A stretch of DNA of 64,000 bases from a bacterium (lineage in GTDB: Bacteria > Bdellovibrionota_G > JALEGL01), in contig JALEGL010000014.1 in assembly GCA_022763185.1 (NCBI GenBank), positions 1 through 64,000 on the forward strand, read 5' to 3'. The notes beneath the pieces were generated by a model. That model did no database searches and was not told where the DNA came from. It saw only the letters and a program-made list of their open reading frames with translations. The first letter of the stretch is position 1; each line of letters starts with the position of its first letter. Positions 1 through 64,000 of the stretch are shown here, in pieces. The position numbers were made by a program, and so were the translations under genes.

Positions 1-434
1 GTGGACTAACTTACAGTGGTTATCCCTTAGGTTGTGCAGCGGCATTGGCTAGCATATCCGTTTATGAAGAAGAGAACCTTGTTGAAAAAGCTGCAGAAAA
101 TGGGGTATATTTAGAAAAAAAACTTCATGAATGTTTGGATGGGAATCCGTGGTTAGGAGAAATACGAGGTAAAGGTCTTTTGCAAGTTATAGAGCTGGTG
201 AGTAACACAGACACTAAAAAACCTCTTTCTCCTTGGAATGCAGAGTTAAGCAATGAAATGAAAGTTTTAAAACAAAAGCTATTAAGTCATGGTTTGTTTG
301 TATTTTTAAGGTGGAATATGCTCTTTATAACGCCACCTTTATCTGTGTCGAAAAAGCAAATAGATCATGGTGTAAATATAATTAAAACCGCTATACATGA
401 GACTCAGGCGTATTTTATTTCCGAAGGAGGTTAA
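1..434 (+). CDS. Class III (PLP-dependent) aminotransferase, C-terminal part
   Basis: This is the 3' end of a gene that starts before the window; the open frame runs from base 3 to a TAA at 432-434. Its first visible residues read GLTYSGYPLGCAAALA, the conserved block of class III aminotransferases (fold type I PLP enzymes) in which a Thr from one subunit contacts the PLP phosphate of the other. The catalytic Lys and the rest of the active site lie upstream, outside the window. The remaining ~125 residues fit the C-terminal small domain, including the RGKGLLQVIEL stretch typical of the family. The substrate cannot be deduced. It ends 116 bp before the convergent HExxH gene. Family assignment is firm; any role in the neighbouring cluster is inference. 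Confidence 0.85.
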   Translation, partial: GLTYSGYPLGCAAALASISVYEEENLVEKAAENGVYLEKKLHECLDGNPWLGEIRGKGLLQVIELVSNTDTKKPLSPWNAELSNEMKVLKQKLLSHGLFVFLRWNMLFITPPLSVSKKQIDHGVNIIKTAIHETQAYFISEGG

Positions 435-549
435 TAGATTAAGAAGCAGTATAACCGTATGTATAAGATATATTTTTTACTACCGTTAAATAAAGCTAAG
501 GTATAACTTAAGTGATGCCAGTAAAAGCTTTTAGCTACAAAAAATTAAT

Positions 550-1368
550 TTATTTGTTTAAAGATAGATTGTAAATGTCATGAATAATTTTATTTGCAAA
601 AGTTGTAAGTTCTCTTCCAGAGTTAAAGGTTTTGATTGTGTTTTTTAAGGTTAGATCTAGATCCGAAGTAGACTGTTTTGCACTTTTTTTAAACTGTCGC
701 ATTCTAAATAAAGCATGAGCTGAATGTAACCTACCAATTGGAGGCCGCTCTCTTTTTTGGAAAGGTGCGTGAACAAGGTTGTAATCAGAATCTGACAAAA
801 CTAATCGATCAATAAGGTTTAATAAAAATAACTCTTGATGAGCAAGTTCATGAACAATGGCTAACGCAAGCTCTTCAATTGCTTGATCTATATTTAGAAA
901 AATACACCCAAAAAAGTGGGGGTGTGAACCAGACTTCCAGCTATCACTTTTAAAAAAACAAATATGAGTAATTGTTTCATTTGTATTTTTGTATGATGTT
1001 AAACAATGTTTTTTTAAGTAAAAAAAAGCTTTTTGTACTTTTGTGAGTTCGTTATTATTAGGGCAATGTAGACTAGCTTTTCTTTCTTTCACTTCATTAA
1101 AAATGAATTCCCAGCTACTTAGATCAGAATCGGTTCTTTCTATTATAATCGGAGTCTTTGAAGTCATTTTTAAAGTATGAAAGTGATCTAAGCAGTTTCT
1201 GTATACAGCCGCTGAAAGTGATAAAGTGCTTGAATTATTCAGTTCTTCAGCAGGTAATATTTTTCGGTTTAATATTTTTTGAATTAAAGATGATCGAAAT
1301 GGAGGGACTAAGTGATCAAAAACAGTATTTTTGCTAATTTCTTTAATTAAATCTTCTTTTTTAATCAT
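550..1368 (-). CDS. HExxH-motif protein, aKG-HExxH peptide beta-hydroxylase-like
   Basis: This 272-residue soluble protein has no signal peptide. Around residues 168-190 it reads LALAIVHELAHQELFLL, an HExxH metal site (H173, E174, H177). About 38 residues later comes RPPIGRLHSAHALFRM (208-223), which could supply the third ligand (H215). This spacing and the PxxxxxRPPxGxLH pattern match the HExxH family found in RiPP clusters, some members of which are 2-oxoglutarate/iron-dependent peptide beta-hydroxylases rather than peptidases. It is divergent from a 21-residue micro-ORF whose promoter region starts about 80 bp from this gene's start. A Zn peptidase is the alternative. The family call is fairly sure; peptide modification is inferred. 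Confidence 0.6.
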   Translation of the reverse strand: MIKKEDLIKEISKNTVFDHLVPPFRSSLIQKILNRKILPAEELNNSSTLSLSAAVYRNCLDHFHTLKMTSKTPIIIERTDSDLSSWEFIFNEVKERKASLHCPNNNELTKVQKAFFYLKKHCLTSYKNTNETITHICFFKSDSWKSGSHPHFFGCIFLNIDQAIEELALAIVHELAHQELFLLNLIDRLVLSDSDYNLVHAPFQKRERPPIGRLHSAHALFRMRQFKKSAKQSTSDLDLTLKNTIKTFNSGRELTTFANKIIHDIYNLSLNK

Positions 1369-1444
1369 GATATAGCAGGTTAAATTTATTTTTAAGGATT
1401 TTCAATTATATATTAAGATTATTTAAAAATATATGAAGTTGAGA

Positions 1445-1486
1445 GTGTCCACATTTTGTACAATGATATGTACAAAATATGGACAC
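1445..1486. promoter_or_regulatory. Site A: near-perfect 18-bp inverted repeat, putative activator (enhancer) site
   Basis: The arms 1445-1462 (GTGTCCACATTTTGTACA) and 1469-1486 (TGTACAAAATATGGACAC) are complementary at 17 of 18 positions around a 6-bp spacer. The left arm matches site B (61138-61155) at 15 of 18 bases. The centre is about 82 bp upstream of the -12 GC of the sigma-54-type promoter at 1534, a usual distance for an NtrC-type upstream activating sequence. A transcriptional terminator is less likely, because no gene ends here and no T-run follows. Confidence 0.6.
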
Positions 1487-1533
1487 ATGATTAATTTAAT
1501 AGCTATTTTTTTAGAATACAAACGATTTGATTT

Positions 1534-1549
1534 TGGCATGATTTATGCT
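1534..1549 (+). promoter_or_regulatory. Sigma-54 (-24/-12) type promoter
   Basis: The sequence TGGCATGATTTATGCT has the GG and GC dinucleotides exactly 12 bp apart, as in the RpoN consensus TGGCACG-N4-TTGCA. Predicted transcription would start near 1560, giving a leader of about 100 nt before the micro-ORF at 1661. Site A sits immediately upstream. Confidence 0.6.
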
Positions 1550-1660
1550 TATAACAATGCATCGAACCGTTAAAAAGATGTTATCTGATTAATTAAGGTT
1601 AGAAATATCTATTTTATAGTTTGATAAGCAGTAAAAACTTGAAAGGAAGGTGAATTGTTT

Positions 1661-1726
1661 ATGAAAATTAACTTAGATATTTTTGATAATGAAATTTTTT
1701 CTGAATTAAGACAAGATTTTAATTAA
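1661..1726 (+). CDS. 21-residue micro-ORF, candidate precursor or signal peptide
   Basis: A short frame starts at ATG 1661 behind a strong purine-rich ribosome site (GGAAGGTG, 1645-1652) and ends at TAA 1724-1726. The peptide begins MKINLDIFDN and ends SELRQDFN; it is acidic, has no Cys, and has no signal sequence. It is the first ORF after the sigma-54-type promoter and is followed by two hairpins, then the peptide-binding lipoprotein, MFS and kinase genes. The divergent HExxH gene suggests it could be a modified peptide (RiPP-like) or a secreted signal. A regulatory leader peptide is an alternative. Translation is supported only by the ribosome site and context. Confidence 0.4.
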   Translation: MKINLDIFDNEIFSELRQDFN

Positions 1727-1746
1727 TCAAAGAACTGAAAAGTAAA

Positions 1747-1833
1747 CTTAAAAAGAGCAATTAATTACTTTCTTGCTCTTTAAGTAAAGGATCTCCTCTC
1801 AGTGTTTTTTATTGTAGGAAGCATTGAGAGGAG
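1747..1833 (+). terminator. Two consecutive hairpins (attenuator, processing site or terminators)
   Basis: The first hairpin pairs AAAGAGCAA (1752-1760) with TTGCTCTTT (1773-1781), extended by flanking CTTAA/AAG. The second pairs CTCCTCTCAGTG (1793-1804) with CATTGAGAGGAG (1822-1833), with one G-U pair. Neither is followed by a clean T-run, so complete termination is uncertain. They lie between the micro-ORF and the downstream transport/kinase genes and could set different expression levels for the peptide and the rest of the operon. Confidence 0.45.
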
Positions 1834-1876
1834 TCATTATTTTAAATGAAAAAAGTAACATAACGGTTAATTAGTG

Positions 1877-3391
1877 ATGTGTAACGATAAAAAGATCTTA
1901 ATTTTATGCCTAGTTCTTTCAACTATGGTTGTGACTTTCTTTTCATGTCAATATAAAAAAAAACGCGAAGTAGGTAGTGAAATAACTGTGTTAAAAGTTC
2001 CAATCACTTCGATGCCAGATTTTCGTATTAGTCGAGGTAATCACTTAAGTACAAAAAAAATTATTGATAATGTGTATGAAAACCTTGTGAACATAGATGA
2101 AGCTTTGTCACCTATGCCAGAAATTGCATCTATATGGAAGATAGATAATAAAAATAATGCGATTAAGTTCTCAATTGATAAAAGCAAGGTTTTTCATGAT
2201 GGTGAAAGAGTAACTTCTAAAACTATTTTAAATGCATTTTTGAAAATGTATGAAAAAAATAGTGCGGCTGTTTCTCAATTAAAATCGTTAGAGAAGTGCA
2301 AAAGACATGATTATTGTGAGGGATTTGAAATTATAGATGATTTTAACTTTATAATTAGAATTAGAAATAAAAATTTTTCTCTACTTATGAAAAAATTAGC
2401 AAGCACTAGAGCTATGATATTTAGAGAGGTGAAAGGGAGTTTCCTTGGAACGGGTCCGTATAAAATTACTTCTTCTAATGAAAAAAGGACTGTTCTCACG
2501 AAAAATGATGAAAGAGCAAATTTTGAAAGTATTGTATATACAAAAATGGAACCTGAAGAAGCATATCAAAATTTTCTTAAAAAGAAAGTTGATACAATAA
2601 TAGATATAGAATCTAATATAAATTTAACTGAACTCCCTCAAGGTGTTTCTTCAACTCAAAAAGTTGCTGGAACATACACGCTTTTATTTAACTTAGAAAA
2701 TAGTGTTTTTAGAAACAAGCAAGTTCGTTTAGCAGTTGCTAAAACAATGAATGTTTCTTTTATTTCTAAAGTTCAAAAAAATAAATGTATTCCTGCAGGA
2801 GGTATGATTCCCCAAGGTTATTTAGGCCATACTCCATATGGATATAGTATTAATATAGCTGAAGCTAAAAGACTAATTGAAAAAAATGTAAAATTGAAAG
2901 ATAGACATGTTAACTTAGGTTTAAGAAATAGATTTAAAAATAATATTAAAATGCATAATTATTTAGTAGAAAATTTTAATAATATTGGTCTAAACCTTTC
3001 TATTGAGTATTTGCCATATGATAAGCTTAATCAAAAATTTAGAAATAGAGTTCTTGATATGATGTATAAAGGAGAGGCTCTTATTAATTATGATCCAGTT
3101 ACTTTTTTCTCAGGCTATCTTGGTACTAAATATACAAAAAAGTTTTCAGGATATGAAAATATTAAATTAGTTCAACTATTTGAAGAGTATGAAAACATAA
3201 CATCAAGAATAGAAAAGTTGAAAATTTTAAAAAAAATGCAAAATATATTTTTCGAGGATGTGCCTGCTATACCATTGTTTTATTTAGTTGCTGAAACTTG
3301 GTATGGTCCTGGTTTAGCAGTCGAGAAAGAAAAAAGTTTAAACTTAAAATTTTGGGATTTTTCGTATGCAAAAATTAAATCAAAATCTTGA
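1877..3391 (+). CDS. Oligopeptide/dipeptide-type ABC substrate-binding lipoprotein (SBP_bac_5 family)
   Basis: The 504-residue product starts with a hydrophobic signal ending FFSC, with Cys24 as a likely lipidation site. The body matches the DppA/OppA cluster: a YENLVNIDEALSPMPEIASIWKI opening, the FHDGERVTSKTILNAF block, and a C-terminal half with VRLAVAKTMN. Members bind peptides or other small ligands in the periplasm and hand them to an ABC permease. No permease or ATPase gene is adjacent; instead an MFS gene and a sensor kinase follow, which favours a sensing role or use of a permease elsewhere. I prefer ATG 1877 to the GTG at 1874, although the ribosome site is weak. The ligand is unknown. 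Confidence 0.75.
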   Translation: MCNDKKILILCLVLSTMVVTFFSCQYKKKREVGSEITVLKVPITSMPDFRISRGNHLSTKKIIDNVYENLVNIDEALSPMPEIASIWKIDNKNNAIKFSIDKSKVFHDGERVTSKTILNAFLKMYEKNSAAVSQLKSLEKCKRHDYCEGFEIIDDFNFIIRIRNKNFSLLMKKLASTRAMIFREVKGSFLGTGPYKITSSNEKRTVLTKNDERANFESIVYTKMEPEEAYQNFLKKKVDTIIDIESNINLTELPQGVSSTQKVAGTYTLLFNLENSVFRNKQVRLAVAKTMNVSFISKVQKNKCIPAGGMIPQGYLGHTPYGYSINIAEAKRLIEKNVKLKDRHVNLGLRNRFKNNIKMHNYLVENFNNIGLNLSIEYLPYDKLNQKFRNRVLDMMYKGEALINYDPVTFFSGYLGTKYTKKFSGYENIKLVQLFEEYENITSRIEKLKILKKMQNIFFEDVPAIPLFYLVAETWYGPGLAVEKEKSLNLKFWDFSYAKIKSKS

Positions 3392-3398
3392 GGTAAAT

Positions 3399-4688
3399 AT
3401 GCCTAAAAAATTGAATGTAGAATTGATTATTAAACACTTGGGAATTTATAGAGCTTTTCATGCGTCAGCTGTTCAATTTAACTCTGTAATATTTCGACTG
3501 ATTGTAGGTGTTTTGGCACTTATTTCAGGAATTTCTCCAACTGCTGTAGCAATTGTTACGTTTATTGAGTTTTCACTAAATGGTTTATTAGAAGTCCCCC
3601 TTGGTTATCTGGCAGACACTCTTGGTCGAGTACCTTCTATTATTTTAGGCTTAATGATGTATATGTCAGGTTTAAGTTGTGTGTATGTAGCTTTGATTCT
3701 TAATAATCAATGGTCTGCTTATTTATTTGTAGCTCACGGCATATTAATTGGTTTGGGAAAACCATTTAAATCTGGGTCTGTTGAAGCTTTTTATCAAAAT
3801 GCTTTAGATTTACATTGTAAAAATGATTCAGAAAAAAAGCTTTTGTTAACAAGCCTTACAGACAGTCAAAGGTATGGAAAATTTTATGTTTTAATCTCTG
3901 TGACAGTTGCCTTTTTTTTGTCTTGGATATTTAATTTATTAAACGCTTTACCTCATGTGTTTATTGTTGGAATATCTCTATATGCGGTTTGTATTAGGAT
4001 TTTATGGAAAGATTATTTGATTTTTGGTGATATAGAGAAGCGCAAAAATAACTCAAGTTTTAAAAAAGTTTTCAAAACTATATTGCAGAATAGAAAAATT
4101 AAATTGTCAATACTATATAACTTTTACTTTTGGATGATTGGAGTGGTTATTGCTGGTTATTTACTTGTTTCTTTAGGTAGGGAGCATGAAGGAAGTGAAC
4201 AGTGGATTTTTATGCTTTCCTTTATGTATGGATGGTCTGCAATTGGCCCAATTGTGAGAGGCTATCTACTTCCTCATCTTATTAAAAGAATGAGCACAAA
4301 AGCTTATTTAATAACTTTTTGTGCAAATATTGTGGTTTTTAGTTCAATATTTTTATTGTTATATCAAAAGGTGCATTTTACTTTTCAAGCCTTGTATCTC
4401 CTTTTTTACGGAGTAATATTTCATGTATCTTTTTCAGCTTTTCAGAATTTGTCAATGAATCACCTTATGGAGCAAATTAAAAAAGAAAATTATGCAACTG
4501 CTTTGAGTATACAAAATATTCCGGGATTTTTAGGAGTAGGTTTATATAGTTTATATTTAATTTTATTTCGTAGTGGAGCGCCAACAGTTCATGAAGCATT
4601 TATATCAGTGTTAATTTTTTCACTTTGCTATATTTTTGTTATTTATTACTTTGAAGGGAATAGTAAAGGTATAGCTGAGAATGAGTAA
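3399..4688 (+). CDS. MFS transporter
   Basis: This 429-residue, very hydrophobic protein has about 12 predicted membrane segments. The loop after TM2 reads GYLADTLGRVPS, the MFS motif A (GxLaDrxGrr). A Lys/Ser/Phe-rich cytoplasmic loop around residues 210-235 separates two six-helix halves. The start at ATG 3399 follows the previous stop by 7 bp and has a GAGG ribosome site inside that stop region. Its end overlaps the kinase start by 8 bp, so the lipoprotein, this transporter and the kinase are probably one operon. Direction and substrate are unknown; export of a small molecule or peptide made by the locus is one possibility. Confidence 0.75.
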   Translation: MPKKLNVELIIKHLGIYRAFHASAVQFNSVIFRLIVGVLALISGISPTAVAIVTFIEFSLNGLLEVPLGYLADTLGRVPSIILGLMMYMSGLSCVYVALILNNQWSAYLFVAHGILIGLGKPFKSGSVEAFYQNALDLHCKNDSEKKLLLTSLTDSQRYGKFYVLISVTVAFFLSWIFNLLNALPHVFIVGISLYAVCIRILWKDYLIFGDIEKRKNNSSFKKVFKTILQNRKIKLSILYNFYFWMIGVVIAGYLLVSLGREHEGSEQWIFMLSFMYGWSAIGPIVRGYLLPHLIKRMSTKAYLITFCANIVVFSSIFLLLYQKVHFTFQALYLLFYGVIFHVSFSAFQNLSMNHLMEQIKKENYATALSIQNIPGFLGVGLYSLYLILFRSGAPTVHEAFISVLIFSLCYIFVIYYFEGNSKGIAENE

Positions 4689-6828
4689 CAAAAAAAAAGT
4701 TAGTTTGAAGCAGGTTCTAAAAAAGTCTGAACAATCAATTTTAGTATATGCATTTATATTTAATTTTGTAGTGATATCAATTGTACTTTCAAATCTTCTT
4801 ATTAGTTCTGAAAAAAGTAAACTAAAACAAACAGTTAATCAATTGTCAGCTATAGTTAAGTCAAGTATTCAAATTGGTGATGAAATTGAAATTAGAAATA
4901 TTCTAGTGAAAACTCTAGAAACATCTTCAGTTGTTAACGTTGATGTTGTGGGTGATAATATTATGCCGATAAATATCTCAAAAAATAAAAAATATGGTAG
5001 AGATAAAGGCACGTTGTTTGATTTTCTGTTTTCAAATTTTATAACTCAAAAAGAAGATTTCTATATTTATGAAAATTCAAAATTAAAGTATTCAATGGCA
5101 GTTACATTTCCAAATTTTGTTAGAGGTCAGATTCTTTTGTATGCAATATTTTCAGCGATTTTAATTGCGGCAATTCTAATGCTTATTCTTAGAATACACC
5201 TTAAAATGGTTTTAATCAGAGTAGTTAATCCTATTGATAATTTAACGTATTATATTGAAGGATTTAACGCTAGAACTAATGCTAGTTATTTTAGTAAAAA
5301 TAACAATTTAGATCTTGTGGAAGTTAGAAAAATTAAAGAGTCATTTGATTTGCTTCAGAATAAAAATAAAAAGTTATATGAAAAATTATTAAAGAATAAA
5401 ATTGATGAGGAAGCTATAAAAATTGCCTCACAAGTTGCACATGATATTCGCTCTCCTTTAACTGCTTTAAATGTAGTATCTAAAGACTTAGCAAGTTTAT
5501 CTGAAAACTCAAGAGTTCTATTAAGATCATCGATACACAGGATACAAGATATTGCCAATAACCTTGTAAGTCAAAGTAGTGAAAAAGTTAAAGAAAAAGA
5601 AAGTATTGAAAAACAAAACCTAGAATCAAATTTATTACTTCCAATCATCGAGGAAATAGTTTCAGAAAAACGTTATCAACTAAGAAGTAGAGCAGGAGTT
5701 AATGTAACTTTAGATGGTGAGAAAGCTTATGGTTTGTTTGCAAAAGTAAATGATTCTTCATTGAAACGTATTATTTCAAATTTGATTAATAATAGTGTGG
5801 AAGCGTTTGATGATTCTGGAGAAGTTGTTGTTACTGTCAGTGATAACGAAAAAAATAATACTGAGGTTTTGTTAAGTATAAAAGATAATGGAAAAGGCAT
5901 TTCAAAGGATATCTTGCCAAAACTAGCACAAAGAGGCATCTCATTTGGAAAAGATACAAATAAAGAGTCTGGTTCGGGATTAGGTCTATACCACGCAAAG
6001 AATAATATAGAGCAATGGGGCGGTAGATTCTTGATAGAATCTGAAGAAGGTAAAGGAACAGAAGTTAAGCTTTATCTTCCAAAAGCCAAAGCACCCACTT
6101 GGTTTGTGCCGGCAATTCATCTTAAAGGTATTAAAAATATTGTTATTTTAGATGATGATGAGTCGATTCATCAAGTATGGGACAGGCGTTTAAGGAAGTA
6201 TATAGATAAGTACGCAATTAATTTACAACATGCTCGAAGTCCAGAAGATTTTAAAAAATTAACAGAGGGTCAGAAAAGCCTATTATGTTTATGTGATTAT
6301 GAGTTGCTAGGCTTTGAAGATACGGGTTTAGATTTAATTGAAGACAATGGTTTAGAAGATGTATCTATATTGGTAACCAGTAGGTATGCTGAAGAAAAAG
6401 TACAAGAACGATGTGAAAAAATGGGTGTAAAACTGATTCCTAAAACATCCGCCGATCTTGTACCTTTTAATGTAGAAGAAGTTCAGAGAAAAACACAGTA
6501 TGATGCAGTATTGATTGATGATGATCCACTGATTCATAGTGTTTGGAAGATGAGAGTAAGAGATACGGATAAATCAATTTTGATGTTTGAAGATCCTAAA
6601 GTGTTTTATCAAAAGGTTGATGAAATTTCTAAGCAAACACCTATTTATATCGACCAGAATTTAAGTGATGGTCAGCTAGGGACTGAAGTGGCAAAAACGA
6701 TTGCAAGCCTTGGCTTTAAAAAATTATATTTAGCCACTGGAGAAGAAAAAAGTTCAATTAAAGTAAAATTGAAAGATGATGTGAATATTTTTGTTGATAT
6801 TGTTGGTAAAGATGTGCCCTGGGACTGA
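4681..6828 (+). CDS. Hybrid histidine kinase with two C-terminal receiver domains
   Basis: The 715-residue inner-membrane protein has TM1 at about 20-42, a small extracytoplasmic region and TM2 at about 150-171. A linker follows, then HisKA with ASQVAHDIRSPLTALN (phospho-acceptor H254) and an HATPase_c domain with N-box NLINNSVEAF, G1 DNGKGIS and G2 GSGLGLYHAKNN. Two receiver-like domains come next: about 484-600 (acidic pocket ILDDDES, D539, K588) and about 605-715 (LIDDDPLIHS, D658, T686). The second lacks an obvious conserved Lys and may be degenerate. It overlaps the MFS gene. No separate DNA-binding response regulator is encoded next to it, so its output must go through a distant protein, possibly the activator of sites A-C (inference). 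Confidence 0.85.
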   Translation: MSNKKKVSLKQVLKKSEQSILVYAFIFNFVVISIVLSNLLISSEKSKLKQTVNQLSAIVKSSIQIGDEIEIRNILVKTLETSSVVNVDVVGDNIMPINISKNKKYGRDKGTLFDFLFSNFITQKEDFYIYENSKLKYSMAVTFPNFVRGQILLYAIFSAILIAAILMLILRIHLKMVLIRVVNPIDNLTYYIEGFNARTNASYFSKNNNLDLVEVRKIKESFDLLQNKNKKLYEKLLKNKIDEEAIKIASQVAHDIRSPLTALNVVSKDLASLSENSRVLLRSSIHRIQDIANNLVSQSSEKVKEKESIEKQNLESNLLLPIIEEIVSEKRYQLRSRAGVNVTLDGEKAYGLFAKVNDSSLKRIISNLINNSVEAFDDSGEVVVTVSDNEKNNTEVLLSIKDNGKGISKDILPKLAQRGISFGKDTNKESGSGLGLYHAKNNIEQWGGRFLIESEEGKGTEVKLYLPKAKAPTWFVPAIHLKGIKNIVILDDDESIHQVWDRRLRKYIDKYAINLQHARSPEDFKKLTEGQKSLLCLCDYELLGFEDTGLDLIEDNGLEDVSILVTSRYAEEKVQERCEKMGVKLIPKTSADLVPFNVEEVQRKTQYDAVLIDDDPLIHSVWKMRVRDTDKSILMFEDPKVFYQKVDEISKQTPIYIDQNLSDGQLGTEVAKTIASLGFKKLYLATGEEKSSIKVKLKDDVNIFVDIVGKDVPWD

Positions 6829-6885
6829 AATGGCGTGATGTCAATCAAGCTGTTTTTAGAGGTATTTGAGGTATAGCTAAGAAAC

Positions 6886-6927
6886 TGTACAAATATTAGA
6901 CAGTTTAATGTTCATTTTTTGGACACA
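6886..6927. promoter_or_regulatory. Site C: diverged copy of the TGTACA/GTGTCC regulatory motif
   Basis: TGTACAAATATTAGACAG (6886-6903) matches the right arm of site A at 13 of 18 bases. TGGACAC (6920-6926) is the reverse complement of the GTGTCCA half found at sites A and B. The inverted-repeat character is weak. The site is about 125 bp upstream of a sigma-54-like promoter ahead of the TrmO-like gene. Confidence 0.35.
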
Positions 6928-7017
6928 ACTTTTATATTCAATGCAAAAAAAAATTCTTATGAGTGTGTTGTGTTGTTAAAAAACATAAGTTTAAGATTTT
7001 AAGCTTATTAAGTAGCT

Positions 7018-7033
7018 AGGCATAAAATTTGAA
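7018..7033 (+). promoter_or_regulatory. Weak sigma-54-like promoter
   Basis: AGGCATAAAATTTGAA keeps GGCAT and TTG at the right -24/-12 spacing, but the conserved C of the -12 GC is an A. It lies 40 bp upstream of the ATG at 7074. The call depends on site C being real. Confidence 0.25.
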
Positions 7034-7073
7034 TAAGATATACGGTTAAGCTGTCGTTCAAATAGGAGTGAAT

Positions 7074-7538
7074 ATGATTAAAGAAGTTACGTTATATCCT
7101 ATTGGGTATGTTCAATCTCCAAGGAAAAAACATCAAGACGATGAATGGGGAAATATTATTTCAAAAATTGAAATAGATAAAAAATATGGTGTTGATTCTT
7201 TACAGGGAATGGATAGTTTTTCACATGCAGAAATTGTTTTTTATATGGATCGCGTATTACCAGACAAAATTATAACGGGTACAAGGCACCCCAGAAATAA
7301 TCCTAATCATCCCAAAGTTGGAGTTTTTGCACAGAGGGTAAAAAACAGGCCTAATCAGATTGGAGTTTCAACTGTCAAAATATTAAAGCTTGAAGGTAAT
7401 ATACTAACGGTTCAAAGTTTAGATGCCATTGATGGCACCCCAGTTTTAGATATTAAACCATTTTTTAGTGAAATGCGTCCAAATGAGGGCATACGATCTC
7501 CCAAATGGGTAAAAGATATAATGAAAAATTATTATTAA
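7074..7538 (+). CDS. trmO: TrmO/TsaA-like SAM-dependent tRNA methyltransferase
   Basis: The 154-residue protein begins with the family opening YPIGYVQSPRKKHQD, followed by LQGMDSFSHAEIVFYMDRV, the RHPRNNPNHPKVGVFAQRVKNRPNQIGVS core and DAIDGTPVLDIKPF. These are hallmarks of the TsaA/TrmO beta-barrel family; E. coli TrmO N6-methylates t6A37 in some tRNAs. It is shorter than E. coli TrmO (235 aa), lacking the C-terminal extension, as in many single-domain members. AGGAG five bases before ATG 7074 supports this start over the GTG at 7068. Possibly co-transcribed with the MATE gene 29 bp downstream. Confidence 0.75.
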   Translation: MIKEVTLYPIGYVQSPRKKHQDDEWGNIISKIEIDKKYGVDSLQGMDSFSHAEIVFYMDRVLPDKIITGTRHPRNNPNHPKVGVFAQRVKNRPNQIGVSTVKILKLEGNILTVQSLDAIDGTPVLDIKPFFSEMRPNEGIRSPKWVKDIMKNYY

Positions 7539-7567
7539 AAAAGCGTTGTGAAATTATAGGGCGCGCT

Positions 7568-8872
7568 ATGTACTATCTAAAGAAAATCCTTAAAATATCT
7601 TTGCCGAACGTTATCGGCTTAGGTTCAAAGTTTGTCTGTGATTTGATCAACATTTTTTGGATGGCTCAGGTGAGCACGGAAGCTGTTGCTGGCGTTGTTA
7701 CGGTTACTATGATCACGTGGATGGTTATAGTTTTTGATGACATGTTTAAGGCAGGAGCGGTATCGATTGTCTCTAGAAACTTCGGTGCTAAAGAATACTC
7801 TAAAGTAAAGTCTTATATCTTTCATTTATTGGTGTGGAAGACACTGTTTATTGTTTTATTTGTTGGCTTTGTCTTGACTCTGCTAGGCCCCATTTTGGAT
7901 TTGTTTGTCATCAGTGATGTGAAAACGGCGGCCTATAACTATGGCTTGATTCGAATTGCTACATTGCCACTTCAATTTTTATTATTCTCAACAGTATCAT
8001 GTCTAAATTGTCTAGGAAAAGGAAGTTTGGCCATGTATCCACCCCTTATTGCCAATATCATTAACTTGCTGTTGGACCCCATTTTTATATTCAAGAAAGC
8101 CTATGGTTTAAATATTGGCATGGGTTTGAATGAAAGTGGGGCTGCCTTGGCAACAGCAGTGTCTTTCTTAGTATCATCTGTGATTGGACTGATTATTTTA
8201 GCCAGACATTCACGCAGCATTGGAACAGAGGATTATGATAAAAGTTTCAGTACTCAAAAAATGCTCAGCATGCTTAAAATTGGTTATCCAGTAGGTATAC
8301 GCAATTTTATACGCCATGGAACCAACTTGTTTCTTCTTAAAATAGTGGCTTTGTACGGAACGGTTCATATTGCCGCTTATGGAACTGTAGGTAGGATGAT
8401 GGGTGTGTATTATGTACCAATTTTGGCTTTTTTAATGGGTGGAACCGCTTTAATTGGCCATGAAATTGGTAAAAAAAATCAAGAAGCCATACAGCACATC
8501 GCAAAAACCATTTTTTGGTGCATGGGGGTGATTATGGGGTCTTTACTATTGTTTAATATTGTCTATGGCGTTGAATTAATCCAATTTTTTAGCCAAAGTG
8601 CTTTGGGTGTAGAGTCGTCTTATAAGCTTTTGGTTTTTGGTATGTTAGGGCTTTTATTTATAGCGCTGAGTGCACATAAGCTAGCTCAAATAGCAGCCAG
8701 TAAAAACCTCAATAAACTTTTTTATGCCGTAGCCCTGTCTAGGCTGGGTGTGCAAGTGCCGTTGGTCATTGTTTTTGCATTGGTTTTAGACTTACCCATA
8801 GGATACATATGGCTAACATTTCCTATAGCGGACTTTGCTGAGATGGGATATTTGAACTTTTTTAAAGAGTAA
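7568..8872 (+). CDS. MATE-family efflux transporter
   Basis: The product of about 434 residues has 12 likely membrane helices. It begins YYLKKILKISLPNVIGLGSKFVCDLINIFWMA, the usual MATE helix 1-2 opening with the family's internally repeated halves. MATE proteins extrude cationic compounds or drugs using Na+ or H+. The chosen ATG 7568 follows a modest GGG ribosome site; an upstream ATG at 7505 would overlap the trmO-like gene. The substrate cannot be told from the sequence. A link to the adjacent peptide/kinase locus is only positional. Confidence 0.8.
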   Translation: MYYLKKILKISLPNVIGLGSKFVCDLINIFWMAQVSTEAVAGVVTVTMITWMVIVFDDMFKAGAVSIVSRNFGAKEYSKVKSYIFHLLVWKTLFIVLFVGFVLTLLGPILDLFVISDVKTAAYNYGLIRIATLPLQFLLFSTVSCLNCLGKGSLAMYPPLIANIINLLLDPIFIFKKAYGLNIGMGLNESGAALATAVSFLVSSVIGLIILARHSRSIGTEDYDKSFSTQKMLSMLKIGYPVGIRNFIRHGTNLFLLKIVALYGTVHIAAYGTVGRMMGVYYVPILAFLMGGTALIGHEIGKKNQEAIQHIAKTIFWCMGVIMGSLLLFNIVYGVELIQFFSQSALGVESSYKLLVFGMLGLLFIALSAHKLAQIAASKNLNKLFYAVALSRLGVQVPLVIVFALVLDLPIGYIWLTFPIADFAEMGYLNFFKE

Positions 8873-8985
8873 TTCTCCATTAAAAAGGTAAAACAATACG
8901 GCATTAGTGGTAACATTTGATTATTTAAAATAAGATAAGAAAGCAATGTTAGTCTAATTTTATGAAAATTCACGCAAAAGTTTAG

Positions 8986-10506
8986 ATGACAGATATATTT
9001 TTTAAAAAAATAGTGCTTGAAAACTATAAGTGCTTTCAAAGCCAATCTATTGAGCTTAATTGTCCTGATGGAAATACATTAGGTAGTGGGCTAAATATAT
9101 TAATTGGAGAAAATGGCACAGGTAAAACTTCAATTCTAGAAGCGGTTAATTTTTTAACTCAGTCAAGATATAGCTCTGAAAATAAGCTAACTATCAATGA
9201 TTATTATGATTATGGAAAAACAATTAAAATCCTTGGTCATACAAAAGAATTTAAATGTAAATCTTCTATTGATTTTAATAATACACAGAATAACAAGTTA
9301 CATTTTAAAGCTTCAGGGATTGTTTTTGAAGCTAAGTCAAGAGACCGTAAAGAAGCCAATAAGCTGCTTTCTTCCCCGCTCATGATTAAAAACCGTTTTT
9401 ATGTTAATGATAGAAAGTATTATAAAGGTTCTAAACAAAAAGGAGATATTGATTCTCGGGATATAAGCTTTTCTGATAGTCGAATTCAAGAAGGAGGGAT
9501 TGATGTTTTTTATTTTGATAAAAATAGATCTCGGCACCTTGTTTCAGGCATTTATAAAACAACATTCGACAGAGTATGTGAAGATTTGAACTGGAAATTT
9601 TTTAAAAATCTTAATGAAGAAAACATAGAAAAAATTTTGCAAAGTATAACGGGTGAGTATTTTTCGAATACGATTAATATCTCTCAAAAAGATATTGGTA
9701 AAAAGCTTGCCAAGGAAATGGTTCAGTTCTTTAAAAATGATCTCTTTAAAGATTTAAAGATAGACCTTGTTGATATACTCAGGCCTTTTTCTAATGCTTC
9801 CATAGTAATTAGAGCCGATGAAGGTTTAAAGCAGATCAATACAAAAAATCTCGGCTCAGGTATAGAGATTATAATGACATTGCTTTTATTAAAATCTTTA
9901 TCAGGTGGTGCAAAAAATAACAGTGTCATTTATCTTATTGATGAACCTGAGCTTCACCTTCATCCAAAAGCACAGGAATCTTTAGCAAAGATACTGCTCG
10001 AGGAATCAAAGGAAAAACAAATAATAATATCTACGCATTCACCGTATATGTTCAAAGAGCTTCTTCCCCATTCGGGGCTAATAACATTGCAAAATAAAGA
10101 AAGTAAAATACTGATTCAAAAGGAAGATAGTGCACAAAAACCAAGATTGCTTCCATGGAGTCCATCATGGGGAGAAATTAATTTTATAGCATACGGTATG
10201 CCTACAGTTGAATTTCATAATGAACTTTACGGTTATTTATGTGAAATCACAAATAACAATCAAATTAAAAGCTTTGAAACATTTTTAAAAAATAGAGCTG
10301 TTAAGCAAAATAAAACCTGGATCAAAATTAAAGATAATAACGAAGAAATTAATGAACCCGTAACCCTTCATACATACATAAGAAACTCTATTCACCATCC
10401 AGAAAATAGAAAAAACCTTGAGTATTCGGACAAAGAATTAAAAAATTCAATTGAAGGCATGATTGAAATTTTAAAGCAAATAAAAGAGGAAAAACTCAAT
10501 GGGTAA
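8986..10506 (+). CDS. AAA/OLD-like ATPase associated with the type I restriction operon
   Basis: The 506-residue ABC-type ATPase has KIVLENYKCFQSQSIEL at its N-terminus, Walker A GENGTGKTS near residue 46, and LGSGIEIIMTLLLLKSL as the signature region. The Walker B/D-loop is VIYLIDEPELHLHPKAQ, followed by the switch IISTHSPYMF. This is the OLD/RecF-like AAA_21 layout, but no TOPRIM nuclease domain follows. The C-terminus instead has a short domain ending LHTYIRNSIHHPEN. Its stop overlaps hsdM by 8 bp, indicating co-transcription with the restriction system. Base composition is AT-rich like the host, unlike the hsd genes. The role is probably anti-phage or regulation of restriction; this is inferred. 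Confidence 0.7.
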   Translation: MTDIFFKKIVLENYKCFQSQSIELNCPDGNTLGSGLNILIGENGTGKTSILEAVNFLTQSRYSSENKLTINDYYDYGKTIKILGHTKEFKCKSSIDFNNTQNNKLHFKASGIVFEAKSRDRKEANKLLSSPLMIKNRFYVNDRKYYKGSKQKGDIDSRDISFSDSRIQEGGIDVFYFDKNRSRHLVSGIYKTTFDRVCEDLNWKFFKNLNEENIEKILQSITGEYFSNTINISQKDIGKKLAKEMVQFFKNDLFKDLKIDLVDILRPFSNASIVIRADEGLKQINTKNLGSGIEIIMTLLLLKSLSGGAKNNSVIYLIDEPELHLHPKAQESLAKILLEESKEKQIIISTHSPYMFKELLPHSGLITLQNKESKILIQKEDSAQKPRLLPWSPSWGEINFIAYGMPTVEFHNELYGYLCEITNNNQIKSFETFLKNRAVKQNKTWIKIKDNNEEINEPVTLHTYIRNSIHHPENRKNLEYSDKELKNSIEGMIEILKQIKEEKLNG

Positions 10507-11980
10507 GGAGTTAGAGTATTTACTCTGGATGGCCGCGCATATCATTACCGGGCCTATCGATGCGTCTGATTACAAGACCTACATCTTCCCGATCTTATTC
10601 TTCAAGCGCATCAACGATGTCTATAACGAGGAATTTGAAACGGCGATGGAGCTTTATGGTGATGAGGACCTTGCCAACGCTGCTGAGCAACACCGCATTC
10701 AAATTCCAAAAGGCTGCCGCTGGAGCGATGTGCTTTCAACCACAAAAGATGTCGGTAAAGCCCTGCAAGGTGCTTTCCGCTGTGTTGAAAAAGCCAATCC
10801 GCACCTCTATGGCATATTTGGTGATGCGCCGTGGACCAACAAAGATCGCTTGCCCGACGCCTTAATCACGGAGCTGCTCAATCATTTCCATCAAATTCCG
10901 ATGGGTGTGAAGGATGTGCGTGACGATGACATGGGCCGCGCTTATGAATTTTTGATCAAGAAATTTGCTGATAAGGCCAATAAAAAAGCGGGTGAGTTCT
11001 ATACACCGCGTACTGTTGTCAGACTGATGGTCAATGTCCTTGATCCAAAAGCAGGTGAAGTTGTCTATGACCCGGCTTGCGGTACAGGCGGCATGCTGCT
11101 TGAAACAATCCATCACGTTCAGGAGCGCGGCGAAGACCCACGGCTCTTGACGCTCAAAGGCCAAGAAAAAAACCTGACCACCGAAGCCATAGCCCGCATG
11201 AACCTGTTTCTGCATGGCATGGAAGATTTTCAGATCATTCGCGGTGACACGATGCGCGATCCCAAATTTACCGATGGTGACAAGCTGGAAACTTTCGATT
11301 GCGTGATCGCCAACCCGCCATTCAGCCTTGAAGAATGGGGACATGACAGCTGGAGCGCTGATCAATATAACCGCCATGCCTACGGCATCGCCCCGAAAAA
11401 GAACGGCGACTTTGCTTGGGTCATGCACATGTATGCTTCTATGCGTGATGACACAGGTCGGATGGCCGTTGTTGTGCCGCATGGCGTATTGTTCAGAGGA
11501 AGCTCAGAAGCCAAAATCCGTGAGGCGCTTATTAAAAATGGCGCTCTGGAATGTGTGATTGGCCTTGCAGAAAATTTGTTCTATGGCACAGGGATTTCCG
11601 CTTGTGTGCTTGTCCTGCGGAAAGACAAGAAAACGCTGAACCGTAAAGAAGTCCTCTTTATCAACGCTGATGAGATTTACACCAAAGGCCGCGCTCAAAA
11701 CACCATAAGCGAAGGCCAAGCCGATGAAATCTACGACATCTATAAACGCCAGCATGAAGCAGCGGAAGAAATTGAGGGCGTAAGTCGCTGGGTGCCGATT
11801 TCAGAAATTGAAGAAAACGACTTTAACCTCAACATTGCGCGATATGTGCAAAAGCCGCTTGAGGAAGAAACCATCACGGTGGAAGAAGCCCTGAAAGATT
11901 TCAAACAGAAACTTGCCGATCTTGAACAGGCAGAAGATGAATTAGAGGCCCTGCTAGCCAAGGAGGGTTTCGAGCTATGA
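10499..11980 (+). CDS. hsdM: Type I restriction-modification methyltransferase subunit, first copy
   Basis: The 493-residue HsdM has the N-terminal HsdM domain (YIFPILFFKRINDV), the SAM-binding motif I VYDPACGTGGMLLE near residue 195, and the catalytic NPPF motif IV (DCVIANPPFSLEEW) near residue 270. It would transfer a methyl group to adenine N6 at the site chosen by HsdS. It overlaps the AAA gene upstream and the second hsdM downstream (ATGA overlap). Codon use is clearly richer in G+C than the flanks, a sign of horizontal acquisition. Both catalytic motifs are intact. Confidence 0.92.
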   Translation: MGKELEYLLWMAAHIITGPIDASDYKTYIFPILFFKRINDVYNEEFETAMELYGDEDLANAAEQHRIQIPKGCRWSDVLSTTKDVGKALQGAFRCVEKANPHLYGIFGDAPWTNKDRLPDALITELLNHFHQIPMGVKDVRDDDMGRAYEFLIKKFADKANKKAGEFYTPRTVVRLMVNVLDPKAGEVVYDPACGTGGMLLETIHHVQERGEDPRLLTLKGQEKNLTTEAIARMNLFLHGMEDFQIIRGDTMRDPKFTDGDKLETFDCVIANPPFSLEEWGHDSWSADQYNRHAYGIAPKKNGDFAWVMHMYASMRDDTGRMAVVVPHGVLFRGSSEAKIREALIKNGALECVIGLAENLFYGTGISACVLVLRKDKKTLNRKEVLFINADEIYTKGRAQNTISEGQADEIYDIYKRQHEAAEEIEGVSRWVPISEIEENDFNLNIARYVQKPLEEETITVEEALKDFKQKLADLEQAEDELEALLAKEGFEL

Positions 11981-13464
11981 GCATCACGCAGAAACAACTG
12001 GAAGATTTGCTCTGGGGCGCGGCTGTTTTGCTGCGCGGTCAAATCGAAGCATCGGATTACAAACAATACATCTTCCCATTGCTGTTTTATAAACGCATGG
12101 ATGATGTCTATCAGGAAGAATATATTGAAGCGCTTGAGCTTTATGAAGATGATGAGCTTGCCAAAAAGCCTGAACAGCACCGATTTGTCATTCCCGACAA
12201 TGCCCGCTGGAGCGTGGTGCAATCCACCACCAAGGATGTTGGGAAAGTCCTGAAAGATGCCCTGCGAGCCATCGAAAAATCCAACCCGCGCCTGTATGGC
12301 GTGTTCGGCGATGCCGTATGGACGAACAAAGAGCGCCTGCCTGACCATTTGCTGGTATCGCTAATCAACCATTTCAGCCAAATTCCGCTCGGCGTGAAGG
12401 ACATTGATCAGGATGATCTGGGTAACGCTTACGAATATCTGATCAAGCAATTCGCCGATGATTCCGGCCATACCGCCGCTGAGTTTTACACCAACCGTAC
12501 CGTTGTGCATTTGATGACACGTATCCTTGGCTTGCAGCCGGGTGAAACTGCTTACGATCCCACCTGTGGCACAGGCGGTATGCTGCTCAATGCCGTCATG
12601 GATTTACGCAAAGACGACCGCGAATGGCGCACCGTCAAACTCTATGGGCAAGAGGTCAATCTTTTGACCTCAGCGATTGCCAAGATGAACATGCTGCTCC
12701 ACGATATTGAGGAATTTGATATCGCCCGTGGCGATACGCTGAAAGAGCCCAAATTCACCAAAGGCGACAAGCTCCAGCAATTCGATGTGATCTTTGCTAA
12801 CCCGCCATACTCCATTAAGAAATGGGACCGGGAAGCATTTGGATCGGACCTATATGGCCGTAACATGCATGGCGTGCCGCCGCAGGGCTGTGCTGATTAT
12901 GCGTTTTTCCAGCACATCATGAAAAGCCTGAACTCAAAAACAGGCCGCGCCGCCATGCTTTGGCCGCATGGCGTACTGTTCCGTGATCAGGAAGAAGATA
13001 TCCGCAAAGGCGTGATTGCCAGTGATTTGGTTGAGGCCGTCATCGGCTTGGGGCCAAATCTGTTTTACAACAGTCCCATGGAATCTTGCGTGGTGCTGCT
13101 GCGTCATAACAAAACTGCAGACCGCAAAAACAAGATCGTTTTTGTGAATGGCGTGCATGAAGTCACCCGCGAACGCGCCACCAGCTTTTTATCCGATGAC
13201 AACTTGGAAAAGCTGGTCGAAGCCTATTACGAGCCAGAAGACCACCCGGATATCGCGCGGCTGGTCGATCTGGATGAGGTCAAAGACAATTTATTCAACC
13301 TGTCCATTCCGCTCTATGTCACCGCCAAGAACGGTAATGGCAACGATGCGGAAGAACAAGATTTGGAAGGCGCGATTGAAGATTGGAAAATCTCTCGCAC
13401 TCTTCTCAAAAAACAAACAAACAAGCTGTTCGATAGCTTGAAAGAGTTGGGATATGAGGCGTAA
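11977..13464 (+). CDS. hsdM: Type I restriction-modification methyltransferase subunit, second copy
   Basis: The 495-residue HsdM is a paralogue of the gene just upstream and aligns with it over its full length: YIFPLLFYKRMDDV, AYDPTCGTGGMLLN and FDVIFANPPYSIKKWD, with NPPY replacing NPPF. Similarity is substantial but the two are far from identical, so this is an old duplication or a combination of two lineages, not a recent tandem copy. Both have intact SAM and catalytic motifs. A heterodimeric M1-M2-S enzyme is plausible because only one hsdS follows. It is 6 bp from hsdS. Confidence 0.92.
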   Translation: MSITQKQLEDLLWGAAVLLRGQIEASDYKQYIFPLLFYKRMDDVYQEEYIEALELYEDDELAKKPEQHRFVIPDNARWSVVQSTTKDVGKVLKDALRAIEKSNPRLYGVFGDAVWTNKERLPDHLLVSLINHFSQIPLGVKDIDQDDLGNAYEYLIKQFADDSGHTAAEFYTNRTVVHLMTRILGLQPGETAYDPTCGTGGMLLNAVMDLRKDDREWRTVKLYGQEVNLLTSAIAKMNMLLHDIEEFDIARGDTLKEPKFTKGDKLQQFDVIFANPPYSIKKWDREAFGSDLYGRNMHGVPPQGCADYAFFQHIMKSLNSKTGRAAMLWPHGVLFRDQEEDIRKGVIASDLVEAVIGLGPNLFYNSPMESCVVLLRHNKTADRKNKIVFVNGVHEVTRERATSFLSDDNLEKLVEAYYEPEDHPDIARLVDLDEVKDNLFNLSIPLYVTAKNGNGNDAEEQDLEGAIEDWKISRTLLKKQTNKLFDSLKELGYEA

Positions 13465-13470
13465 ACACCG

Positions 13471-14640
13471 ATGCAGTTAACAGAGAAACAAAAAACAGAA
13501 GGCTGGCGCATCGTTAAATTTGGTGATGTGGCAAAAGAATGCAAAGAAAAAGTAGATAGAGATAACAATCCCTTTGAAAAATATGTTGCTGGTGGAGATA
13601 TGGATTCAGAAAATCTGAGAATTAGCCGTTGGGGTGTGTTCGGAGATGATTATGTCGGTCCTGCTTTTCATCGAGTATTCAGAAAGGGGCAAATCCTTTA
13701 TGGCTCCCGTCGTACGTATTTAAAAAAAGTAGCTGTTGCGGATTTTGATGGAATCACGGCAAATACCACATTTGTTATAGAGCCGAGGAAAGATAGTTTC
13801 TTAGTGCCTGGTTTGTTGCCACATATCATGCTTTCTGATTGTTTTACAAAACACTCGGTTGCGAATTCAAAAGGCTCCACGAATCCATATATAGTTTGGT
13901 CTGATATTGCTAAATATGAATTCCCACTGCCACCCCGCCCACGGCAGGAGGAGATGCTAGAGGTTTTTGAGAAAATTGAAGACAACCTTTTTCAGTATGA
14001 GCAATCATTGTCCCAAGCAGACCGAACGCTTTCTGTCTTGCGATACGAAAAAATGATGAAGCATGATGAAGGCGATGAATTGCAAAGCATTTCAAGTGTT
14101 GCTGAGATCAATCCCAAGTGCCAACCAAACAAGGGCAGCCCAATTACGTTTTGTGATATGGCAGCACTAGATACCGATAGTAAAAGTATTTCTGGAGAAC
14201 TGATTAAAAAGGAAAAGCCTTCCGGAACAAGGTTTATGAATGGTGATGTATTATTTGCACGCATAACACCATGCACAGAAAACGGTAAGCTCGCTCTCGT
14301 GGATTTCCTTAAAGATGGTGAAACTGGTTATGGCTCTACAGAGTTCATTGTGCTGCGTGGGAATAAAGTAGAACCTCTTTATCTTTACCATTTATGTCGG
14401 ACGAGAAAGCTCCGACACTACGCAATTGATAGAATGATTGGGACTTCTGGCCGTAAAAGGGTGCCGAAGGAGGTCTTTGACGAAATCAAGGTTCCATTAC
14501 CGTCTAAAGATGAACAGCAGAAGATACTTAACGTATTAGAGTCAATCGAAGGACAAAAAGAAAATATAAAGACATCTGTCAAATCTTTGATTGGTGTAAG
14601 AAATAAATACTTAAAAAATATTCTTGAGGAGGCAGCATGA
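13471..14640 (+). CDS. hsdS: Type I restriction specificity subunit
   Basis: The 389-residue HsdS has the usual two target-recognition domains, each ending in a conserved helix: FPLPPRPRQEEMLEVFEKIEDNLFQ (about 150-175) and VPLPSKDEQQKILNVLESIE (about 345-365). It guides modification and cleavage by recognising a bipartite DNA site, which cannot be predicted here. The gene is more AT-rich than hsdM and hsdR, as is common for exchangeable specificity genes. Its stop overlaps hsdR (ATGA). Confidence 0.9.
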   Translation: MQLTEKQKTEGWRIVKFGDVAKECKEKVDRDNNPFEKYVAGGDMDSENLRISRWGVFGDDYVGPAFHRVFRKGQILYGSRRTYLKKVAVADFDGITANTTFVIEPRKDSFLVPGLLPHIMLSDCFTKHSVANSKGSTNPYIVWSDIAKYEFPLPPRPRQEEMLEVFEKIEDNLFQYEQSLSQADRTLSVLRYEKMMKHDEGDELQSISSVAEINPKCQPNKGSPITFCDMAALDTDSKSISGELIKKEKPSGTRFMNGDVLFARITPCTENGKLALVDFLKDGETGYGSTEFIVLRGNKVEPLYLYHLCRTRKLRHYAIDRMIGTSGRKRVPKEVFDEIKVPLPSKDEQQKILNVLESIEGQKENIKTSVKSLIGVRNKYLKNILEEAA

Positions 14641-17600
14641 GCGGATTTAACGAAGCCAATACCATCGAAGAAGCCATCCGCGACCGCCTTGCTGCGTTAC
14701 CGGGTGATCACTGGACATTCATCCACGGGGCCGAACTGCCGCGTGAGGCACAAGATGTGCTGATTGAAAGCTGGCTGAAAGATGCGCTATGCCGTCTGAA
14801 TCCTGATATTGCCAAAGACCCTGAAAAAGCCGATGAGGTTATTTACAAGCTACGTGGTGTATTGCTGGAGGCCAGCCATAGCGGCCTTGTACGCGCTAAT
14901 GAGCTGTTTACCGAATGGTTGCGCGGTGAAAAATCCATGCCGCTGGGCAAAGATGGTGAGCATATCACCATCAATTTGATTGATTATCACGACCATTCCA
15001 AAAACCAGTATGTGGTTTCACAACAAGTGCCATCCATGGGCGCAAAAAATGCCTTCTTTGATTTGGTGCTGTATGTGAACGGTATACCGTTGGTGGTTGG
15101 GGAAGTCAAAACACCTGTCCGCATGGCGATCAGCTGGCAAGACGGTGCCTCTGATTTTATGGGCGGTGATAAGCATTACTGGCATAACCAGAGCAGTTTC
15201 TTTGTGCCGAATCTTTTATGCTTCGCCACGGAAGGAAAGACCTTTGCCTATGGCGCAGTGAATGCCGGGTTCAAACACTGGATGCCTTGGCACAAAACCA
15301 CAGATGGCGATGAAATAGCACAGAATATGAACACGGTCCTGACCAGTGCTGAACGCTTGTTGGAGCCGCAAACATTGTTGGAATTGTTGCAATCCTTTGC
15401 GCTGTATTCAGCCACCAAGCTACCCAACACCAATGTCATTAAACGCATCAAGCTGCTGCCGCGTTATCCGCAATATGAAGCGGCCAAACAAATCGTGGAT
15501 CGTGTAAAAAGCGGCGAAATCCGCAAAGGGTTAATCTGGCACTTCCAAGGCTCCGGTAAATCCTTGCTGATGCTCTATGCCGCGAAGATGCTGAAAGCTG
15601 ATCCTGATTTGAAAAACCCAACCGTGGTGGTTGTGGTGGACCGTGTCGATCTGGACAGCCAAATCAACACCACCTTTGACAATGCGGATGTGAAAAACGT
15701 CACCCCGGTGAAATCCTGTAAGCAGCTCTCCAAGGAGCTGGAGCATGATAGCCGGAATATCCTTGTGACCACCGTCTTCAAATTTGATGACGTGGAAATT
15801 GATGAGAACAATAAGGACGGCCTGAACCCACGCGAAAATATTATTGTTCTGGTCGATGAAGCGCACCGCACACAAGAAGGTATGCTGGGCGAAAAAATGC
15901 GCTGGGCGTTGCCGAATGCGTATTTCTTTGGCCTGACAGGCACACCGATCTCCGGCATTGAGCGCAATACATTCCGTCTCTTTGGTGCCGACCAAGACCA
16001 AGGTCGGTATATGAATCGCTATTCATACAAACAGTCCATTCGTGATGAGGCCACACTTCCTGTAAAGTTTGAACCGCGTCTGGCAGAGCTGCGTGTTGAT
16101 CAAGAGGCCATCGATAAAGAGTTTGATGCACTGGCCGAGGCCAATAACCTGACGGAAGAAGAAAAAACACAGCTCTCACAAAAGGCTGGAAAGCTCGCGC
16201 ATTTGCTTAAGGCTCCCAAACGCATGGAAGCCATCGCCAATGATATTCAAGAACACTTCACCAGCCATGTTGAGCCTAAAGGGCTGAAAGCCATGGTGGT
16301 GGTGTATGACCGCGAAGCCTGTGTTTTGATGTATGACCTGCTGACCAAGCGTTTTGGTGAAGGTACCTGCGAAGTGGTGATGAATCTCTCGCAAGGGGCG
16401 ATTGATGATGAAAAGGACGAAAACGGCAATCCAAAGAAAAAGGCTGCCGATTGGGTGAAATGGGAAAAGCTGGGCCTGCCGCTAGACAAAGAAGCCTTTA
16501 GACGCTGGCAGTCTATTGATGCCAGCTCAACCAATCAGGAAAAAGTGCTCGATCAATATCGTGACTCCACTGATCCGCTGAAAATCCTGATTGTGACGGC
16601 TAAGCTCCTGACCGGATTTGATGCGCCGATTTGCTATTGCATGTATTTGGACAAGCCTCTGCACGACCACACATTGTTGCAAGCCATGTGCCGGACGAAC
16701 CGCCTGTATGATGAAACCAAGCAACATGGTTTGATCATCGATTATCTGGGCGTGTTTGAAAATTTGGCAAAGGCGCTTGCCTATGATCCGAAAGAGATTG
16801 AAGGCGTTGTTGATCAGCTGGGCAAATATAAAGACGAAGTGCCTGTTGCGATTGAAAAATGCTTGGCCTTTTTTGACGGCGTTGATCGCACCGTTGGTGG
16901 ATATGAGGGCTTAATCGCGGCGCAGGATTGCCTTGCCTCAAATGAGGTGCGTGACCAGTTTGCAGCACAATTCAATGTTCTGAAAAAATTGTGGGAAGCT
17001 CTAACTCCTGATCCATTCTTACAGCCATTCCAAAAGGATTATCGTTGGTTGGCGCAGGTGTATGATTCAGTGCGTCCTGTTGGTGGTTTAGGCTCATTGA
17101 TTTGGCAGTCGCTTGGGCCAGAAACAATTCGCTTGATCCACCAGCACACAGATATTGACCAAATTCGCGGTGACCTTGATGAGCTGGTGATGGATGAGGA
17201 TTCCATCTTCACTTTAACAGAGGCAGAGCAATCGAGACGCTCCAAAACACTGGAAATCAGTTTGATGGCTAAAGTTCGTAAGAAGTCAGGTGATCCCAGA
17301 TATGTTGAGCTTGGCGAACGCCTTGAAAAACTCCGCGAAAAATATGAATCTGGGGTGTTAAGCTCTATCAACTGGCTCAAAGAACTTCTCGACGCTGCTC
17401 GTGAGGCTGTGCATTTAGACAATGGCTCTGGGCATGACGAAAAAATCGTCGAAGATAACAAAACGGCGCTGTCTGAATTATTTAAGGAAGTTCGCAACGA
17501 TCAGACACCTGAAATTATCTCTCGTATTGTTGATGACATTGATAAAATTGTTAAAGCAACACGCTTCCCGGGATGGCAAAACACGACAGCAGGTGATCGT

Positions 17601-17702
17601 GAAATGAAGCAAGTGCTGAGAAAAACATTGCTCAAATATCAGCTGCACAAAGATGCGGAACTGTTTGAAAAAGCTTACGGCTATATTAGCGAACACTATT
17701 GA
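14637..17702 (+). CDS. hsdR: Type I restriction endonuclease/translocase subunit
   Basis: The 1021-residue HsdR has an N-terminal PD-(D/E)xK nuclease domain including LVVGEVKTP (about 153-161), and SF2 helicase motifs: Walker A FQGSGKSLL (about 302), DEAH box VLVDEAHRTQEG (about 405) and motif III FGLTGTPI. RecA-like domain 2 contains ILIVTAKLLTGFDAPICYCMYLDKPL and a QAMCRTNR motif VI, and a C-terminal helical region follows. Length and motif order match functional HsdR proteins, and no disruption is visible. It would translocate DNA and cut unmethylated phage DNA. It ends the G+C-rich block. Confidence 0.93.
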   Translation: MSGFNEANTIEEAIRDRLAALPGDHWTFIHGAELPREAQDVLIESWLKDALCRLNPDIAKDPEKADEVIYKLRGVLLEASHSGLVRANELFTEWLRGEKSMPLGKDGEHITINLIDYHDHSKNQYVVSQQVPSMGAKNAFFDLVLYVNGIPLVVGEVKTPVRMAISWQDGASDFMGGDKHYWHNQSSFFVPNLLCFATEGKTFAYGAVNAGFKHWMPWHKTTDGDEIAQNMNTVLTSAERLLEPQTLLELLQSFALYSATKLPNTNVIKRIKLLPRYPQYEAAKQIVDRVKSGEIRKGLIWHFQGSGKSLLMLYAAKMLKADPDLKNPTVVVVVDRVDLDSQINTTFDNADVKNVTPVKSCKQLSKELEHDSRNILVTTVFKFDDVEIDENNKDGLNPRENIIVLVDEAHRTQEGMLGEKMRWALPNAYFFGLTGTPISGIERNTFRLFGADQDQGRYMNRYSYKQSIRDEATLPVKFEPRLAELRVDQEAIDKEFDALAEANNLTEEEKTQLSQKAGKLAHLLKAPKRMEAIANDIQEHFTSHVEPKGLKAMVVVYDREACVLMYDLLTKRFGEGTCEVVMNLSQGAIDDEKDENGNPKKKAADWVKWEKLGLPLDKEAFRRWQSIDASSTNQEKVLDQYRDSTDPLKILIVTAKLLTGFDAPICYCMYLDKPLHDHTLLQAMCRTNRLYDETKQHGLIIDYLGVFENLAKALAYDPKEIEGVVDQLGKYKDEVPVAIEKCLAFFDGVDRTVGGYEGLIAAQDCLASNEVRDQFAAQFNVLKKLWEALTPDPFLQPFQKDYRWLAQVYDSVRPVGGLGSLIWQSLGPETIRLIHQHTDIDQIRGDLDELVMDEDSIFTLTEAEQSRRSKTLEISLMAKVRKKSGDPRYVELGERLEKLREKYESGVLSSINWLKELLDAAREAVHLDNGSGHDEKIVEDNKTALSELFKEVRNDQTPEIISRIVDDIDKIVKATRFPGWQNTTAGDREMKQVLRKTLLKYQLHKDAELFEKAYGYISEHY

Positions 17703-17777
17703 TTTACAGTGTATACAGTGAAAAGGCACGAGGAATAATTTACAATTGAATTAATTAGTATTTTACTTAAGAGGTAT

Positions 17778-18992
17778 ATGATGAACGAAATCAAATGTCC
17801 ACATTGTCAAAAAGCGTTTAAAGTAGATGAGTCTGGTTATTCTGAAATATTAAAGCAGGTTCGGAATAGCGAGTTTGAAAAAGATTTACATGACCGCTTA
17901 GAGTTGGCTGAAAAAGAAAAGCAGAGTGCTATTTTATTGGCCAAAGAAAAAACCAAAAATGAACTTAAAAATGACCTTGCTAAGCTTGAAAAAAAACTTA
18001 CGGAATTAGAAGCAGAAAAAGACAAAGAAATTACCTCGCTTCAAGCCAAAATTAATGCGGCTGAAACTGAAAAGAAACTGGCTCTTTCTGAGGCAGTTAA
18101 TAAACTGGAAAAAGAGCGTGATACACTAGCTAATCAACTAGAAAATAAAGAAACAGAAAAAAGGTTGCTTGAAACATCACTTAAAGAAAAACATGAAATT
18201 GAATTAAAAAGCAAAGATGAAGCAATTGAATATTATAAAGATATGAAAGCTAAGTTGAGTACTAAAATGCTAGGGGAAACACTTGAACAGCACTGCGAAA
18301 TTGAGTTTAATAAGCTTAGATCTGCAGGTTTTCAAAATGCTTACTTTGAAAAAGATAATGATGCTTCTTCAGGTACTAAAGGTGATTATATTTATCGTGA
18401 AAAAGAAGAAGGTGGTATTGAAACCATTAGCATTATGTTTGAAATGAAAAATGAAGGCGATGAAACTGCTACAAAAAAGAAAAATGAGGATTTCTTAGCT
18501 AAACTCAACGATGATCGAAATAAAAAAGATTGTGAATATGCAATTTTAGTTTCATTGTTGGAATCGGAAAGTGAACTGTACAATGCTGGAATAGTAGATG
18601 TGTCGCATAGATTTCCTAAAATGTATGTAATTCGTCCACAGTTTTTTATTCCCATGATTACACTTCTGAGAAATGCAGCAAAAAATTCATTAAAATATAA
18701 ATCTGAGCTTGCTTTAGTTAAATCTCAGAATATTGATGTGAGTAACTTTGAAAATGAGTTGAATGCTTTTAGGGACTCATTTGGTAAAAATTTTCGTCTA
18801 GCTTCAGATAAATTTAAAAAGGCAATAGAAAGTATAGATAAATCTATTGCGCAACTTCAGAAAACCAAAGATAACCTCTTAAGCTCCGAAAATAATTTAA
18901 GGTTAGCCAATAATAAAGCAGAGGATTTAACAGTTAAAAAGCTTACAAAAAATAACCCCACAATGAAGGCAAAATTTGATGAAACAAAATAA
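17778..18992 (+). CDS. DUF2130-family coiled-coil protein
   Basis: The 404-residue protein starts with a short zinc-finger-like opening ([17 protein letters not shown]). A long charged coiled coil follows (about 30-160), then the conserved DUF2130 domain (about 165-300), with [24 protein letters not shown] and the [27 protein letters not shown] core. The latter resembles an endonuclease-like E-x-K patch. The biochemical function of the family is not established. An AAGAGG ribosome site precedes ATG 17778, with a second ATG at 17781. It lies just outside the G+C-rich hsd genes and returns to host-like composition; it may belong to the same defence island. Confidence 0.7.
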
Positions 18993-19000
18993 AGAGTAAA

Positions 19001-19945
19001 ATGGGCGCTCTTGATAATAAAACATTAGGCTTTGCTAAAAAACGTTGGGGAATAACTGACGAATTACAGTTTGTTAGAAGAGTTGCAAATTATATTTATT
19101 ATGCACCTGGTTCAAAAATTTACCTTAGGTTAACAGAGCCTTGGCATAGAAGCGTAGAGCAAGTTAATTCTGAGCTTGATTGGATGTTTTACTTAAAATC
19201 TAAAGGAATTGAGCTGGCTCAGCCTATCAAATCTAAAAACGGTCAATATTGTGAAGTTATAGAGAATAATCATGAGCCGTATATTGTTTCAGTATTTGAA
19301 GAAGCAAGAGGGAGAAAAATCTTAGAAAAAGAAGATTTTACAGAAATGGTCTTGTCAAACTGGGGTGAGCTTTTGGGTAAAATGCACAAAGTCACTAAAG
19401 ACTATATGCCGTCAGGTATTAAAAAAAGATCTGAGTGGGATCAAGGAGAGTACCATAAGAATATCTTAACCTTAGCAAGCCCAGAACATGGCAAAATATA
19501 TGATGAGTTTAAGAGGCTTGAACAGGACTTTTCTCAATTACCTAAAGATAAAGACAGTTATGGTTTAATTCATGCCGATCTTCATGCAGGCAATTTTCAT
19601 ATTGATAAAAATCATCAAATTATTCCCTTTGATTTTGATGACGCCATTTATTCTTGGTTTATGTATGACATCGTTGTTTTTTTATCGGCTTTAGAACGAT
19701 TTGATCTTGATTGGACGTTTGTTAAAGGTTCTATCTTTGAAGGCTATTCAAAGCATAACCCAATAAGTGAATTTTGGATTAAGCAGGCACCGGATTTCTA
19801 TCGTTATAGGTTAATATTGCTGCATTATTATTTCATGAGATGTTCAGCCGATCCAAAACGTGATCAAGCCTCAGTGGAGTTGATGCTACTGCAGGCTAAA
19901 GAATATCGGGATTTTTTTGATTTAGAAAAATCATGTCCTTTTTAG
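19001..19945 (+). CDS. APH-fold phosphotransferase (protein/small-molecule kinase-like)
   Basis: The 314-residue protein has the aminoglycoside phosphotransferase/choline-kinase fold signature. The Brenner motif GLIHADLHAGNFHI (catalytic D193, N198) and the Mg-binding IPFDFDDAIYSWFMYDI (D211-D214) are intact. It resembles SrkA/homoserine-kinase-II-like members more than drug-resistance APHs. It begins 9 bp after the DUF2130 gene, so the two are probably co-transcribed. The substrate is unknown. Confidence 0.75.
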   Translation: MGALDNKTLGFAKKRWGITDELQFVRRVANYIYYAPGSKIYLRLTEPWHRSVEQVNSELDWMFYLKSKGIELAQPIKSKNGQYCEVIENNHEPYIVSVFEEARGRKILEKEDFTEMVLSNWGELLGKMHKVTKDYMPSGIKKRSEWDQGEYHKNILTLASPEHGKIYDEFKRLEQDFSQLPKDKDSYGLIHADLHAGNFHIDKNHQIIPFDFDDAIYSWFMYDIVVFLSALERFDLDWTFVKGSIFEGYSKHNPISEFWIKQAPDFYRYRLILLHYYFMRCSADPKRDQASVELMLLQAKEYRDFFDLEKSCPF

Positions 19946-20089
19946 AGCTTTATATTTCAAATTGATTGGCGTTTTAAAATACTTTAAGCTTAATAGGTTT
20001 AGAGTATTTGATAGATAAGTTTTAAATTTATCAATCATAAAATAATAAATAATGATTGATATCTAGGCATTTTTATATATCATTGGAGT

Positions 20090-21229
20090 ATGAGTACTCA
20101 ATATGCGTGGCAGTTGAAAGACTGGAAGGCTTTCAAACATACACCCAAAAAATTTGCTGAATATGAAGCAGAGTTTTTACATATGGCAGGTATGGCGTAT
20201 GGCTTACAAAAAGGCCTTTCAGAAGATGATATTGCTCAGTTTAGAGTTGTCCATATGGTTGAAGAAGCCTATCAAACTTCGGCTATTGAAGGCGAGACTC
20301 TTAATAGAGAGAGTTTGCAATCATCGATTAAGCGCTATTTTGAACTCAAATCTCCACAGTCTAAGAATCATCCTAAAGAAAACGGTATTGCCAAAATGAT
20401 GGTGAATTTATTTCATCATTTTGGAGCTGATTTAGATCATCAAACACTTTGGGATTGGCATCAAATGTTAATGAATGGTCGTACAGATTTAGATGCCATT
20501 GGAATGTATCGATTTCATGAAGAGCCTATGCAAATTGTTTCTCAGAAACATAATCTGAGCACTGTTCATTATCAAGCACCACCTTCAGAACATATTAAAA
20601 CTGAAATGGATGACTATATAAAGTGGTTCAATACAGCTGAACATACTCCACTGATAAAAGCTGGGATTGCGCATCTCTATTTTGAGATGATTCATCCATT
20701 TGAAGACGGCAATGGCAGGATAGGAAGAGCTTTAATTGAAAAGTCTTTGGCTATAGCACTAAAGAAGCCGAGCTTGATTGCGATTTCAAAAGAAATTGAA
20801 AAGCACAAAACAGATTATTATGCTGCCTTAGAGCAGGCCAATAAATCAAATCAGATTGACGGTTGGTTAGATTATTTTTGTAAGACTATTCTAGGCGCAC
20901 AAAAAAATAGTATTGTGTCGATAGAACTTTTGATTCAAAAGTCACAGTTTTTCTCAAAACATGATGCTGAACTAAATGAGAGGCAAAAAAAACTTATGCT
21001 TAAACTATTTGCTTTAGAAAAAGATTTTGTTGGGGGGATTAGTGTCAAAAACTATATCCAGTTGGTTTTAACGTCAACGGCAACAGCAAATAGAGATTTA
21101 AATGATCTGATAAAAAAAGGTATTCTTTATAAAACAGGTGAACTTAAATCCACCAGGTATTGGTTTAGCTTGTACAAAAACATGAAGCTTGGGAAAGAAA
21201 TGGGAAAGAAGAATCATGACAAGAGATGA
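20090..21229 (+). CDS. Fic-family AMP-transferase with DUF4172 N-terminus
   Basis: The 379-residue protein has the complete Fic active-site motif HPFEDGNGRIGR (202-213). Upstream is an inhibitory helix motif TSAIEGE (S/T-x3-E-G, 63-68), which places it among self-inhibited Fic enzymes with the inhibitory helix N-terminal to the Fic core. The N-terminus YAWQLKDWKAF matches DUF4172, and the last ~100 residues look like a winged helix (TATANRDLNDLIKKGILY). Such proteins typically AMPylate a target protein; the target here is unknown. The GGAG sequence almost touches ATG 20090, an unusually short spacing. The gene stands alone. Confidence 0.82.
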   Translation: MSTQYAWQLKDWKAFKHTPKKFAEYEAEFLHMAGMAYGLQKGLSEDDIAQFRVVHMVEEAYQTSAIEGETLNRESLQSSIKRYFELKSPQSKNHPKENGIAKMMVNLFHHFGADLDHQTLWDWHQMLMNGRTDLDAIGMYRFHEEPMQIVSQKHNLSTVHYQAPPSEHIKTEMDDYIKWFNTAEHTPLIKAGIAHLYFEMIHPFEDGNGRIGRALIEKSLAIALKKPSLIAISKEIEKHKTDYYAALEQANKSNQIDGWLDYFCKTILGAQKNSIVSIELLIQKSQFFSKHDAELNERQKKLMLKLFALEKDFVGGISVKNYIQLVLTSTATANRDLNDLIKKGILYKTGELKSTRYWFSLYKNMKLGKEMGKKNHDKR

Positions 21230-21667
21230 TTTGTGATGTAGTACGATGTAATCAAAGTATGATTAAGTTGTTGTTATTGTTGAATTTAGCAATGATTTTA
21301 ATATCTTAAGAAACGCTAGATTGCTCCCAATCGCCCCGACCATCATAAAAAGCCAGAAAAAATAAAGTTATTAAAACTAAGTACATCGTTGGTTTAAAGC
21401 TATACTAATGATGAGTAAGCCGAAGGCGCAGCGAAGAGTTTAGTATAACTTATGGCAACACCGAAGGTGTTGGCCAAATCTAATCACCCCGACCATCTTT
21501 TTTCTTATTAGTAAAGTGTTAGTTTTTTATCCTTTTTTTAAAAGATCATTTTGTATATTGGATTTGAACTAAGCGCCAAAGGCGATGGTTCGCTTTAATT
21601 AATATTGGTTGAAATGCTATGTATTATTTGATAGATGCGCCAGCATTCATATGTAGAGGGGATTTTT
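21230..21667. repeat. Gene-free spacer with dispersed repeats and small hairpins
   Basis: No gene is evident here. About 21350-21415 (centred on CATCGTTGGTTTAAAGCTA) is a near-copy of 26383-26456. TTGAACTAAGCGCCAAAGGCG (from 21564, with about 25 further matching bases) is a near-copy of a block starting at 26310. CCCCGACCATC occurs twice (about 21335 and 21485). GCAACACC (21455-21462) pairs with GGTGTTG (21466-21472) around GAA. The two repeat types occur in opposite order on the far side of the helicase gene. Confidence 0.5.
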
Positions 21668-24600
21668 ATGAAGAGTTATTTGTACAGCGTTTGCTTGCGC
21701 TACTTGGTTGTTTGTTTTTTTACCTTGCAAAACTGTCTACAGTTCTTGCCAATTGTACATGCAAAAACAAATAGAGATACCAATCACTTTGAAAAAATTA
21801 CAGAGCGTCAAGTTCAAGAAATACTATCGTACACAAGAGAAAAAATTTCTGTAAGATCTCAGGTTAATGAAAGCGGTGAGTTATTTGCAGAATATCGAGC
21901 AAGCGGCATAGATAAGAAGCTTTCTTCATCTGAGCAGTTTTTGGTTGGTTTTTATGGACTGTCTTTACTGAGTGAAAACATACAAAGCACTATAGATAAT
22001 AGTGAGTTTGAGCTAGAGGAAGATTTTAGTAATGTCACAATTAGATTTGTAAGACAAGATGCACGTCTTTGTGGAAAACTAGAAAACAATGAATGTATTA
22101 TTGAATTGGGTGGAAAAAACGGCATTTTTTTTCAACAGCCTAATCGAACAAAGTTTGGGTTGTTTAACTTATTACTTATTGAAAATGCTTATGCACAAAA
22201 TAGCTCTAGTGATGAAGATACATTTACCAAAGGTTTTTTAGATGGCTTAGCTATTGATTGGGCAGATGATGCTTTAAATGCGGGTATCAGTGCTGCTGTG
22301 GGTACTGTTATTGGGTTATTCGGTGGTCTTGGTCCACTTGGTTGGGCAGCTTTAGGTGCCGTAGCTTTGTATACTGTAGGTTCTGACATGTTAACTATGG
22401 GAGAGCATTTATATTATGGTGAGTATTATAAAGCCGGAGAAGTATTAGGTGACCTTCTTAAAGACCTTGTTATATCTGTTGCCAGTGGTTTTGCTGGAGG
22501 AAAAGCAGGTAAGGCGCTAAAAGATCTATTGATAAAAGCTGCTGAAAAAAGTGATAAGTTTGCAATTGTTGCAAGAGCTGTTTTAGAAATCGTTGAAAGA
22601 GTAACAGCTTCTATTATTCGACCTGCACCGGAAAATAATACTTCTAGTAGAAATTCAGATAAGGGTGGTAATGATTCTGGTCCTGGCGGAAATGGTACTT
22701 CGCCGAGTAATAACTCACCTACCGCCAATAATTTACCCTCTAGCTCTTCGCCAGGTAATATAGGTAGACCGCAAACTAACAGCAGTTCACCTCAAAATCA
22801 GTATAGAAATGATTCCAATGTTTTGGAAAAACCAGCTGTTGAAGTTATGCAGCCAAAACCTGCTCCGAATCCTACAGCAAGAAATCCAGTTGCTGATGCA
22901 ATGGGAGTAACTATTATCCCGAATCAACCCAGTGTTACAGCTCCAGCATTTTCTGGTGCAGCGAGACCTTGGATACCACCTACAATTGATGATGATCAAA
23001 ATGATATTGAAACAGCACCAGTCTTTGTAAATAACTCACCTCAGCAAAGCTTCTTTAATTTAAGTTTTAATCCATTGAATATTAATATTTCTGAAAAAAC
23101 AATGATGAGTAAACCTACTTATCCTACACTTCTCTATGCCAAGGATTATGGAGAAGACTATGTGATTCATCTTCCAAAAGGAGGAGCTTTAGAAGAGTGG
23201 GCAGCGTATCAAAAGTTTCAGCTGCAAGGTAAGCTTGGGATTAACGGCGTAGCTATTCCACGAGTAGAATTGTGGCAAAAGACATATTCTGGTGCAAGTC
23301 CTGATACACCGTATACCGATAGCGATCCTCCAAGGACGTATATTTTTGCGATTCAGCATTTGCCAGGAAGTAAGCCAGAAGATGTAGGTTTTATTGAAGA
23401 GTCTTTTTCAAACAATATTCCGAGTATGACGATTCAAACAGTGCAGGCGATGGATCGCATAAATGGCAGGCAAGTCCGAAGAAATTGGTTTAAAGATTTA
23501 AGAATTGATGGAAGCACCTATTATGCGATTAATAATGCTGATTTCTCGCCCGCGGTATCAAAAAGAGAAATGATACCTTTTGAGTTAGACTATAATCAAG
23601 CATTGGTAACGCTTGAAGAAAACCAATGGGATCCATCAATATTTTTAACCAACCATATACCAAGCATGAACTATGTTTTTGGTGTTCAGTCTGAGTCACA
23701 ATGGAGCGCCTTAGAGCATGAGATGGATCCACTCAATGGAACATTTGAAGATGATTTTACAAAACTGCGTAAGGCTTTGTCCGGTGACATAGCATATGCA
23801 ATGTGGCTTCGTCAGCAAGCAGAGCTTTGTCGTTTAGGAGAGAGTTCCTTTAGTGATGAACTGTGCGCAATACTTATACTAGTATCAAAGTTTAACTCGG
23901 CAGAGCAGTATGAAGATATTCCGTTACCTAAGCATTTAGAAGAATCTATCAATGAACAGATAAGAGTAATAACCGATAAGCAATTTAAAAAGAGTATTAA
24001 AGAGTTACTGATGCTGATGTACTTGGTTAGTGGAGGTAAAGAAGATTTGGTTGCTTTTGTTGAAGGAGACCCTGTTTTATCAGAAGTCGATGGCATTTAC
24101 CTTATCATCGATCAAATAGTTGAAGAGTTAGAGGCACTAACTAAAGATTTTACTCAAATATTAAATAATTTGCGTTCATATACCGGCCATAAAGAGGGAG
24201 ATAAACCTTCGTTGTATGAAGAGCAGCTTCCCATTTTTAGAGCTATATCGATGTATCTTTATGGAGGTGGTAAGTCTGGGTATATCAAAGCGCCAACAGG
24301 CATTGGGAAAACCGTTATTTTTTCAAAAATAGTTGAAGGGTTAGCTAAAGGTCTTGAAGAAAAAGTGATGATCGTTGTTCCTAATCAAAATTTGGTGAAA
24401 CAAACGGCAGAAAAAATTATTAAGTTTACTGAGTTTACTGAAGATCAAATTGGCTTTTATTATACTCAAAAAAAGATACTTGGACGGCAGATTACTATTA
24501 CAACATATCATTCACTTGTATCTGCAACGAATTCTGGGGTTTTTAATCCTGATGAGTATCCTATTATGATTCTTGATGAAGCTCATCGAGGAACAAGTAA

Positions 24601-26101
24601 AAAAAGAGCTAAGGTTATTGATAGCTATAAAGGAATAAAAATTGGATTCACAGCAACACCACATTTTTCAAAAGAAAAAACAGTGAAAAACGTATTGCCA
24701 GATGAAATTTATCATATGAGCGTATTGGAAGCTGTAGAGCAACTGGGTCTTTTGTCTAGTTTTAAAGTGGTGGTTCAATATTTTTCAGACGTTGACTTAG
24801 CTGAAGCAGACACTGGAACTGGAGACTATGAAGAAGCTGCTTTAGGAAAAATACTTCAAAGACATGGTGTGTCATTAGCGGCGCTTAATGCTTACAATAA
24901 TTACATCGAACAAGGTGACGATAGAGCAATTATATACTGCAGCGGTATTGATCATTCCGAGAATGTTGCTCAGGTGTTTAGAGATGCGGGAATTGAGGCT
25001 CAAGCGGTTCATAGCAAATTAAGTAGAGCTAGAAGAGATGAAATTTTAAATGATTTTCACGAAGGTAAAATCAAAGTTTTAACCAACCCTGATGTTTTGG
25101 TTGAAGGTTTTGATGAAGAAAAGATAAAGCTTATCATCAATTTAAGAGCAACTTTATCAAGAGTAGTGGCTGAGCAAAGAGGTGGAAGAGGTATTAGGAA
25201 AGATCCAGATAATCCTAATAAAATAGCAATCATTATTGAGTTTGTTTATTACAATTCCAAAAGAGCTAGAAATGGCAAACCTTTACAAATTTTATACCCC
25301 GAAGTTGTGGGTATTTCAGAAGCATTTTCTAGCGTTCTAGATGAAGAAACCATTGATAGACTTAAGCGAAGAATTAATCAAAAAAGTGAAAGATTAAGGC
25401 AAAGTAATCAAAACAGTGACGAACCTCAATCTGAAGTCGTTATTATTGATGATGCTAGAGAAATTACAGTTCTTTCAAAAAGAATCGCTGCAGAAAGAAC
25501 AGACTATCCTGAAGAGTTTGCCTTTGAAATAATTCGCGATGATATCGATGATTGGAACAGATACAGCCAAATGGGTATGCTTCGTCAGTACGTTACTGCC
25601 TATGCGAGTGAAGACGTTTGGGAAGAGGCAGTAAATGCTACTGGAGTAGTTATTATAAATGAAAGTACTTACTATGAAGTCTATAGAAACTTTGGAAAAT
25701 ATGTAGGATGGCACACGCCAGCTAAAATAAAGAAAAATCAAAAGTTTCTTGATTTAGCAAATTCAAACAAAGAGCGTTGGGAGATTTATACAAATTATAA
25801 TCAGGATATGGAGTTTCAAAATGATGATAATACTCCTATGCAGGAGCCAGTTGTTGAACCTGAACCTGAACCTGAACCTGAACCTGAACCTGAACCTCAA
25901 CCAACCGTTGAAGAGGATCAAGGTGGTGATGAAACTACGGAGAATCAAGAAAACTTTGGTGATTCACAACAAAATGATGGTTCAGGATCTAATCAAGATA
26001 CAGGCGGTCAAAATAAAAATGATAACGAAAGAGATGAACCAAGCTCGAATGAAACAGGGAACTGGATTCAGAGGTGGTTTAGAAGAATATTTGGTGGATA
26101 G
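21668..26101 (+). CDS. Giant exported SF2 helicase chimera (hypothetical)
   Basis: ATG 21668 is preferred because AGAGGGG precedes it; it gives 1477 residues. The start KSYLYSVCLRYLVVCFFTLQ..VHAK looks like a signal peptide. A unique ~170-residue region, a glycine/alanine-rich hydrophobic segment (about 190-280), a Ser/Asn/Pro-rich linker (about 315-440) and an unknown domain follow. A full SF2 helicase then appears, with Walker A APTGIGKT (875-882), DEAH (970-973), GFTATP, and a C-terminal RecA domain with EGFDEEKIKLIINLRAT and QRGGRGIRKD. The tail has an (EP)n tract and ends in NWIQRWFRRIFGG. A helicase behind a signal peptide is odd; the first part resembles polymorphic-toxin-like architecture. 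Motifs look intact, function unknown. Confidence 0.6.
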   Translation: MKSYLYSVCLRYLVVCFFTLQNCLQFLPIVHAKTNRDTNHFEKITERQVQEILSYTREKISVRSQVNESGELFAEYRASGIDKKLSSSEQFLVGFYGLSLLSENIQSTIDNSEFELEEDFSNVTIRFVRQDARLCGKLENNECIIELGGKNGIFFQQPNRTKFGLFNLLLIENAYAQNSSSDEDTFTKGFLDGLAIDWADDALNAGISAAVGTVIGLFGGLGPLGWAALGAVALYTVGSDMLTMGEHLYYGEYYKAGEVLGDLLKDLVISVASGFAGGKAGKALKDLLIKAAEKSDKFAIVARAVLEIVERVTASIIRPAPENNTSSRNSDKGGNDSGPGGNGTSPSNNSPTANNLPSSSSPGNIGRPQTNSSSPQNQYRNDSNVLEKPAVEVMQPKPAPNPTARNPVADAMGVTIIPNQPSVTAPAFSGAARPWIPPTIDDDQNDIETAPVFVNNSPQQSFFNLSFNPLNINISEKTMMSKPTYPTLLYAKDYGEDYVIHLPKGGALEEWAAYQKFQLQGKLGINGVAIPRVELWQKTYSGASPDTPYTDSDPPRTYIFAIQHLPGSKPEDVGFIEESFSNNIPSMTIQTVQAMDRINGRQVRRNWFKDLRIDGSTYYAINNADFSPAVSKREMIPFELDYNQALVTLEENQWDPSIFLTNHIPSMNYVFGVQSESQWSALEHEMDPLNGTFEDDFTKLRKALSGDIAYAMWLRQQAELCRLGESSFSDELCAILILVSKFNSAEQYEDIPLPKHLEESINEQIRVITDKQFKKSIKELLMLMYLVSGGKEDLVAFVEGDPVLSEVDGIYLIIDQIVEELEALTKDFTQILNNLRSYTGHKEGDKPSLYEEQLPIFRAISMYLYGGGKSGYIKAPTGIGKTVIFSKIVEGLAKGLEEKVMIVVPNQNLVKQTAEKIIKFTEFTEDQIGFYYTQKKILGRQITITTYHSLVSATNSGVFNPDEYPIMILDEAHRGTSKKRAKVIDSYKGIKIGFTATPHFSKEKTVKNVLPDEIYHMSVLEAVEQLGLLSSFKVVVQYFSDVDLAEADTGTGDYEEAALGKILQRHGVSLAALNAYNNYIEQGDDRAIIYCSGIDHSENVAQVFRDAGIEAQAVHSKLSRARRDEILNDFHEGKIKVLTNPDVLVEGFDEEKIKLIINLRATLSRVVAEQRGGRGIRKDPDNPNKIAIIIEFVYYNSKRARNGKPLQILYPEVVGISEAFSSVLDEETIDRLKRRINQKSERLRQSNQNSDEPQSEVVIIDDAREITVLSKRIAAERTDYPEEFAFEIIRDDIDDWNRYSQMGMLRQYVTAYASEDVWEEAVNATGVVIINESTYYEVYRNFGKYVGWHTPAKIKKNQKFLDLANSNKERWEIYTNYNQDMEFQNDDNTPMQEPVVEPEPEPEPEPEPEPQPTVEEDQGGDETTENQENFGDSQQNDGSGSNQDTGGQNKNDNERDEPSSNETGNWIQRWFRRIFGG
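25856..25897 (+). repeat. In-frame hexanucleotide tandem repeat (GAACCT x7)
   Basis: Seven perfect GAACCT units encode (Glu-Pro)7 near the C-terminus of the helicase protein. Length changes would stay in frame, so this is a possible slippage-variable spacer, not an on/off switch. Confidence 0.9.
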
Positions 26102-26183
26102 AAGTTGAACAGCTTTAATATTGTTTACATAGCTAGTATTATTTTTAACGTCTTTGAATAGAATTAAGATTTAAAAAAATTGT

Positions 26184-26252
26184 AATTCCGGGGACAGTCG
26201 ACTGAATTAGAATTATTTAAATGGAGTAATTACGCTAGCTGTCCCCAGAATT
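26184..26252. repeat. REP-like inverted repeat (CGGGGACAG ... CTGTCCCC)
   Basis: AATTCCGGGGACAG (26184-26197) is an inverted copy of CTGTCCCCAGAATT (26239-26252) with one mismatch, separated by 41 bp. GGGGACAG termini of this kind commonly border REP-associated tyrosine (Y1) transposase elements. No transposase is present, so this is a non-autonomous copy or remnant. Confidence 0.55.
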
Positions 26253-26289
26253 AAAACCACGTTTTTGTTTTTGAGTGGGAAGCATTTCC

Positions 26290-26465
26290 CCTCTAAAGAA
26301 ACAGAGGACTTGAACTACGCGCCAAAGGCGCTAGCTCACTTTAATATTTGGCATGCTAAAGTAGGCATGGAATCCTCCCAACATTCATAAAAATTCAGAA
26401 AAAAGAAAATAACTAAAATAGGTACGTCGTTGGTTTAAAGCTAAACTTAATGATGACCAGAACGC
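26290..26465. repeat. Second copy of the dispersed repeats that flank the helicase gene
   Basis: TTGAACTACGCGCCAAAGGCG (from 26310) and the block with CGTCGTTGGTTTAAAGCTAAAC (about 26383-26456) match 21564 onward and 21350-21415 with scattered mismatches. The preceding AGAAACAGAGGA also recurs in the pilM leader (27625-27636). The interval 26102-26522 holds no other recognisable gene. Confidence 0.5.
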
Positions 26466-26522
26466 TTTTGGCAGTTTTATAGAAACCTTTATTTTACTGA
26501 CTTCAAATGATAATAAAAAATT

Positions 26523-26765
26523 ATGAAAGCAAAAAACTGTGCCTGTTGTTTTATGCCACTCAAGCAAGATTTAAAAGAGAATGGTTCAGATATTTATTGT
26601 AGCTATTGTTATATTGATGGTCAGCTTTTGGCTGAGGGTATGACTTTAAAAGAATTTAAAGAAAAAGCTTATCAAGGCATGCTTGAAAAAAATATGAACA
26701 AATATCAGGCAAAGTTTTTTTCCTGGATGATTGGTTTTGCACCTTATTGGAAAGCACGGAGTTAA
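26523..26765 (+). CDS. Small zinc-ribbon protein
   Basis: The 80-residue protein has a CACCFMPL...CSYCYIDGQL pattern (paired CxxC), as in the putative zinc-ribbon family often seen in small conserved bacterial proteins. The rest is a short helical segment (MTLKEFKEKAYQGML) and an aromatic tail. Biochemical function is unknown. It begins without a strong ribosome site and ends 25 bp before tadA, so the two may be co-transcribed. Confidence 0.6.
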   Translation: MKAKNCACCFMPLKQDLKENGSDIYCSYCYIDGQLLAEGMTLKEFKEKAYQGMLEKNMNKYQAKFFSWMIGFAPYWKARS

Positions 26766-26790
26766 ATCTTTAAAGTAAGAAGGCGTTGAT

Positions 26791-27270
26791 TTGAATCAGC
26801 CAACAGTTTTTTCAGAAGAACAAGATCTATTTTATATGCAAAGGGTTTATGCTTTGGCACAAAAAGCTTTTAAAAAAGACGAAGTGCCCATAGCGGCTGT
26901 TTTGCTTTTTAATGATCAAGTTTTTGAAAGTTTTAATCAAAGGCAGTCAAGTCAACGACCTAATGATCATGCAGAGTTTAATGTCATTGATCAAGCTTGC
27001 CGTCAGTTCAATACCTGGCGTCTGAATGATGCTATGCTTTATGTAAATGTTGAGCCGTGCTTGATGTGCAGTGGACTGATTTATCAAGCGAGAATCTCAC
27101 GAGTTGTTTTTGCTGTTGAAAATCCTAAGGGTGGGGCATTAAGCTTTGCTCAAGAGCATAGAATAAGCTTGGGGCTCAATCACTCTGTGGATATTCACTG
27201 TGGCTTGTTGCAGGAAGAAAACAAAGAATTACTAAAGCAGTTTTTTAAAAATAAAAGAAAAAAACTCTAA
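26791..27270 (+). CDS. tadA: tRNA-specific adenosine deaminase
   Basis: The 159-residue cytidine-deaminase-fold protein has zinc/catalytic residues NDHAEFNVI (H60, proton shuttle E62) and VEPCLMCSGLIYQARI (C90, C93). This matches TadA, which converts A34 to inosine in tRNA-Arg(ACG). The order FKKDEVPIAAVLL, NDHAE, VEPCxMCSGAI and KGG is typical. Translation probably starts at TTG 26791 with an AAGAAGGCG purine stretch upstream. TadA is normally essential, so this is expected to be functional. Confidence 0.9.
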   Translation: MNQPTVFSEEQDLFYMQRVYALAQKAFKKDEVPIAAVLLFNDQVFESFNQRQSSQRPNDHAEFNVIDQACRQFNTWRLNDAMLYVNVEPCLMCSGLIYQARISRVVFAVENPKGGALSFAQEHRISLGLNHSVDIHCGLLQEENKELLKQFFKNKRKKL

Positions 27271-27365
27271 TATAAGTCACTGATTTTCTTGACATTCATA
27301 GACCATGAGCAGTACCATTTAAAGTAGTAGTTAAGCTCAAATAATAAAATTGGTACGACATCAAT

Positions 27366-27622
27366 TTTTGCGCAAAAAGTTAAGTAAACCTAACGACGTT
27401 TTTTGTTTGCAAGGGGGCTTTGCATAAGAAACTGTAAGACCACAGGTCCAACAGTTTCTAAAAAGCGATTTTCCCTTTTGAGTATAGTGAAGAGAAGCGA
27501 GGTCTTAAGAGTAAGGTAAGCCTGCTAAAGACTAAAAAACCAATTTTATATTGGTTTTTGCGCAAAGGGATAGCAAACAAAAACGACGTTTTTTGTTTGC
27601 AAGGGAAAAGCGATTTTCCCTT
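27366..27622. repeat. pilM leader with direct repeats and two strong hairpins
   Basis: A 24-bp sequence (AACGACGTTTTTTGTTTGCA + AGGG) occurs exactly at 27392-27415 and 27582-27605. AAAAGCGATTTTCCCTT occurs at 27461-27477 and 27606-27622, and TTTTGCGCAAA at both positions upstream. AGAAACTGT (27427-27435) pairs with ACAGTTTCT (27451-27459), with an inner GACC/GGTC stem. AAGGGAAAA (27601-27609) pairs perfectly with TTTTCCCTT (27614-27622) around a GCGA tetraloop, ending 9 bp before the pilM ribosome site. No gene is evident in 27271-27641. Confidence 0.65.
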
Positions 27623-27641
27623 CAAGAAACAGAGGAGAAGG

Positions 27642-28736
27642 TTGTTTTTTAAAAGATCAAATAAATTAGTGGGTATTGACTTGGGTGCAAGCTCAATCAA
27701 GTTAGTGGCTTTGGAGAAAGTTGCTGATAACGAATATCATTTAAAACACTTTAGAATGTTGCCCTTGCCCAAAGATACAATTCTTGAAGGATCAATTATG
27801 GATACCGCCATGGTTACCGATACCATCAGCAAACTGTATGAGTTAGAGAATATTAAAGAAAAAAATGTAGCCACATCCATTAGCGGTAACTCTGTGATTG
27901 TCAAAAAACTACTTTTACCTCAAATGAGTTCGGAAGAGTTAGAGCAATCCATACATTGGGATGCAGATCAATACATACCGTTTGATGTGAATGAAGTGAA
28001 TCTTGATGTTAAAATTTTAAAAGACGCCGGAGAAGGCGCTGGGTTTGATGAAATGGAAATCTTGCTTGCTGCGGCAAAAAAAGAAGTGATTGCAGATTAT
28101 GTTTCAGTATTTGAAGCTGCATCGCTTAAGCCTGTTGTTGTTGACTTGGATGTTTTAGCTGTTGGTAACATGTTTGAAGTCAATTATCCTGAATATGCTG
28201 AGCAGACAGTTTTGGTAGCCAATATAGGGTCGAGTGTGACCAATATCAACATTGTTGGTCAAGGAACGTCAAAATTTACTCGTGACGTACCTTTGGGTGG
28301 TATAAATTATACTTCAGATATTCAAAAACAGTTGCAGGTGAGTTTTGAAGAGGCCGAAGACTTAAAAATAGGGGGTAAAATTAATGTGGAAAGCCCCGAT
28401 GCAATTGATGGTTTGTCTGAAAGCAATGAAGTTGGGAGTATTTTGCATGCTGTATCAGAATCCATTGCGGTAGAAATTCAACGTTCGATAGACTTTTTTT
28501 CATCCCAAGCTGTTGGTGAAGAAGTGTCGGCCATTTTTTTAACCGGAGGTGGTGCTAAGTCTCCAGGTTTGAAAGAATCCATACAGCAAAACACTGAACT
28601 ACCAACAGAAATTATTGATCCATTTAAATCAATTTACATTGATAGTGCAAAGTTTGATGAAGAACAAATTAGAGAAGTTGGTCCAATTGCTGGAGTGGCT
28701 GTAGGTTTAGCCTTGAGGGAAGTGTTAGAGTCATGA
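27642..28736 (+). CDS. pilM: Type IV pilus inner-membrane platform protein PilM
   Basis: The ~364-residue actin/FtsA-like ATPase fold begins LFFKRSNKLVGIDLGASSIKLVALE, the PilM phosphate-1 motif. TGGGAKSPG near the end is the adenosine motif. PilM binds the cytoplasmic N-terminus of PilN and recruits the pilus machinery. I chose TTG 27642 because AGGAG lies 4 bp upstream and the family starts near FFKK; a longer frame from 27558 would translate leader repeats. It opens the pilMNOPQ operon, with each gene overlapping the next by a few bases. Confidence 0.93.
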   Translation: MFFKRSNKLVGIDLGASSIKLVALEKVADNEYHLKHFRMLPLPKDTILEGSIMDTAMVTDTISKLYELENIKEKNVATSISGNSVIVKKLLLPQMSSEELEQSIHWDADQYIPFDVNEVNLDVKILKDAGEGAGFDEMEILLAAAKKEVIADYVSVFEAASLKPVVVDLDVLAVGNMFEVNYPEYAEQTVLVANIGSSVTNINIVGQGTSKFTRDVPLGGINYTSDIQKQLQVSFEEAEDLKIGGKINVESPDAIDGLSESNEVGSILHAVSESIAVEIQRSIDFFSSQAVGEEVSAIFLTGGGAKSPGLKESIQQNTELPTEIIDPFKSIYIDSAKFDEEQIREVGPIAGVAVGLALREVLES

Positions 28737-29311
28737 TTAGGATTAACCTCTTACCTACTAAAGCCAATATTAGAAAAGAAAATGCTTTGTTTCAGCTTGG
28801 TGCAGGCGCTTTTGCTTGTGTTTTTCTTATGATCGTATGTTTTGTTATCAATAAAAGCTACGACAGTAAGATTAAAAAACAGCAAGCGACCATTGCAGAT
28901 TTAAAAACAAAAATCAGTAGGTTGGCCAGCATAAAAAAACAGGTGAATGACTTTAAAAAGAAAAAACAAGATTTGGAAAGTAAAATTAAAACAATAGAAG
29001 ATTTGGATAATAGTCGTTCTGGCCCGGTGAAGCTTTTAGAAGAGTTTACATATGTTTTACCAGAAAAAGCTTGGTTAACGGAATATAAAGAAAACAATAA
29101 GCGTTTAGAAATATCGGGTGTTGCAGTGGATGGCCCAACAGTATCTCAATTTGTTGATCAATTGAATCAATCAAAGTTTTTTAAAAATATAAAGCTTGTT
29201 CAAGTAGAGCATGGTCAACAAAGTGAAGCAAGTTATAAGCGGTTCAATATTGTATGTAATGTAAATTACAACGTTGGCAGTGATGAGAATGATCAGGGAA
29301 GTCAGTCATGA
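28733..29311 (+). CDS. pilN: Type IV pilus assembly protein PilN
   Basis: The 192-residue bitopic protein begins with the PilN motif IRINLLPTKANIRKE that docks onto PilM. One membrane helix (about 21-42), a periplasmic coiled coil (about 45-85) and a ferredoxin-like domain follow. It pairs with PilO in the inner-membrane alignment complex. It overlaps pilM and pilO by 4 bp (ATGA), showing translational coupling. Confidence 0.92.
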   Translation: MIRINLLPTKANIRKENALFQLGAGAFACVFLMIVCFVINKSYDSKIKKQQATIADLKTKISRLASIKKQVNDFKKKKQDLESKIKTIEDLDNSRSGPVKLLEEFTYVLPEKAWLTEYKENNKRLEISGVAVDGPTVSQFVDQLNQSKFFKNIKLVQVEHGQQSEASYKRFNIVCNVNYNVGSDENDQGSQS

Positions 29312-29868
29312 ACGATTTTCTGTCTCAATTTGAAAAGCAACCCAAAGCCTTAAAAATTGGCATACTGTGTTTTTTGCTACTGCTGATAGCTTTTGTCGAA
29401 TATCAGTTTTTTATCTCTTCAAGAAATGAAGTTATGAATAAAAATGAAAAAGAAATTGCTAAGTTGCAAAAAGATTACAGTGAAAGTCAGGCAATCGCAG
29501 ATAACTTAGAGAACTTTATTGCCCAAGTTGCTTTTTTAGATGAAGAGTTAAAAAGGGCTTTGCTGCTACTGCCTAATGAAGAAGATATTCAAGGCGTATT
29601 AAGGGCTGTTTCAAAAGAAGCCAATATCACTAATGTTCGTTTAATTAGTTTTAAGCCGCAAAGCAGGGCCAATAAAGGATTTTATTCTAGCTTAACCATG
29701 ACTATAAAATTTGAAGGCAGCTTTCATGATATTGCAAAGTTTATTGATAGGGTCGGTAAACTGAAAAGAATTATCAATGTGTCTGATATTGTTTTTGAGC
29801 GGGTAGGTGGAAAAAGCCATACAGTCAGTGCCAAAGCTACAACGTACATGTTCGGAGGTAATGCATGA
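29308..29868 (+). CDS. pilO: Type IV pilus assembly protein PilO
   Basis: The 186-residue protein has a short cytoplasmic N-terminus, one membrane helix (about 17-35), a periplasmic coiled coil (about 38-75) and a C-terminal alpha-beta domain containing LLPNEEDIQGVLRAVSKEA, the usual PilO block. It forms heterodimers with PilN and contacts PilP. Order and size match the canonical operon. Confidence 0.92.
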   Translation: MNDFLSQFEKQPKALKIGILCFLLLLIAFVEYQFFISSRNEVMNKNEKEIAKLQKDYSESQAIADNLENFIAQVAFLDEELKRALLLLPNEEDIQGVLRAVSKEANITNVRLISFKPQSRANKGFYSSLTMTIKFEGSFHDIAKFIDRVGKLKRIINVSDIVFERVGGKSHTVSAKATTYMFGGNA

Positions 29869-30428
29869 AATATAGGGTGAAATGCATACTTCACACGAGT
29901 TTAATATGTGCTTTGGTATTGTTAGTTTCTTGTGGTGAAAAAGTGCCAGAAGATTATGATTCTAAAAACAATAAGCAAGAGCAGCGCTTAGATAAAATAA
30001 AAAAACAAAGTGTTATAGAGCCAACAAGCCGTTTTGGAACAGAAAAAAACATCTACTTTTATGATCCTGAAGGTAAGAGAAATCCATTTGAACCTTATGA
30101 CCTAAATAAAGATAATGTCGCAAGTATCGTTGAGTCGCCGCTTGAAAAGTATCAGTTAGAGGAGCTGTCTCTTGTTGGGATTATTTGGGGCATTGCCGAC
30201 CCTAGAGGTATGATTAAAGCTCCTGATGGAGAAACTTATGTTGTAAGGCGTATGTCTAGAATAGGTCGCAATCGAGGCAAAATTTCCAGGGTTGCAAAAG
30301 ATAGTGTTTATGTAGAAGAAGAGTATCGTGATCCTGCTTCTGGCAATATTGCAATGAAGGAAACAAGAATAGAATTAGAAAAAGATAGTGTTGATGCTTT
30401 ATCTGGAGGTCTGAAAGCAGATGATTAG
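29865..30428 (+). CDS. pilP: Type IV pilus lipoprotein PilP
   Basis: The 187-residue lipoprotein has lipobox LLVSC. A disordered linker follows, then the PilP beta-sandwich (FYDPEGKRNPFEPYD and LEELSLVGIIWG..PRGMIKAPDGETYVV), which connects PilNO to the PilQ secretin. It overlaps pilQ by 8 bp. Confidence 0.9.
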   Translation: MKYRVKCILHTSLICALVLLVSCGEKVPEDYDSKNNKQEQRLDKIKKQSVIEPTSRFGTEKNIYFYDPEGKRNPFEPYDLNKDNVASIVESPLEKYQLEELSLVGIIWGIADPRGMIKAPDGETYVVRRMSRIGRNRGKISRVAKDSVYVEEEYRDPASGNIAMKETRIELEKDSVDALSGGLKADD

Positions 30429-33400
30429 AGTTAAAAATAAATTTACAGTTAAAACAATCAGTTTCGTTATGATGATTGTTTTCTTTGCCTTGTACGGCTG
30501 CAGTCAAAGTAAGCAAAAAGTTTCAAACTTAAAACAAAGCAGGGTTTCTGATGTTGGGGCACAACAAAGCAACGGCTTAAAGAGTTTAACTTTGCAGGAA
30601 GATGAAGGCCAGCTGGCGATTAAGTTTCAGGCAGAAAGAGCCTTGTCTCCAAATATATTTAGATTATCAGATCCGCAAAGAATTGTGGTTGATTTAGTCA
30701 ATACCCGTAATTTGTTAAAAGATCGTATTGTCATTGCCTCTAAAAACAATGTCATCCAGGAAGTCACAGTCAATGAGTTTAATGACAGTAATAACATACT
30801 AAGCCGGGTAGTGATTGTATTGAACGCAGCTGTTGAATATGAAGCACATGCACTGAATAATGGTTTAGCCCTAAAGATTTCAAGGTCAGATCAGCAAAAA
30901 ACAATAGAACAAGACAACGATAACTTATCTATAGCTGAGTTTTCGCTTATGGAAAATGAGGAACAAAACAATTCTCAAGCATCAGCTGCGAGATCAATGG
31001 CCGATAAAGCTTCAAATTTTGACTCAATGCAGTCATCTAATACAACAAAAAACCAACTTATAAAGATATTGTCTCGTCCAAAGCTAGACGGTACCGAGAT
31101 TGAGTTGATTTTTTCAGGCTCCGTAAAGCAGTATGAGGATTTTTCATTGAAAGGGCCAAACAGAATTGTGTTTGATCTTCAGCAGGTTGAAAATGTTTTA
31201 GCGGAAGGTAAGACAGTGTCTGTTCTTAGTGATGAAGTTTCTAAAATAAGGCTGGGTGAAGCCAAGAATAAAACGAGAGCTGTAATTGACTTGTCTCGTG
31301 ATACCAATCCAAAATACGAGGTTTCAAAACAAGAAAACCGCCTTAAAATTTATATTCCAGCAAAAAATACACTTGATGCAGTACCTGTGGTGAATAAAAC
31401 TGTTGATATTGCAGCAAAAGAAAGAATAAAAGTTAACTTAGCCCGCAAAGAAGAGAAAAAAAGTGTTGAGCCAGAAGTGTCGATGGCTCCTGTTGATGTA
31501 AAGACTAACAATATAGAACAACAAAACACAGCTTTGGAGCAAAACAAAAGCCAACCTTCAGCACAAAAGCAAAATAGTTTTCTTGATACAGCTGCTTTAA
31601 ACAAGGCTACACCCTCAGCGGCAAGGTCACCTAAGAATTCTCTCTCTGTTAACCCTGTTGATAAAACTAAACCCAAGTCAACATTACTCAATGAGTTGAA
31701 TGATGTTAAACTGGAAAAAAGTAAACAAGAAACAGTGGTCAAGTTAATGCTTGATAAAAATAGTCTTAACTATGACGTTCTCAATCCAGAACCAGGCGTT
31801 TTAAATATACAGCTAGACAACACTGTATATAAAAAATCAAAACTAAAAAAAATATTGAAACGACAAAACTATTCTGGAACGGCAATTAAAAAGATAAATC
31901 TAAAAAAGGTTTCTAAACAAAGTGCCGTGCTTGAAGTATCTTTACAAGATCAAGCCATTTTTGAAGTTGGAGAAGAAAATAAAGGCTTATTGCTTAGAGT
32001 TCGACCTAAAAAACAAATCATTAGTGACATAGTAGATAGTAATAGTGCTATAAAAAATACGAAACAAACGCCTTTAAAACAAAATAAAACGCTGGCAATA
32101 GCCAATACTCAGCCAGCAACACAAAAACAAGAAGTATCAACCAATAGTAAACCTATGGATTTTGAAGATAAAACTATTGATATTGCGGAAAGTGAAGTTG
32201 AAACCTTGGCCAACGATTTAGTAGAAATTGAAGGCTTAGAGGATAATGTTAAAAATACTTTTCCGCAAGAACGAGTGATAAAGAATCCATTGGGAGTTGA
32301 GGTACAAGATAGCAGTAAAATAAAAAACTATGCATATGTTAAAGAAGAGTTCATGAGCGATACGATAGCTGACGGTGAACCTTTGAGTCAAATGGGTTCA
32401 ATTTTGTCTGGTGCCGTGGAAGGTAAAAAGTTTACCGGTAGAAGAATTTCTCTAGACTTTAAAGATGCTGAGGTCAAGAGTATTTTTAAGCTTATTGCTG
32501 AGATCTCTCAGTTTAATATTATTATTTCTGATGATGTGGTCGGAAGGATTACCATACGTTTAGATGAGGTTCCATGGGATCAGGCTTTTGCAATTATTTT
32601 ACAAACACGTGGCCTCTGGTTTGAAAAATATGGTAACATTATCCGTGTTGCACCCGCAGCTAAATTACAGCAAGAAAAAGAAGCTGCCGCCAATGCTGAA
32701 AAAGCGGCCAAAGCGGTAAAGCCATTGGATATTTTGTTTAAACCCGTCAGTTTTGCGCAAGCAGGGACTCTAGAAAAACAAGTCAAAAGTGTCCTCAGTG
32801 ATAGAGGTACAGTTGATATTGATAGCAGAACCAATACCTTAATTATAAAAGATATTAGAGAGCACTTGGATAAAGCCAAACGCATGATAGATATTTTAGA
32901 CACACAAACACCTCAAGTTACAATTGAAGCGAGAATTGTGGAGGCAACAACCACCTTTACCCGTTCATTTGGTATCAATTGGTCTGGGAGTGCATCGTTT
33001 ACTTCAGCAACAGGAAATCCTACAGGATTGTTTTTTCCAAACTCAATTGGAATTCCTAATTTTGCATTAAACTTTCCAGTTGAAGCAGGTGCTATTAATA
33101 CACAAGCTAATTTGAGATTGGGTAGTATTAATAATATATTAGATTTAGACTTGGCCATTGCTTTGGGTGAACAAGAAGGTAATTTTAAGCTGATATCTTC
33201 ACCCAAAGTTACAGTGTTGGATAATAGTTCGGCAACCATTTCAGCTGGAACACAAATTCCTTATCAAACCCAAAGTGATAACTTGGGTACCAATGTTAAC
33301 TTTCAGACAGCCAATACCAGTTTAACGGTAACACCACACATAACAAATGACGGCTCTATTTTGATGAATATCAGTGCAACCCGAGATGAACCTAACTTTT

Positions 33401-33672
33401 CAGCATCAGTTGAAGGTAATCCCACGATCGATCAGAGAACAGCCAGTACAGAGGTTCTTGTTAAGAGCGGTAACACTACTGTCATTGGTGGGATTTACTC
33501 TACATCATCTGGAGGAAACCAGTCTAGACTTCCAGTGTTACACCGTATTCCTATTATTGGAGCTTTGTTTAAAAACTATAATAAGACAGTTAGACGGTCT
33601 GAGCTTTTAATTTTTGTAACGCCAAGGATTGTTGGCGATGAACGTAAAGCAATAAGAAATGTTAGGGAATAG
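30421..33672 (+). CDS. pilQ: Type IV pilus secretin PilQ with expanded AMIN region
   Basis: This 1083-residue secretin is much longer than the common ~700-residue PilQ. The N-terminal signal ends FFALYGC, a possible lipobox. At least two clear AMIN domains (about 48-155 and 208-305) and a third AMIN-like block (about 420-535) precede an STN/N0 region (RRISLDFKDAEVKSIFKLIAEIS, about 675). An N1 domain and the secretin core follow, with VEGNPTIDQRTASTEVLVKSG and a C-terminal RSELLIFVTPRIV. AMIN domains bind peptidoglycan, so the extra copies suggest strong anchoring. It forms the outer-membrane pore for the pilus. Confidence 0.93.
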   Translation: MIRVKNKFTVKTISFVMMIVFFALYGCSQSKQKVSNLKQSRVSDVGAQQSNGLKSLTLQEDEGQLAIKFQAERALSPNIFRLSDPQRIVVDLVNTRNLLKDRIVIASKNNVIQEVTVNEFNDSNNILSRVVIVLNAAVEYEAHALNNGLALKISRSDQQKTIEQDNDNLSIAEFSLMENEEQNNSQASAARSMADKASNFDSMQSSNTTKNQLIKILSRPKLDGTEIELIFSGSVKQYEDFSLKGPNRIVFDLQQVENVLAEGKTVSVLSDEVSKIRLGEAKNKTRAVIDLSRDTNPKYEVSKQENRLKIYIPAKNTLDAVPVVNKTVDIAAKERIKVNLARKEEKKSVEPEVSMAPVDVKTNNIEQQNTALEQNKSQPSAQKQNSFLDTAALNKATPSAARSPKNSLSVNPVDKTKPKSTLLNELNDVKLEKSKQETVVKLMLDKNSLNYDVLNPEPGVLNIQLDNTVYKKSKLKKILKRQNYSGTAIKKINLKKVSKQSAVLEVSLQDQAIFEVGEENKGLLLRVRPKKQIISDIVDSNSAIKNTKQTPLKQNKTLAIANTQPATQKQEVSTNSKPMDFEDKTIDIAESEVETLANDLVEIEGLEDNVKNTFPQERVIKNPLGVEVQDSSKIKNYAYVKEEFMSDTIADGEPLSQMGSILSGAVEGKKFTGRRISLDFKDAEVKSIFKLIAEISQFNIIISDDVVGRITIRLDEVPWDQAFAIILQTRGLWFEKYGNIIRVAPAAKLQQEKEAAANAEKAAKAVKPLDILFKPVSFAQAGTLEKQVKSVLSDRGTVDIDSRTNTLIIKDIREHLDKAKRMIDILDTQTPQVTIEARIVEATTTFTRSFGINWSGSASFTSATGNPTGLFFPNSIGIPNFALNFPVEAGAINTQANLRLGSINNILDLDLAIALGEQEGNFKLISSPKVTVLDNSSATISAGTQIPYQTQSDNLGTNVNFQTANTSLTVTPHITNDGSILMNISATRDEPNFSASVEGNPTIDQRTASTEVLVKSGNTTVIGGIYSTSSGGNQSRLPVLHRIPIIGALFKNYNKTVRRSELLIFVTPRIVGDERKAIRNVRE

Positions 33673-33674
33673 TT

Positions 33675-34187
33675 ATGAAAAAGTGTTATAATATATTTAT
33701 TATGAATATTTTTTTTGCAGCAATTATAAGTTTACTACTAACATCTTGTAACCAAGCACCCGTTGGTTATGGCGCACCTTTTGGGTCTACAGTATCTATT
33801 TCTGAGGATGCGAGTTACACAGTACCTGTTGGGACAACACAGGTCGCTGTGGTTTCAGGTTCAGTGGTCTTACCGCAGGCGAATGTGGGTCAAGGAGATC
33901 AACAGCAGCAAAGTGGTGATCAACAGCAACAGGGTCAACTTCAACAGAACCCAGGGAATAACATTTATGTAAAGCTAACTTGTTTTGGTTGTGAGTTTAT
34001 AAATGAAAACTCTGAATCCTTAGGAACAGTTTTGGAGACGACTACCAACAGCTCAGGAATATATGTTGCATATGTACTGTTACAATCTCCAGCTCAGACA
34101 GGTTTAGACCAATATGAAGCAAACGTTACAGCAGACATTACGGTTGCCAATGCATCGACCAAAATTACAGTTTTGGATTCTAATTGA
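33675..34187 (+). CDS. Small lipoprotein, unknown function
   Basis: The 170-residue protein has signal MKKCYNIFIMNIFFAAIIS and lipobox LLTSC. A Gln/Gly-rich low-complexity spacer (QGDQQQQSGDQQQQGQ, about 74-95) precedes a beta-rich C-terminal domain with TCFGCEF and ETTTNSSGIYVAYVLLQ, resembling a bacterial Ig-like/carboxypeptidase-regulatory fold. It starts 3 bp after pilQ, so it probably belongs to the pilus operon and may be an accessory secretin or pilot-like lipoprotein (inference). I do not recognise a named family. Confidence 0.6.
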   Translation: MKKCYNIFIMNIFFAAIISLLLTSCNQAPVGYGAPFGSTVSISEDASYTVPVGTTQVAVVSGSVVLPQANVGQGDQQQQSGDQQQQGQLQQNPGNNIYVKLTCFGCEFINENSESLGTVLETTTNSSGIYVAYVLLQSPAQTGLDQYEANVTADITVANASTKITVLDSN

Positions 34188-34234
34188 TTATTTCTAGTTT
34201 GATGATATTTTGAGTTGAGTATACACTATAAATC

Positions 34235-34810
34235 ATGCATCAAGATAATTTAAAACAAAAGCTTATTGAGCATCCTTCAGTTGAGAATTTTTTTAATTAT
34301 GCTGACTTTTTTAGAAGACTCGCGCAGTATAAAAAAGCTTTGGAGATTACTTTTGATGGATTGAATGAATTTCCTTTGAGTGTTAAGCTCAAACTCTTAA
34401 AGGCTCAAATTTATTTTGAAATGTCGGATTTAAGCAACAGTTTGGAAACATACCAGAGAATTGTAGAATATACACAAAACAATCCTCATGCAATTAAAGC
34501 TATTGCACAAATTCAGATTGAACAAAAAAAGTTTTCAGAAGCAAAAAACACCCTTAAAAAATTAAAAGAAGAAGATAGAGAAGACGATGCTTGGGTGGAA
34601 AGAATGTTGAATAAAATTAATGTGTCTAGCCAAGATATTAGTAAGATACATTCTAAAACTTTAGCAAAACTTTATCAACAGCAAGGCTTTAATCAAGAAG
34701 CAAAGTCCGTTTATGAAGAAATCGGCGTTGATCATAAGCATGATTTAGGAAAAGTTGAAAAACTAAAAATATGCTTGCAACGGATACAAGAAAGAAGGCG
34801 ATCTTTATGA
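34235..34810 (+). CDS. TPR-repeat protein
   Basis: The 191-residue soluble protein has about four TPR-like helical repeats (for example LAQYKKALEITFDGLNEFP and LSNSLETYQRIVEYTQNNPHAIKAIAQI). There is no signal peptide. Its TGA overlaps the ATG of the roadblock gene, so they are coupled. It is probably a scaffold linked to pilus function or regulation; the partner is unknown. Confidence 0.6.
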   Translation: MHQDNLKQKLIEHPSVENFFNYADFFRRLAQYKKALEITFDGLNEFPLSVKLKLLKAQIYFEMSDLSNSLETYQRIVEYTQNNPHAIKAIAQIQIEQKKFSEAKNTLKKLKEEDREDDAWVERMLNKINVSSQDISKIHSKTLAKLYQQQGFNQEAKSVYEEIGVDHKHDLGKVEKLKICLQRIQERRRSL

Positions 34811-35169
34811 GTTTAGAAAATGCACTTGAAGAAATCTTTTCAAATACAGACGGTGCTCAATTGGTGGCTTTACTGGGTTTTGATGGTGTCCCAGTCTTGT
34901 CTCAAGGAAGTGAAGAGAGTAAAAGTATTTTAGATGGAGAAGAGCTTGTAACGGTTGTCAGTATGATCAATGGGATGCTGGAAAAATCACAAAACGTTCG
35001 GTTAAATGGAATTGAGCGATGTTTGATTGAGGCAAAACAATATGACTTTTTTTTTCAAGTGGTTAATTATGAATATTTTCTATTGTTGGTCTTAGAAAAA
35101 GCTCAAAATATCGGAAAAGCTAGGTATTTGCTTAAAAAATGGACGCCACAAATTGTCCAAGATTTATAA
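34807..35169 (+). CDS. Roadblock/LC7-domain protein (MglB-like fold)
   Basis: From ATG 34807 this is a 120-residue single-domain protein: [41 protein letters not shown] and [29 protein letters not shown]. This is the roadblock/LC7 pattern (helix, beta-hairpin, helix). Bacterial members regulate small Ras-like GTPases such as MglA, which controls pilus polarity. The position after pilQ fits, but no MglA is encoded here. An upstream start at 34771 would overlap the TPR gene more; the ATGA junction favours 34807. Confidence 0.65.
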
Positions 35170-35210
35170 ATGCATTGGACAATCTTCTTTTTTATGGTTA
35201 TCAAAGCTCA

Positions 35211-35693
35211 ATGAATTTAAAAGAACTCAAAGAAATTTTTAGGTTGATTGAAAAAACTGACTTTTCGGAAGTAGAAATTCAGAAAGATGAGTTTTTTATT
35301 AAAGTTAATCGACATGCAAAAGACAGCTATGAAAAAGGTGTAGTTAAGACAATTGTTAGTCAAGTCGAAGAAACGCCTAAAATAACAACAGTAGCTGATT
35401 CTGCTTCTGAAGCTGCTAAGGCTTCAGTCAAAGATAACAGCAATATAGAAAAAAAATCCGGTCAGTATATTACCTCGCCTTTTGTTGGAACCTTTTATGC
35501 AGCACCTTCTCCTGATTCAGAAGATTATGTCAATATTGGAACTGCAGTCAAAAAAGGTCAAATTGTGTGTATTGTTGAAGCAATGAAGCTGATGAATGAA
35601 TTAGAGAGTGAAGTTGAAGGCAAAATCAAAGAAATTTTGGTTGAAAATGGTCAGCCTGTTGAGTTTGGCCAAAAGCTTTTCTTAGTTGACTAA
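35211..35693 (+). CDS. accB: Acetyl-CoA carboxylase biotin carboxyl carrier protein
   Basis: From ATG 35211 the protein is 160 residues. The N-terminus [20 protein letters not shown] is typical AccB; a linker follows and the biotinyl domain has the EAMKLMNE motif carrying the biotin Lys. It carries CO2 between biotin carboxylase and the transferase for malonyl-CoA synthesis. It is 4 bp from accC and clearly an operon with it. The ribosome site is weak. An earlier start at 35139 would add 24 residues not seen in the family. Confidence 0.9.
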
Positions 35694-35697
35694 GGCC

Positions 35698-37032
35698 ATG
35701 TTTAAAAAAGTTCTTATAGCCAATAGAGGCGAGATAGCATTACGTATTATTAGAGCTTGTAGAGAGCTGGGTATTTCGACAGTTGCAGTGCATTCTGAGA
35801 TTGATGAAGAGTCATTGCATGTTAAAATGGCCGATGAGTCGGTTTGTATAGGTAAAAACTCCAGTAAAGACAGTTACTTATCAATGCATCAAGTTCTGAG
35901 TGCTGCAGAGATTACCAATGCAGATGCTATTCATCCTGGGTATGGGTTCTTGGCTGAGAATGCAGAGTTCGTCAAAATGTGTGGGTCTTTTGGAATTAAA
36001 TTTATTGGCCCTACAGCGGAACATATAGAGTTAATGGGAGATAAAATTATCTCGCGAGATACCATGAAAAAGGCAGGTATCCCTATGCTCCCAAGCATAG
36101 AAATTGATAAAGAGGCAGATGAACAGGTTTATAAAGCCATTAAAAAAATGGGTTTTCCAGTCATTGTTAAAGCCACCGCCGGCGGTGGCGGAAAAGGCAT
36201 CAAGATTGTCTACCATGAAAAAGATTTAAGAAATGCCATTAAAACCGCTCAGGCGGAGGCTAAAGCAGCATTTAATAATCCAACAATTTTTATTGAGAAA
36301 TACTTAGAAAAAGCCAAACACATTGAGTTCCAAATTGTTAGTGATGGCAAAAACATTATTCATTTAGGTGAAAGAGACTGCTCCATTCAAAGACGCTACC
36401 AAAAGCTTATTGAAGAAGCACCCTGTGCTATTTTACCTATTAAAAAAAGAGATGAGATTGGTAAAACAGTTGTTAAAGCCCTGAAAAAAATAGGCTACTC
36501 CAATGTAGGGACTGTTGAGTTTTTGATGGATGATGATTACAATTTTTATTTTCTTGAGATGAATACCAGGATTCAGGTGGAACATCCGGTAACAGAGGCA
36601 ATCACCGGGATAGACTTGGTTAAATTACAAATAGAGCTTGCCTATGGCAAGCCTTTGACCTTGAAGCAAGAGGAGATAAAGTTTAGAGGCCATGCCATTG
36701 AAATGCGTATTAATGCCGAGGATTCTGAGAAAATGTTACCTTCTGTAGGCACTATTTCAGGCATTCATATACCGGGAGGGCCAGGCGTTAGGGTTGATAA
36801 CGGTGTATATGATGGCTTTTATGTCAGTCCATTTTATGACTCCTTACTGGCCAAACTCATTGTTAGAGCAGATTCTAGAGAAGAGTGTATATCAAGAAGT
36901 AAAGCCGCATTAAAAGAGTTTTTAATTGAGGGTGTTGACACCAGTTTAAAGCTTCACCAAAAGATTTTATCCAGCGACGCATTTAAAAAATGCGAGACAT
37001 ATACCAAATCTTTAGATAACCTATTGAAATAG
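35698..37032 (+). CDS. accC: Biotin carboxylase
   Basis: The 444-residue ATP-grasp enzyme starts MFKKVLIANRGEIALRIIRACRELG, with FVPHPGYGF-like HPGYGFLAENA. The ATP loop VKATAGGGGKGIKIV and the catalytic FLEMNTRIQVEHPVTEAITGIDLVK are intact. It carboxylates AccB biotin as the first half of acetyl-CoA carboxylase. Length and motifs match E. coli AccC. The carboxyltransferase genes are not in the window. Confidence 0.95.
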   Translation: MFKKVLIANRGEIALRIIRACRELGISTVAVHSEIDEESLHVKMADESVCIGKNSSKDSYLSMHQVLSAAEITNADAIHPGYGFLAENAEFVKMCGSFGIKFIGPTAEHIELMGDKIISRDTMKKAGIPMLPSIEIDKEADEQVYKAIKKMGFPVIVKATAGGGGKGIKIVYHEKDLRNAIKTAQAEAKAAFNNPTIFIEKYLEKAKHIEFQIVSDGKNIIHLGERDCSIQRRYQKLIEEAPCAILPIKKRDEIGKTVVKALKKIGYSNVGTVEFLMDDDYNFYFLEMNTRIQVEHPVTEAITGIDLVKLQIELAYGKPLTLKQEEIKFRGHAIEMRINAEDSEKMLPSVGTISGIHIPGGPGVRVDNGVYDGFYVSPFYDSLLAKLIVRADSREECISRSKAALKEFLIEGVDTSLKLHQKILSSDAFKKCETYTKSLDNLLK

Positions 37033-37108
37033 TTTTTATTTTTATCATATTAACAAACAATGATATACTGTAATTTGCAGTTGAATATTGTAATTTTGGA
37101 GTATTAGG

Positions 37109-39169
37109 TTGTCATTCAATAGGAATAAAAGTTTAGCAAAAGCCCAAAAACTCGTTCAAAAAGGACGGTATCAGGATGCAATTGCTGAATATGAAAAAGT
37201 CCTAGACGGTGATCCAAATGATATCCGCAGCTTAATGAAAATTGGTGATCTTTATGCCAAAATCAAAGATATTAATAACGCAAAAAGAAAGTATTTAAAG
37301 GTTGCATACCAATATTCTCAAGATGGCTTTTTTTTAAAGGCTGTAGCAGTTTATAAACAGATATTACGGTTAGATCCCAAAGCCATCAACCTTTATAGTG
37401 AATTGGCTGTTTTATATGAAAAATTAGGTCTCAATGGTGAAGCGATTAAAAATTATGAGTTAGCTGCCAGAGCTTATGAAGAGATAGGAGATACCAAAAA
37501 CTCCTTTGATATATTAAGAAAAATTGCCTTAATCAATCCAGATGAAGTTGCTTATCAACTGAGACTGGTTGAGATGTATCTTCAACATGGCTATATGCAA
37601 GAGGCTAAAAACTACTCTCAAGATATTATCAAGCAAGTTCGTCTCAAGGGTGATGAAAAAAAACAAATGTTAATCATTCAAAAACTTGCAGATTTAAATT
37701 TGGCACAAAAAGAAGATATATGCTTTTTATGCGAACTGTATTTGGAAAATAGTTTTTATAGTAAGAGCTTAACGGAATTACAAAAAATTTTTAGTCAACA
37801 CAGCAATGATCAGGTTGTTTTGGATCTACTCGCTTTAACATTCAGTAAGCTTAACCAAATTAAAAAGGCACAATCTATATACAAAGAAATTATCAGAAGT
37901 TTAAAGCAAACTGATCCCGAGCATCAAGATATTGAATATTATACAAGAAAATTAGAACAAACTGAAGATGTCAATGTTGCTGATCATAGTAACTATATTG
38001 ATACTGAGCATAATGATGGTGACTCCCTTGTTTCACCTGATAATAGAAACAATGAACAAACATTCAGTCAACCCAAAAGTGATGATAATAAGATTATAGA
38101 AGAAGTCAGTACATACTTTGAATATGGTTTGCTAGAAAAAGCAATGAGTACCATTGAAAGGGTTTTAGAGAGCTCTGAACACCCTGAAGCGATTAAGCAA
38201 AAACTTTTGGAAGTCAAAGAACGTTACTTAAACCATAATTCTGATGAAGTTACGTCACATGAAAATAAAGAAACAACGGATATTTTACCTAAAGGATTAA
38301 ATGAAGATCAAAGAGATCAAGATGAAACCATGGCCATGGAGAGTAAAGAACAAGATACATCTGAATTTGATTTTGATGAAACAATGAATTTCTCTGGTGT
38401 TGCATCAAATAACGTAGAAGAAAAAAACAGTTTGCTTGCTTCGTTTGAGAGAGATGAAACCCAAGTTTTTGATGAAAACCAGTTTTCAGTTGAATATGAT
38501 ACTCAACAAGAAAAAAATAATGAAAACTTACTGTTTGATGAAGATGAAGTGCGTGAGCGTGAAATCACCTCTGAAATGCCTATTGAAGAAGCTGAACAAA
38601 AAGGCGTATTTGATCTACATGAAGCTTTAGAAGAAGAGATAGGCAAGTTGGATATAGAGCTTGGAGATTTTGCTAAAACCAGTCATGCTAAACTTTATTT
38701 AGAGCATGATGAAGTTTTAACCGAGTTTAAAAAAGGTGTTGAAAAAATCATCTCTTTGGATGATTATGAAACTTATTATTATTTAGGCATTGCTTACAAA
38801 GAAATGAATATGTTGGAAGATGCCATGACATGTTTCAATATAGCATCAAAAGGAAAAGAATACTTTTTCCGAAGTCAGAACTTAATTGCAAGTTGTTATG
38901 TGCAAGATCAAAAATTAGATAAAGCCATTGAAGTGTATGAGCAATGTTTGAAAAAAGTTGATGAGGGATCTTCAGATTACCTGGGTCTTAATTACGAATT
39001 AGGAAAAGTTTACTATCAAATGCATCGCAAGAATGAAGCCATGAGTTGTTTTGAAAAGGTTTATGAAAAAAACAATGAATACAGAAGTATCCAGCACTAT
39101 ATGAACGCATTGAATAATACCAATGAAATACCCATTGAAAATGATCTCGATCAATTATCATCAATATGA
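37109..39169 (+). CDS. Large TPR-repeat protein
   Basis: The 686-residue soluble protein has an N-terminal TPR array (about 1-280: KGRYQDAIAEYEKVLDGDPND, KAVAVYKQILRLDP). A long acidic, low-complexity middle (about 285-510, with repeated DETM/DETQ-FDE patches) follows, then a C-terminal TPR pair (YYLGIAYKEMNMLEDAM, YELGKVYYQMHRKNEAMSCFEKV). The probable start is TTG 37109 with GGAG upstream. Such proteins are common scaffolds in deltaproteobacteria, and it may work with pilus or motility machinery. Specific function is unknown. Confidence 0.6.
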   Translation: MSFNRNKSLAKAQKLVQKGRYQDAIAEYEKVLDGDPNDIRSLMKIGDLYAKIKDINNAKRKYLKVAYQYSQDGFFLKAVAVYKQILRLDPKAINLYSELAVLYEKLGLNGEAIKNYELAARAYEEIGDTKNSFDILRKIALINPDEVAYQLRLVEMYLQHGYMQEAKNYSQDIIKQVRLKGDEKKQMLIIQKLADLNLAQKEDICFLCELYLENSFYSKSLTELQKIFSQHSNDQVVLDLLALTFSKLNQIKKAQSIYKEIIRSLKQTDPEHQDIEYYTRKLEQTEDVNVADHSNYIDTEHNDGDSLVSPDNRNNEQTFSQPKSDDNKIIEEVSTYFEYGLLEKAMSTIERVLESSEHPEAIKQKLLEVKERYLNHNSDEVTSHENKETTDILPKGLNEDQRDQDETMAMESKEQDTSEFDFDETMNFSGVASNNVEEKNSLLASFERDETQVFDENQFSVEYDTQQEKNNENLLFDEDEVREREITSEMPIEEAEQKGVFDLHEALEEEIGKLDIELGDFAKTSHAKLYLEHDEVLTEFKKGVEKIISLDDYETYYYLGIAYKEMNMLEDAMTCFNIASKGKEYFFRSQNLIASCYVQDQKLDKAIEVYEQCLKKVDEGSSDYLGLNYELGKVYYQMHRKNEAMSCFEKVYEKNNEYRSIQHYMNALNNTNEIPIENDLDQLSSI

Positions 39170-39181
39170 TATTAAACGCCT

Positions 39182-39976
39182 ATGATTCCATATTTTACAA
39201 TTCCACCGCTTAAAATTTATGTTCTAGAGTTTCATGCTTTTGGCCTTTTGGTGGCCATTGGTTTTTTTACAGCAACACAACTGGCTATGCATAGGGCTAA
39301 AAATTTAAAATTGAGTCAAGCAATTGTCTCAGATATTTCATTGATAGCCATTATTTTTGGTATTTTTGGTGCACATCTTTTTCATGTGTTTTTTTATGAA
39401 CCTGAATTACTAAGAAATCCGATTAATTTATTAAAGTTTTGGTCTGGATTGTCTTCGTATGGAGGAATTATAACCGTAACAATAGCATTGATTGTATACC
39501 TAAAACTTAAAAGAAAACCTATATTACCCTATGTGGATATGTTGTTTTTAGGAGGATGTCTGGGTTTCTTTTTTGGGCGAATGGGATGTTTTACAGCGCA
39601 TGACCACCCGGGTAATTTAACGGACTTTTTTTTGGCAGTTAAGTTTCCTGGTGGAGCGAGGCACGATCTCGGCTTTTATGAAATGCTTTTATGGTTATTG
39701 ATTTTGATTGTCATGCTGATCAAAACCAAAAAAACTAAGAAAAAGCCAAAGTTCTGGGGTCAAGATTCTTTAATTATTTTAAGTTTGTATGCGCCTGGGA
39801 GGTTTTTTCTAGAATTTTTTAGAGCACAAGATAACAGCGGAAGTTTTATGCCTGACGCACGTTACTTAGGCTTAACGCCTGCGCATTATGTGTCGTTGAC
39901 AGCATGCGTATTTTGTTTGTTAGCATGGGTTTATGTTTTTATTAAGAAGCCAAGCAATAATGAAGTTAAAAATTGA
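39182..39976 (+). CDS. lgt: Prolipoprotein diacylglyceryl transferase
   Basis: The 264-residue inner-membrane protein has about seven helices. It opens with the Lgt start IPPLKIYVLEFHAFGLLVAIGF, has the WSGLSSYGGII segment, and carries a GRMGCFTAHDHPGNLTDFF signature, the Cys/His-type variant of the GRxGNFxNGE motif seen in some proteobacteria. A conserved RFFLEFFRAQD follows near the end. It attaches diacylglycerol to the lipobox Cys, the first step of lipoprotein maturation, and would process the many lipoproteins here. It overlaps the next frame slightly. Confidence 0.85.
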   Translation: MIPYFTIPPLKIYVLEFHAFGLLVAIGFFTATQLAMHRAKNLKLSQAIVSDISLIAIIFGIFGAHLFHVFFYEPELLRNPINLLKFWSGLSSYGGIITVTIALIVYLKLKRKPILPYVDMLFLGGCLGFFFGRMGCFTAHDHPGNLTDFFLAVKFPGGARHDLGFYEMLLWLLILIVMLIKTKKTKKKPKFWGQDSLIILSLYAPGRFFLEFFRAQDNSGSFMPDARYLGLTPAHYVSLTACVFCLLAWVYVFIKKPSNNEVKN

Positions 39977-39990
39977 GGGAGAAAACAAGA

Positions 39991-41115
39991 GTGAAGCAAA
40001 ATAAGTGTGCATTTTGGGGCTTTATAGTTGCCAGCGGTATGGGCTTATTAGACTCATTGTGGCTGGTAGGGATGCATTTAAACAAAAGCTTGCAAGCCGG
40101 TTGTTCGGTCAATTCATTGATTAATTGCTCTGCCATTAATCATCCTACATATTCTCAGTGGTTTTCAATTCCTGTTTCATATTTTGCTGTATTGATTTTT
40201 ATAATGCTGGGAAGTTTGTTTTATCTGTGGCAAAAGTCAATGCATAGTGAGCGTAAAGCTGCACTTGAAAGCTTTATCACATTGCTGGTTTGGCTATGTT
40301 TAGGGTCTATGCTGTACTTTGCGGCTGTCACACTGTTTATTATCAAGTCATTTTGTTTGTATTGCACTATTTTTTATTTAGCCAGTATTGGGATGTTTAT
40401 CTTTTGGAAAAAACTATCTTCTAGTAATAAAAGCCTATTTGAACACATAAAATTAGTTTTAGCCTCAAGTTATTTTAAGTACAGCATTGCGTTTGCAGTG
40501 ATAATGTTAAGTATAGCAAAGCTGATTCTATTTAAAGATCATCAAAGTGTTGCCAACAAGATCAATGCTATAAAAGTGAGTGAAGACTTACAACAAAGGA
40601 CTTTAGGGCAAGATAATGCTCCCATAACCATTGTTAAATTTAGTGATTTTCAGTGTCCAGCCTGTAAGCAAGCGGGAAGTATATTGAAAAACATTACACG
40701 AGAATCTAAAGGTAAAATAAAGTTGGTATACAAATATTTTCCACTGGATTCAAAGTGCAATCCCAAAGTTCCAGCTGGAAGAGGGCATTTGCAGGCCTGT
40801 CAAGCGGCGGTATCGTCTCTTTGTGCGGCCAATCAAGAACAGTTTTGGGCTTATCATGATCTTATTTTTGCCAATCAATATAATTTAACAGATGATGCTT
40901 TTAAATCTTTTGCAGAGCAGTTAAATTTGGATATGAATCTTTTTAAGAAATGTAGCCAATCAACAGTAGCATACGATATTGTAAAACGTGATATTGCTGA
41001 AGGTGAAAGTATGAATATCCGTCATACACCAACAATTTTTATCAATGGTAGAGAATACCAAGGCAGAATTAGTTATTCGGGGATACAATCAGTTGTTGAT
41101 GAGTTACTGCCATAG
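39991..41115 (+). CDS. VKOR-DsbA fusion, disulfide-bond formation
   Basis: The ~374-residue protein (GTG 39991, with GAGGGA upstream) joins two enzymes. The N-terminal half is a four-helix vitamin K epoxide reductase-like domain with CSVNSLINCSAINHP, WFSIPVSYF and the CLYC redox pair. The C-terminal periplasmic thioredoxin fold has FSDFQCPACKQAGS and cis-Pro RHTPTIFING. VKOR re-oxidises the fused DsbA-like domain through quinone, replacing DsbB. Such fusions are usual in bacteria lacking DsbB. It sits next to lgt; both serve envelope protein maturation. Confidence 0.85.
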   Translation: MKQNKCAFWGFIVASGMGLLDSLWLVGMHLNKSLQAGCSVNSLINCSAINHPTYSQWFSIPVSYFAVLIFIMLGSLFYLWQKSMHSERKAALESFITLLVWLCLGSMLYFAAVTLFIIKSFCLYCTIFYLASIGMFIFWKKLSSSNKSLFEHIKLVLASSYFKYSIAFAVIMLSIAKLILFKDHQSVANKINAIKVSEDLQQRTLGQDNAPITIVKFSDFQCPACKQAGSILKNITRESKGKIKLVYKYFPLDSKCNPKVPAGRGHLQACQAAVSSLCAANQEQFWAYHDLIFANQYNLTDDAFKSFAEQLNLDMNLFKKCSQSTVAYDIVKRDIAEGESMNIRHTPTIFINGREYQGRISYSGIQSVVDELLP

Positions 41116-41167
41116 AGTTAATCTATGGCTTATGAAGACGTAAGATAAAGATGGCAGTCTCGTTTCT

Positions 41168-41401
41168 TTATTCAGTAAACAGAAACTCTTCGGCTTTTTT
41201 TAGCAACAAATCACGGGACTCTTTTTTAAACAGTTGTAATTTATGTTCGTTGATCAGTTTGGTTTGTTCTTCTATCCACATCTCCCAAGCTTGGGCAGAA
41301 ATATGATTTAAAACTTTTTGTCCAAAATCTCCTGGCAGAGGTGCCTCAGACAAGGCAGGTAAATTTTTTTTAAGTTTTTGACAGTGGATGATTTTTTCCA
41401 T
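41168..41401 (-). CDS. yggX: Fe(2+)-trafficking / oxidative damage protection protein YggX
   Basis: The 77-residue protein has the family signature: an early Cys (IIHCQKLKKNLPAL), PLPGDFGQKVLNHISAQAWEMWIEEQTKLINEHKLQ and a basic C-terminus. E. coli YggX protects iron-sulfur proteins from oxidation. It is on the opposite strand to its neighbours and has its own start 22 bp from the DUF4230-like gene start, so the two are divergent. Confidence 0.85.
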   Translation of the reverse strand: MEKIIHCQKLKKNLPALSEAPLPGDFGQKVLNHISAQAWEMWIEEQTKLINEHKLQLFKKESRDLLLKKAEEFLFTE

Positions 41402-41423
41402 GCATGTGTGATATCATAGATTT

Positions 41424-42005
41424 ATGGGTATATTCAAAAAAATAATGGTTTATGGACTGATCCTTGTCTGTGTAGCGGTAGGCTCTGCTTTTATGAGTTA
41501 TACATTTTTTTCTAAGCATAAAAGCGTTGAACATCAGGCATTTGATATGAAACTTTGGGTAAAAGATGTACTTAAATTAAGTATGGTAGAGGTGCAAATT
41601 TCGCAAATTCATCGTTTTGAATCAGAAGGGATCAAGCTTTATGACTATTCTTTACCTTTTACCCAACAGCAAAGTCTTATTGTCACAGAAGGAAAAATAT
41701 CTTTGGGTTATGATTTAAAGCAAGTTCAAATCAATGAAGATAAAACCACAATTGAAGTGGTTCTGCCTAATATTTCCGTTCAAAGTGTTGACTTGGATTT
41801 TAATTTCATTTCAGAAAAAGACCCTTTGCTCAATAGAATTACTCCAGCAATGCGCAACAAAATGCTAATAGATATTAAGCAGCAAGTTGTCGAATCTATA
41901 CAACAGAGTTACAAACAAAAAATTAAAGTCAAAGACAAAGCAATTGTTCAATTGTTGCAACAGCTTAGTACTAAAAAAGTATCCATAAAAAAAGGCGACC
42001 TTTAA
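41424..42005 (+). CDS. DUF4230-like membrane-anchored protein
   Basis: The 193-residue protein has one N-terminal membrane helix (about 5-28) and a soluble domain with VEVQISQIHRFESEGIKLYDYSLPF, SLIVTEGKISLGYDLKQVQI and EVVLPNISVQSVDLDF, resembling DUF4230 proteins of unknown function. It ends with an amphipathic helix. Its stop lies inside the terminator hairpin. Confidence 0.55.
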   Translation: MGIFKKIMVYGLILVCVAVGSAFMSYTFFSKHKSVEHQAFDMKLWVKDVLKLSMVEVQISQIHRFESEGIKLYDYSLPFTQQQSLIVTEGKISLGYDLKQVQINEDKTTIEVVLPNISVQSVDLDFNFISEKDPLLNRITPAMRNKMLIDIKQQVVESIQQSYKQKIKVKDKAIVQLLQQLSTKKVSIKKGDL

Positions 42006-42021
42006 CCGGGTCGCCTTTTTT
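41987..42021. terminator. Bidirectional rho-independent terminator
   Basis: AAAAAAAGGCGACC (41987-42000) pairs with GGTCGCCTTTTTT (42009-42021) around an 8-base loop. It has a T-run on both strands and separates the convergent DUF4230-like and beta-barrel genes. Confidence 0.88.
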
Positions 42022-42042
42022 AATCAGAATAAGTGGTAACAA

Positions 42043-42633
42043 TTAAAACTTGTAATCAACACCCACTCTAAAAAACTCAACGCTTAATACGTCTAGAGCA
42101 TCGTTGATACCAAAGTTGTACTGTACGTTAAAATCGTAACGAAGAAGCATGTTTTGAATGCCTAAAGACTCGCCTAAGTTCCAAGCAACACCTAAACCAC
42201 CAGCAACACCGACATCAAATTGATCTTCTTTACCAGCAATACTTGTTGCAGCACCACGGAAAGTTACAGGAACATCAGCCCTTACATATGGGTTAAAGGC
42301 TTCATTGGTGTACCATCTGTATTGAACACCTGGAGCAAAAGCATATTGACGAGTTGTGCCAGCTTGCTCTTCAACGTCAAAGCTAAAGCGACCACCAATG
42401 TTAAAGTTGTCAGTGATATAGTAACGACCATCTAAACCTAAGGTATAGTTTGTTCTTTCATTGGTGTCGTTGCCATCAACTTGCAATGCATAAGGCATAG
42501 CAAAGTCAATACCAAACTGAGTATCACCAGATACTGTGGCATTGCTGTTGCTGGTTAATGGATTTGTGTTGGTTTCGTTTGCGTAACTTGCTGTAGCTAA
42601 AACAAGAGCAAGCGCTAATAATGTTTTTTTCAT
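42043..42633 (-). CDS. Small outer-membrane beta-barrel protein
   Basis: From the ATG at 42633 (GGAGGAAAC directly upstream) the protein is 196 residues, with signal peptide MKKTLLALALVLATASYA. The mature part consists of alternating amphipathic strands (YTLGLDGRYYITDNFNIGGRFSFDV, GVQYRWYTNEAFNPYVRADVPV) and ends with the C-terminal aromatic FRVGVDYKF. This is an OmpA/OmpW-like or autotransporter-type 8-strand barrel. It probably has a structural or permeability role; the ligand is unknown. The strong ribosome site suggests high expression. Confidence 0.75.
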   Translation of the reverse strand: MKKTLLALALVLATASYANETNTNPLTSNSNATVSGDTQFGIDFAMPYALQVDGNDTNERTNYTLGLDGRYYITDNFNIGGRFSFDVEEQAGTTRQYAFAPGVQYRWYTNEAFNPYVRADVPVTFRGAATSIAGKEDQFDVGVAGGLGVAWNLGESLGIQNMLLRYDFNVQYNFGINDALDVLSVEFFRVGVDYKF

Positions 42634-42776
42634 GTTTCCTCCGAAGTAAAAAATAAATTTAAATTTACGAGAAAGATACCATTTATTAATAATATAGCAA
42701 GGCAATAGTTTAGTTTCTATGATTAAAAGCCTTTATATATCAATTAGTTAATATAACTTTTTATTATAAAGTCATG

Positions 42777-42810
42777 GTCCGCAATATTTTTTCATATTGA
42801 TATTGCGGAC
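42777..42810. terminator. Perfect hairpin between acnA and the beta-barrel gene
   Basis: GTCCGCAATAT (42777-42787) pairs exactly with ATATTGCGGAC (42800-42810) around a 12-base loop. It lies 23 bp past the acnA stop. There is no clear T-run, so it may be a mRNA 3'-end stabiliser rather than an efficient intrinsic terminator. Confidence 0.5.
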
Positions 42811-42832
42811 AATGATATTAATTTGGACGGGA

Positions 42833-45499
42833 TTAACTTTTTTTAGCCAATTTTCTTAGAACGTATTGTAAAATACCTCCATTTTTAAAATAATGGGCTT
42901 CGTTTGGGGTATCAATTCTTACACTGACTTCAAAGTTAACATCGTCTCCGTTGTTTTTATGAGCAGTTACATCTAGATGTTTTATGTTTTTGAATTCATC
43001 GGCTACACCTTGTGCAATACCTTGAATATCAAAAATCTCAGTACCATCTAACCCTAAACTTTCTGCACTCTCACCTGCTTTAAACTGTAAAGGCAAGATC
43101 CCCATACCTACCAGGTTAGAACGATGAATGCGTTCATAGCTTTGCGCAATAACCGCATTAATACCTAAAAGTTTTGGTCCCTTTGCAGCCCAGTCTCTGG
43201 ATGAACCTGTGCCGTACTCTTTACCGGCAAGAATAATCAAGGGAGTATGGCTTGCTTGGTATTTCATAGAAGCATCAAAAATACTCATTTGTTCATTTTC
43301 CGGTAAATAGTTGGTGTAGCCGCCCTCAACATCATTAAGTAACTTGTTTTTAAGCCTGATATTGGCAAAGGTTCCACGCATCATCACCTCATGATTACCT
43401 CTTCTTGATCCATATGAATTAAATTGTTTAGGCTCTATATTGTTGTCACGAAGATATTGCGCTGCTGGACTTTCAAGCGCTATTGCGCCAGCAGGAGAAA
43501 TATGGTCTGTTGTTACGCTATCACCCAAATAGGCTAGAACTCTGGCATTATTTATGTCTTTGACCGTTTGAGTATCTTGACTCATGTTTTCAAAAAATGG
43601 AGGGTTTTGAATATAGGTTGAGTCAGCCTTCCAGTCATAGGTTTTACCTGTACTCGACTCAATGGCTTGCCAAGCTTTATCTCCGTCTAAGACAGTTTCA
43701 TAGCGTGTTTTAAACATTTCAGAATTGACAGACTCGTGAACAAAACGTTCAATTTCTTCACGTTCTGGCCAAATATCTTTAAAGAAAACATCATTGCCGT
43801 TTTGGTCTTGACCCAGAGGTTCATTGTCTAAGTCAATGTCAACTCTACCCGCTAATGCATAAGCAACCACTAAAGGAGGAGATGCTAAATAGTTAACTTT
43901 TGTTCTAGGGCTTACTCTCCCTTCAAAATTTCTGTTACCGCTAAGCACTGAAGCAGCAACCAAGTCACCACTATCAATGGCATCGGCAATTTCTTTTGGA
44001 AGTGGGCCACTGTTACCAATACATGTTGTGCAGCCAAAGCCTACTACATGAAACTTCAACTCTTCCAAAGGTTTTAAAAGATTGGCTTTTTCTAAGTAGT
44101 CAACCACCACTTTTGAGCCAGGCGCCAAACTGGTTTTAACCCAAGGTTTTGTATTGAGGCCCAGTTGCCTAGCTTTTTGAGCTACCAAACCGGCAGCTAA
44201 CATCACCGATGGATTCGAGGTGTTGGTACAACTGGTAATTGCAGCAATAACAACCGAACCGTCTTTAAGTTTTTCTGTTGAGTTTTCTATGGCTTGCTCT
44301 TTGATAGGACGAGCTAGCGTTTCTTTAAAGCTTGTTGCTAATTGGGATAAAGCAACTCTGTCTTGCGGTCTTTTAGGGCCGGCTAAACTGGGCTCTACAT
44401 GATCTAAATCTAACTCTAAGGTATCACTGTAAATTGCTTCAGAGCTGGTATCAGTAAAAAACATGTTTTGTTTTTGCATGTAGGTTTTTGCAAATTCAAT
44501 TTGCTCAGCTGAGCGTCCAGTGAGCTTTAAATAATCCAAAGTTTTTTGATCGACTGGAAAAATACCACAAGTTGCACCATACTCTGGTGCCATGTTAGCG
44601 ACTGTAGCTCTGTCAGCAAGGGTTAATGATTTTAAACCTGGACCATAAAATTCAACAAACTTACCTACAACGCCTTTTTCTCTGAGCTTTTGTGTAATGG
44701 TTAAAACCAAGTCAGTGGCAGTAACATGACTTTTTAGAGAACCACTGAGTTTAAAACCAACAACATCAGGTAAAAGCATAGTCGTAGCTTGGCCTAGCAT
44801 GGCAGCTTCGGCTTCAATACCACCAACTCCCCAGCCTAAAATACCTAAGCCATTGATCATGGTAGTATGGGAGTCTGTTCCAACCAAAGTGTCAGGGAAA
44901 GCATAATTTTTACCATCAATATTACGAGTCATGACTACGCGAGCAAGGTATTCTAGGTTTACTTGGTGCACAATCCCTGTACTGGGTGGAACCACTTTAA
45001 AGTTTTCAAAGGCATTTTGGCCCCATTTTAAAAACTCGTAACGTTCATTGTTGCGCGCATATTCAATTTTTGTGTTTAAATCTAAAGCATCTTCACTGCC
45101 AAAATGATCCACTTGCACGGAGTGGTCAATGACCAACTCAGCGGGTTGCAAAGGGTTGATTTTGTTGGGGTCTCCACCCATTTTTACAATAGCATCCCGC
45201 ATGGCGGCCAGGTCAACCACGGCAGGGACACCCGTAAAGTCCTGTAAAAGGACTCGAGCTGGCATAAAAGCAATTTCTTTATCAGGGTTGTTTTTAGCAT
45301 CCCATTGGGCAACATGTTCAATATCTGATTTTTTAACGCCAATGCCGTCTTCATAACGCAGTAAGTTTTCAAGGACAATTTTCATGGCAAAAGGTAATGT
45401 ATCTGTGTCAAAACCGTGATCTTTAAGTTTTGTTAAATCATGATAAAAGTATTCTTTGTCGTTGTGTTTAAAGCTGGATAGGGTGTTAAATGAATTCAT
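42833..45499 (-). CDS. acnA: Aconitate hydratase A
   Basis: The 888-residue AcnA/IRP-type aconitase starts at the ATG (complement 45499) after AAAGGA; an upstream in-frame start gives five more residues. The iron-sulfur and substrate motifs are present: VGTDSHTTMINGLGILGWGVGGIEAEAAMLGQ, AAITSCTNTSNPSV (first cluster Cys), GFGCTTCIGNSGPL (two cluster Cys), SYGSRRGNHEVMMRG and GTGSSRDWAAKG. It isomerises citrate to isocitrate in the TCA cycle. No other TCA gene adjoins it except aceE on the same strand further upstream. Confidence 0.95.
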   Translation of the reverse strand: MNSFNTLSSFKHNDKEYFYHDLTKLKDHGFDTDTLPFAMKIVLENLLRYEDGIGVKKSDIEHVAQWDAKNNPDKEIAFMPARVLLQDFTGVPAVVDLAAMRDAIVKMGGDPNKINPLQPAELVIDHSVQVDHFGSEDALDLNTKIEYARNNERYEFLKWGQNAFENFKVVPPSTGIVHQVNLEYLARVVMTRNIDGKNYAFPDTLVGTDSHTTMINGLGILGWGVGGIEAEAAMLGQATTMLLPDVVGFKLSGSLKSHVTATDLVLTITQKLREKGVVGKFVEFYGPGLKSLTLADRATVANMAPEYGATCGIFPVDQKTLDYLKLTGRSAEQIEFAKTYMQKQNMFFTDTSSEAIYSDTLELDLDHVEPSLAGPKRPQDRVALSQLATSFKETLARPIKEQAIENSTEKLKDGSVVIAAITSCTNTSNPSVMLAAGLVAQKARQLGLNTKPWVKTSLAPGSKVVVDYLEKANLLKPLEELKFHVVGFGCTTCIGNSGPLPKEIADAIDSGDLVAASVLSGNRNFEGRVSPRTKVNYLASPPLVVAYALAGRVDIDLDNEPLGQDQNGNDVFFKDIWPEREEIERFVHESVNSEMFKTRYETVLDGDKAWQAIESSTGKTYDWKADSTYIQNPPFFENMSQDTQTVKDINNARVLAYLGDSVTTDHISPAGAIALESPAAQYLRDNNIEPKQFNSYGSRRGNHEVMMRGTFANIRLKNKLLNDVEGGYTNYLPENEQMSIFDASMKYQASHTPLIILAGKEYGTGSSRDWAAKGPKLLGINAVIAQSYERIHRSNLVGMGILPLQFKAGESAESLGLDGTEIFDIQGIAQGVADEFKNIKHLDVTAHKNNGDDVNFEVSVRIDTPNEAHYFKNGGILQYVLRKLAKKS

Positions 45500-45664
45500 G
45501 CTTAGTCCTTTCAAATCAAATGTTCTTTTCTGATATCACGTTTATATCAGCAAGCGCAGCTCACCAATAGCAAAAATCAGGTATCAAATAAAGTTATGTT
45601 GTGAATGAATGGTAGAAAAGCAATTTTATGCTTTTCGAATAGTGCGTTAAATTTTATGCAGAAA

Positions 45665-45752
45665 CAAGAGAAAAAACAATTTCTACCAGCTCAGACAGTT
45701 GGCAGGCAAAGCCTGCCAAAACTCGCTGTACGAAATTTGTTATTTTCTCTTG
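45665..45752. repeat. Large nested inverted repeat upstream of acnA
   Basis: Outer arms CAAGAGAAAAAACAATTTC (45665-45683) and GAAATTTGTTATTTTCTCTT+G (45732-45752) are nearly complementary. They enclose a perfect inner hairpin TTGGCAGGC-AAA-GCCTGCCAA (45699-45719). It could be a small transposable remnant (MITE-like) or a structured RNA; no ORF is inside. Confidence 0.55.
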
Positions 45753-45819
45753 AATCATTTCTAGGTGAACATTAAATTTATTTTCTTTACTGTATTTAGG
45801 GCTTTCTTATTTGGCTAGG

Positions 45820-45849
45820 TTGATCATTTAAGAGGTGATTTGCTATAAT
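45820..45849 (+). promoter_or_regulatory. Sigma-70-type promoter for the structured leader
   Basis: TTGATC (45820-45825), 18-bp spacer, extended -10 TGCTATAAT (TATAAT 45844-45849). Transcription would begin about 45856, just before the hairpin-rich leader. Confidence 0.6.
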
Positions 45850-45869
45850 TGTAGCTAGCGGTAGCTTTA

Positions 45870-45963
45870 CTTTTATTATTGCTCTGGTTGACATGCGTTA
45901 ATGCCGAGGAACGCAATGTGCTTCCAAAGGGCTGGCTTAACCAGCAAACAATAATAAAGGAGG
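45870..45963 (+). ncRNA. Structured 5' leader that may hide the ribosome site of the small ORF
   Basis: Three nested pairings are visible. P1 joins CTTTTATTATTG (45870-45881) to CAATAATAAAGG (45949-45960). P2 joins CTGGTT (45884-45889) to AACCAG (45939-45944). P3 joins TGCGTT (45894-45899) to AACGCA (45910-45915) around a GCCGAGG-containing loop. The 3' arm of P1 covers the first bases of the AAAGGAGG ribosome site (45956-45963), so folding would limit translation. I could not match it to a known riboswitch class. Confidence 0.55.
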
Positions 45964-45969
45964 ATAATT

Positions 45970-46210
45970 ATGAAAAAAAAATTATCGTTCTGCCATAACT
46001 GGTAAATTTGTCACTAAGGAATACGCTAAGCGTAATCCTAAGACAACAGTTAGTGAGCAGAAAAAAAATAAAAAACCTAAAAAAAATAAGTTATTAAATA
46101 ATAAGCTGCCGCTCATTATCAAAGCTGCTCTAACTTTTTCTGATCAAACAAGCCTTTGCTGCTTAAGCTGGATAAGCTGGCATACACAATGGACTGGGCA
46201 TCCACTTTAA
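45970..46210 (+). pseudogene. Frameshifted small conserved protein (YRSAITGKFVTKEYA family)
   Basis: ATG 45970 has an ideal AAGGAGG ribosome site, but after a run of nine A the frame ends within 12 codons. One base shift inside the run opens a frame reading NYRSAITGKFVTKEYAKRNP (from 45980), then KTTVSEQ and a Lys/Asn-rich tail, to the TAA at 46208. This matches a widespread small conserved protein with a YRSAxTGxFVTKxYAxxNPxTTVxE core. No upstream start exists in the second frame because a TGA overlaps the ATG. It is a frameshift mutation, a homopolymer sequencing error, or transcript slippage at A9. It may overlap the aceE 3' end by about 90 bp. Confidence 0.65.
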
Positions 46211-48773
46211 AATGCTTTCTTAAATACTCTCGGTTTTCACTTAAGCCAAAACCATCGGTGCCTAAAGCCGTTAAGGGCAATGGCAACCAGTTGGAAATAC
46301 TGTGTGGTAAGGCTTTAACATAGTCTGAGGCAGCAACACAAACACCTTGTTGACCTTTGAATTGAGCGGTAACATAAGCCTGTTTTTTGGGTTTGTTGGG
46401 GTTAAAGGTATTCCATTCTTCACAAGCAACAGCATCCGTATACAGTTCTTTGTAACTGGTCACACTCCAGACTTCAGCAGCAACCTTATACTTTTCTTCA
46501 AGAATGCTTTGGGCTTTGAGTGTCTCATTTAAGATAGAACCACTGCCCATCAAGTGCACAATAGGTTTTTGGGCATCAATTTTTGAAGGACTGTATTTAT
46601 ACATGCCTTTTAAAATTCCTTCTTTAACGCCTTTTGGCATGGCAGGCATGGCATAGTTTTCATTTTCTAAAGTGATATAATAAAAGATATCTTCATTGTT
46701 CTCGTACATCCGTTTAAGACCGTCTTCAACAATGATAGCGGTTTCATAAGCAAAGGCTGGGTCATAGACTTTAAGATTGGGTACCGGGTAAGCCAAAAGA
46801 ATACTGTGGCCATCTTGGTGTTGTAAACCTTCTCCAGCCAAGGTTGTTCGACCAGCGGTTCCACCCATCATAAAACCCTTGGTGTTTTGATCAGCAGCGG
46901 CCCAGACCAAATCACCAATACGTTGCATGCCAAACATTGAATAGTAAATAAAAAATGGAATACAAGCTACACCATGATTTTGAGCAGCATTGCCAGCAGC
47001 AATAAAGGAAGACATGGAGCCAGCTTCAGTGATGCCTTCTTCCAACAATTGACCGGTTTTAGATTCTTTATAGTAAAGCAGGCTTTTTTTATCCACTGGC
47101 TCGTAGTTTTGGCCATGGGGTGAATAAATACCAATTTGACTGAACATGGATTCCATACCAAAGGTACGAGCTTCATCTGGAACAATGGGTACAATGTGTT
47201 TGCCAATGGTTTTGTCTTTTAACATATTGCTTAAAAGTTTAACAAAAGCCATGGTAGTTGAAACTTCACGGTCTTTGGTGCCATCATAAAACTCTTGATA
47301 AACTTTATTGTCTGGCAACGATCCTGATTTTGACACCGGAACTTTAGCACTATTGCGGCTGGGCAAGAAGCCGCCCAAGGTTTTGCGTTTTTCAAGCAAA
47401 TACTGCATCTCTGGGCTTTTTTCATCAGGGCGATAAAAGTTTAAGTCTTTGGCATCTTGATCAGAGACTGGAACTTCAAAACGATCTCTAAACTCTAAGA
47501 CCTCAGCGTCACTCAATTTCTTTTTTTGGTGAGTGGCATTTGCGGCATGGCCAGATGGTCCTAGACCATAACCTTTAATGGTTTGCGCAAGAATAACGGT
47601 GGGTGCATTGGTTGCAGCTTGGGCTTGGGCATAAGCATTGTAAACTTTTACCGGATCATGTCCGCCACGTTTAAGGTCATAAACTTGCTCATCATTTAAA
47701 TGGGCAAAAAGTTTTAACAAGTCTGGATTGTCCTGACATAGATACTGACGTTTTTGTGCACCGTCTAAAGTAGCCATTTTTTGCATGTTGCCGTCAAGTA
47801 AGCCTGTAAGTTTATGCTCTAACAAACTTTGTGAGTCTTTTTCAAAAATACTGTCCCAATCGGAAGACCATAAGACCTTAATCACATTCCAGCCTGCGCC
47901 TCTAAACTGCCCTTCGAGGTCTTGAATGACTTTACCATTCCCTCTAACTGGACCGTCTAAGCGTTGCAAGTTACAGTTGACTACAAAGTTAAGGTTATGC
48001 AGGTTTTCTTTTTGTGCAATATGTATGGCTCCTAAACTCTCAGGTTCATCCATTTCACCATCGCCTAAAAAGGCCCAGACCTGGCTGGTGTTTTCTGGTT
48101 TTAAACCGCGATCTGTTAAGTACTGCGCCATTCTGGCTTGGTAAACGGCGGTGATTGGCCCTAAGCCCATGGATACTGTTGGAAATTCCCAGTAATCCGG
48201 CATGGATCTGGGGTGTGGATATGAGGATAATCCGCCTCCTGGTTGGAGTTCGCGCCTGAAATTAATCAACTGTTGTTCATTGAAGCGACCTTCAAGATAG
48301 CTTCGAGCATAAATACCTGGAGATGCATGGCCCTGAATGTAAATTTGATCGCTATTTTCTTTGGCCTCTTTCCCTCTAAAAAAATGATGGAAGCCAGTTT
48401 CATACAAATGCGCAGAAGAAGCATAGGTTGCTATATGACCGCCAATGCTTGAGTCTAAACGGTTGGCTCTAACCACCATCACCATGGCATTCCAGCGAAT
48501 AAGCTTAAGAATTTTCTCTTCAAGGGCTAAGTCACCGGGGTAAGGATTTTCATTAGATGCATGGATGGTATTGATATATGGCGTTTGCGCGATGTTTTGT
48601 GGAGAAACCTTGGTTTTTGCGGCGTGATCAACTAAATCTTTAAGCACTTCTTTGGCTTTTTGGGGTCCTAAAATTTTAGTAATAGCATCTAAGGACTCTC
48701 GCCACTCTTGTTTATCCAAGGCTAAGTCATTTGAATCATTGTTTAAATATGGATTTTTCATTTCCTGAGGCAT
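46119..48773 (-). CDS. aceE: Pyruvate dehydrogenase E1 component, homodimeric type
   Basis: The protein is about 884 residues (start at complement 48773, GGAG upstream), the usual length of AceE. It has the thiamine-diphosphate motif GDGEMDEPESLGAI..LNFVVNCNLQRLDGPVRGNGK, the active-site HASPGIYARSYLEGR and a C-terminal transketolase domain ending DGFGLSENREYLRKHF. It decarboxylates pyruvate and acetylates the lipoyl groups of E2. Unusually for proteobacteria, no aceF or lpd follows; the next genes in transcription order are the small ORF on the other strand and acnA. Confidence 0.95.
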   Translation of the reverse strand: MPQEMKNPYLNNDSNDLALDKQEWRESLDAITKILGPQKAKEVLKDLVDHAAKTKVSPQNIAQTPYINTIHASNENPYPGDLALEEKILKLIRWNAMVMVVRANRLDSSIGGHIATYASSAHLYETGFHHFFRGKEAKENSDQIYIQGHASPGIYARSYLEGRFNEQQLINFRRELQPGGGLSSYPHPRSMPDYWEFPTVSMGLGPITAVYQARMAQYLTDRGLKPENTSQVWAFLGDGEMDEPESLGAIHIAQKENLHNLNFVVNCNLQRLDGPVRGNGKVIQDLEGQFRGAGWNVIKVLWSSDWDSIFEKDSQSLLEHKLTGLLDGNMQKMATLDGAQKRQYLCQDNPDLLKLFAHLNDEQVYDLKRGGHDPVKVYNAYAQAQAATNAPTVILAQTIKGYGLGPSGHAANATHQKKKLSDAEVLEFRDRFEVPVSDQDAKDLNFYRPDEKSPEMQYLLEKRKTLGGFLPSRNSAKVPVSKSGSLPDNKVYQEFYDGTKDREVSTTMAFVKLLSNMLKDKTIGKHIVPIVPDEARTFGMESMFSQIGIYSPHGQNYEPVDKKSLLYYKESKTGQLLEEGITEAGSMSSFIAAGNAAQNHGVACIPFFIYYSMFGMQRIGDLVWAAADQNTKGFMMGGTAGRTTLAGEGLQHQDGHSILLAYPVPNLKVYDPAFAYETAIIVEDGLKRMYENNEDIFYYITLENENYAMPAMPKGVKEGILKGMYKYSPSKIDAQKPIVHLMGSGSILNETLKAQSILEEKYKVAAEVWSVTSYKELYTDAVACEEWNTFNPNKPKKQAYVTAQFKGQQGVCVAASDYVKALPHSISNWLPLPLTALGTDGFGLSENREYLRKHFKVDAQSIVYASLSSLSSKGLFDQKKLEQL

Positions 48774-48843
48774 TAATTGTATCTCCAAATAAAATATTTT
48801 TTATGGCCTATCTTTAAACGTATTTTGTAAGAATCGCAACTGT

Positions 48844-49668
48844 TTAAGGCTTTGTTTTAATGATTTGGCTGTCTTGCAGTTTTAACAAAATATCATCGGC
48901 ATGAACTAACAGACCGCCAACAATAAATGAAGGGTATAAAAAGTAAACAACTGGGAAGATTAGACCATAGATACCTGCCCCCAGTAAGAAGGGAATATTT
49001 TTTTTTGCCCAGTGGAATCTATTTTTTACAGGAAGTCCCAGGACAGAAAAAGCATAATCAACATGAGCATACCCCAAAATGATACTGCTTAACAGAGGCA
49101 ATAAGACGATAAAAATGCTTTGCCCTAGAACAGGGACAAAGGTCATGAGCCAAGTTATAGCGACAAGGCTAAGGAGCAAAATTTCTTTGAACAACTCTCT
49201 GACCATGGATGTAAAAATATTTTTGACAGTTATTTTTAGAGGCATGCTCTTATTGAAGTGCGGAGATTGGGCGAGGATTTTTTCTGCTAAGATTTCCCAG
49301 AAGAATGAACAGAGAATATTTCCAATTAGCCAAGCAAATACCAAGTTTAGAGAAAATAAGACTACATAGAGAATAAACTTTAGACCCCCCAGTAAAAAAA
49401 CGCCGATATAACTAAAAACCTTAAAATCTAGGAAAGTTGGCCAGGTGTTTATGAACCAATTTTTAATGGGAAGTAGACTATTATCTATAACTGGTGGTAA
49501 GTAGCTGTAGGATAGATAAAGGCATACAAAAAAAAGAGATACAATAATAATAAATGGAATGGCAATGATTTTTTTGGCAGATGAAGAACTAAAAATAAAT
49601 CGTGCCCCTTTCCAAGGAGATCTGATTCCGGCAATAAATTGACGGATGATAGGGTCAATGCGTGTCAT
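48844..49668 (-). CDS. EI24/CysZ-like membrane protein
   Basis: The ~274-residue protein has about four to six membrane helices. It contains FIAGIRSPWKGARFIF at the start and GYAHVDYAFSVLGLPVKNRFHWAKKN, the EI24 (CysZ-like) core. Members include the sulfate permease CysZ, but no cysteine genes are nearby, so the substrate is open. It is divergent from tamB by about 30 bp. I prefer the start at complement 49668 to 49716, which overlaps tamB. Confidence 0.65.
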   Translation of the reverse strand: MTRIDPIIRQFIAGIRSPWKGARFIFSSSSAKKIIAIPFIIIVSLFFVCLYLSYSYLPPVIDNSLLPIKNWFINTWPTFLDFKVFSYIGVFLLGGLKFILYVVLFSLNLVFAWLIGNILCSFFWEILAEKILAQSPHFNKSMPLKITVKNIFTSMVRELFKEILLLSLVAITWLMTFVPVLGQSIFIVLLPLLSSIILGYAHVDYAFSVLGLPVKNRFHWAKKNIPFLLGAGIYGLIFPVVYFLYPSFIVGGLLVHADDILLKLQDSQIIKTKP

Positions 49669-49698
49669 ACGTAGTTGTGTATGATATTTTAGGGGAAA

Positions 49699-52600
49699 AT
49701 GGCAAACAATAGGCAAAAAAAAGTGTTTAATCTCTTTATTGCATTTTCAATCATTGTGATTTGTATTGTAATTTTTGCCTCACCTATTTTAAGTAAATTA
49801 ATAGAAAAACAACTTGAGACATACTTGAAAGATGTTGACACGGTTGAAATTCGTTTTGAGAGTATCAAAGTAAAAATTTTACCACCAAAAGTATCAGTGA
49901 ATAATGTGGTTGTTGTTGGTAAAAAAGATACGGCATTAAGTTCATTTAAAACAGATAAAATTGAAATTATTCCCAGAGTTAGTCCAGGGTTTTTAGGGCA
50001 TATTAATATTAAACAAGTTAAAATAAGTGCACCCTACGTTGAGCTCCGTCAAGTTGAGACTTTACAAAAGAAAAAAGATAATAATAAAACCTTTCAATTA
50101 CCTCAGATACAAGACTTTGTAAGCGTCATGATTGAAAATGTTGATTGGGGAAAAGCCACAGTCAGTATGCCTGTTAACAATAAAAAAACTTCATGTATTT
50201 TGTTTGATAGTGAAAGTTCATTTTTATTGAGTAGAAAAGAAGATGTTTTTAAGCTCAAAAGCAAAGCTCAATTTAATATTGATGGGCAAGTAGTTGATCT
50301 TGATTTTATCAGTTTAAGTATGAGTAGGAGTGGGCAAGAAGTTAAGTTGTCTGCACTTAATATTTTAAGTGATGTTATCAATTTAAAGGCTGATGGACTA
50401 TTAATGCCAGCGCCAAAGATTAATTATATAGGGACATTAGACTTGCATCAGCTTTTACGAGTGCTCAATGATTTTGGGTTAGTCAAAGGGAACAACGATC
50501 TTTATGGTAAACTGAATTATCGAGGTCGAATAGAAAACAGTTGGCAAAAGCCTTTGATAACGTCAGAGCTGAACAGTAATTCTGTTGATGTTTGGCAGAG
50601 AAATGTGTCGGCATTTCACACTAGGCTTGAAGTCGGTCAACGTGAGATTAAGTCATTAGAAACACGGTTTTCTTTAGGCAAAGGGGTAGCCAAAATAACA
50701 GCTAAAAACATCAGTCAATCAGGCGAAGGCACAGCAAGTTTAAAGGTTAGCCATTTGCCGGTAGAAACCTTTATTAAAAGTATTGACCCTGAAACAACTT
50801 CCCCTTTACATGGAAACATAGATATAGTGAGTGAAGGCAGTGTTAGCTTTGATCCTAGTAAAATAAAAATGGATACGCAAATTACTTCAGAGCAGTTCAA
50901 AGTTTTACTAGAACCTGAAGTGGAGCGTTTTGCTCCTTTGATTTTTCAGAATGTTGAGCTTACATCAGTTTTAAAATCTTCAAAAGATAATGTTTTAATG
51001 ATTGAGGATGGTGACTTAAGTGTTGAAGGGTTAAAAGGAAAGTTTTCTTTAGACATTCAAAAAGGTGGCGGAGTAACAGGCAAGTGGTTAGGTGAAATTC
51101 AAGACTTTTCAAGTATCTTTGAAAAACCTTATCCAGTAAAGGGGGTGGGACAGTTTTTAGGTGGTGTTAAAGCATCAAAAAACAAATTCTTAGCTAATAT
51201 TGGTGTTGATATTGATGCTTTTTCTTATGACAATTCTGAGCAGGGAAAATTAAGTGGTAACATCGTTTTTAAGAACCAAGAAGTTTCATTTCAAGATATC
51301 AGTATTAAGAATTCAAAATCAGTCTTAAAAGCAGAAGTTGAAACTTCTTCAATTAATCAAAAAAATAACTTTGTTAAGGCATCTTTTAAAAACTTTGATT
51401 TGTCAACCATTGCAAAGGTTGCTGGAAGAGCTTATCCAATCATTAAACAAGTTAAGGGCAGAGGTGATGGACAAATTAATGTTACTATAGACAATACTGT
51501 CAACGGCCGTTTAAAATTAAATGCAAGCCAATTGAGTTATAAAGCTTTAAATTTTAAAGATGCAGTTGTTGATGTAGCGATTCAAGATAACAAATATATT
51601 TTTAATGAATCAGCATTTGCCGGTGGAGAAGCAAAATTATTGGTTTCGGGTGAAATAACAGAAAATTTATTCAACGACCTAGTAATAAAGGCAATGAATC
51701 TTGATGTAGGGTCGCTTAATTTACCGCAGTCAGTAGACGCTTATTTTGATACCATGTCAGGGTATATTCGTCTTAATGGCGATACAGAAAATCCAAAAAT
51801 TGATGGTGAAATTAAATGTACTGAAGAAAAAAACCAGTCTAAAAATTTAATAGGTTATACATGTAAAATGTTTCTTGATGGGGTACTGAATAACCTGAGT
51901 TGGAAATTAGCTGTGGGGGAAAATAATTTAAAAGCCAATGGTAAGTTTCACTTTAATAATAAAAAAATTGAACTGTTGGCTGACTTTAATGACTTTGTTA
52001 TTTTGCCATTTTATAAAGTTATACCAACTACAGTCAGTTCAAAAATAAGACTTGCAGGAAGAATTGATGATTTGTCATCGATGTACGGCGCCATAGAAGT
52101 TGATCAAATTATCATGCAGAGACAGACCGAAAAAATCTATAATCAAAAGCCATTTGTTATTGATATAAAACAAGGTATTGTCAATATTCCATCAGTTCAC
52201 TTTGTTGATAATAAAAAAACAGATTTAAAGTTTGAAGGTCAAGTTTCTCCTTCACTGGTTGATGTGCAGCTAAGCGGAAGTTTAGATATGCAAAATTTGC
52301 TTATTTTTGATATTGGTCTTGAGCGATCGGAAGGAATGAGTAGTATTAACTTGGGTATGAGCGGGAAACCAGATGCAATTAATTACCAAGGAAGTATTAG
52401 AGCTGAGCAAGCATTTATTAAGTTGGAAGCTTTTCCTCATCCTTTTGAAAGATTGAGTTTGAATGGGGAGTTGCAGCAAAACATTCTTTTTATCAATGAG
52501 CTTAACTCCAAGTTAGGCGGAGGCGATTTAAACCTCTTTGGAGAAATTAATATAAAGCCTAAAGTTTTAGATTCAATTGTAAATTTACAAGGTAAAGCCC

Positions 52601-53574
52601 AGAGAATTAATCTTAGGTTTCCAACATGGTTGCCTGTAGAATTATCAGGGTCCGTTTTTTTAAGAGGGGCTATGTCGGCACCAACATTAGGAGGGGACTT
52701 TACTGTTTTAAATGGTCAATATGAAGATAAATGGGATTGGCAAAGTAGTGTTTTGACATTTGGTGCGCAAAAATACATTGAAAGGGTCTATTATGATGAA
52801 GATATCTCAATGTATTTTGATATGAACTTTAAGACAACAGCAAATACTTTTCGTTTAAAAAATAATATTGCCCAAGGTTTATTAACAGGTGATGTGAGGT
52901 TGACCGGAAATAATCAAAAATTAGGCCTCTTAGGAAGTGTTGAAATTACGAATGGTGAGGTTGAATTTTTAGATAATATTTTTGAATTAGAAAATGGTGC
53001 TATTACCTTCACCAATCAAAACAGTATTGACCCAAAGTTTGATTTGCGTGCGACAACAACAGTAGCTCAGAAAAAAATTATTCTTGATATCACCAGTGAA
53101 AGTGATGAAATTATTGCGCTATTATCCAGTGATCCATATTTAGATGAAACAAGCATTGTTACACTGTTAACTGTTGGTGTTGAAGCAGATGAGTTTCTTA
53201 ATTCAGAAAGTCAGGCTAATAGGCTTTCAAGTTCATTCTTGCCAAGTGTACTGTCTAGCCCGATCCAATCAAAGCTAGAAAAAGGTTTAAGAGAAGTGAA
53301 TGTTGTGGATACTCTACAGTTTATTCCATATTTTTCTGAAGAGCAGCAAAGTACAGGTTTGAGAGTTCTGATTGGCAAAAGAGTTTTTCCTAGGTTTAGA
53401 ATTTTATATTCAACAGATTTATTGCAAACAAATGCGCAAAGAAATTTACGATTACAACAGAACTTTAGTAGAAACCTTTCCATTCAAGGGAATATTAGAG
53501 ATAATAATAACACGCTGACAAATGACGAACAAATTGATTTTGGTCTGGATTTTGAGTTTAGGTTTGATTTTTAA
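49699..53574 (+). CDS. tamB: TamB-like translocation/assembly protein
   Basis: The 1291-residue protein has an N-terminal membrane anchor (about 8-30), an AsmA-like start and a very long beta-rich body of repeating strand motifs. The C-terminal TamB (DUF490) domain begins near LNGQYEDKWDWQSSVLTFG and includes GSVEITNGEVEFLDNIFELENGAITF and DPKFDLRATTTV. TamB bridges the inner membrane to an Omp85 partner and supports lipid or barrel transport to the outer membrane. It is directly followed by an Omp85 gene with only the stop between them, as in tamAB loci. Confidence 0.85.
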   Translation: MANNRQKKVFNLFIAFSIIVICIVIFASPILSKLIEKQLETYLKDVDTVEIRFESIKVKILPPKVSVNNVVVVGKKDTALSSFKTDKIEIIPRVSPGFLGHINIKQVKISAPYVELRQVETLQKKKDNNKTFQLPQIQDFVSVMIENVDWGKATVSMPVNNKKTSCILFDSESSFLLSRKEDVFKLKSKAQFNIDGQVVDLDFISLSMSRSGQEVKLSALNILSDVINLKADGLLMPAPKINYIGTLDLHQLLRVLNDFGLVKGNNDLYGKLNYRGRIENSWQKPLITSELNSNSVDVWQRNVSAFHTRLEVGQREIKSLETRFSLGKGVAKITAKNISQSGEGTASLKVSHLPVETFIKSIDPETTSPLHGNIDIVSEGSVSFDPSKIKMDTQITSEQFKVLLEPEVERFAPLIFQNVELTSVLKSSKDNVLMIEDGDLSVEGLKGKFSLDIQKGGGVTGKWLGEIQDFSSIFEKPYPVKGVGQFLGGVKASKNKFLANIGVDIDAFSYDNSEQGKLSGNIVFKNQEVSFQDISIKNSKSVLKAEVETSSINQKNNFVKASFKNFDLSTIAKVAGRAYPIIKQVKGRGDGQINVTIDNTVNGRLKLNASQLSYKALNFKDAVVDVAIQDNKYIFNESAFAGGEAKLLVSGEITENLFNDLVIKAMNLDVGSLNLPQSVDAYFDTMSGYIRLNGDTENPKIDGEIKCTEEKNQSKNLIGYTCKMFLDGVLNNLSWKLAVGENNLKANGKFHFNNKKIELLADFNDFVILPFYKVIPTTVSSKIRLAGRIDDLSSMYGAIEVDQIIMQRQTEKIYNQKPFVIDIKQGIVNIPSVHFVDNKKTDLKFEGQVSPSLVDVQLSGSLDMQNLLIFDIGLERSEGMSSINLGMSGKPDAINYQGSIRAEQAFIKLEAFPHPFERLSLNGELQQNILFINELNSKLGGGDLNLFGEINIKPKVLDSIVNLQGKAQRINLRFPTWLPVELSGSVFLRGAMSAPTLGGDFTVLNGQYEDKWDWQSSVLTFGAQKYIERVYYDEDISMYFDMNFKTTANTFRLKNNIAQGLLTGDVRLTGNNQKLGLLGSVEITNGEVEFLDNIFELENGAITFTNQNSIDPKFDLRATTTVAQKKIILDITSESDEIIALLSSDPYLDETSIVTLLTVGVEADEFLNSESQANRLSSSFLPSVLSSPIQSKLEKGLREVNVVDTLQFIPYFSEEQQSTGLRVLIGKRVFPRFRILYSTDLLQTNAQRNLRLQQNFSRNLSIQGNIRDNNNTLTNDEQIDFGLDFEFRFDF

Positions 53575-56340
53575 ATGCGTTGTATTCAGATAAAATATTT
53601 TTTTTTGGTTATATTGTTGCTGCTATGGATTTTTCCAATAAGCGGTTTTGCTAAAATAATAGTGCAATGGGATAAAGTAGTTAATATAAAAGATAAAGAA
53701 GTTTATGAAAGTTTTGTTAAAAGTGACTTCAGTGAAAATTTTACGCAACAAGAAATTTCAGAGTTTATCAAAATTTCACATCAAAGATTTCCAGTTGAAA
53801 AATTAGTTATAGAAAAAAATGAAAATAATTATATTTTAAAAATTAAACAAAAAGTTTTTTTAAATAAGATTAATTTTGAGGGATATGAAAATTTATCTAG
53901 AAAAAAGTTGTTTGTAGCATCGCAGTTTATAGGTGGAAAGTATTACTCTGAGTATGAAATTAATAATATAGTAGATCTGATAAAGAGTTATTATCGTGAG
54001 CGATCATTTTGGAATGTAGCTGTTGATTTTCAGACTGTAACTTACCCCCAGAAAAAAAATAATATCCTCGAAATTGTTATTATTGAGGGCGTATCTTGTA
54101 AAATTAGCTCTATTCAGCTTAATTATACCAGTGAACAGAGACTACCTAAAAAACTATTAAAAAAGATGCCTGTACGTAACGGCACTTTATGTGACGAAAT
54201 TAAAATAAAAGATAAATTGAGAAAGTATGATTTAAAAATCAGATCCTTTGGTTACAGGCAGTTTGATTTTAAAAACATACGTTTAGATTTTAGTTCAGAT
54301 AAAAAAAAGGCTGAGCTGGTTTTAGATTTAGATGTTGGAAAAAAGATTGGTATAAATTTTAAAGGCAATACTTTTGTTTTTGAAAGATCTTCAGTTTTAT
54401 TAGAGCAGCTTTCAATGCAGTCAGAAAAAGTTTTTGGTGAGACATGGTCAAAGTTTACAGCGGTTCCCGCACTTAAAAACTTTTATACATCTCTAGGCTA
54501 TCCTTTTGCAAACATAAAAGTATATAAGCATGAAACTGAAAATGAACTGGATATTTTGTTTGATATTACTCGTGGAGATCGATTTTTTATTCATGATATT
54601 ACATTTAAAGAGCTGGGTAATGAAAGCGCTATTAATTTACAAAAAGTATTTAAAGCTTACTCTTTAGAGCAATCAAGAAGAGGTGTCTTTGTTAAAGAAG
54701 AGTTTGAGCAAAGTATTGATTCTATGATTTCTTTTTACCAAAACAAAGGTTTTATAAGAACTCAAATTGATGACATTGATTATGATTATAACTTGTCAAG
54801 CAGATCTATAGGTATAGTCACACAATTTAATGTGAGTGAGCAATCTATGTTTAAAAAATTCATCTATAAAGGCAACTCGGTTTTTACCAATAGTCAATTA
54901 GATGAAATGATGAACTTTAAAGCTGAAGAACCCATTAGTCCACTAAAACTGTCTAATCAGGTGGAGATGCTGATGAATCAATACCAAATACGTGGGTATA
55001 AAAATGTTGAGATTGTGTATCCAAAAATAAATGACATTATTGAAGGTGACAATCAAATAATATTAAATATCAATGAAGGTGAAAAAATATATATTGGAAA
55101 AGTTAAAATAGAAGGTAATCAAACCACTGAAAAAAGAATTATTAAGAAGAACTTGGTTTTCAAAGAAGGGGATATTTTCAACCCTGATAAAATTAGAACC
55201 AGTCGCAGGAATTTGCTTCAGTCAGGTTTTTTTGAATCAGTGTTTATTGATACTCAAAGTAAACCAATCAATCAACTACAAAATGTTGTCATTCGTTTAA
55301 AAGAAAGAAAAAAAAGATCTGTTATTCTAAGTCCAGGCTTTTCAACAGATGATGGAATTCGAGCTAGAGTTGAGTATAGGCATATCAATATTGCTGGGAC
55401 TGGGCGTCAGCTAAACTTGTTAACTCGAGTTAATAGAAGATTTAATGATAGGACAACAATAGAAAGACGTTTGGGTATAACCTATGTTGAGCCTTTTATT
55501 TATGGAAAAACCAATGCAACACTTAGTTTTTTAAATGAGAGGGTAGATGATCAGCAGTTTGACTTAGAACGTAATCTTTTTAGAGTCGGAATAGAAAATG
55601 CTTTCCTTCAGCGTTTTAGACCAAGATTTAATTGGATCTTGGAATTTAGAGAACCCTTTAATGTTGAAGAAGGAGCAAGTTTAAATCCTATTGATGAACA
55701 GTCAGCACGTTTTGGAGCACTGGTTTTAGAAACTGATGTTGATTTACGAGATGACTTTCTAAACCCAATAAGAGGAACTTATCATCAATTTAAATTTGAA
55801 TTGTATGATAAGGCATTTTTATCTGAACAAGAGTTTTGGAAGTTGTATATAAAGAATAATTTCTATTGGCCTATTTACAAGCGTTTGCGTACAGTTTTGT
55901 CTGTAAGACTAGGCTTTTCTGAAACTTATGGTGATACTGTTGAACAAAACATTCCTATTGAAAAGCGTTTTAGAATAGGAGGTAGTTCAAGTTTTAGGGG
56001 GGCAAGGTTTAACTGTATTGGAGGAGTAACAAACGGTGATCCAGAAAACTGCTCTAACAGTTTAACCAATCAAGCCCCTGGTGGAAACAGTATGTTTAAC
56101 TACTTGTTTGAAATATTGATTCCAATTTCAGAGTCATTTGATATTGCATTGTTTACTGATGGTGGGAATGCCTACCTAACCAACAGTGAATTTGATCTGT
56201 TTAATATTAGAACTGCTGCAGGTGCAGGCATTAGATTGAATACCTTTTTTGGACCTATGCGTTTTGATTATGGAGTTCTTCTAGATAGAAGAGAGGGAGA
56301 AAACCTTGGTACGTTTCATTTTTCTGTTGGACAGTTTTAA
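53575..56340 (+). CDS. Omp85 family outer-membrane assembly protein (TamA/BamA type)
   Basis: The 921-residue protein has a signal peptide ending SGFAK and several POTRA domains over about 30-600 (for example KVFLNKINFEGYENLSRKKLF, IYIGKVKIEGNQTTEKRIIKKNLVF). A C-terminal 16-strand barrel has the conserved RIGGSSSFRGARF (RGF-like motif) and a final GTFHFSVGQF strand. It is longer than E. coli TamA (577 aa) and carries more POTRA-like repeats, closer to BamA in size. Its place next to tamB makes the TamA role most likely; BamA is the alternative. Confidence 0.85.
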   Translation: MRCIQIKYFFLVILLLLWIFPISGFAKIIVQWDKVVNIKDKEVYESFVKSDFSENFTQQEISEFIKISHQRFPVEKLVIEKNENNYILKIKQKVFLNKINFEGYENLSRKKLFVASQFIGGKYYSEYEINNIVDLIKSYYRERSFWNVAVDFQTVTYPQKKNNILEIVIIEGVSCKISSIQLNYTSEQRLPKKLLKKMPVRNGTLCDEIKIKDKLRKYDLKIRSFGYRQFDFKNIRLDFSSDKKKAELVLDLDVGKKIGINFKGNTFVFERSSVLLEQLSMQSEKVFGETWSKFTAVPALKNFYTSLGYPFANIKVYKHETENELDILFDITRGDRFFIHDITFKELGNESAINLQKVFKAYSLEQSRRGVFVKEEFEQSIDSMISFYQNKGFIRTQIDDIDYDYNLSSRSIGIVTQFNVSEQSMFKKFIYKGNSVFTNSQLDEMMNFKAEEPISPLKLSNQVEMLMNQYQIRGYKNVEIVYPKINDIIEGDNQIILNINEGEKIYIGKVKIEGNQTTEKRIIKKNLVFKEGDIFNPDKIRTSRRNLLQSGFFESVFIDTQSKPINQLQNVVIRLKERKKRSVILSPGFSTDDGIRARVEYRHINIAGTGRQLNLLTRVNRRFNDRTTIERRLGITYVEPFIYGKTNATLSFLNERVDDQQFDLERNLFRVGIENAFLQRFRPRFNWILEFREPFNVEEGASLNPIDEQSARFGALVLETDVDLRDDFLNPIRGTYHQFKFELYDKAFLSEQEFWKLYIKNNFYWPIYKRLRTVLSVRLGFSETYGDTVEQNIPIEKRFRIGGSSSFRGARFNCIGGVTNGDPENCSNSLTNQAPGGNSMFNYLFEILIPISESFDIALFTDGGNAYLTNSEFDLFNIRTAAGAGIRLNTFFGPMRFDYGVLLDRREGENLGTFHFSVGQF

Positions 56341-56455
56341 CATACAATATAAAAAGATTGTTGTGATTGGATGAGTTTTAGGTATTGGTCTGATCATATA
56401 CCTTTCCGTTCTTATCTTTGTATGCCTTAATTGTCTAAAGAACAAAAAGAAAGTT

Positions 56456-56485
56456 TTTACATTTGGGTGATTTTTGTTTTATAAT
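56456..56485 (+). promoter_or_regulatory. Sigma-70-type promoter
   Basis: TTTACA (56456-56461), 18-bp spacer, TATAAT (56480-56485), 53 bp before ATG 56539. The spacer 56341-56538 holds nothing else recognisable. Confidence 0.5.
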
Positions 56486-56538
56486 CACACGATAATAATT
56501 TCTGGTAAGCTAGAAGATGTCGAAATAAGCTATAAACT

Positions 56539-57474
56539 ATGAACTGTCCAAAATGCAATCACTATAATATTAAACAAGCACTGGAGTGTCAGCAATGTGG
56601 CATTGTTTTTGAGAAGTATATTGACGCACGAGAAAGAAAAAGACTTTATCACGATAAAATTGAGCGTGAGTACCATGAGCTATCTAAAAAGTCTCAACTG
56701 ATTATAGAAGAACGCTGGAAGCTTTTATTCCCAATATTTGCATTTGTTTTTATCCCCGTGGCTAAATTTTTTATTTTCCCTGCAATGGTTTTTGATTCAA
56801 TGCATATGTGGGCGCATGAATTTGGTCATGCTTCTGCTGCTTGGTTTGGAGGTAGAGCGGCAACGCCTTTTATTCTTTGGACCAGTATATCATTAGAGCG
56901 ATCATGGCTGGTTTTTGTGTGTTTTTTGTTTTTAACTTTGTTTATTTTATATAAAACTTATCGTGAAAAAACATACTTTGTTATGGTTTGTTGTTGCCTA
57001 GCAATCTTTTTGCAGCTGTATTTAACATTATGGATATCTGAAGATCAGCTTGACCTTGTGTTTACGCATAGTGGCGTTGGAGGTGAGTTTTACATTAGCA
57101 CTTTTGCAATTATGGCATTTCATTACAGGTTTCCAAAAGGCAGTTACTGGCCCTTTTTGCGTTATTGGTTGCTGTTGGCAGGCGTGTATGTTTTTTTTAA
57201 AAGTTTTTATTTTTGGCAGCAAGTAGATGAGGGTGTGAAAAGTATTCCTTGGGGATCAGCCATACATGGGCACGATGATCAGAACGGCGATATGAATAAA
57301 CTCAGATATGTCTGGGGATGGTCGCCTAAAAGAATTGTTAACAATTATGTAGGAATAAGTTATATGTGTTTAAGCGTTATGACTATTCACTATATTACGG
57401 TTGTTTTAGTTCAAATAACATCCAAAAAATACTTGATTATAGAGCGCTATAATAAAATCTTTAATAAAATATAA
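56539..57474 (+). CDS. Zinc-ribbon plus M50-like membrane metallopeptidase
   Basis: The 311-residue protein starts with a four-Cys zinc ribbon (NCPKCNHYN..LECQQCG; C3, C6, C17, C20), a basic linker and about six membrane helices. At residues 88-99 it has MHMWAHEFGHAS, an HExxH site (H93, E94, H97) within a membrane segment, as in intramembrane M50 peptidases. The third ligand is not certain; ESxxxxLD-like motifs are not clear. A regulated intramembrane protease is possible, but the family call is tentative. Confidence 0.55.
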   Translation: MNCPKCNHYNIKQALECQQCGIVFEKYIDARERKRLYHDKIEREYHELSKKSQLIIEERWKLLFPIFAFVFIPVAKFFIFPAMVFDSMHMWAHEFGHASAAWFGGRAATPFILWTSISLERSWLVFVCFLFLTLFILYKTYREKTYFVMVCCCLAIFLQLYLTLWISEDQLDLVFTHSGVGGEFYISTFAIMAFHYRFPKGSYWPFLRYWLLLAGVYVFFKSFYFWQQVDEGVKSIPWGSAIHGHDDQNGDMNKLRYVWGWSPKRIVNNYVGISYMCLSVMTIHYITVVLVQITSKKYLIIERYNKIFNKI

Positions 57475-57485
57475 GTTTTCAAAAG

Positions 57486-60167
57486 CTAGTTTAAGCTCGG
57501 GACTTTAAAAATGGGGTGATTGATGAAATCTTGTTTGAACTGATCAGGTACGTTGACCAAAATTTCATCACGAATACTCTGGTATTCATCAATCAGTTCT
57601 TTAGTTTCTTTCACGTTGTCTTGGCTTTTTAAATAATTGATTTTGGTGATATAGTACCATTGCTTTAAATAAACGTCTGAAATATTTTTTCTATCAATTT
57701 CTTCTGTTGGTGGAACTACGTCAATACCTTTAGATTTTGCGGAATAATATGCTAAGTGTAAATGAATAACAGAGTTGACTGTAAATATATCTTTTTGTAG
57801 GGTTCTGTAGGCTGTCATATAGCTTTTTTTAATATGATCTTGATCTATTTTTTCAAATTGAGTTTGCATAATGAGTGCTCTTAATTTAAAGTTAAAAACT
57901 GCTCGATTAAGGTTTGCTTTTTTATAATAGTGAGCGCTGTCTAAAAAATATTGAGATGCAGTGGAATAGTCTTTTTTGCAAAAATAAAAAATTCCTAGGA
58001 GAACATTTTCTATACCGAGATTCATACTACTTTTATTAATTTTTTTAAAAAGAGTAAGTTTTTTTAGTTCTTTCTTTGCAAGGTTTATAGCGCCTTGATC
58101 TAAAAGGCAGTCTACATAAAATAAAAAGGCATTGTAACTTTGGCGTAAGTTATTAAGTTTTAAAAAAGAATCGCTCGCATATTTGTAATGATTTAAAGCG
58201 TTTTCAAAATCTCCTAAAATAGAGTATGCTACTCCTTTATAGAGAGTCATCTGATTTTTTGTGTTGATCAAGTAATGTTTATCGCAAAGTTGGATGTTTT
58301 TTGAAAGATAATAAATAGCTTCTAAATTCATTTTAGCAGACTGAAGCCACCTCACAATATTGGTGTTGATTTCTATCTGAGGCTTAATTGCAAACTTATT
58401 GTAATCAAATGTATTGATCAGACGTACTAAGTAAGGACTGCAAGAAGTTTTCCTACTGTAAATATTTGCTAAAAGAACTTTACCCCATATATTTGTTAAA
58501 AGCTCTTTGTCTATATTTCTTCTTAATAAATATCTTAATGTTATAAAGCCTTCATGAATGGTTTCGTTTTGCTTCCCATCATTTAATAAAGACTTTAGTC
58601 GCATGGGCAATAAGTCTGGAAAAACTTTTTGTGTCCATGCATCATCTACTTCAAGGTTTTGAGTTTTATCAATAACTCTTTGATATTGGTTTTGATGATG
58701 TGAAATCTCAGCTTCAAGATAATCAAAAATAGGTTTATCAAAGTTAACTGTTTTTCTCACTTTTGCAATGAAGTTATTGGCATGTTCTAAGGATTCTGTC
58801 GCAATTAAGGCCTTAGTTTTATATATAATATAGGTTTCAAGTTGTTCCAAAGATAGGTTGTGCGTATGGTCAGACAGATGTTTGAAATGTTGTACACTGA
58901 GTTGAAACTGGTTGTTTTGATAGCTTTTTACACCTGCTAGGTAGCTGTACTGGACTTTTAAAGAAGTATTGTCGCCTTTTTGAGCATGGCCGGCAATTTT
59001 ATAGGTTAAATCATCCAACTCCAGTTGATCTTTGTAGATGTCTAAAAATTCAGCAATATGGGTATGAATCTCTTTTTTTTGTTCTTGGCTTAGTTGTTTG
59101 AGTAGGGTTTTGTATAATAAGGCATGGTTGAAGCGATACTTGTACTGCGGGAAGTTGCTGGTCACATCTAAAAAATGTTCACTGAATAAAGTATTGAGGC
59201 TGTTGTCAACGTCTTGCTTAAAGAAATGATCAAGATAGGCTTTTAAATGATCCGCGTTGTCCTCATAGCCAAAAATAGAACAATGCAACAAAAGTTGTTG
59301 TGATAATTCTGGTAAGCCATGAAAATGAGCCAAGAGCAATTGAGAAAGATCTTTTGGGATGCTGCCAATATCTTTTTTTAAAATAATGGAACGTTTGTCG
59401 TTGTCAGTAAAATACTGAATGTATTTTTGCTTTAATGCGTGTTCAAGCAACTTTTCTAAATAAAGCGGGTTGCCTTGAGAGCTGTCGTATAAGGTTTTAA
59501 TAACCGATGATGCAATATAGTCTGCTTTTAGATGTAAAGTGCAAAACTGATAGACTTCTTCTTGAGTAAATGCAGGGAGTTTTTGTTCATTGTAGTTTAG
59601 ATCTTTTTGCCAGGGAAGTGTGTGCTGTGCAACTTGAGTGTACAATAATAGAGTACGGTTGTTTTCAAAGTTTTCAAAAACAGTGCCTAAATATTCAATC
59701 GTGGTGTTGGGAGCAAAGTTTAGATCTTCGATGATCAATATTAAATGATCATGATTGAAGCGTTTTATGATTTGTTTAAAAGTATAAATCACCGCTTGAT
59801 CAAATTCATTGCCTTCATAAGGCAGCTTACTGTGTATTTTAGGCTTATTTAGAGCAAGCAGAATATTGTGTTCAGTCGTGTTAAGTTCAATATTCTCTGA
59901 TTTACAAAGCTCTAAAAGTTGAGGGGCCCAATCCCTAAAGCATTGTAAAGCATCGGATGTATCGGGTGAGAGCTGAGACTTTATGTGCAAATGCTGACTG
60001 TGCAGTGCCTGCTCATAGCGCTTGAGCAGTGTGCTGCAACCAATGCCAACCGGTCCTTCAATGCTTAAAATTTGTCCTTGATCTTCTTTTATTTGTTCAA
60101 GTGTAAGTTTAAAATCATGAATGAAGTCTTGTCGGCCAATGAATACGTCTTTTTGTAATTGAGTCAT
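57486..60167 (-). CDS. AAA-TPR regulator-like protein with a defective P-loop
   Basis: From the in-frame ATG at complement 60167 it is 893 residues; a TTG at 60218 would add 17. It opens FIGRQDFIHDF, the start of STAND/AAA_16 modules, with Walker A EGPVGIGCSTLL, where the invariant Lys is Cys (C44), and Walker B LILIIEDLNF. A winged-helix-like region and a long helical repeat C-terminus (TPR-like, about 400-893) follow. There is no clear DNA-binding LuxR or cyclase domain. It is divergent from the GIGDELP lipoprotein and could control it. The changed P-loop suggests ATP is bound weakly or not hydrolysed. Confidence 0.55.
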   Translation of the reverse strand: MTQLQKDVFIGRQDFIHDFKLTLEQIKEDQGQILSIEGPVGIGCSTLLKRYEQALHSQHLHIKSQLSPDTSDALQCFRDWAPQLLELCKSENIELNTTEHNILLALNKPKIHSKLPYEGNEFDQAVIYTFKQIIKRFNHDHLILIIEDLNFAPNTTIEYLGTVFENFENNRTLLLYTQVAQHTLPWQKDLNYNEQKLPAFTQEEVYQFCTLHLKADYIASSVIKTLYDSSQGNPLYLEKLLEHALKQKYIQYFTDNDKRSIILKKDIGSIPKDLSQLLLAHFHGLPELSQQLLLHCSIFGYEDNADHLKAYLDHFFKQDVDNSLNTLFSEHFLDVTSNFPQYKYRFNHALLYKTLLKQLSQEQKKEIHTHIAEFLDIYKDQLELDDLTYKIAGHAQKGDNTSLKVQYSYLAGVKSYQNNQFQLSVQHFKHLSDHTHNLSLEQLETYIIYKTKALIATESLEHANNFIAKVRKTVNFDKPIFDYLEAEISHHQNQYQRVIDKTQNLEVDDAWTQKVFPDLLPMRLKSLLNDGKQNETIHEGFITLRYLLRRNIDKELLTNIWGKVLLANIYSRKTSCSPYLVRLINTFDYNKFAIKPQIEINTNIVRWLQSAKMNLEAIYYLSKNIQLCDKHYLINTKNQMTLYKGVAYSILGDFENALNHYKYASDSFLKLNNLRQSYNAFLFYVDCLLDQGAINLAKKELKKLTLFKKINKSSMNLGIENVLLGIFYFCKKDYSTASQYFLDSAHYYKKANLNRAVFNFKLRALIMQTQFEKIDQDHIKKSYMTAYRTLQKDIFTVNSVIHLHLAYYSAKSKGIDVVPPTEEIDRKNISDVYLKQWYYITKINYLKSQDNVKETKELIDEYQSIRDEILVNVPDQFKQDFINHPIFKVPSLN

Positions 60168-60330
60168 AGTGTCGAGGCTGATTGCTTGGGATATACAAGG
60201 TTTATGTGAAATATGCAAGATGTTGCAAAGATGTCACAGTTTTGATGCAAAAAAAGTTTACAATTATTTATTGATTTTAATAAAAAAATATAAAAAACAA
60301 TAATTTCAATATCTTATAAATTTAAAAAAA

Positions 60331-60346
60331 TGGCATAGCACATGCA
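60331..60346 (+). promoter_or_regulatory. Sigma-54 (-24/-12) type promoter for the GIGDELP lipoprotein
   Basis: TGGCATAGCACATGCA has the GG and GC dinucleotides 12 bp apart, matching TGGCACG-N4-TTGCA at key positions. Predicted start is near 60358, leaving a short leader containing GAGAGGA before ATG 60374. No TGTACA site was seen upstream. Confidence 0.5.
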
Positions 60347-60373
60347 ATAGTATATGGGTGAGAGGACATAACC

Positions 60374-61033
60374 ATGAAAAAACGCCCAGTACAATATCTT
60401 ACTTTAACCCTAATCACCCTACTTTTAACAGCTTGTGGAGCACACAGTACCTTAGACAGTAATAATGAAAGTGTAAACTTAGGTTTAAGTGCTTTTGAAG
60501 CATATAGAGCTGCCGATGAGAGTTTAAAATGTAACGACTTAGCCAATAATTACAGCAATGTAGGTGTTGGTTGGTATGCTGCAAGAAGAGGTATAGGAGA
60601 TGAGTTGCCGCGCTTGAGGGGAATCGGAGATGAGTTACCGTTTAGATTTGCCGCCAGTAGAGGAATAGGCGATGAATTGCCATCTTATAAGAGGAGAGGT
60701 ATTGGTGATGAATTGCCATCTTTGAAGGGAATTGGCGATGAATTGCCATCTAGGTTTATGTACGACAGTTCAGTTATGATGGTTGAAGAGTCTGGTGACG
60801 TGAAGTATCAAGAAGAAATGACTTGCGCCAATATTGTTATTGATATGCAGGTTGAGGTTGCTTCAGACGCGGATTCAGTATTGGTCATTATTGATGGTAA
60901 AACAGTTTCAGTTAATGTTGAACAAGGAGTAGCAAAAGTTAATGTTGCTCTAGAAGACTTAAAAACAACGGAAATTCATGTTCAAGACACAATCTCGGGT
61001 GATGTTCTAGGCGTTGTTTTTGAAGGTCAATAA
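60374..61033 (+). CDS. Lipoprotein with five identical GIGDELP repeats
   Basis: The 219-residue protein has a signal and lipobox LLTAC (Cys21), then a short helical region. Five exact GIGDELP heptads follow (residues 73-79, 83-89, 97-103, 109-115, 119-125), each directly preceded by Arg or Lys. The last ~90 residues form a beta-rich domain (VLVIIDGKTVSVNVEQGVAKVNVALEDLK). The repeat DNA differs only at synonymous positions. The basic residues between repeats would allow trypsin-like release of repeated peptides; a fixed binding repeat is the alternative. The ribosome site GAGAGGA is good. I do not recognise the family. Confidence 0.7.
   Translation: MKKRPVQYLTLTLITLLLTACGAHSTLDSNNESVNLGLSAFEAYRAADESLKCNDLANNYSNVGVGWYAARRGIGDELPRLRGIGDELPFRFAASRGIGDELPSYKRRGIGDELPSLKGIGDELPSRFMYDSSVMMVEESGDVKYQEEMTCANIVIDMQVEVASDADSVLVIIDGKTVSVNVEQGVAKVNVALEDLKTTEIHVQDTISGDVLGVVFEGQ
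60590..60748 (+). repeat. Coding repeat region: five GIGDELP heptads
   Basis: Copies start at bases 60590, 60620, 60662, 60698 and 60728. Gly1 uses GGT or GGA, Ile2 ATA, ATC or ATT, Gly3 GGA, GGC or GGT, Glu GAG or GAA, Leu TTG or TTA, and Pro CCG or CCA, yet the peptide never changes. Spacing is irregular (30, 42, 36 and 30 bp). Confidence 0.95.
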
Positions 61034-61069
61034 AAGATAGTTTTCAGCCCCACATTAAATTACAAACAT

Positions 61070-61104
61070 AAAGCTCCTAAACAATTCGTTTAGGAGCTTT
61101 TTTT
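61070..61104 (+). terminator. Rho-independent terminator
   Basis: AAAGCTCCTAAAC (61070-61082) pairs with GTTTAGGAGCTTT (61088-61100), followed by a T-run to 61104. It ends the GIGDELP lipoprotein transcript. Confidence 0.9.
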
Positions 61105-61137
61105 ATAGATAAAAAAATAGCCTCATACTTTATAAGT

Positions 61138-61177
61138 GTGTCCATAATATGTACAAATGTTCAAAATTTGTACATAT
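61138..61177. promoter_or_regulatory. Site B: TGTACA/GTGTCCA inverted repeat, putative activator site
   Basis: ATATGTACAAAT (61147-61158) is a perfect inverted repeat of ATTTGTACATAT (61166-61177). GTGTCCATAATATGTACA (61138-61155) matches the left arm of site A at 15 of 18 bases. Its centre is about 90 bp upstream of the -12 GC of the next sigma-54-type promoter. Confidence 0.6.
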
Positions 61178-61237
61178 GTTAATTAAATATCTATATTAAT
61201 TTTTTGTATAAGTAATTGGAATTATTTAAATAAATAG

Positions 61238-61254
61238 TTGGCACAAGGTTTGCT
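61238..61254 (+). promoter_or_regulatory. Sigma-54 (-24/-12) type promoter for the oxoamine synthase operon
   Basis: TTGGCACAAGGTTTGCT has GG and GC exactly 12 bp apart and the consensus TTGGCAC and TTGC elements; it is the best sigma-54 match in the window. Transcription would start about 61265, before ATG 61319. Confidence 0.7.
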
Positions 61255-61318
61255 TTAGAGATATGTTTTATAAATAGAGATAAAACAATTTAAACGCTTA
61301 AGGCACATTAAACATGAA

Positions 61319-62494
61319 ATGAAAAAATATAGCTTATATTATGAAGGGTTAAAGACTATTAGGCAAAGTGGTTTTTATGGACATGATGTAGAGAGAGTGG
61401 ATGGTCGAGAATTATATGTAAATCAAAAAAAGGTTATTGATTTTTCAACTTGTGGTTATCTTGGTTTGGAGCAAGATATTCAAGAGGAGGATATTAAGCA
61501 TACAAAGTTGTATGGTTTAAGAGATGGCTGGAGCAGGATTACGGGTGCAAGTAATATAGTTAGGCAGTTAGAGAAAAAAATAGCAGAAAAGTTAGGTTTA
61601 GAATCATGTCGTTTAGGGCAATCCATTAGCTTGATTAATGGATCAATTTTTTATTCACTAAAAGAATTGTTTGAGAATACTTTTTGTGATGCGGATGCAC
61701 ATTTTACCTTAAAAAAAGGTGTTGAAAGTAACTATAAAGCTAGAAGAAATTTATTTTACTTTAAAAACAATGATCTTAACTTTTTAGAGGGTAAACTAAA
61801 AAAAATTGAGAGCAGTACATCAAAATTGATTGTTGTAGATGGGATCTATTCAATGAAGGGATCCTTTGCAAAAATAAATGGTATTCTTGATCTTTGTGAA
61901 AAATATAATGCTTATTTGTATATTGACGATGCACATGGTTTTGGTGTCGTTGGAAAAACAGGTTTAGGTGTTCTAGAAAAACTAGACGTAAAAAAATTAT
62001 CAAGAATTATATATGTTGCCAGTTTTTCTAAGTCTTGTTCAAATCCTGTAGCCTTTGTTGCAGCAAATAAGAATATAATTCAATGCTTAGATAATTCTGC
62101 GCCATTTTTAATTTTTAGTGGGCCGCCATCTAATTTCCATTGTGTTATATCAAATAGACATTTAGATTCGTTTGACAGTAGTGTTTATAAAGATAAGAGA
62201 GAAAAAATTAAAAGGTATTCTTCTAAGCTTCATGGTAAATGTAAAAACCTTGGATTAGAAACGTTTAGTGAAAAAGAATCGCCTATTATTTCCATCAAGA
62301 TTTCGTCAAGAAACTTTAATGCGCTTTCTGATAAGGTCTTTGATATTGGTTTGATAGGGAAAGGGGTCATTTATCCAGCTGTAAGAAAAGGAGATGAAGC
62401 TATGCGATTTACAATCACATCAAAACATAAACAAAGTGAGATTGAAATGTTAGGAAAAGTCTTTGAAGTAATAAAGGAATATAACAATGAATAA
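61319..62494 (+). CDS. Alpha-oxoamine synthase-like PLP enzyme (AONS/KBL/CqsA family)
   Basis: The 391-residue fold type I PLP enzyme has the DFSTCGYLGLE opening, GASNIVRQLEKKIAEKLG, YIDDAHGFGVVGKTGLG (D203-H206) and the Schiff-base Lys in ASFSKSCSN (K238). Family members condense an acyl thioester with an amino acid (8-amino-7-oxononanoate, 2-amino-3-ketobutyrate, CAI-1-type precursors). No other biotin genes are nearby and the K238 context differs from typical BioF, so a specialised product such as a signal or secondary metabolite is more likely (inference). It overlaps the next gene by 8 bp. Confidence 0.75.
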   Translation: MKKYSLYYEGLKTIRQSGFYGHDVERVDGRELYVNQKKVIDFSTCGYLGLEQDIQEEDIKHTKLYGLRDGWSRITGASNIVRQLEKKIAEKLGLESCRLGQSISLINGSIFYSLKELFENTFCDADAHFTLKKGVESNYKARRNLFYFKNNDLNFLEGKLKKIESSTSKLIVVDGIYSMKGSFAKINGILDLCEKYNAYLYIDDAHGFGVVGKTGLGVLEKLDVKKLSRIIYVASFSKSCSNPVAFVAANKNIIQCLDNSAPFLIFSGPPSNFHCVISNRHLDSFDSSVYKDKREKIKRYSSKLHGKCKNLGLETFSEKESPIISIKISSRNFNALSDKVFDIGLIGKGVIYPAVRKGDEAMRFTITSKHKQSEIEMLGKVFEVIKEYNNE

Positions 62495-63686
62495 TACTGA
62501 GAAGTTCTTAGAAAGATTCGAGAAAAATAGCAATATACCTAGACATATTATTTCTAAGTATCCAAATATATTTCCATATAAAAAAAAACAAGATTTTGAA
62601 TTTTTTAGTGAGTTGGTTAAGGATCTAGCTAACTTTTTTAACAATAGAGAGGAAATCTGTACTAAAGAAGAGGTTAAAGTTTTAGAGAAAATTAGCTACT
62701 CCAATACAATTGAAATTCCAAATAAAAATACTATTTTTGCTAGGCCTGATGGTTTTTGGAATGAATATTTTCAAATGATAGAAATCAATATAGGAAACTC
62801 TATTGGTGGTCTATTGGCAATAGATAAATTGGGACAATATTATAGTTCAATTACAGAGAATATAGAGTTTAATTCAATTGTTGAGGGCTTATTTCATATG
62901 TGGAAGCCTTATAATGATCAAAAGAATCCAATTATTTTGCATAGAAATATTGGTGAGCATGAGCGTTATGAAAGACAAAATATTGAGCTTGTATCTTTAC
63001 TCAAGGAACGTGGGCTAAATATAGAGTTTTCAGATACCAAAAAGCTATATCAACAACTGAAAAATAATGAACTAAAACCAAGTCTTTTGGTTACTAGGCA
63101 AGATATATTAGACAATAAAGAAAGTCATGATCTTATTTTTAAATTTGAAGACCTAGCGAAACAAAAAGGTTTTAGGTTGTTTTGTGATAATAGAAATATT
63201 GATATTTTAAACAGTAAAGTTTTACTAGCGTTGTTTAGAGAATACATGCAGTCAAAATATATAGTACCATCTTTTTGGTTAGGTAATGTAGCAACAAAAA
63301 GTTTAGATAAGTTTCGTTTGAGAATAGAGAGTATTATAAGTGACAAAAATAAATTTATGATTAAAAAAGATTGCAGTTATCAAGGAAAAGATGTCTTTTT
63401 TGGTGATGAGTGTTCTGATGCTGAATGGGAAAAGTTAATTAATAATGCAATTAATGATGGGGTATGGATAGCTCAATTTGTGCAGTCGGGTCAGAGTTTT
63501 ATCTTTTACGACACAAAAGGTAGCTCTGAAAAGGAATATCCAGCAGTAGTTAGTCCGTATTATTTTTCTGGAAAAGCAAATGCTGTAGCACTAAGGTATC
63601 GTTTGTCTGAACAGAGTAAAGTTTGTTCAATGCCAGGGAGTAGTAAGACAGTTTTTGGAATGTTGGGGTTTAAAAATGCTAATTAA
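62487..63686 (+). CDS. Putative ATP-grasp-like carboxylate-amine ligase
   Basis: The 399-residue soluble protein has AAGGA before the ATG. FARPDGFWNEYFQMIEINIGNSIGGL (about 86-112) and FMIKKDCSYQGKDVFFG..EWEKLI..GVWIAQF (about 287-330) resemble the nucleotide-binding and acidic elements of ATP-grasp ligases in circularly permuted order, as in glutathionylspermidine synthase-like proteins. Such an enzyme would join the product of the upstream synthase to an amine or amino acid. The family call is moderate; the reaction is inference. Start and end overlap both neighbours. Confidence 0.45.
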   Translation: MNNTEKFLERFEKNSNIPRHIISKYPNIFPYKKKQDFEFFSELVKDLANFFNNREEICTKEEVKVLEKISYSNTIEIPNKNTIFARPDGFWNEYFQMIEINIGNSIGGLLAIDKLGQYYSSITENIEFNSIVEGLFHMWKPYNDQKNPIILHRNIGEHERYERQNIELVSLLKERGLNIEFSDTKKLYQQLKNNELKPSLLVTRQDILDNKESHDLIFKFEDLAKQKGFRLFCDNRNIDILNSKVLLALFREYMQSKYIVPSFWLGNVATKSLDKFRLRIESIISDKNKFMIKKDCSYQGKDVFFGDECSDAEWEKLINNAINDGVWIAQFVQSGQSFIFYDTKGSSEKEYPAVVSPYYFSGKANAVALRYRLSEQSKVCSMPGSSKTVFGMLGFKNAN

Positions 63687-64000
63687 TGTTTTACCACATT
63701 TTTTCTATTCATTTATTTTATGGATGTTGTTTTCAAAAATACCTGAGATGCAGTCCGATCCATTTGATCAGCCTACGTATTTACTAATCATTGGTATGAT
63801 AAAGTATACACCCGTATTCCTTTTTGCTATTTTAGGTGGGCATATTGTTAAAGAGTATGCAAAAAAAGGATTTATAGTTGGTTTGATCGCTGTTCAAATG
63901 GTCATAATCTTTTTTCTAAAAACATACACGCAGGATTCCTATGCAAGCCTAATATTGCTTGGAAGTTTTGTGATTTTTTCGTTGATCTATGAGCCTTTGA
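63676..64000 (+). CDS. Membrane protein, MFS-like, N-terminal part
   Basis: A frame opens at ATG 63676, overlapping the previous gene by 11 bp, and stays open to the window end (about 108 residues visible). It shows an amphipathic start, a helix with WMLFSKIP, a helix LLIIGMIKYTPVFLFAILGGHIVKEYAKKG that resembles TM2 plus the motif A loop of MFS proteins, and two further helices. As the third gene of the operon it may export the product. Truncated by the window, so the family is tentative. Confidence 0.5.
   Translation, partial: MLINVLPHFFYSFILWMLFSKIPEMQSDPFDQPTYLLIIGMIKYTPVFLFAILGGHIVKEYAKKGFIVGLIAVQMVIIFFLKTYTQDSYASLILLGSFVIFSLIYEPL

Follow-up and report, generated by a model that had tools for sequence, protein, structure and literature searches.

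Organization of the locus

The window, by which we mean the whole 64,000-nt stretch of bacterial DNA that was analysed, carries a gene for a small lipoprotein with five copies of the heptapeptide GIGDELP, encoded divergently from a gene for an AAA-TPR protein. The features of the locus are as follows.

57486–60164, − strand: AAA_16-TPR protein, 892 aa, divergent from the lipoprotein (Pfam AAA_16, E 6e-8)
60331–60346, + strand: −24/−12 (sigma-54-type) promoter-like site TGGCATAGCACATGCA, GG-N10-GC (pattern score)
60360–60365, + strand: ribosome-binding site GAGAGG, start codon 8 nt on (sequence)
60374–61033, + strand: lipoprotein gene, 219 aa (ORF)
60374–60433, + strand: type II signal peptide, lipobox LLTA/C, Gly at +2 (sequence)
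60434–60586, + strand: N-terminal linker of the mature lipoprotein, last residues ...NVGVGWYAAR before the array (low confidence in the AlphaFold model)
60590–60610, + strand: GIGDELP copy 1 (sequence)
60620–60640, + strand: GIGDELP copy 2 (sequence)
60662–60682, + strand: GIGDELP copy 3 (sequence)
60698–60718, + strand: GIGDELP copy 4 (sequence)
60728–60748, + strand: GIGDELP copy 5 (sequence)
60830–61030, + strand: small C-terminal beta domain, about residues 153–219 (AlphaFold, single sequence)
61070–61107, + strand: intrinsic terminator, 13-bp stem (61070–61100) and T run, 3′ of the lipoprotein gene (sequence)

The lipobox cysteine, read from the sequence as MKKRPVQYLTLTLITLLLTA/CG, marks a type II signal peptide, and this region gives weak matches to the lipoprotein models LytA and LptM. 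Lipoproteins with Gly at +2 are sorted to the outer membrane by the general +2 rule, and this protein, whose +2 residue is compatible with such sorting, probably receives a lipid and ends up there. The N-terminal linker is acidic. In a single-sequence AlphaFold model the array has no predicted structure (pLDDT about 30), which is weak evidence for disorder, while the C-terminal domain is modelled with five to six strands at a pLDDT of about 70–80; fold searches with this beta domain gave no significant PDB match. The lipoprotein belongs to no family in Pfam, NCBIfam, PHROGs or PADLOC, and there was no Rfam match. Because an intrinsic terminator stands at its end, the gene is its own transcription unit.

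The divergent AAA-TPR protein, noted in the original prediction and borne out by the Pfam match and by conserved gene order, has relatives in three other genomes of the order (G001, G002 and G003). Its Walker A motif is degenerate (GPVGIGCST, with Cys in place of Lys) where its relatives keep GxGK[ST] (G002 and G003 compared), and it is therefore unlikely to be an ordinary ATPase. Pfam predicts no DNA-binding domain in it. In G003 the gene is present as a tandem pair whose products are longer at the N-terminus; the N-terminal extension of the G003 and G001 relatives gives no Pfam match and, by its sequence, may be a degenerate cyclase-like domain. The tie between the AAA-TPR protein and the lipoprotein is one of gene order only.

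Several neighbouring features were recorded. The gene at 56539–57474, between tamA and the AAA-TPR gene, encodes a 311-aa membrane protein whose N-terminus has a zinc-ribbon-like CxxC motif and which matches M50-type peptidases weakly (HEFGH); it is not found at that place in G002 or G003. On the other side, the best −24/−12-like site of the window (TGGCACAAGGTTTGCT, 61239–61254) precedes a BioF/serine-palmitoyltransferase-like gene, the first of a block of some 15 kb that looks biosynthetic and runs from 61319 to about 77300 (contig coordinates, L195). The block encodes ATP-grasp enzymes (one with LAL_C2), MFS transporters, a peptide-type binding protein, a histidine kinase, an alanine-racemase-like protein and an aminotransferase. 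The repeat lipoprotein lies on one side of it and groES on the other; G003 lacks the block at this place.

Five identical heptapeptides with different codons

The original prediction described five identical GIGDELP heptads, each preceded by Arg or Lys, with codons varying at six of the seven positions, and all of this was confirmed: the preceding residues are R, R, R, R and K for copies 1–5, and only the Asp codon, GAT, is constant. Among the copies there are at least 8 synonymous and 0 non-synonymous differences. With ~28% of changes here expected to be synonymous, such a pattern would arise under neutrality with a probability of ~4e-5, a value that is biased and inflated since the copies were chosen for their identity, although the direction of the argument is sound. 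The claim that the peptide is maintained, by selection or otherwise, through synonymous change is thus supported. As read from the codons, the silent divergence among the copies shows that the array is not recent.

The copies are spaced by 10, 14, 12 and 10 residues, and the natural unit is therefore a decapeptide, [RK]GIGDELPxx, with insertions of 2–4 residues. The spacers between heptads, 3–7 residues long, are irregular, and the linkers are basic and variable. A degenerate codon pattern for GIGDELP matched five times in the 2.25-Mb genome, always in this gene, and the reversed-pattern control gave 0 matches. No further GIGDELP is encoded in this genome or in the four other genomes of the small phylum that were compared. 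Within the window, the lipoprotein frame is the only one with a 6-mer peptide occurring three or more times, simple EP and LN runs aside. An EP-dipeptide run (TGAACC x8 at 25855) lies near the C-terminus of a 1488-aa protein (21635–26101) with a signal-peptide-like N-terminus and a helicase-like region (DEAH box).

A sigma-54-type site shared by three genes

The site at 60331 ranked 5th of the 127,968 positions in the window, with scoring weights that are our own approximation to the published −24/−12 consensus. Two related genomes strengthen the proposal of a sigma-54-type promoter. In G003 the lipoprotein gene (described below) is immediately preceded by TGGCATGCGATTCGCA, which outscores every other site on its 11-kb contig, and a −24/−12-like site, TGGCATGGTGTTCGCA, precedes the divergent gene of G002, so that a near-identical element stands before all three genes. 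Some 0.5% of 150-nt segments score as high as the window site, and two independent chance repeats, in G003 and G002, would therefore have a probability of the order of 1e-5. The window's genome encodes RpoN (PF04552, E 7e-63). The G001 AAA-TPR genes have no good −24/−12 site. The start codon follows the GC by 28 nt in the window but by 15–16 nt in the two relatives, G003 and G002, where next to no leader is left. This could mean that the element is a conserved signal of another kind, or that the G003 and G002 start codons are misassigned. If transcription does start from a sigma-54-type promoter, expression would depend on an enhancer-binding activator.

A different repeat in the same slot

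In the window's genome the gene order is tamB, tamA, the 311-residue ORF, AAA-TPR, the divergent lipoprotein, about 16–17 kb, then groES-groEL. At the G003 locus (L027) it is the end of tamA, folE, two AAA-TPR genes, a divergent 314-residue lipoprotein, groES and groEL. Both the tamA side and the groES side agree, and the two lipoprotein genes occupy the same slot in the same orientation. Such a positional counterpart with repeats was found in one of three same-order genomes. G002 likewise has its AAA-TPR gene next to tamA, but only the first 38 codons of the divergent exported gene lie on the contig; they encode a signal peptide and no clear lipobox. The missing half of this gene was not found via contig overlap, and one guess is that a repeat array may have broken the assembly there. 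G001 and G004 have no lipoprotein beside groES or AAA-TPR. The array is thus seen in two genomes only, with the third incomplete.

The G003 lipoprotein (lipobox VIIG/CG) has 19 consecutive ten-residue units with the consensus A-H-Q-G-D-G-M-F-x-L and no insertions or deletions. The core HQGDGMF is perfect in 11 of the 19, and 6–8 units (about a third) are degenerate, yet retain Ala as the first and Leu or Phe as the tenth residue. Unlike the window copies, these units are not preceded by a basic residue. Change among the copies is again synonymous only (4:0, against 8:0 in the window), and the silent sites form linked classes, GGC-GAT-GGC and GGT-GAT-GGG.

The two lipoproteins are alike in slot, orientation, anchor, array position and a unit length of 10, and differ in the motif itself. 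NxGVG precedes the array in both, and this junction likeness has p 0.02; the decapeptide consensus (p 0.19) and the C-terminal domain (p 0.2) show no significant similarity, and searches with either lipoprotein do not retrieve the other. We infer homology from gene order and architecture, not from sequence. The original prediction was open to refutation by orthologues without the repeats or with freely diverging ones, and it called for a search for the heptad in other genomes: the sole counterpart does have repeats, of another sequence (AHQGDGMFxL), and GIGDELP itself is absent from the four other genomes of the phylum.

These results bear on what kind of repeat this is. The uniformity within each genome and the change of motif between them suggest a uniform array that turns over fast, not a signalling peptide of fixed sequence. 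That the process is near-neutral slippage in a low-constraint linker, with identity reflecting homogenisation and not function, appears improbable. The wholly different repeats of the two families would fit it, as would the linked silent-site classes of G003, a trace of larger-block duplication; yet the window copies have gathered 8 or more silent differences and not one replacement, which is not expected of unselected repeats, and the spacers vary. A folded repeat, a solenoid or a stacked beta structure built from the ten-residue units, with conserved residues that hold the fold and are not binding motifs, is unlikely, if somewhat easier to entertain. The 19 indel-free units of G003, whose degenerate members keep Ala 1 and Leu/Phe 10, could just as well be a folded solenoid, against which stand the 4- and 2-residue insertions and basic variable linkers of the window array and the lack of structure in the model there.

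The original prediction had favoured a multicopy pheromone-like precursor, from which a protease cutting at Arg/Lys would free several identical signal peptides. Some features do point that way: the five identical heptads after basic residues, the rapid divergence of peptide signals between species, and the divergently encoded TPR protein, TPR proteins being peptide receptors in Gram-positive bacteria (RRNPP family). The reading is not supported by the counterpart, where the units have no basic residue before them and about a third are degenerate, nor by the irregular spacers of the window array. A precursor would have no need for a conserved lipid anchor and C-terminal domain; the window and G003 loci have no protease, peptide exporter or modifying enzyme in common; and the window AAA-TPR protein combines a degenerate Walker A with the lack of a predicted DNA-binding domain. 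We regard a peptide precursor as very unlikely.

Post-translational modification of Asp/Glu or other residues in each unit, as in a RiPP-like multi-core peptide, would make sense of several identical cores and of the ATP-grasp and other biosynthetic genes just downstream. At the G003 locus, however, groES comes directly next and the block is absent; in the window the block is set apart by the terminator and has its own stronger −24/−12 site at 61239, and its LAL_C2 ATP-grasp is similar to ligases that act on free amino acids. The chance that the array is such a substrate is therefore slight.

Searches for further relatives

The window lipoprotein, used as the query in protein searches, had no relative in genome contigs, phages, plasmids, viral contigs or 58 whole genomes, and its repeat region alone gave just weak, non-repeat matches in 385 genomes. 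The G003 lipoprotein had no repeat relative in 288 genomes or viral contigs; WD40 and antisense low-complexity matches to it were rejected on reading. Pfam Inh (E 3e-6) and PHROG matches to the G003 array were taken as composition effects, as no stretch passes alone. A generic two-unit DNA pattern gave chance matches only, on inspection, in viral contigs and, among the matches listed, in genome contigs, where more members may exist. A four-unit GD period-10 pattern retrieved G003 and unrelated low-complexity repeats from 385 genomes. The literature searched for the heptad and for lipoproteins with repeats offered nothing relevant.

Proposed working of the lipoprotein

The reading we prefer, with a probability of roughly 45%, is of an exported, probably outer-membrane lipoprotein in which a disordered linker, made up of repeated short motifs that serve for binding or as a spacer, bears a C-terminal beta domain; the motif would have been swapped between families. 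The array is predicted to be unstructured and the C-terminus to be a beta domain, and a role in place, as binding motifs or spacer, is therefore favoured. From the membrane outwards there would be a lipid anchor, a flexible linker, short tandem units with a Gly-Asp core (RGIGDELPxx x5 in the window) and the small beta domain. The units would act where they stand: one short binding motif might be presented several times over, or the array might be a spacer that holds the beta domain clear of the membrane. Within a genome they may be kept alike by duplication or conversion together with purifying selection on the motif, while between families the motif itself would be replaced wholesale.

A more elaborate proposal, which we consider a long shot, is a lineage-specific, sigma-54-controlled two-gene module in which the degenerate TPR-ATPase is divergent from the lipoprotein and the repeat is a recognition tag (e.g. 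for kin or a partner), uniform within a genome and replaced wholesale between lineages. The array would then be a species-specific multivalent ligand read by a co-diverging partner.

If the window and G003 lipoproteins are true orthologues, the motif is constrained within a genome and fully replaced between families, in a fixed slot and behind a common promoter, and the locus, being well defined, lets one ask what the repeats of such lipoproteins bind and how their partner follows the change. Silent differences among identical repeats do not, taken alone, count as evidence for a peptide signal.

Comparison with known systems

The window AAA-TPR protein resembles STAND-like AAA_16-TPR proteins: it matches AAA_16 and, over part of its length, the TOMM kinase/cyclase fusion model TIGR03903, the latter with an E of 6e-15 and far short of that model's cut-off. 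It differs from the regulators of this kind, which include TOMM kinase/cyclase and soluble-cyclase-like proteins, in having no kinase or cyclase domain and in the Lys-to-Cys change of its Walker A.

Multicopy precursors of the fungal alpha-factor type and multi-core RiPPs resemble the window lipoprotein in that one short peptide recurs unchanged several times, between spacers that are variable and basic. Here, in contrast, the peptides are part of a lipoprotein with a retained C-terminal domain, the basic sites are not conserved in the counterpart and there are no common processing genes.

Tandem-repeat surface or outer-membrane lipoproteins, such as the variable lipoproteins of mycoplasma, likewise have a lipid anchor and short in-frame tandem peptide repeats that are alike within one protein but not from one relative to the next. 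The present case differs in that there is no detected sequence relation, far fewer copies and no sign of phase variation; its array is not a recent one, and it lies at a single-copy locus in conserved gene order, behind a sigma-54-type promoter.
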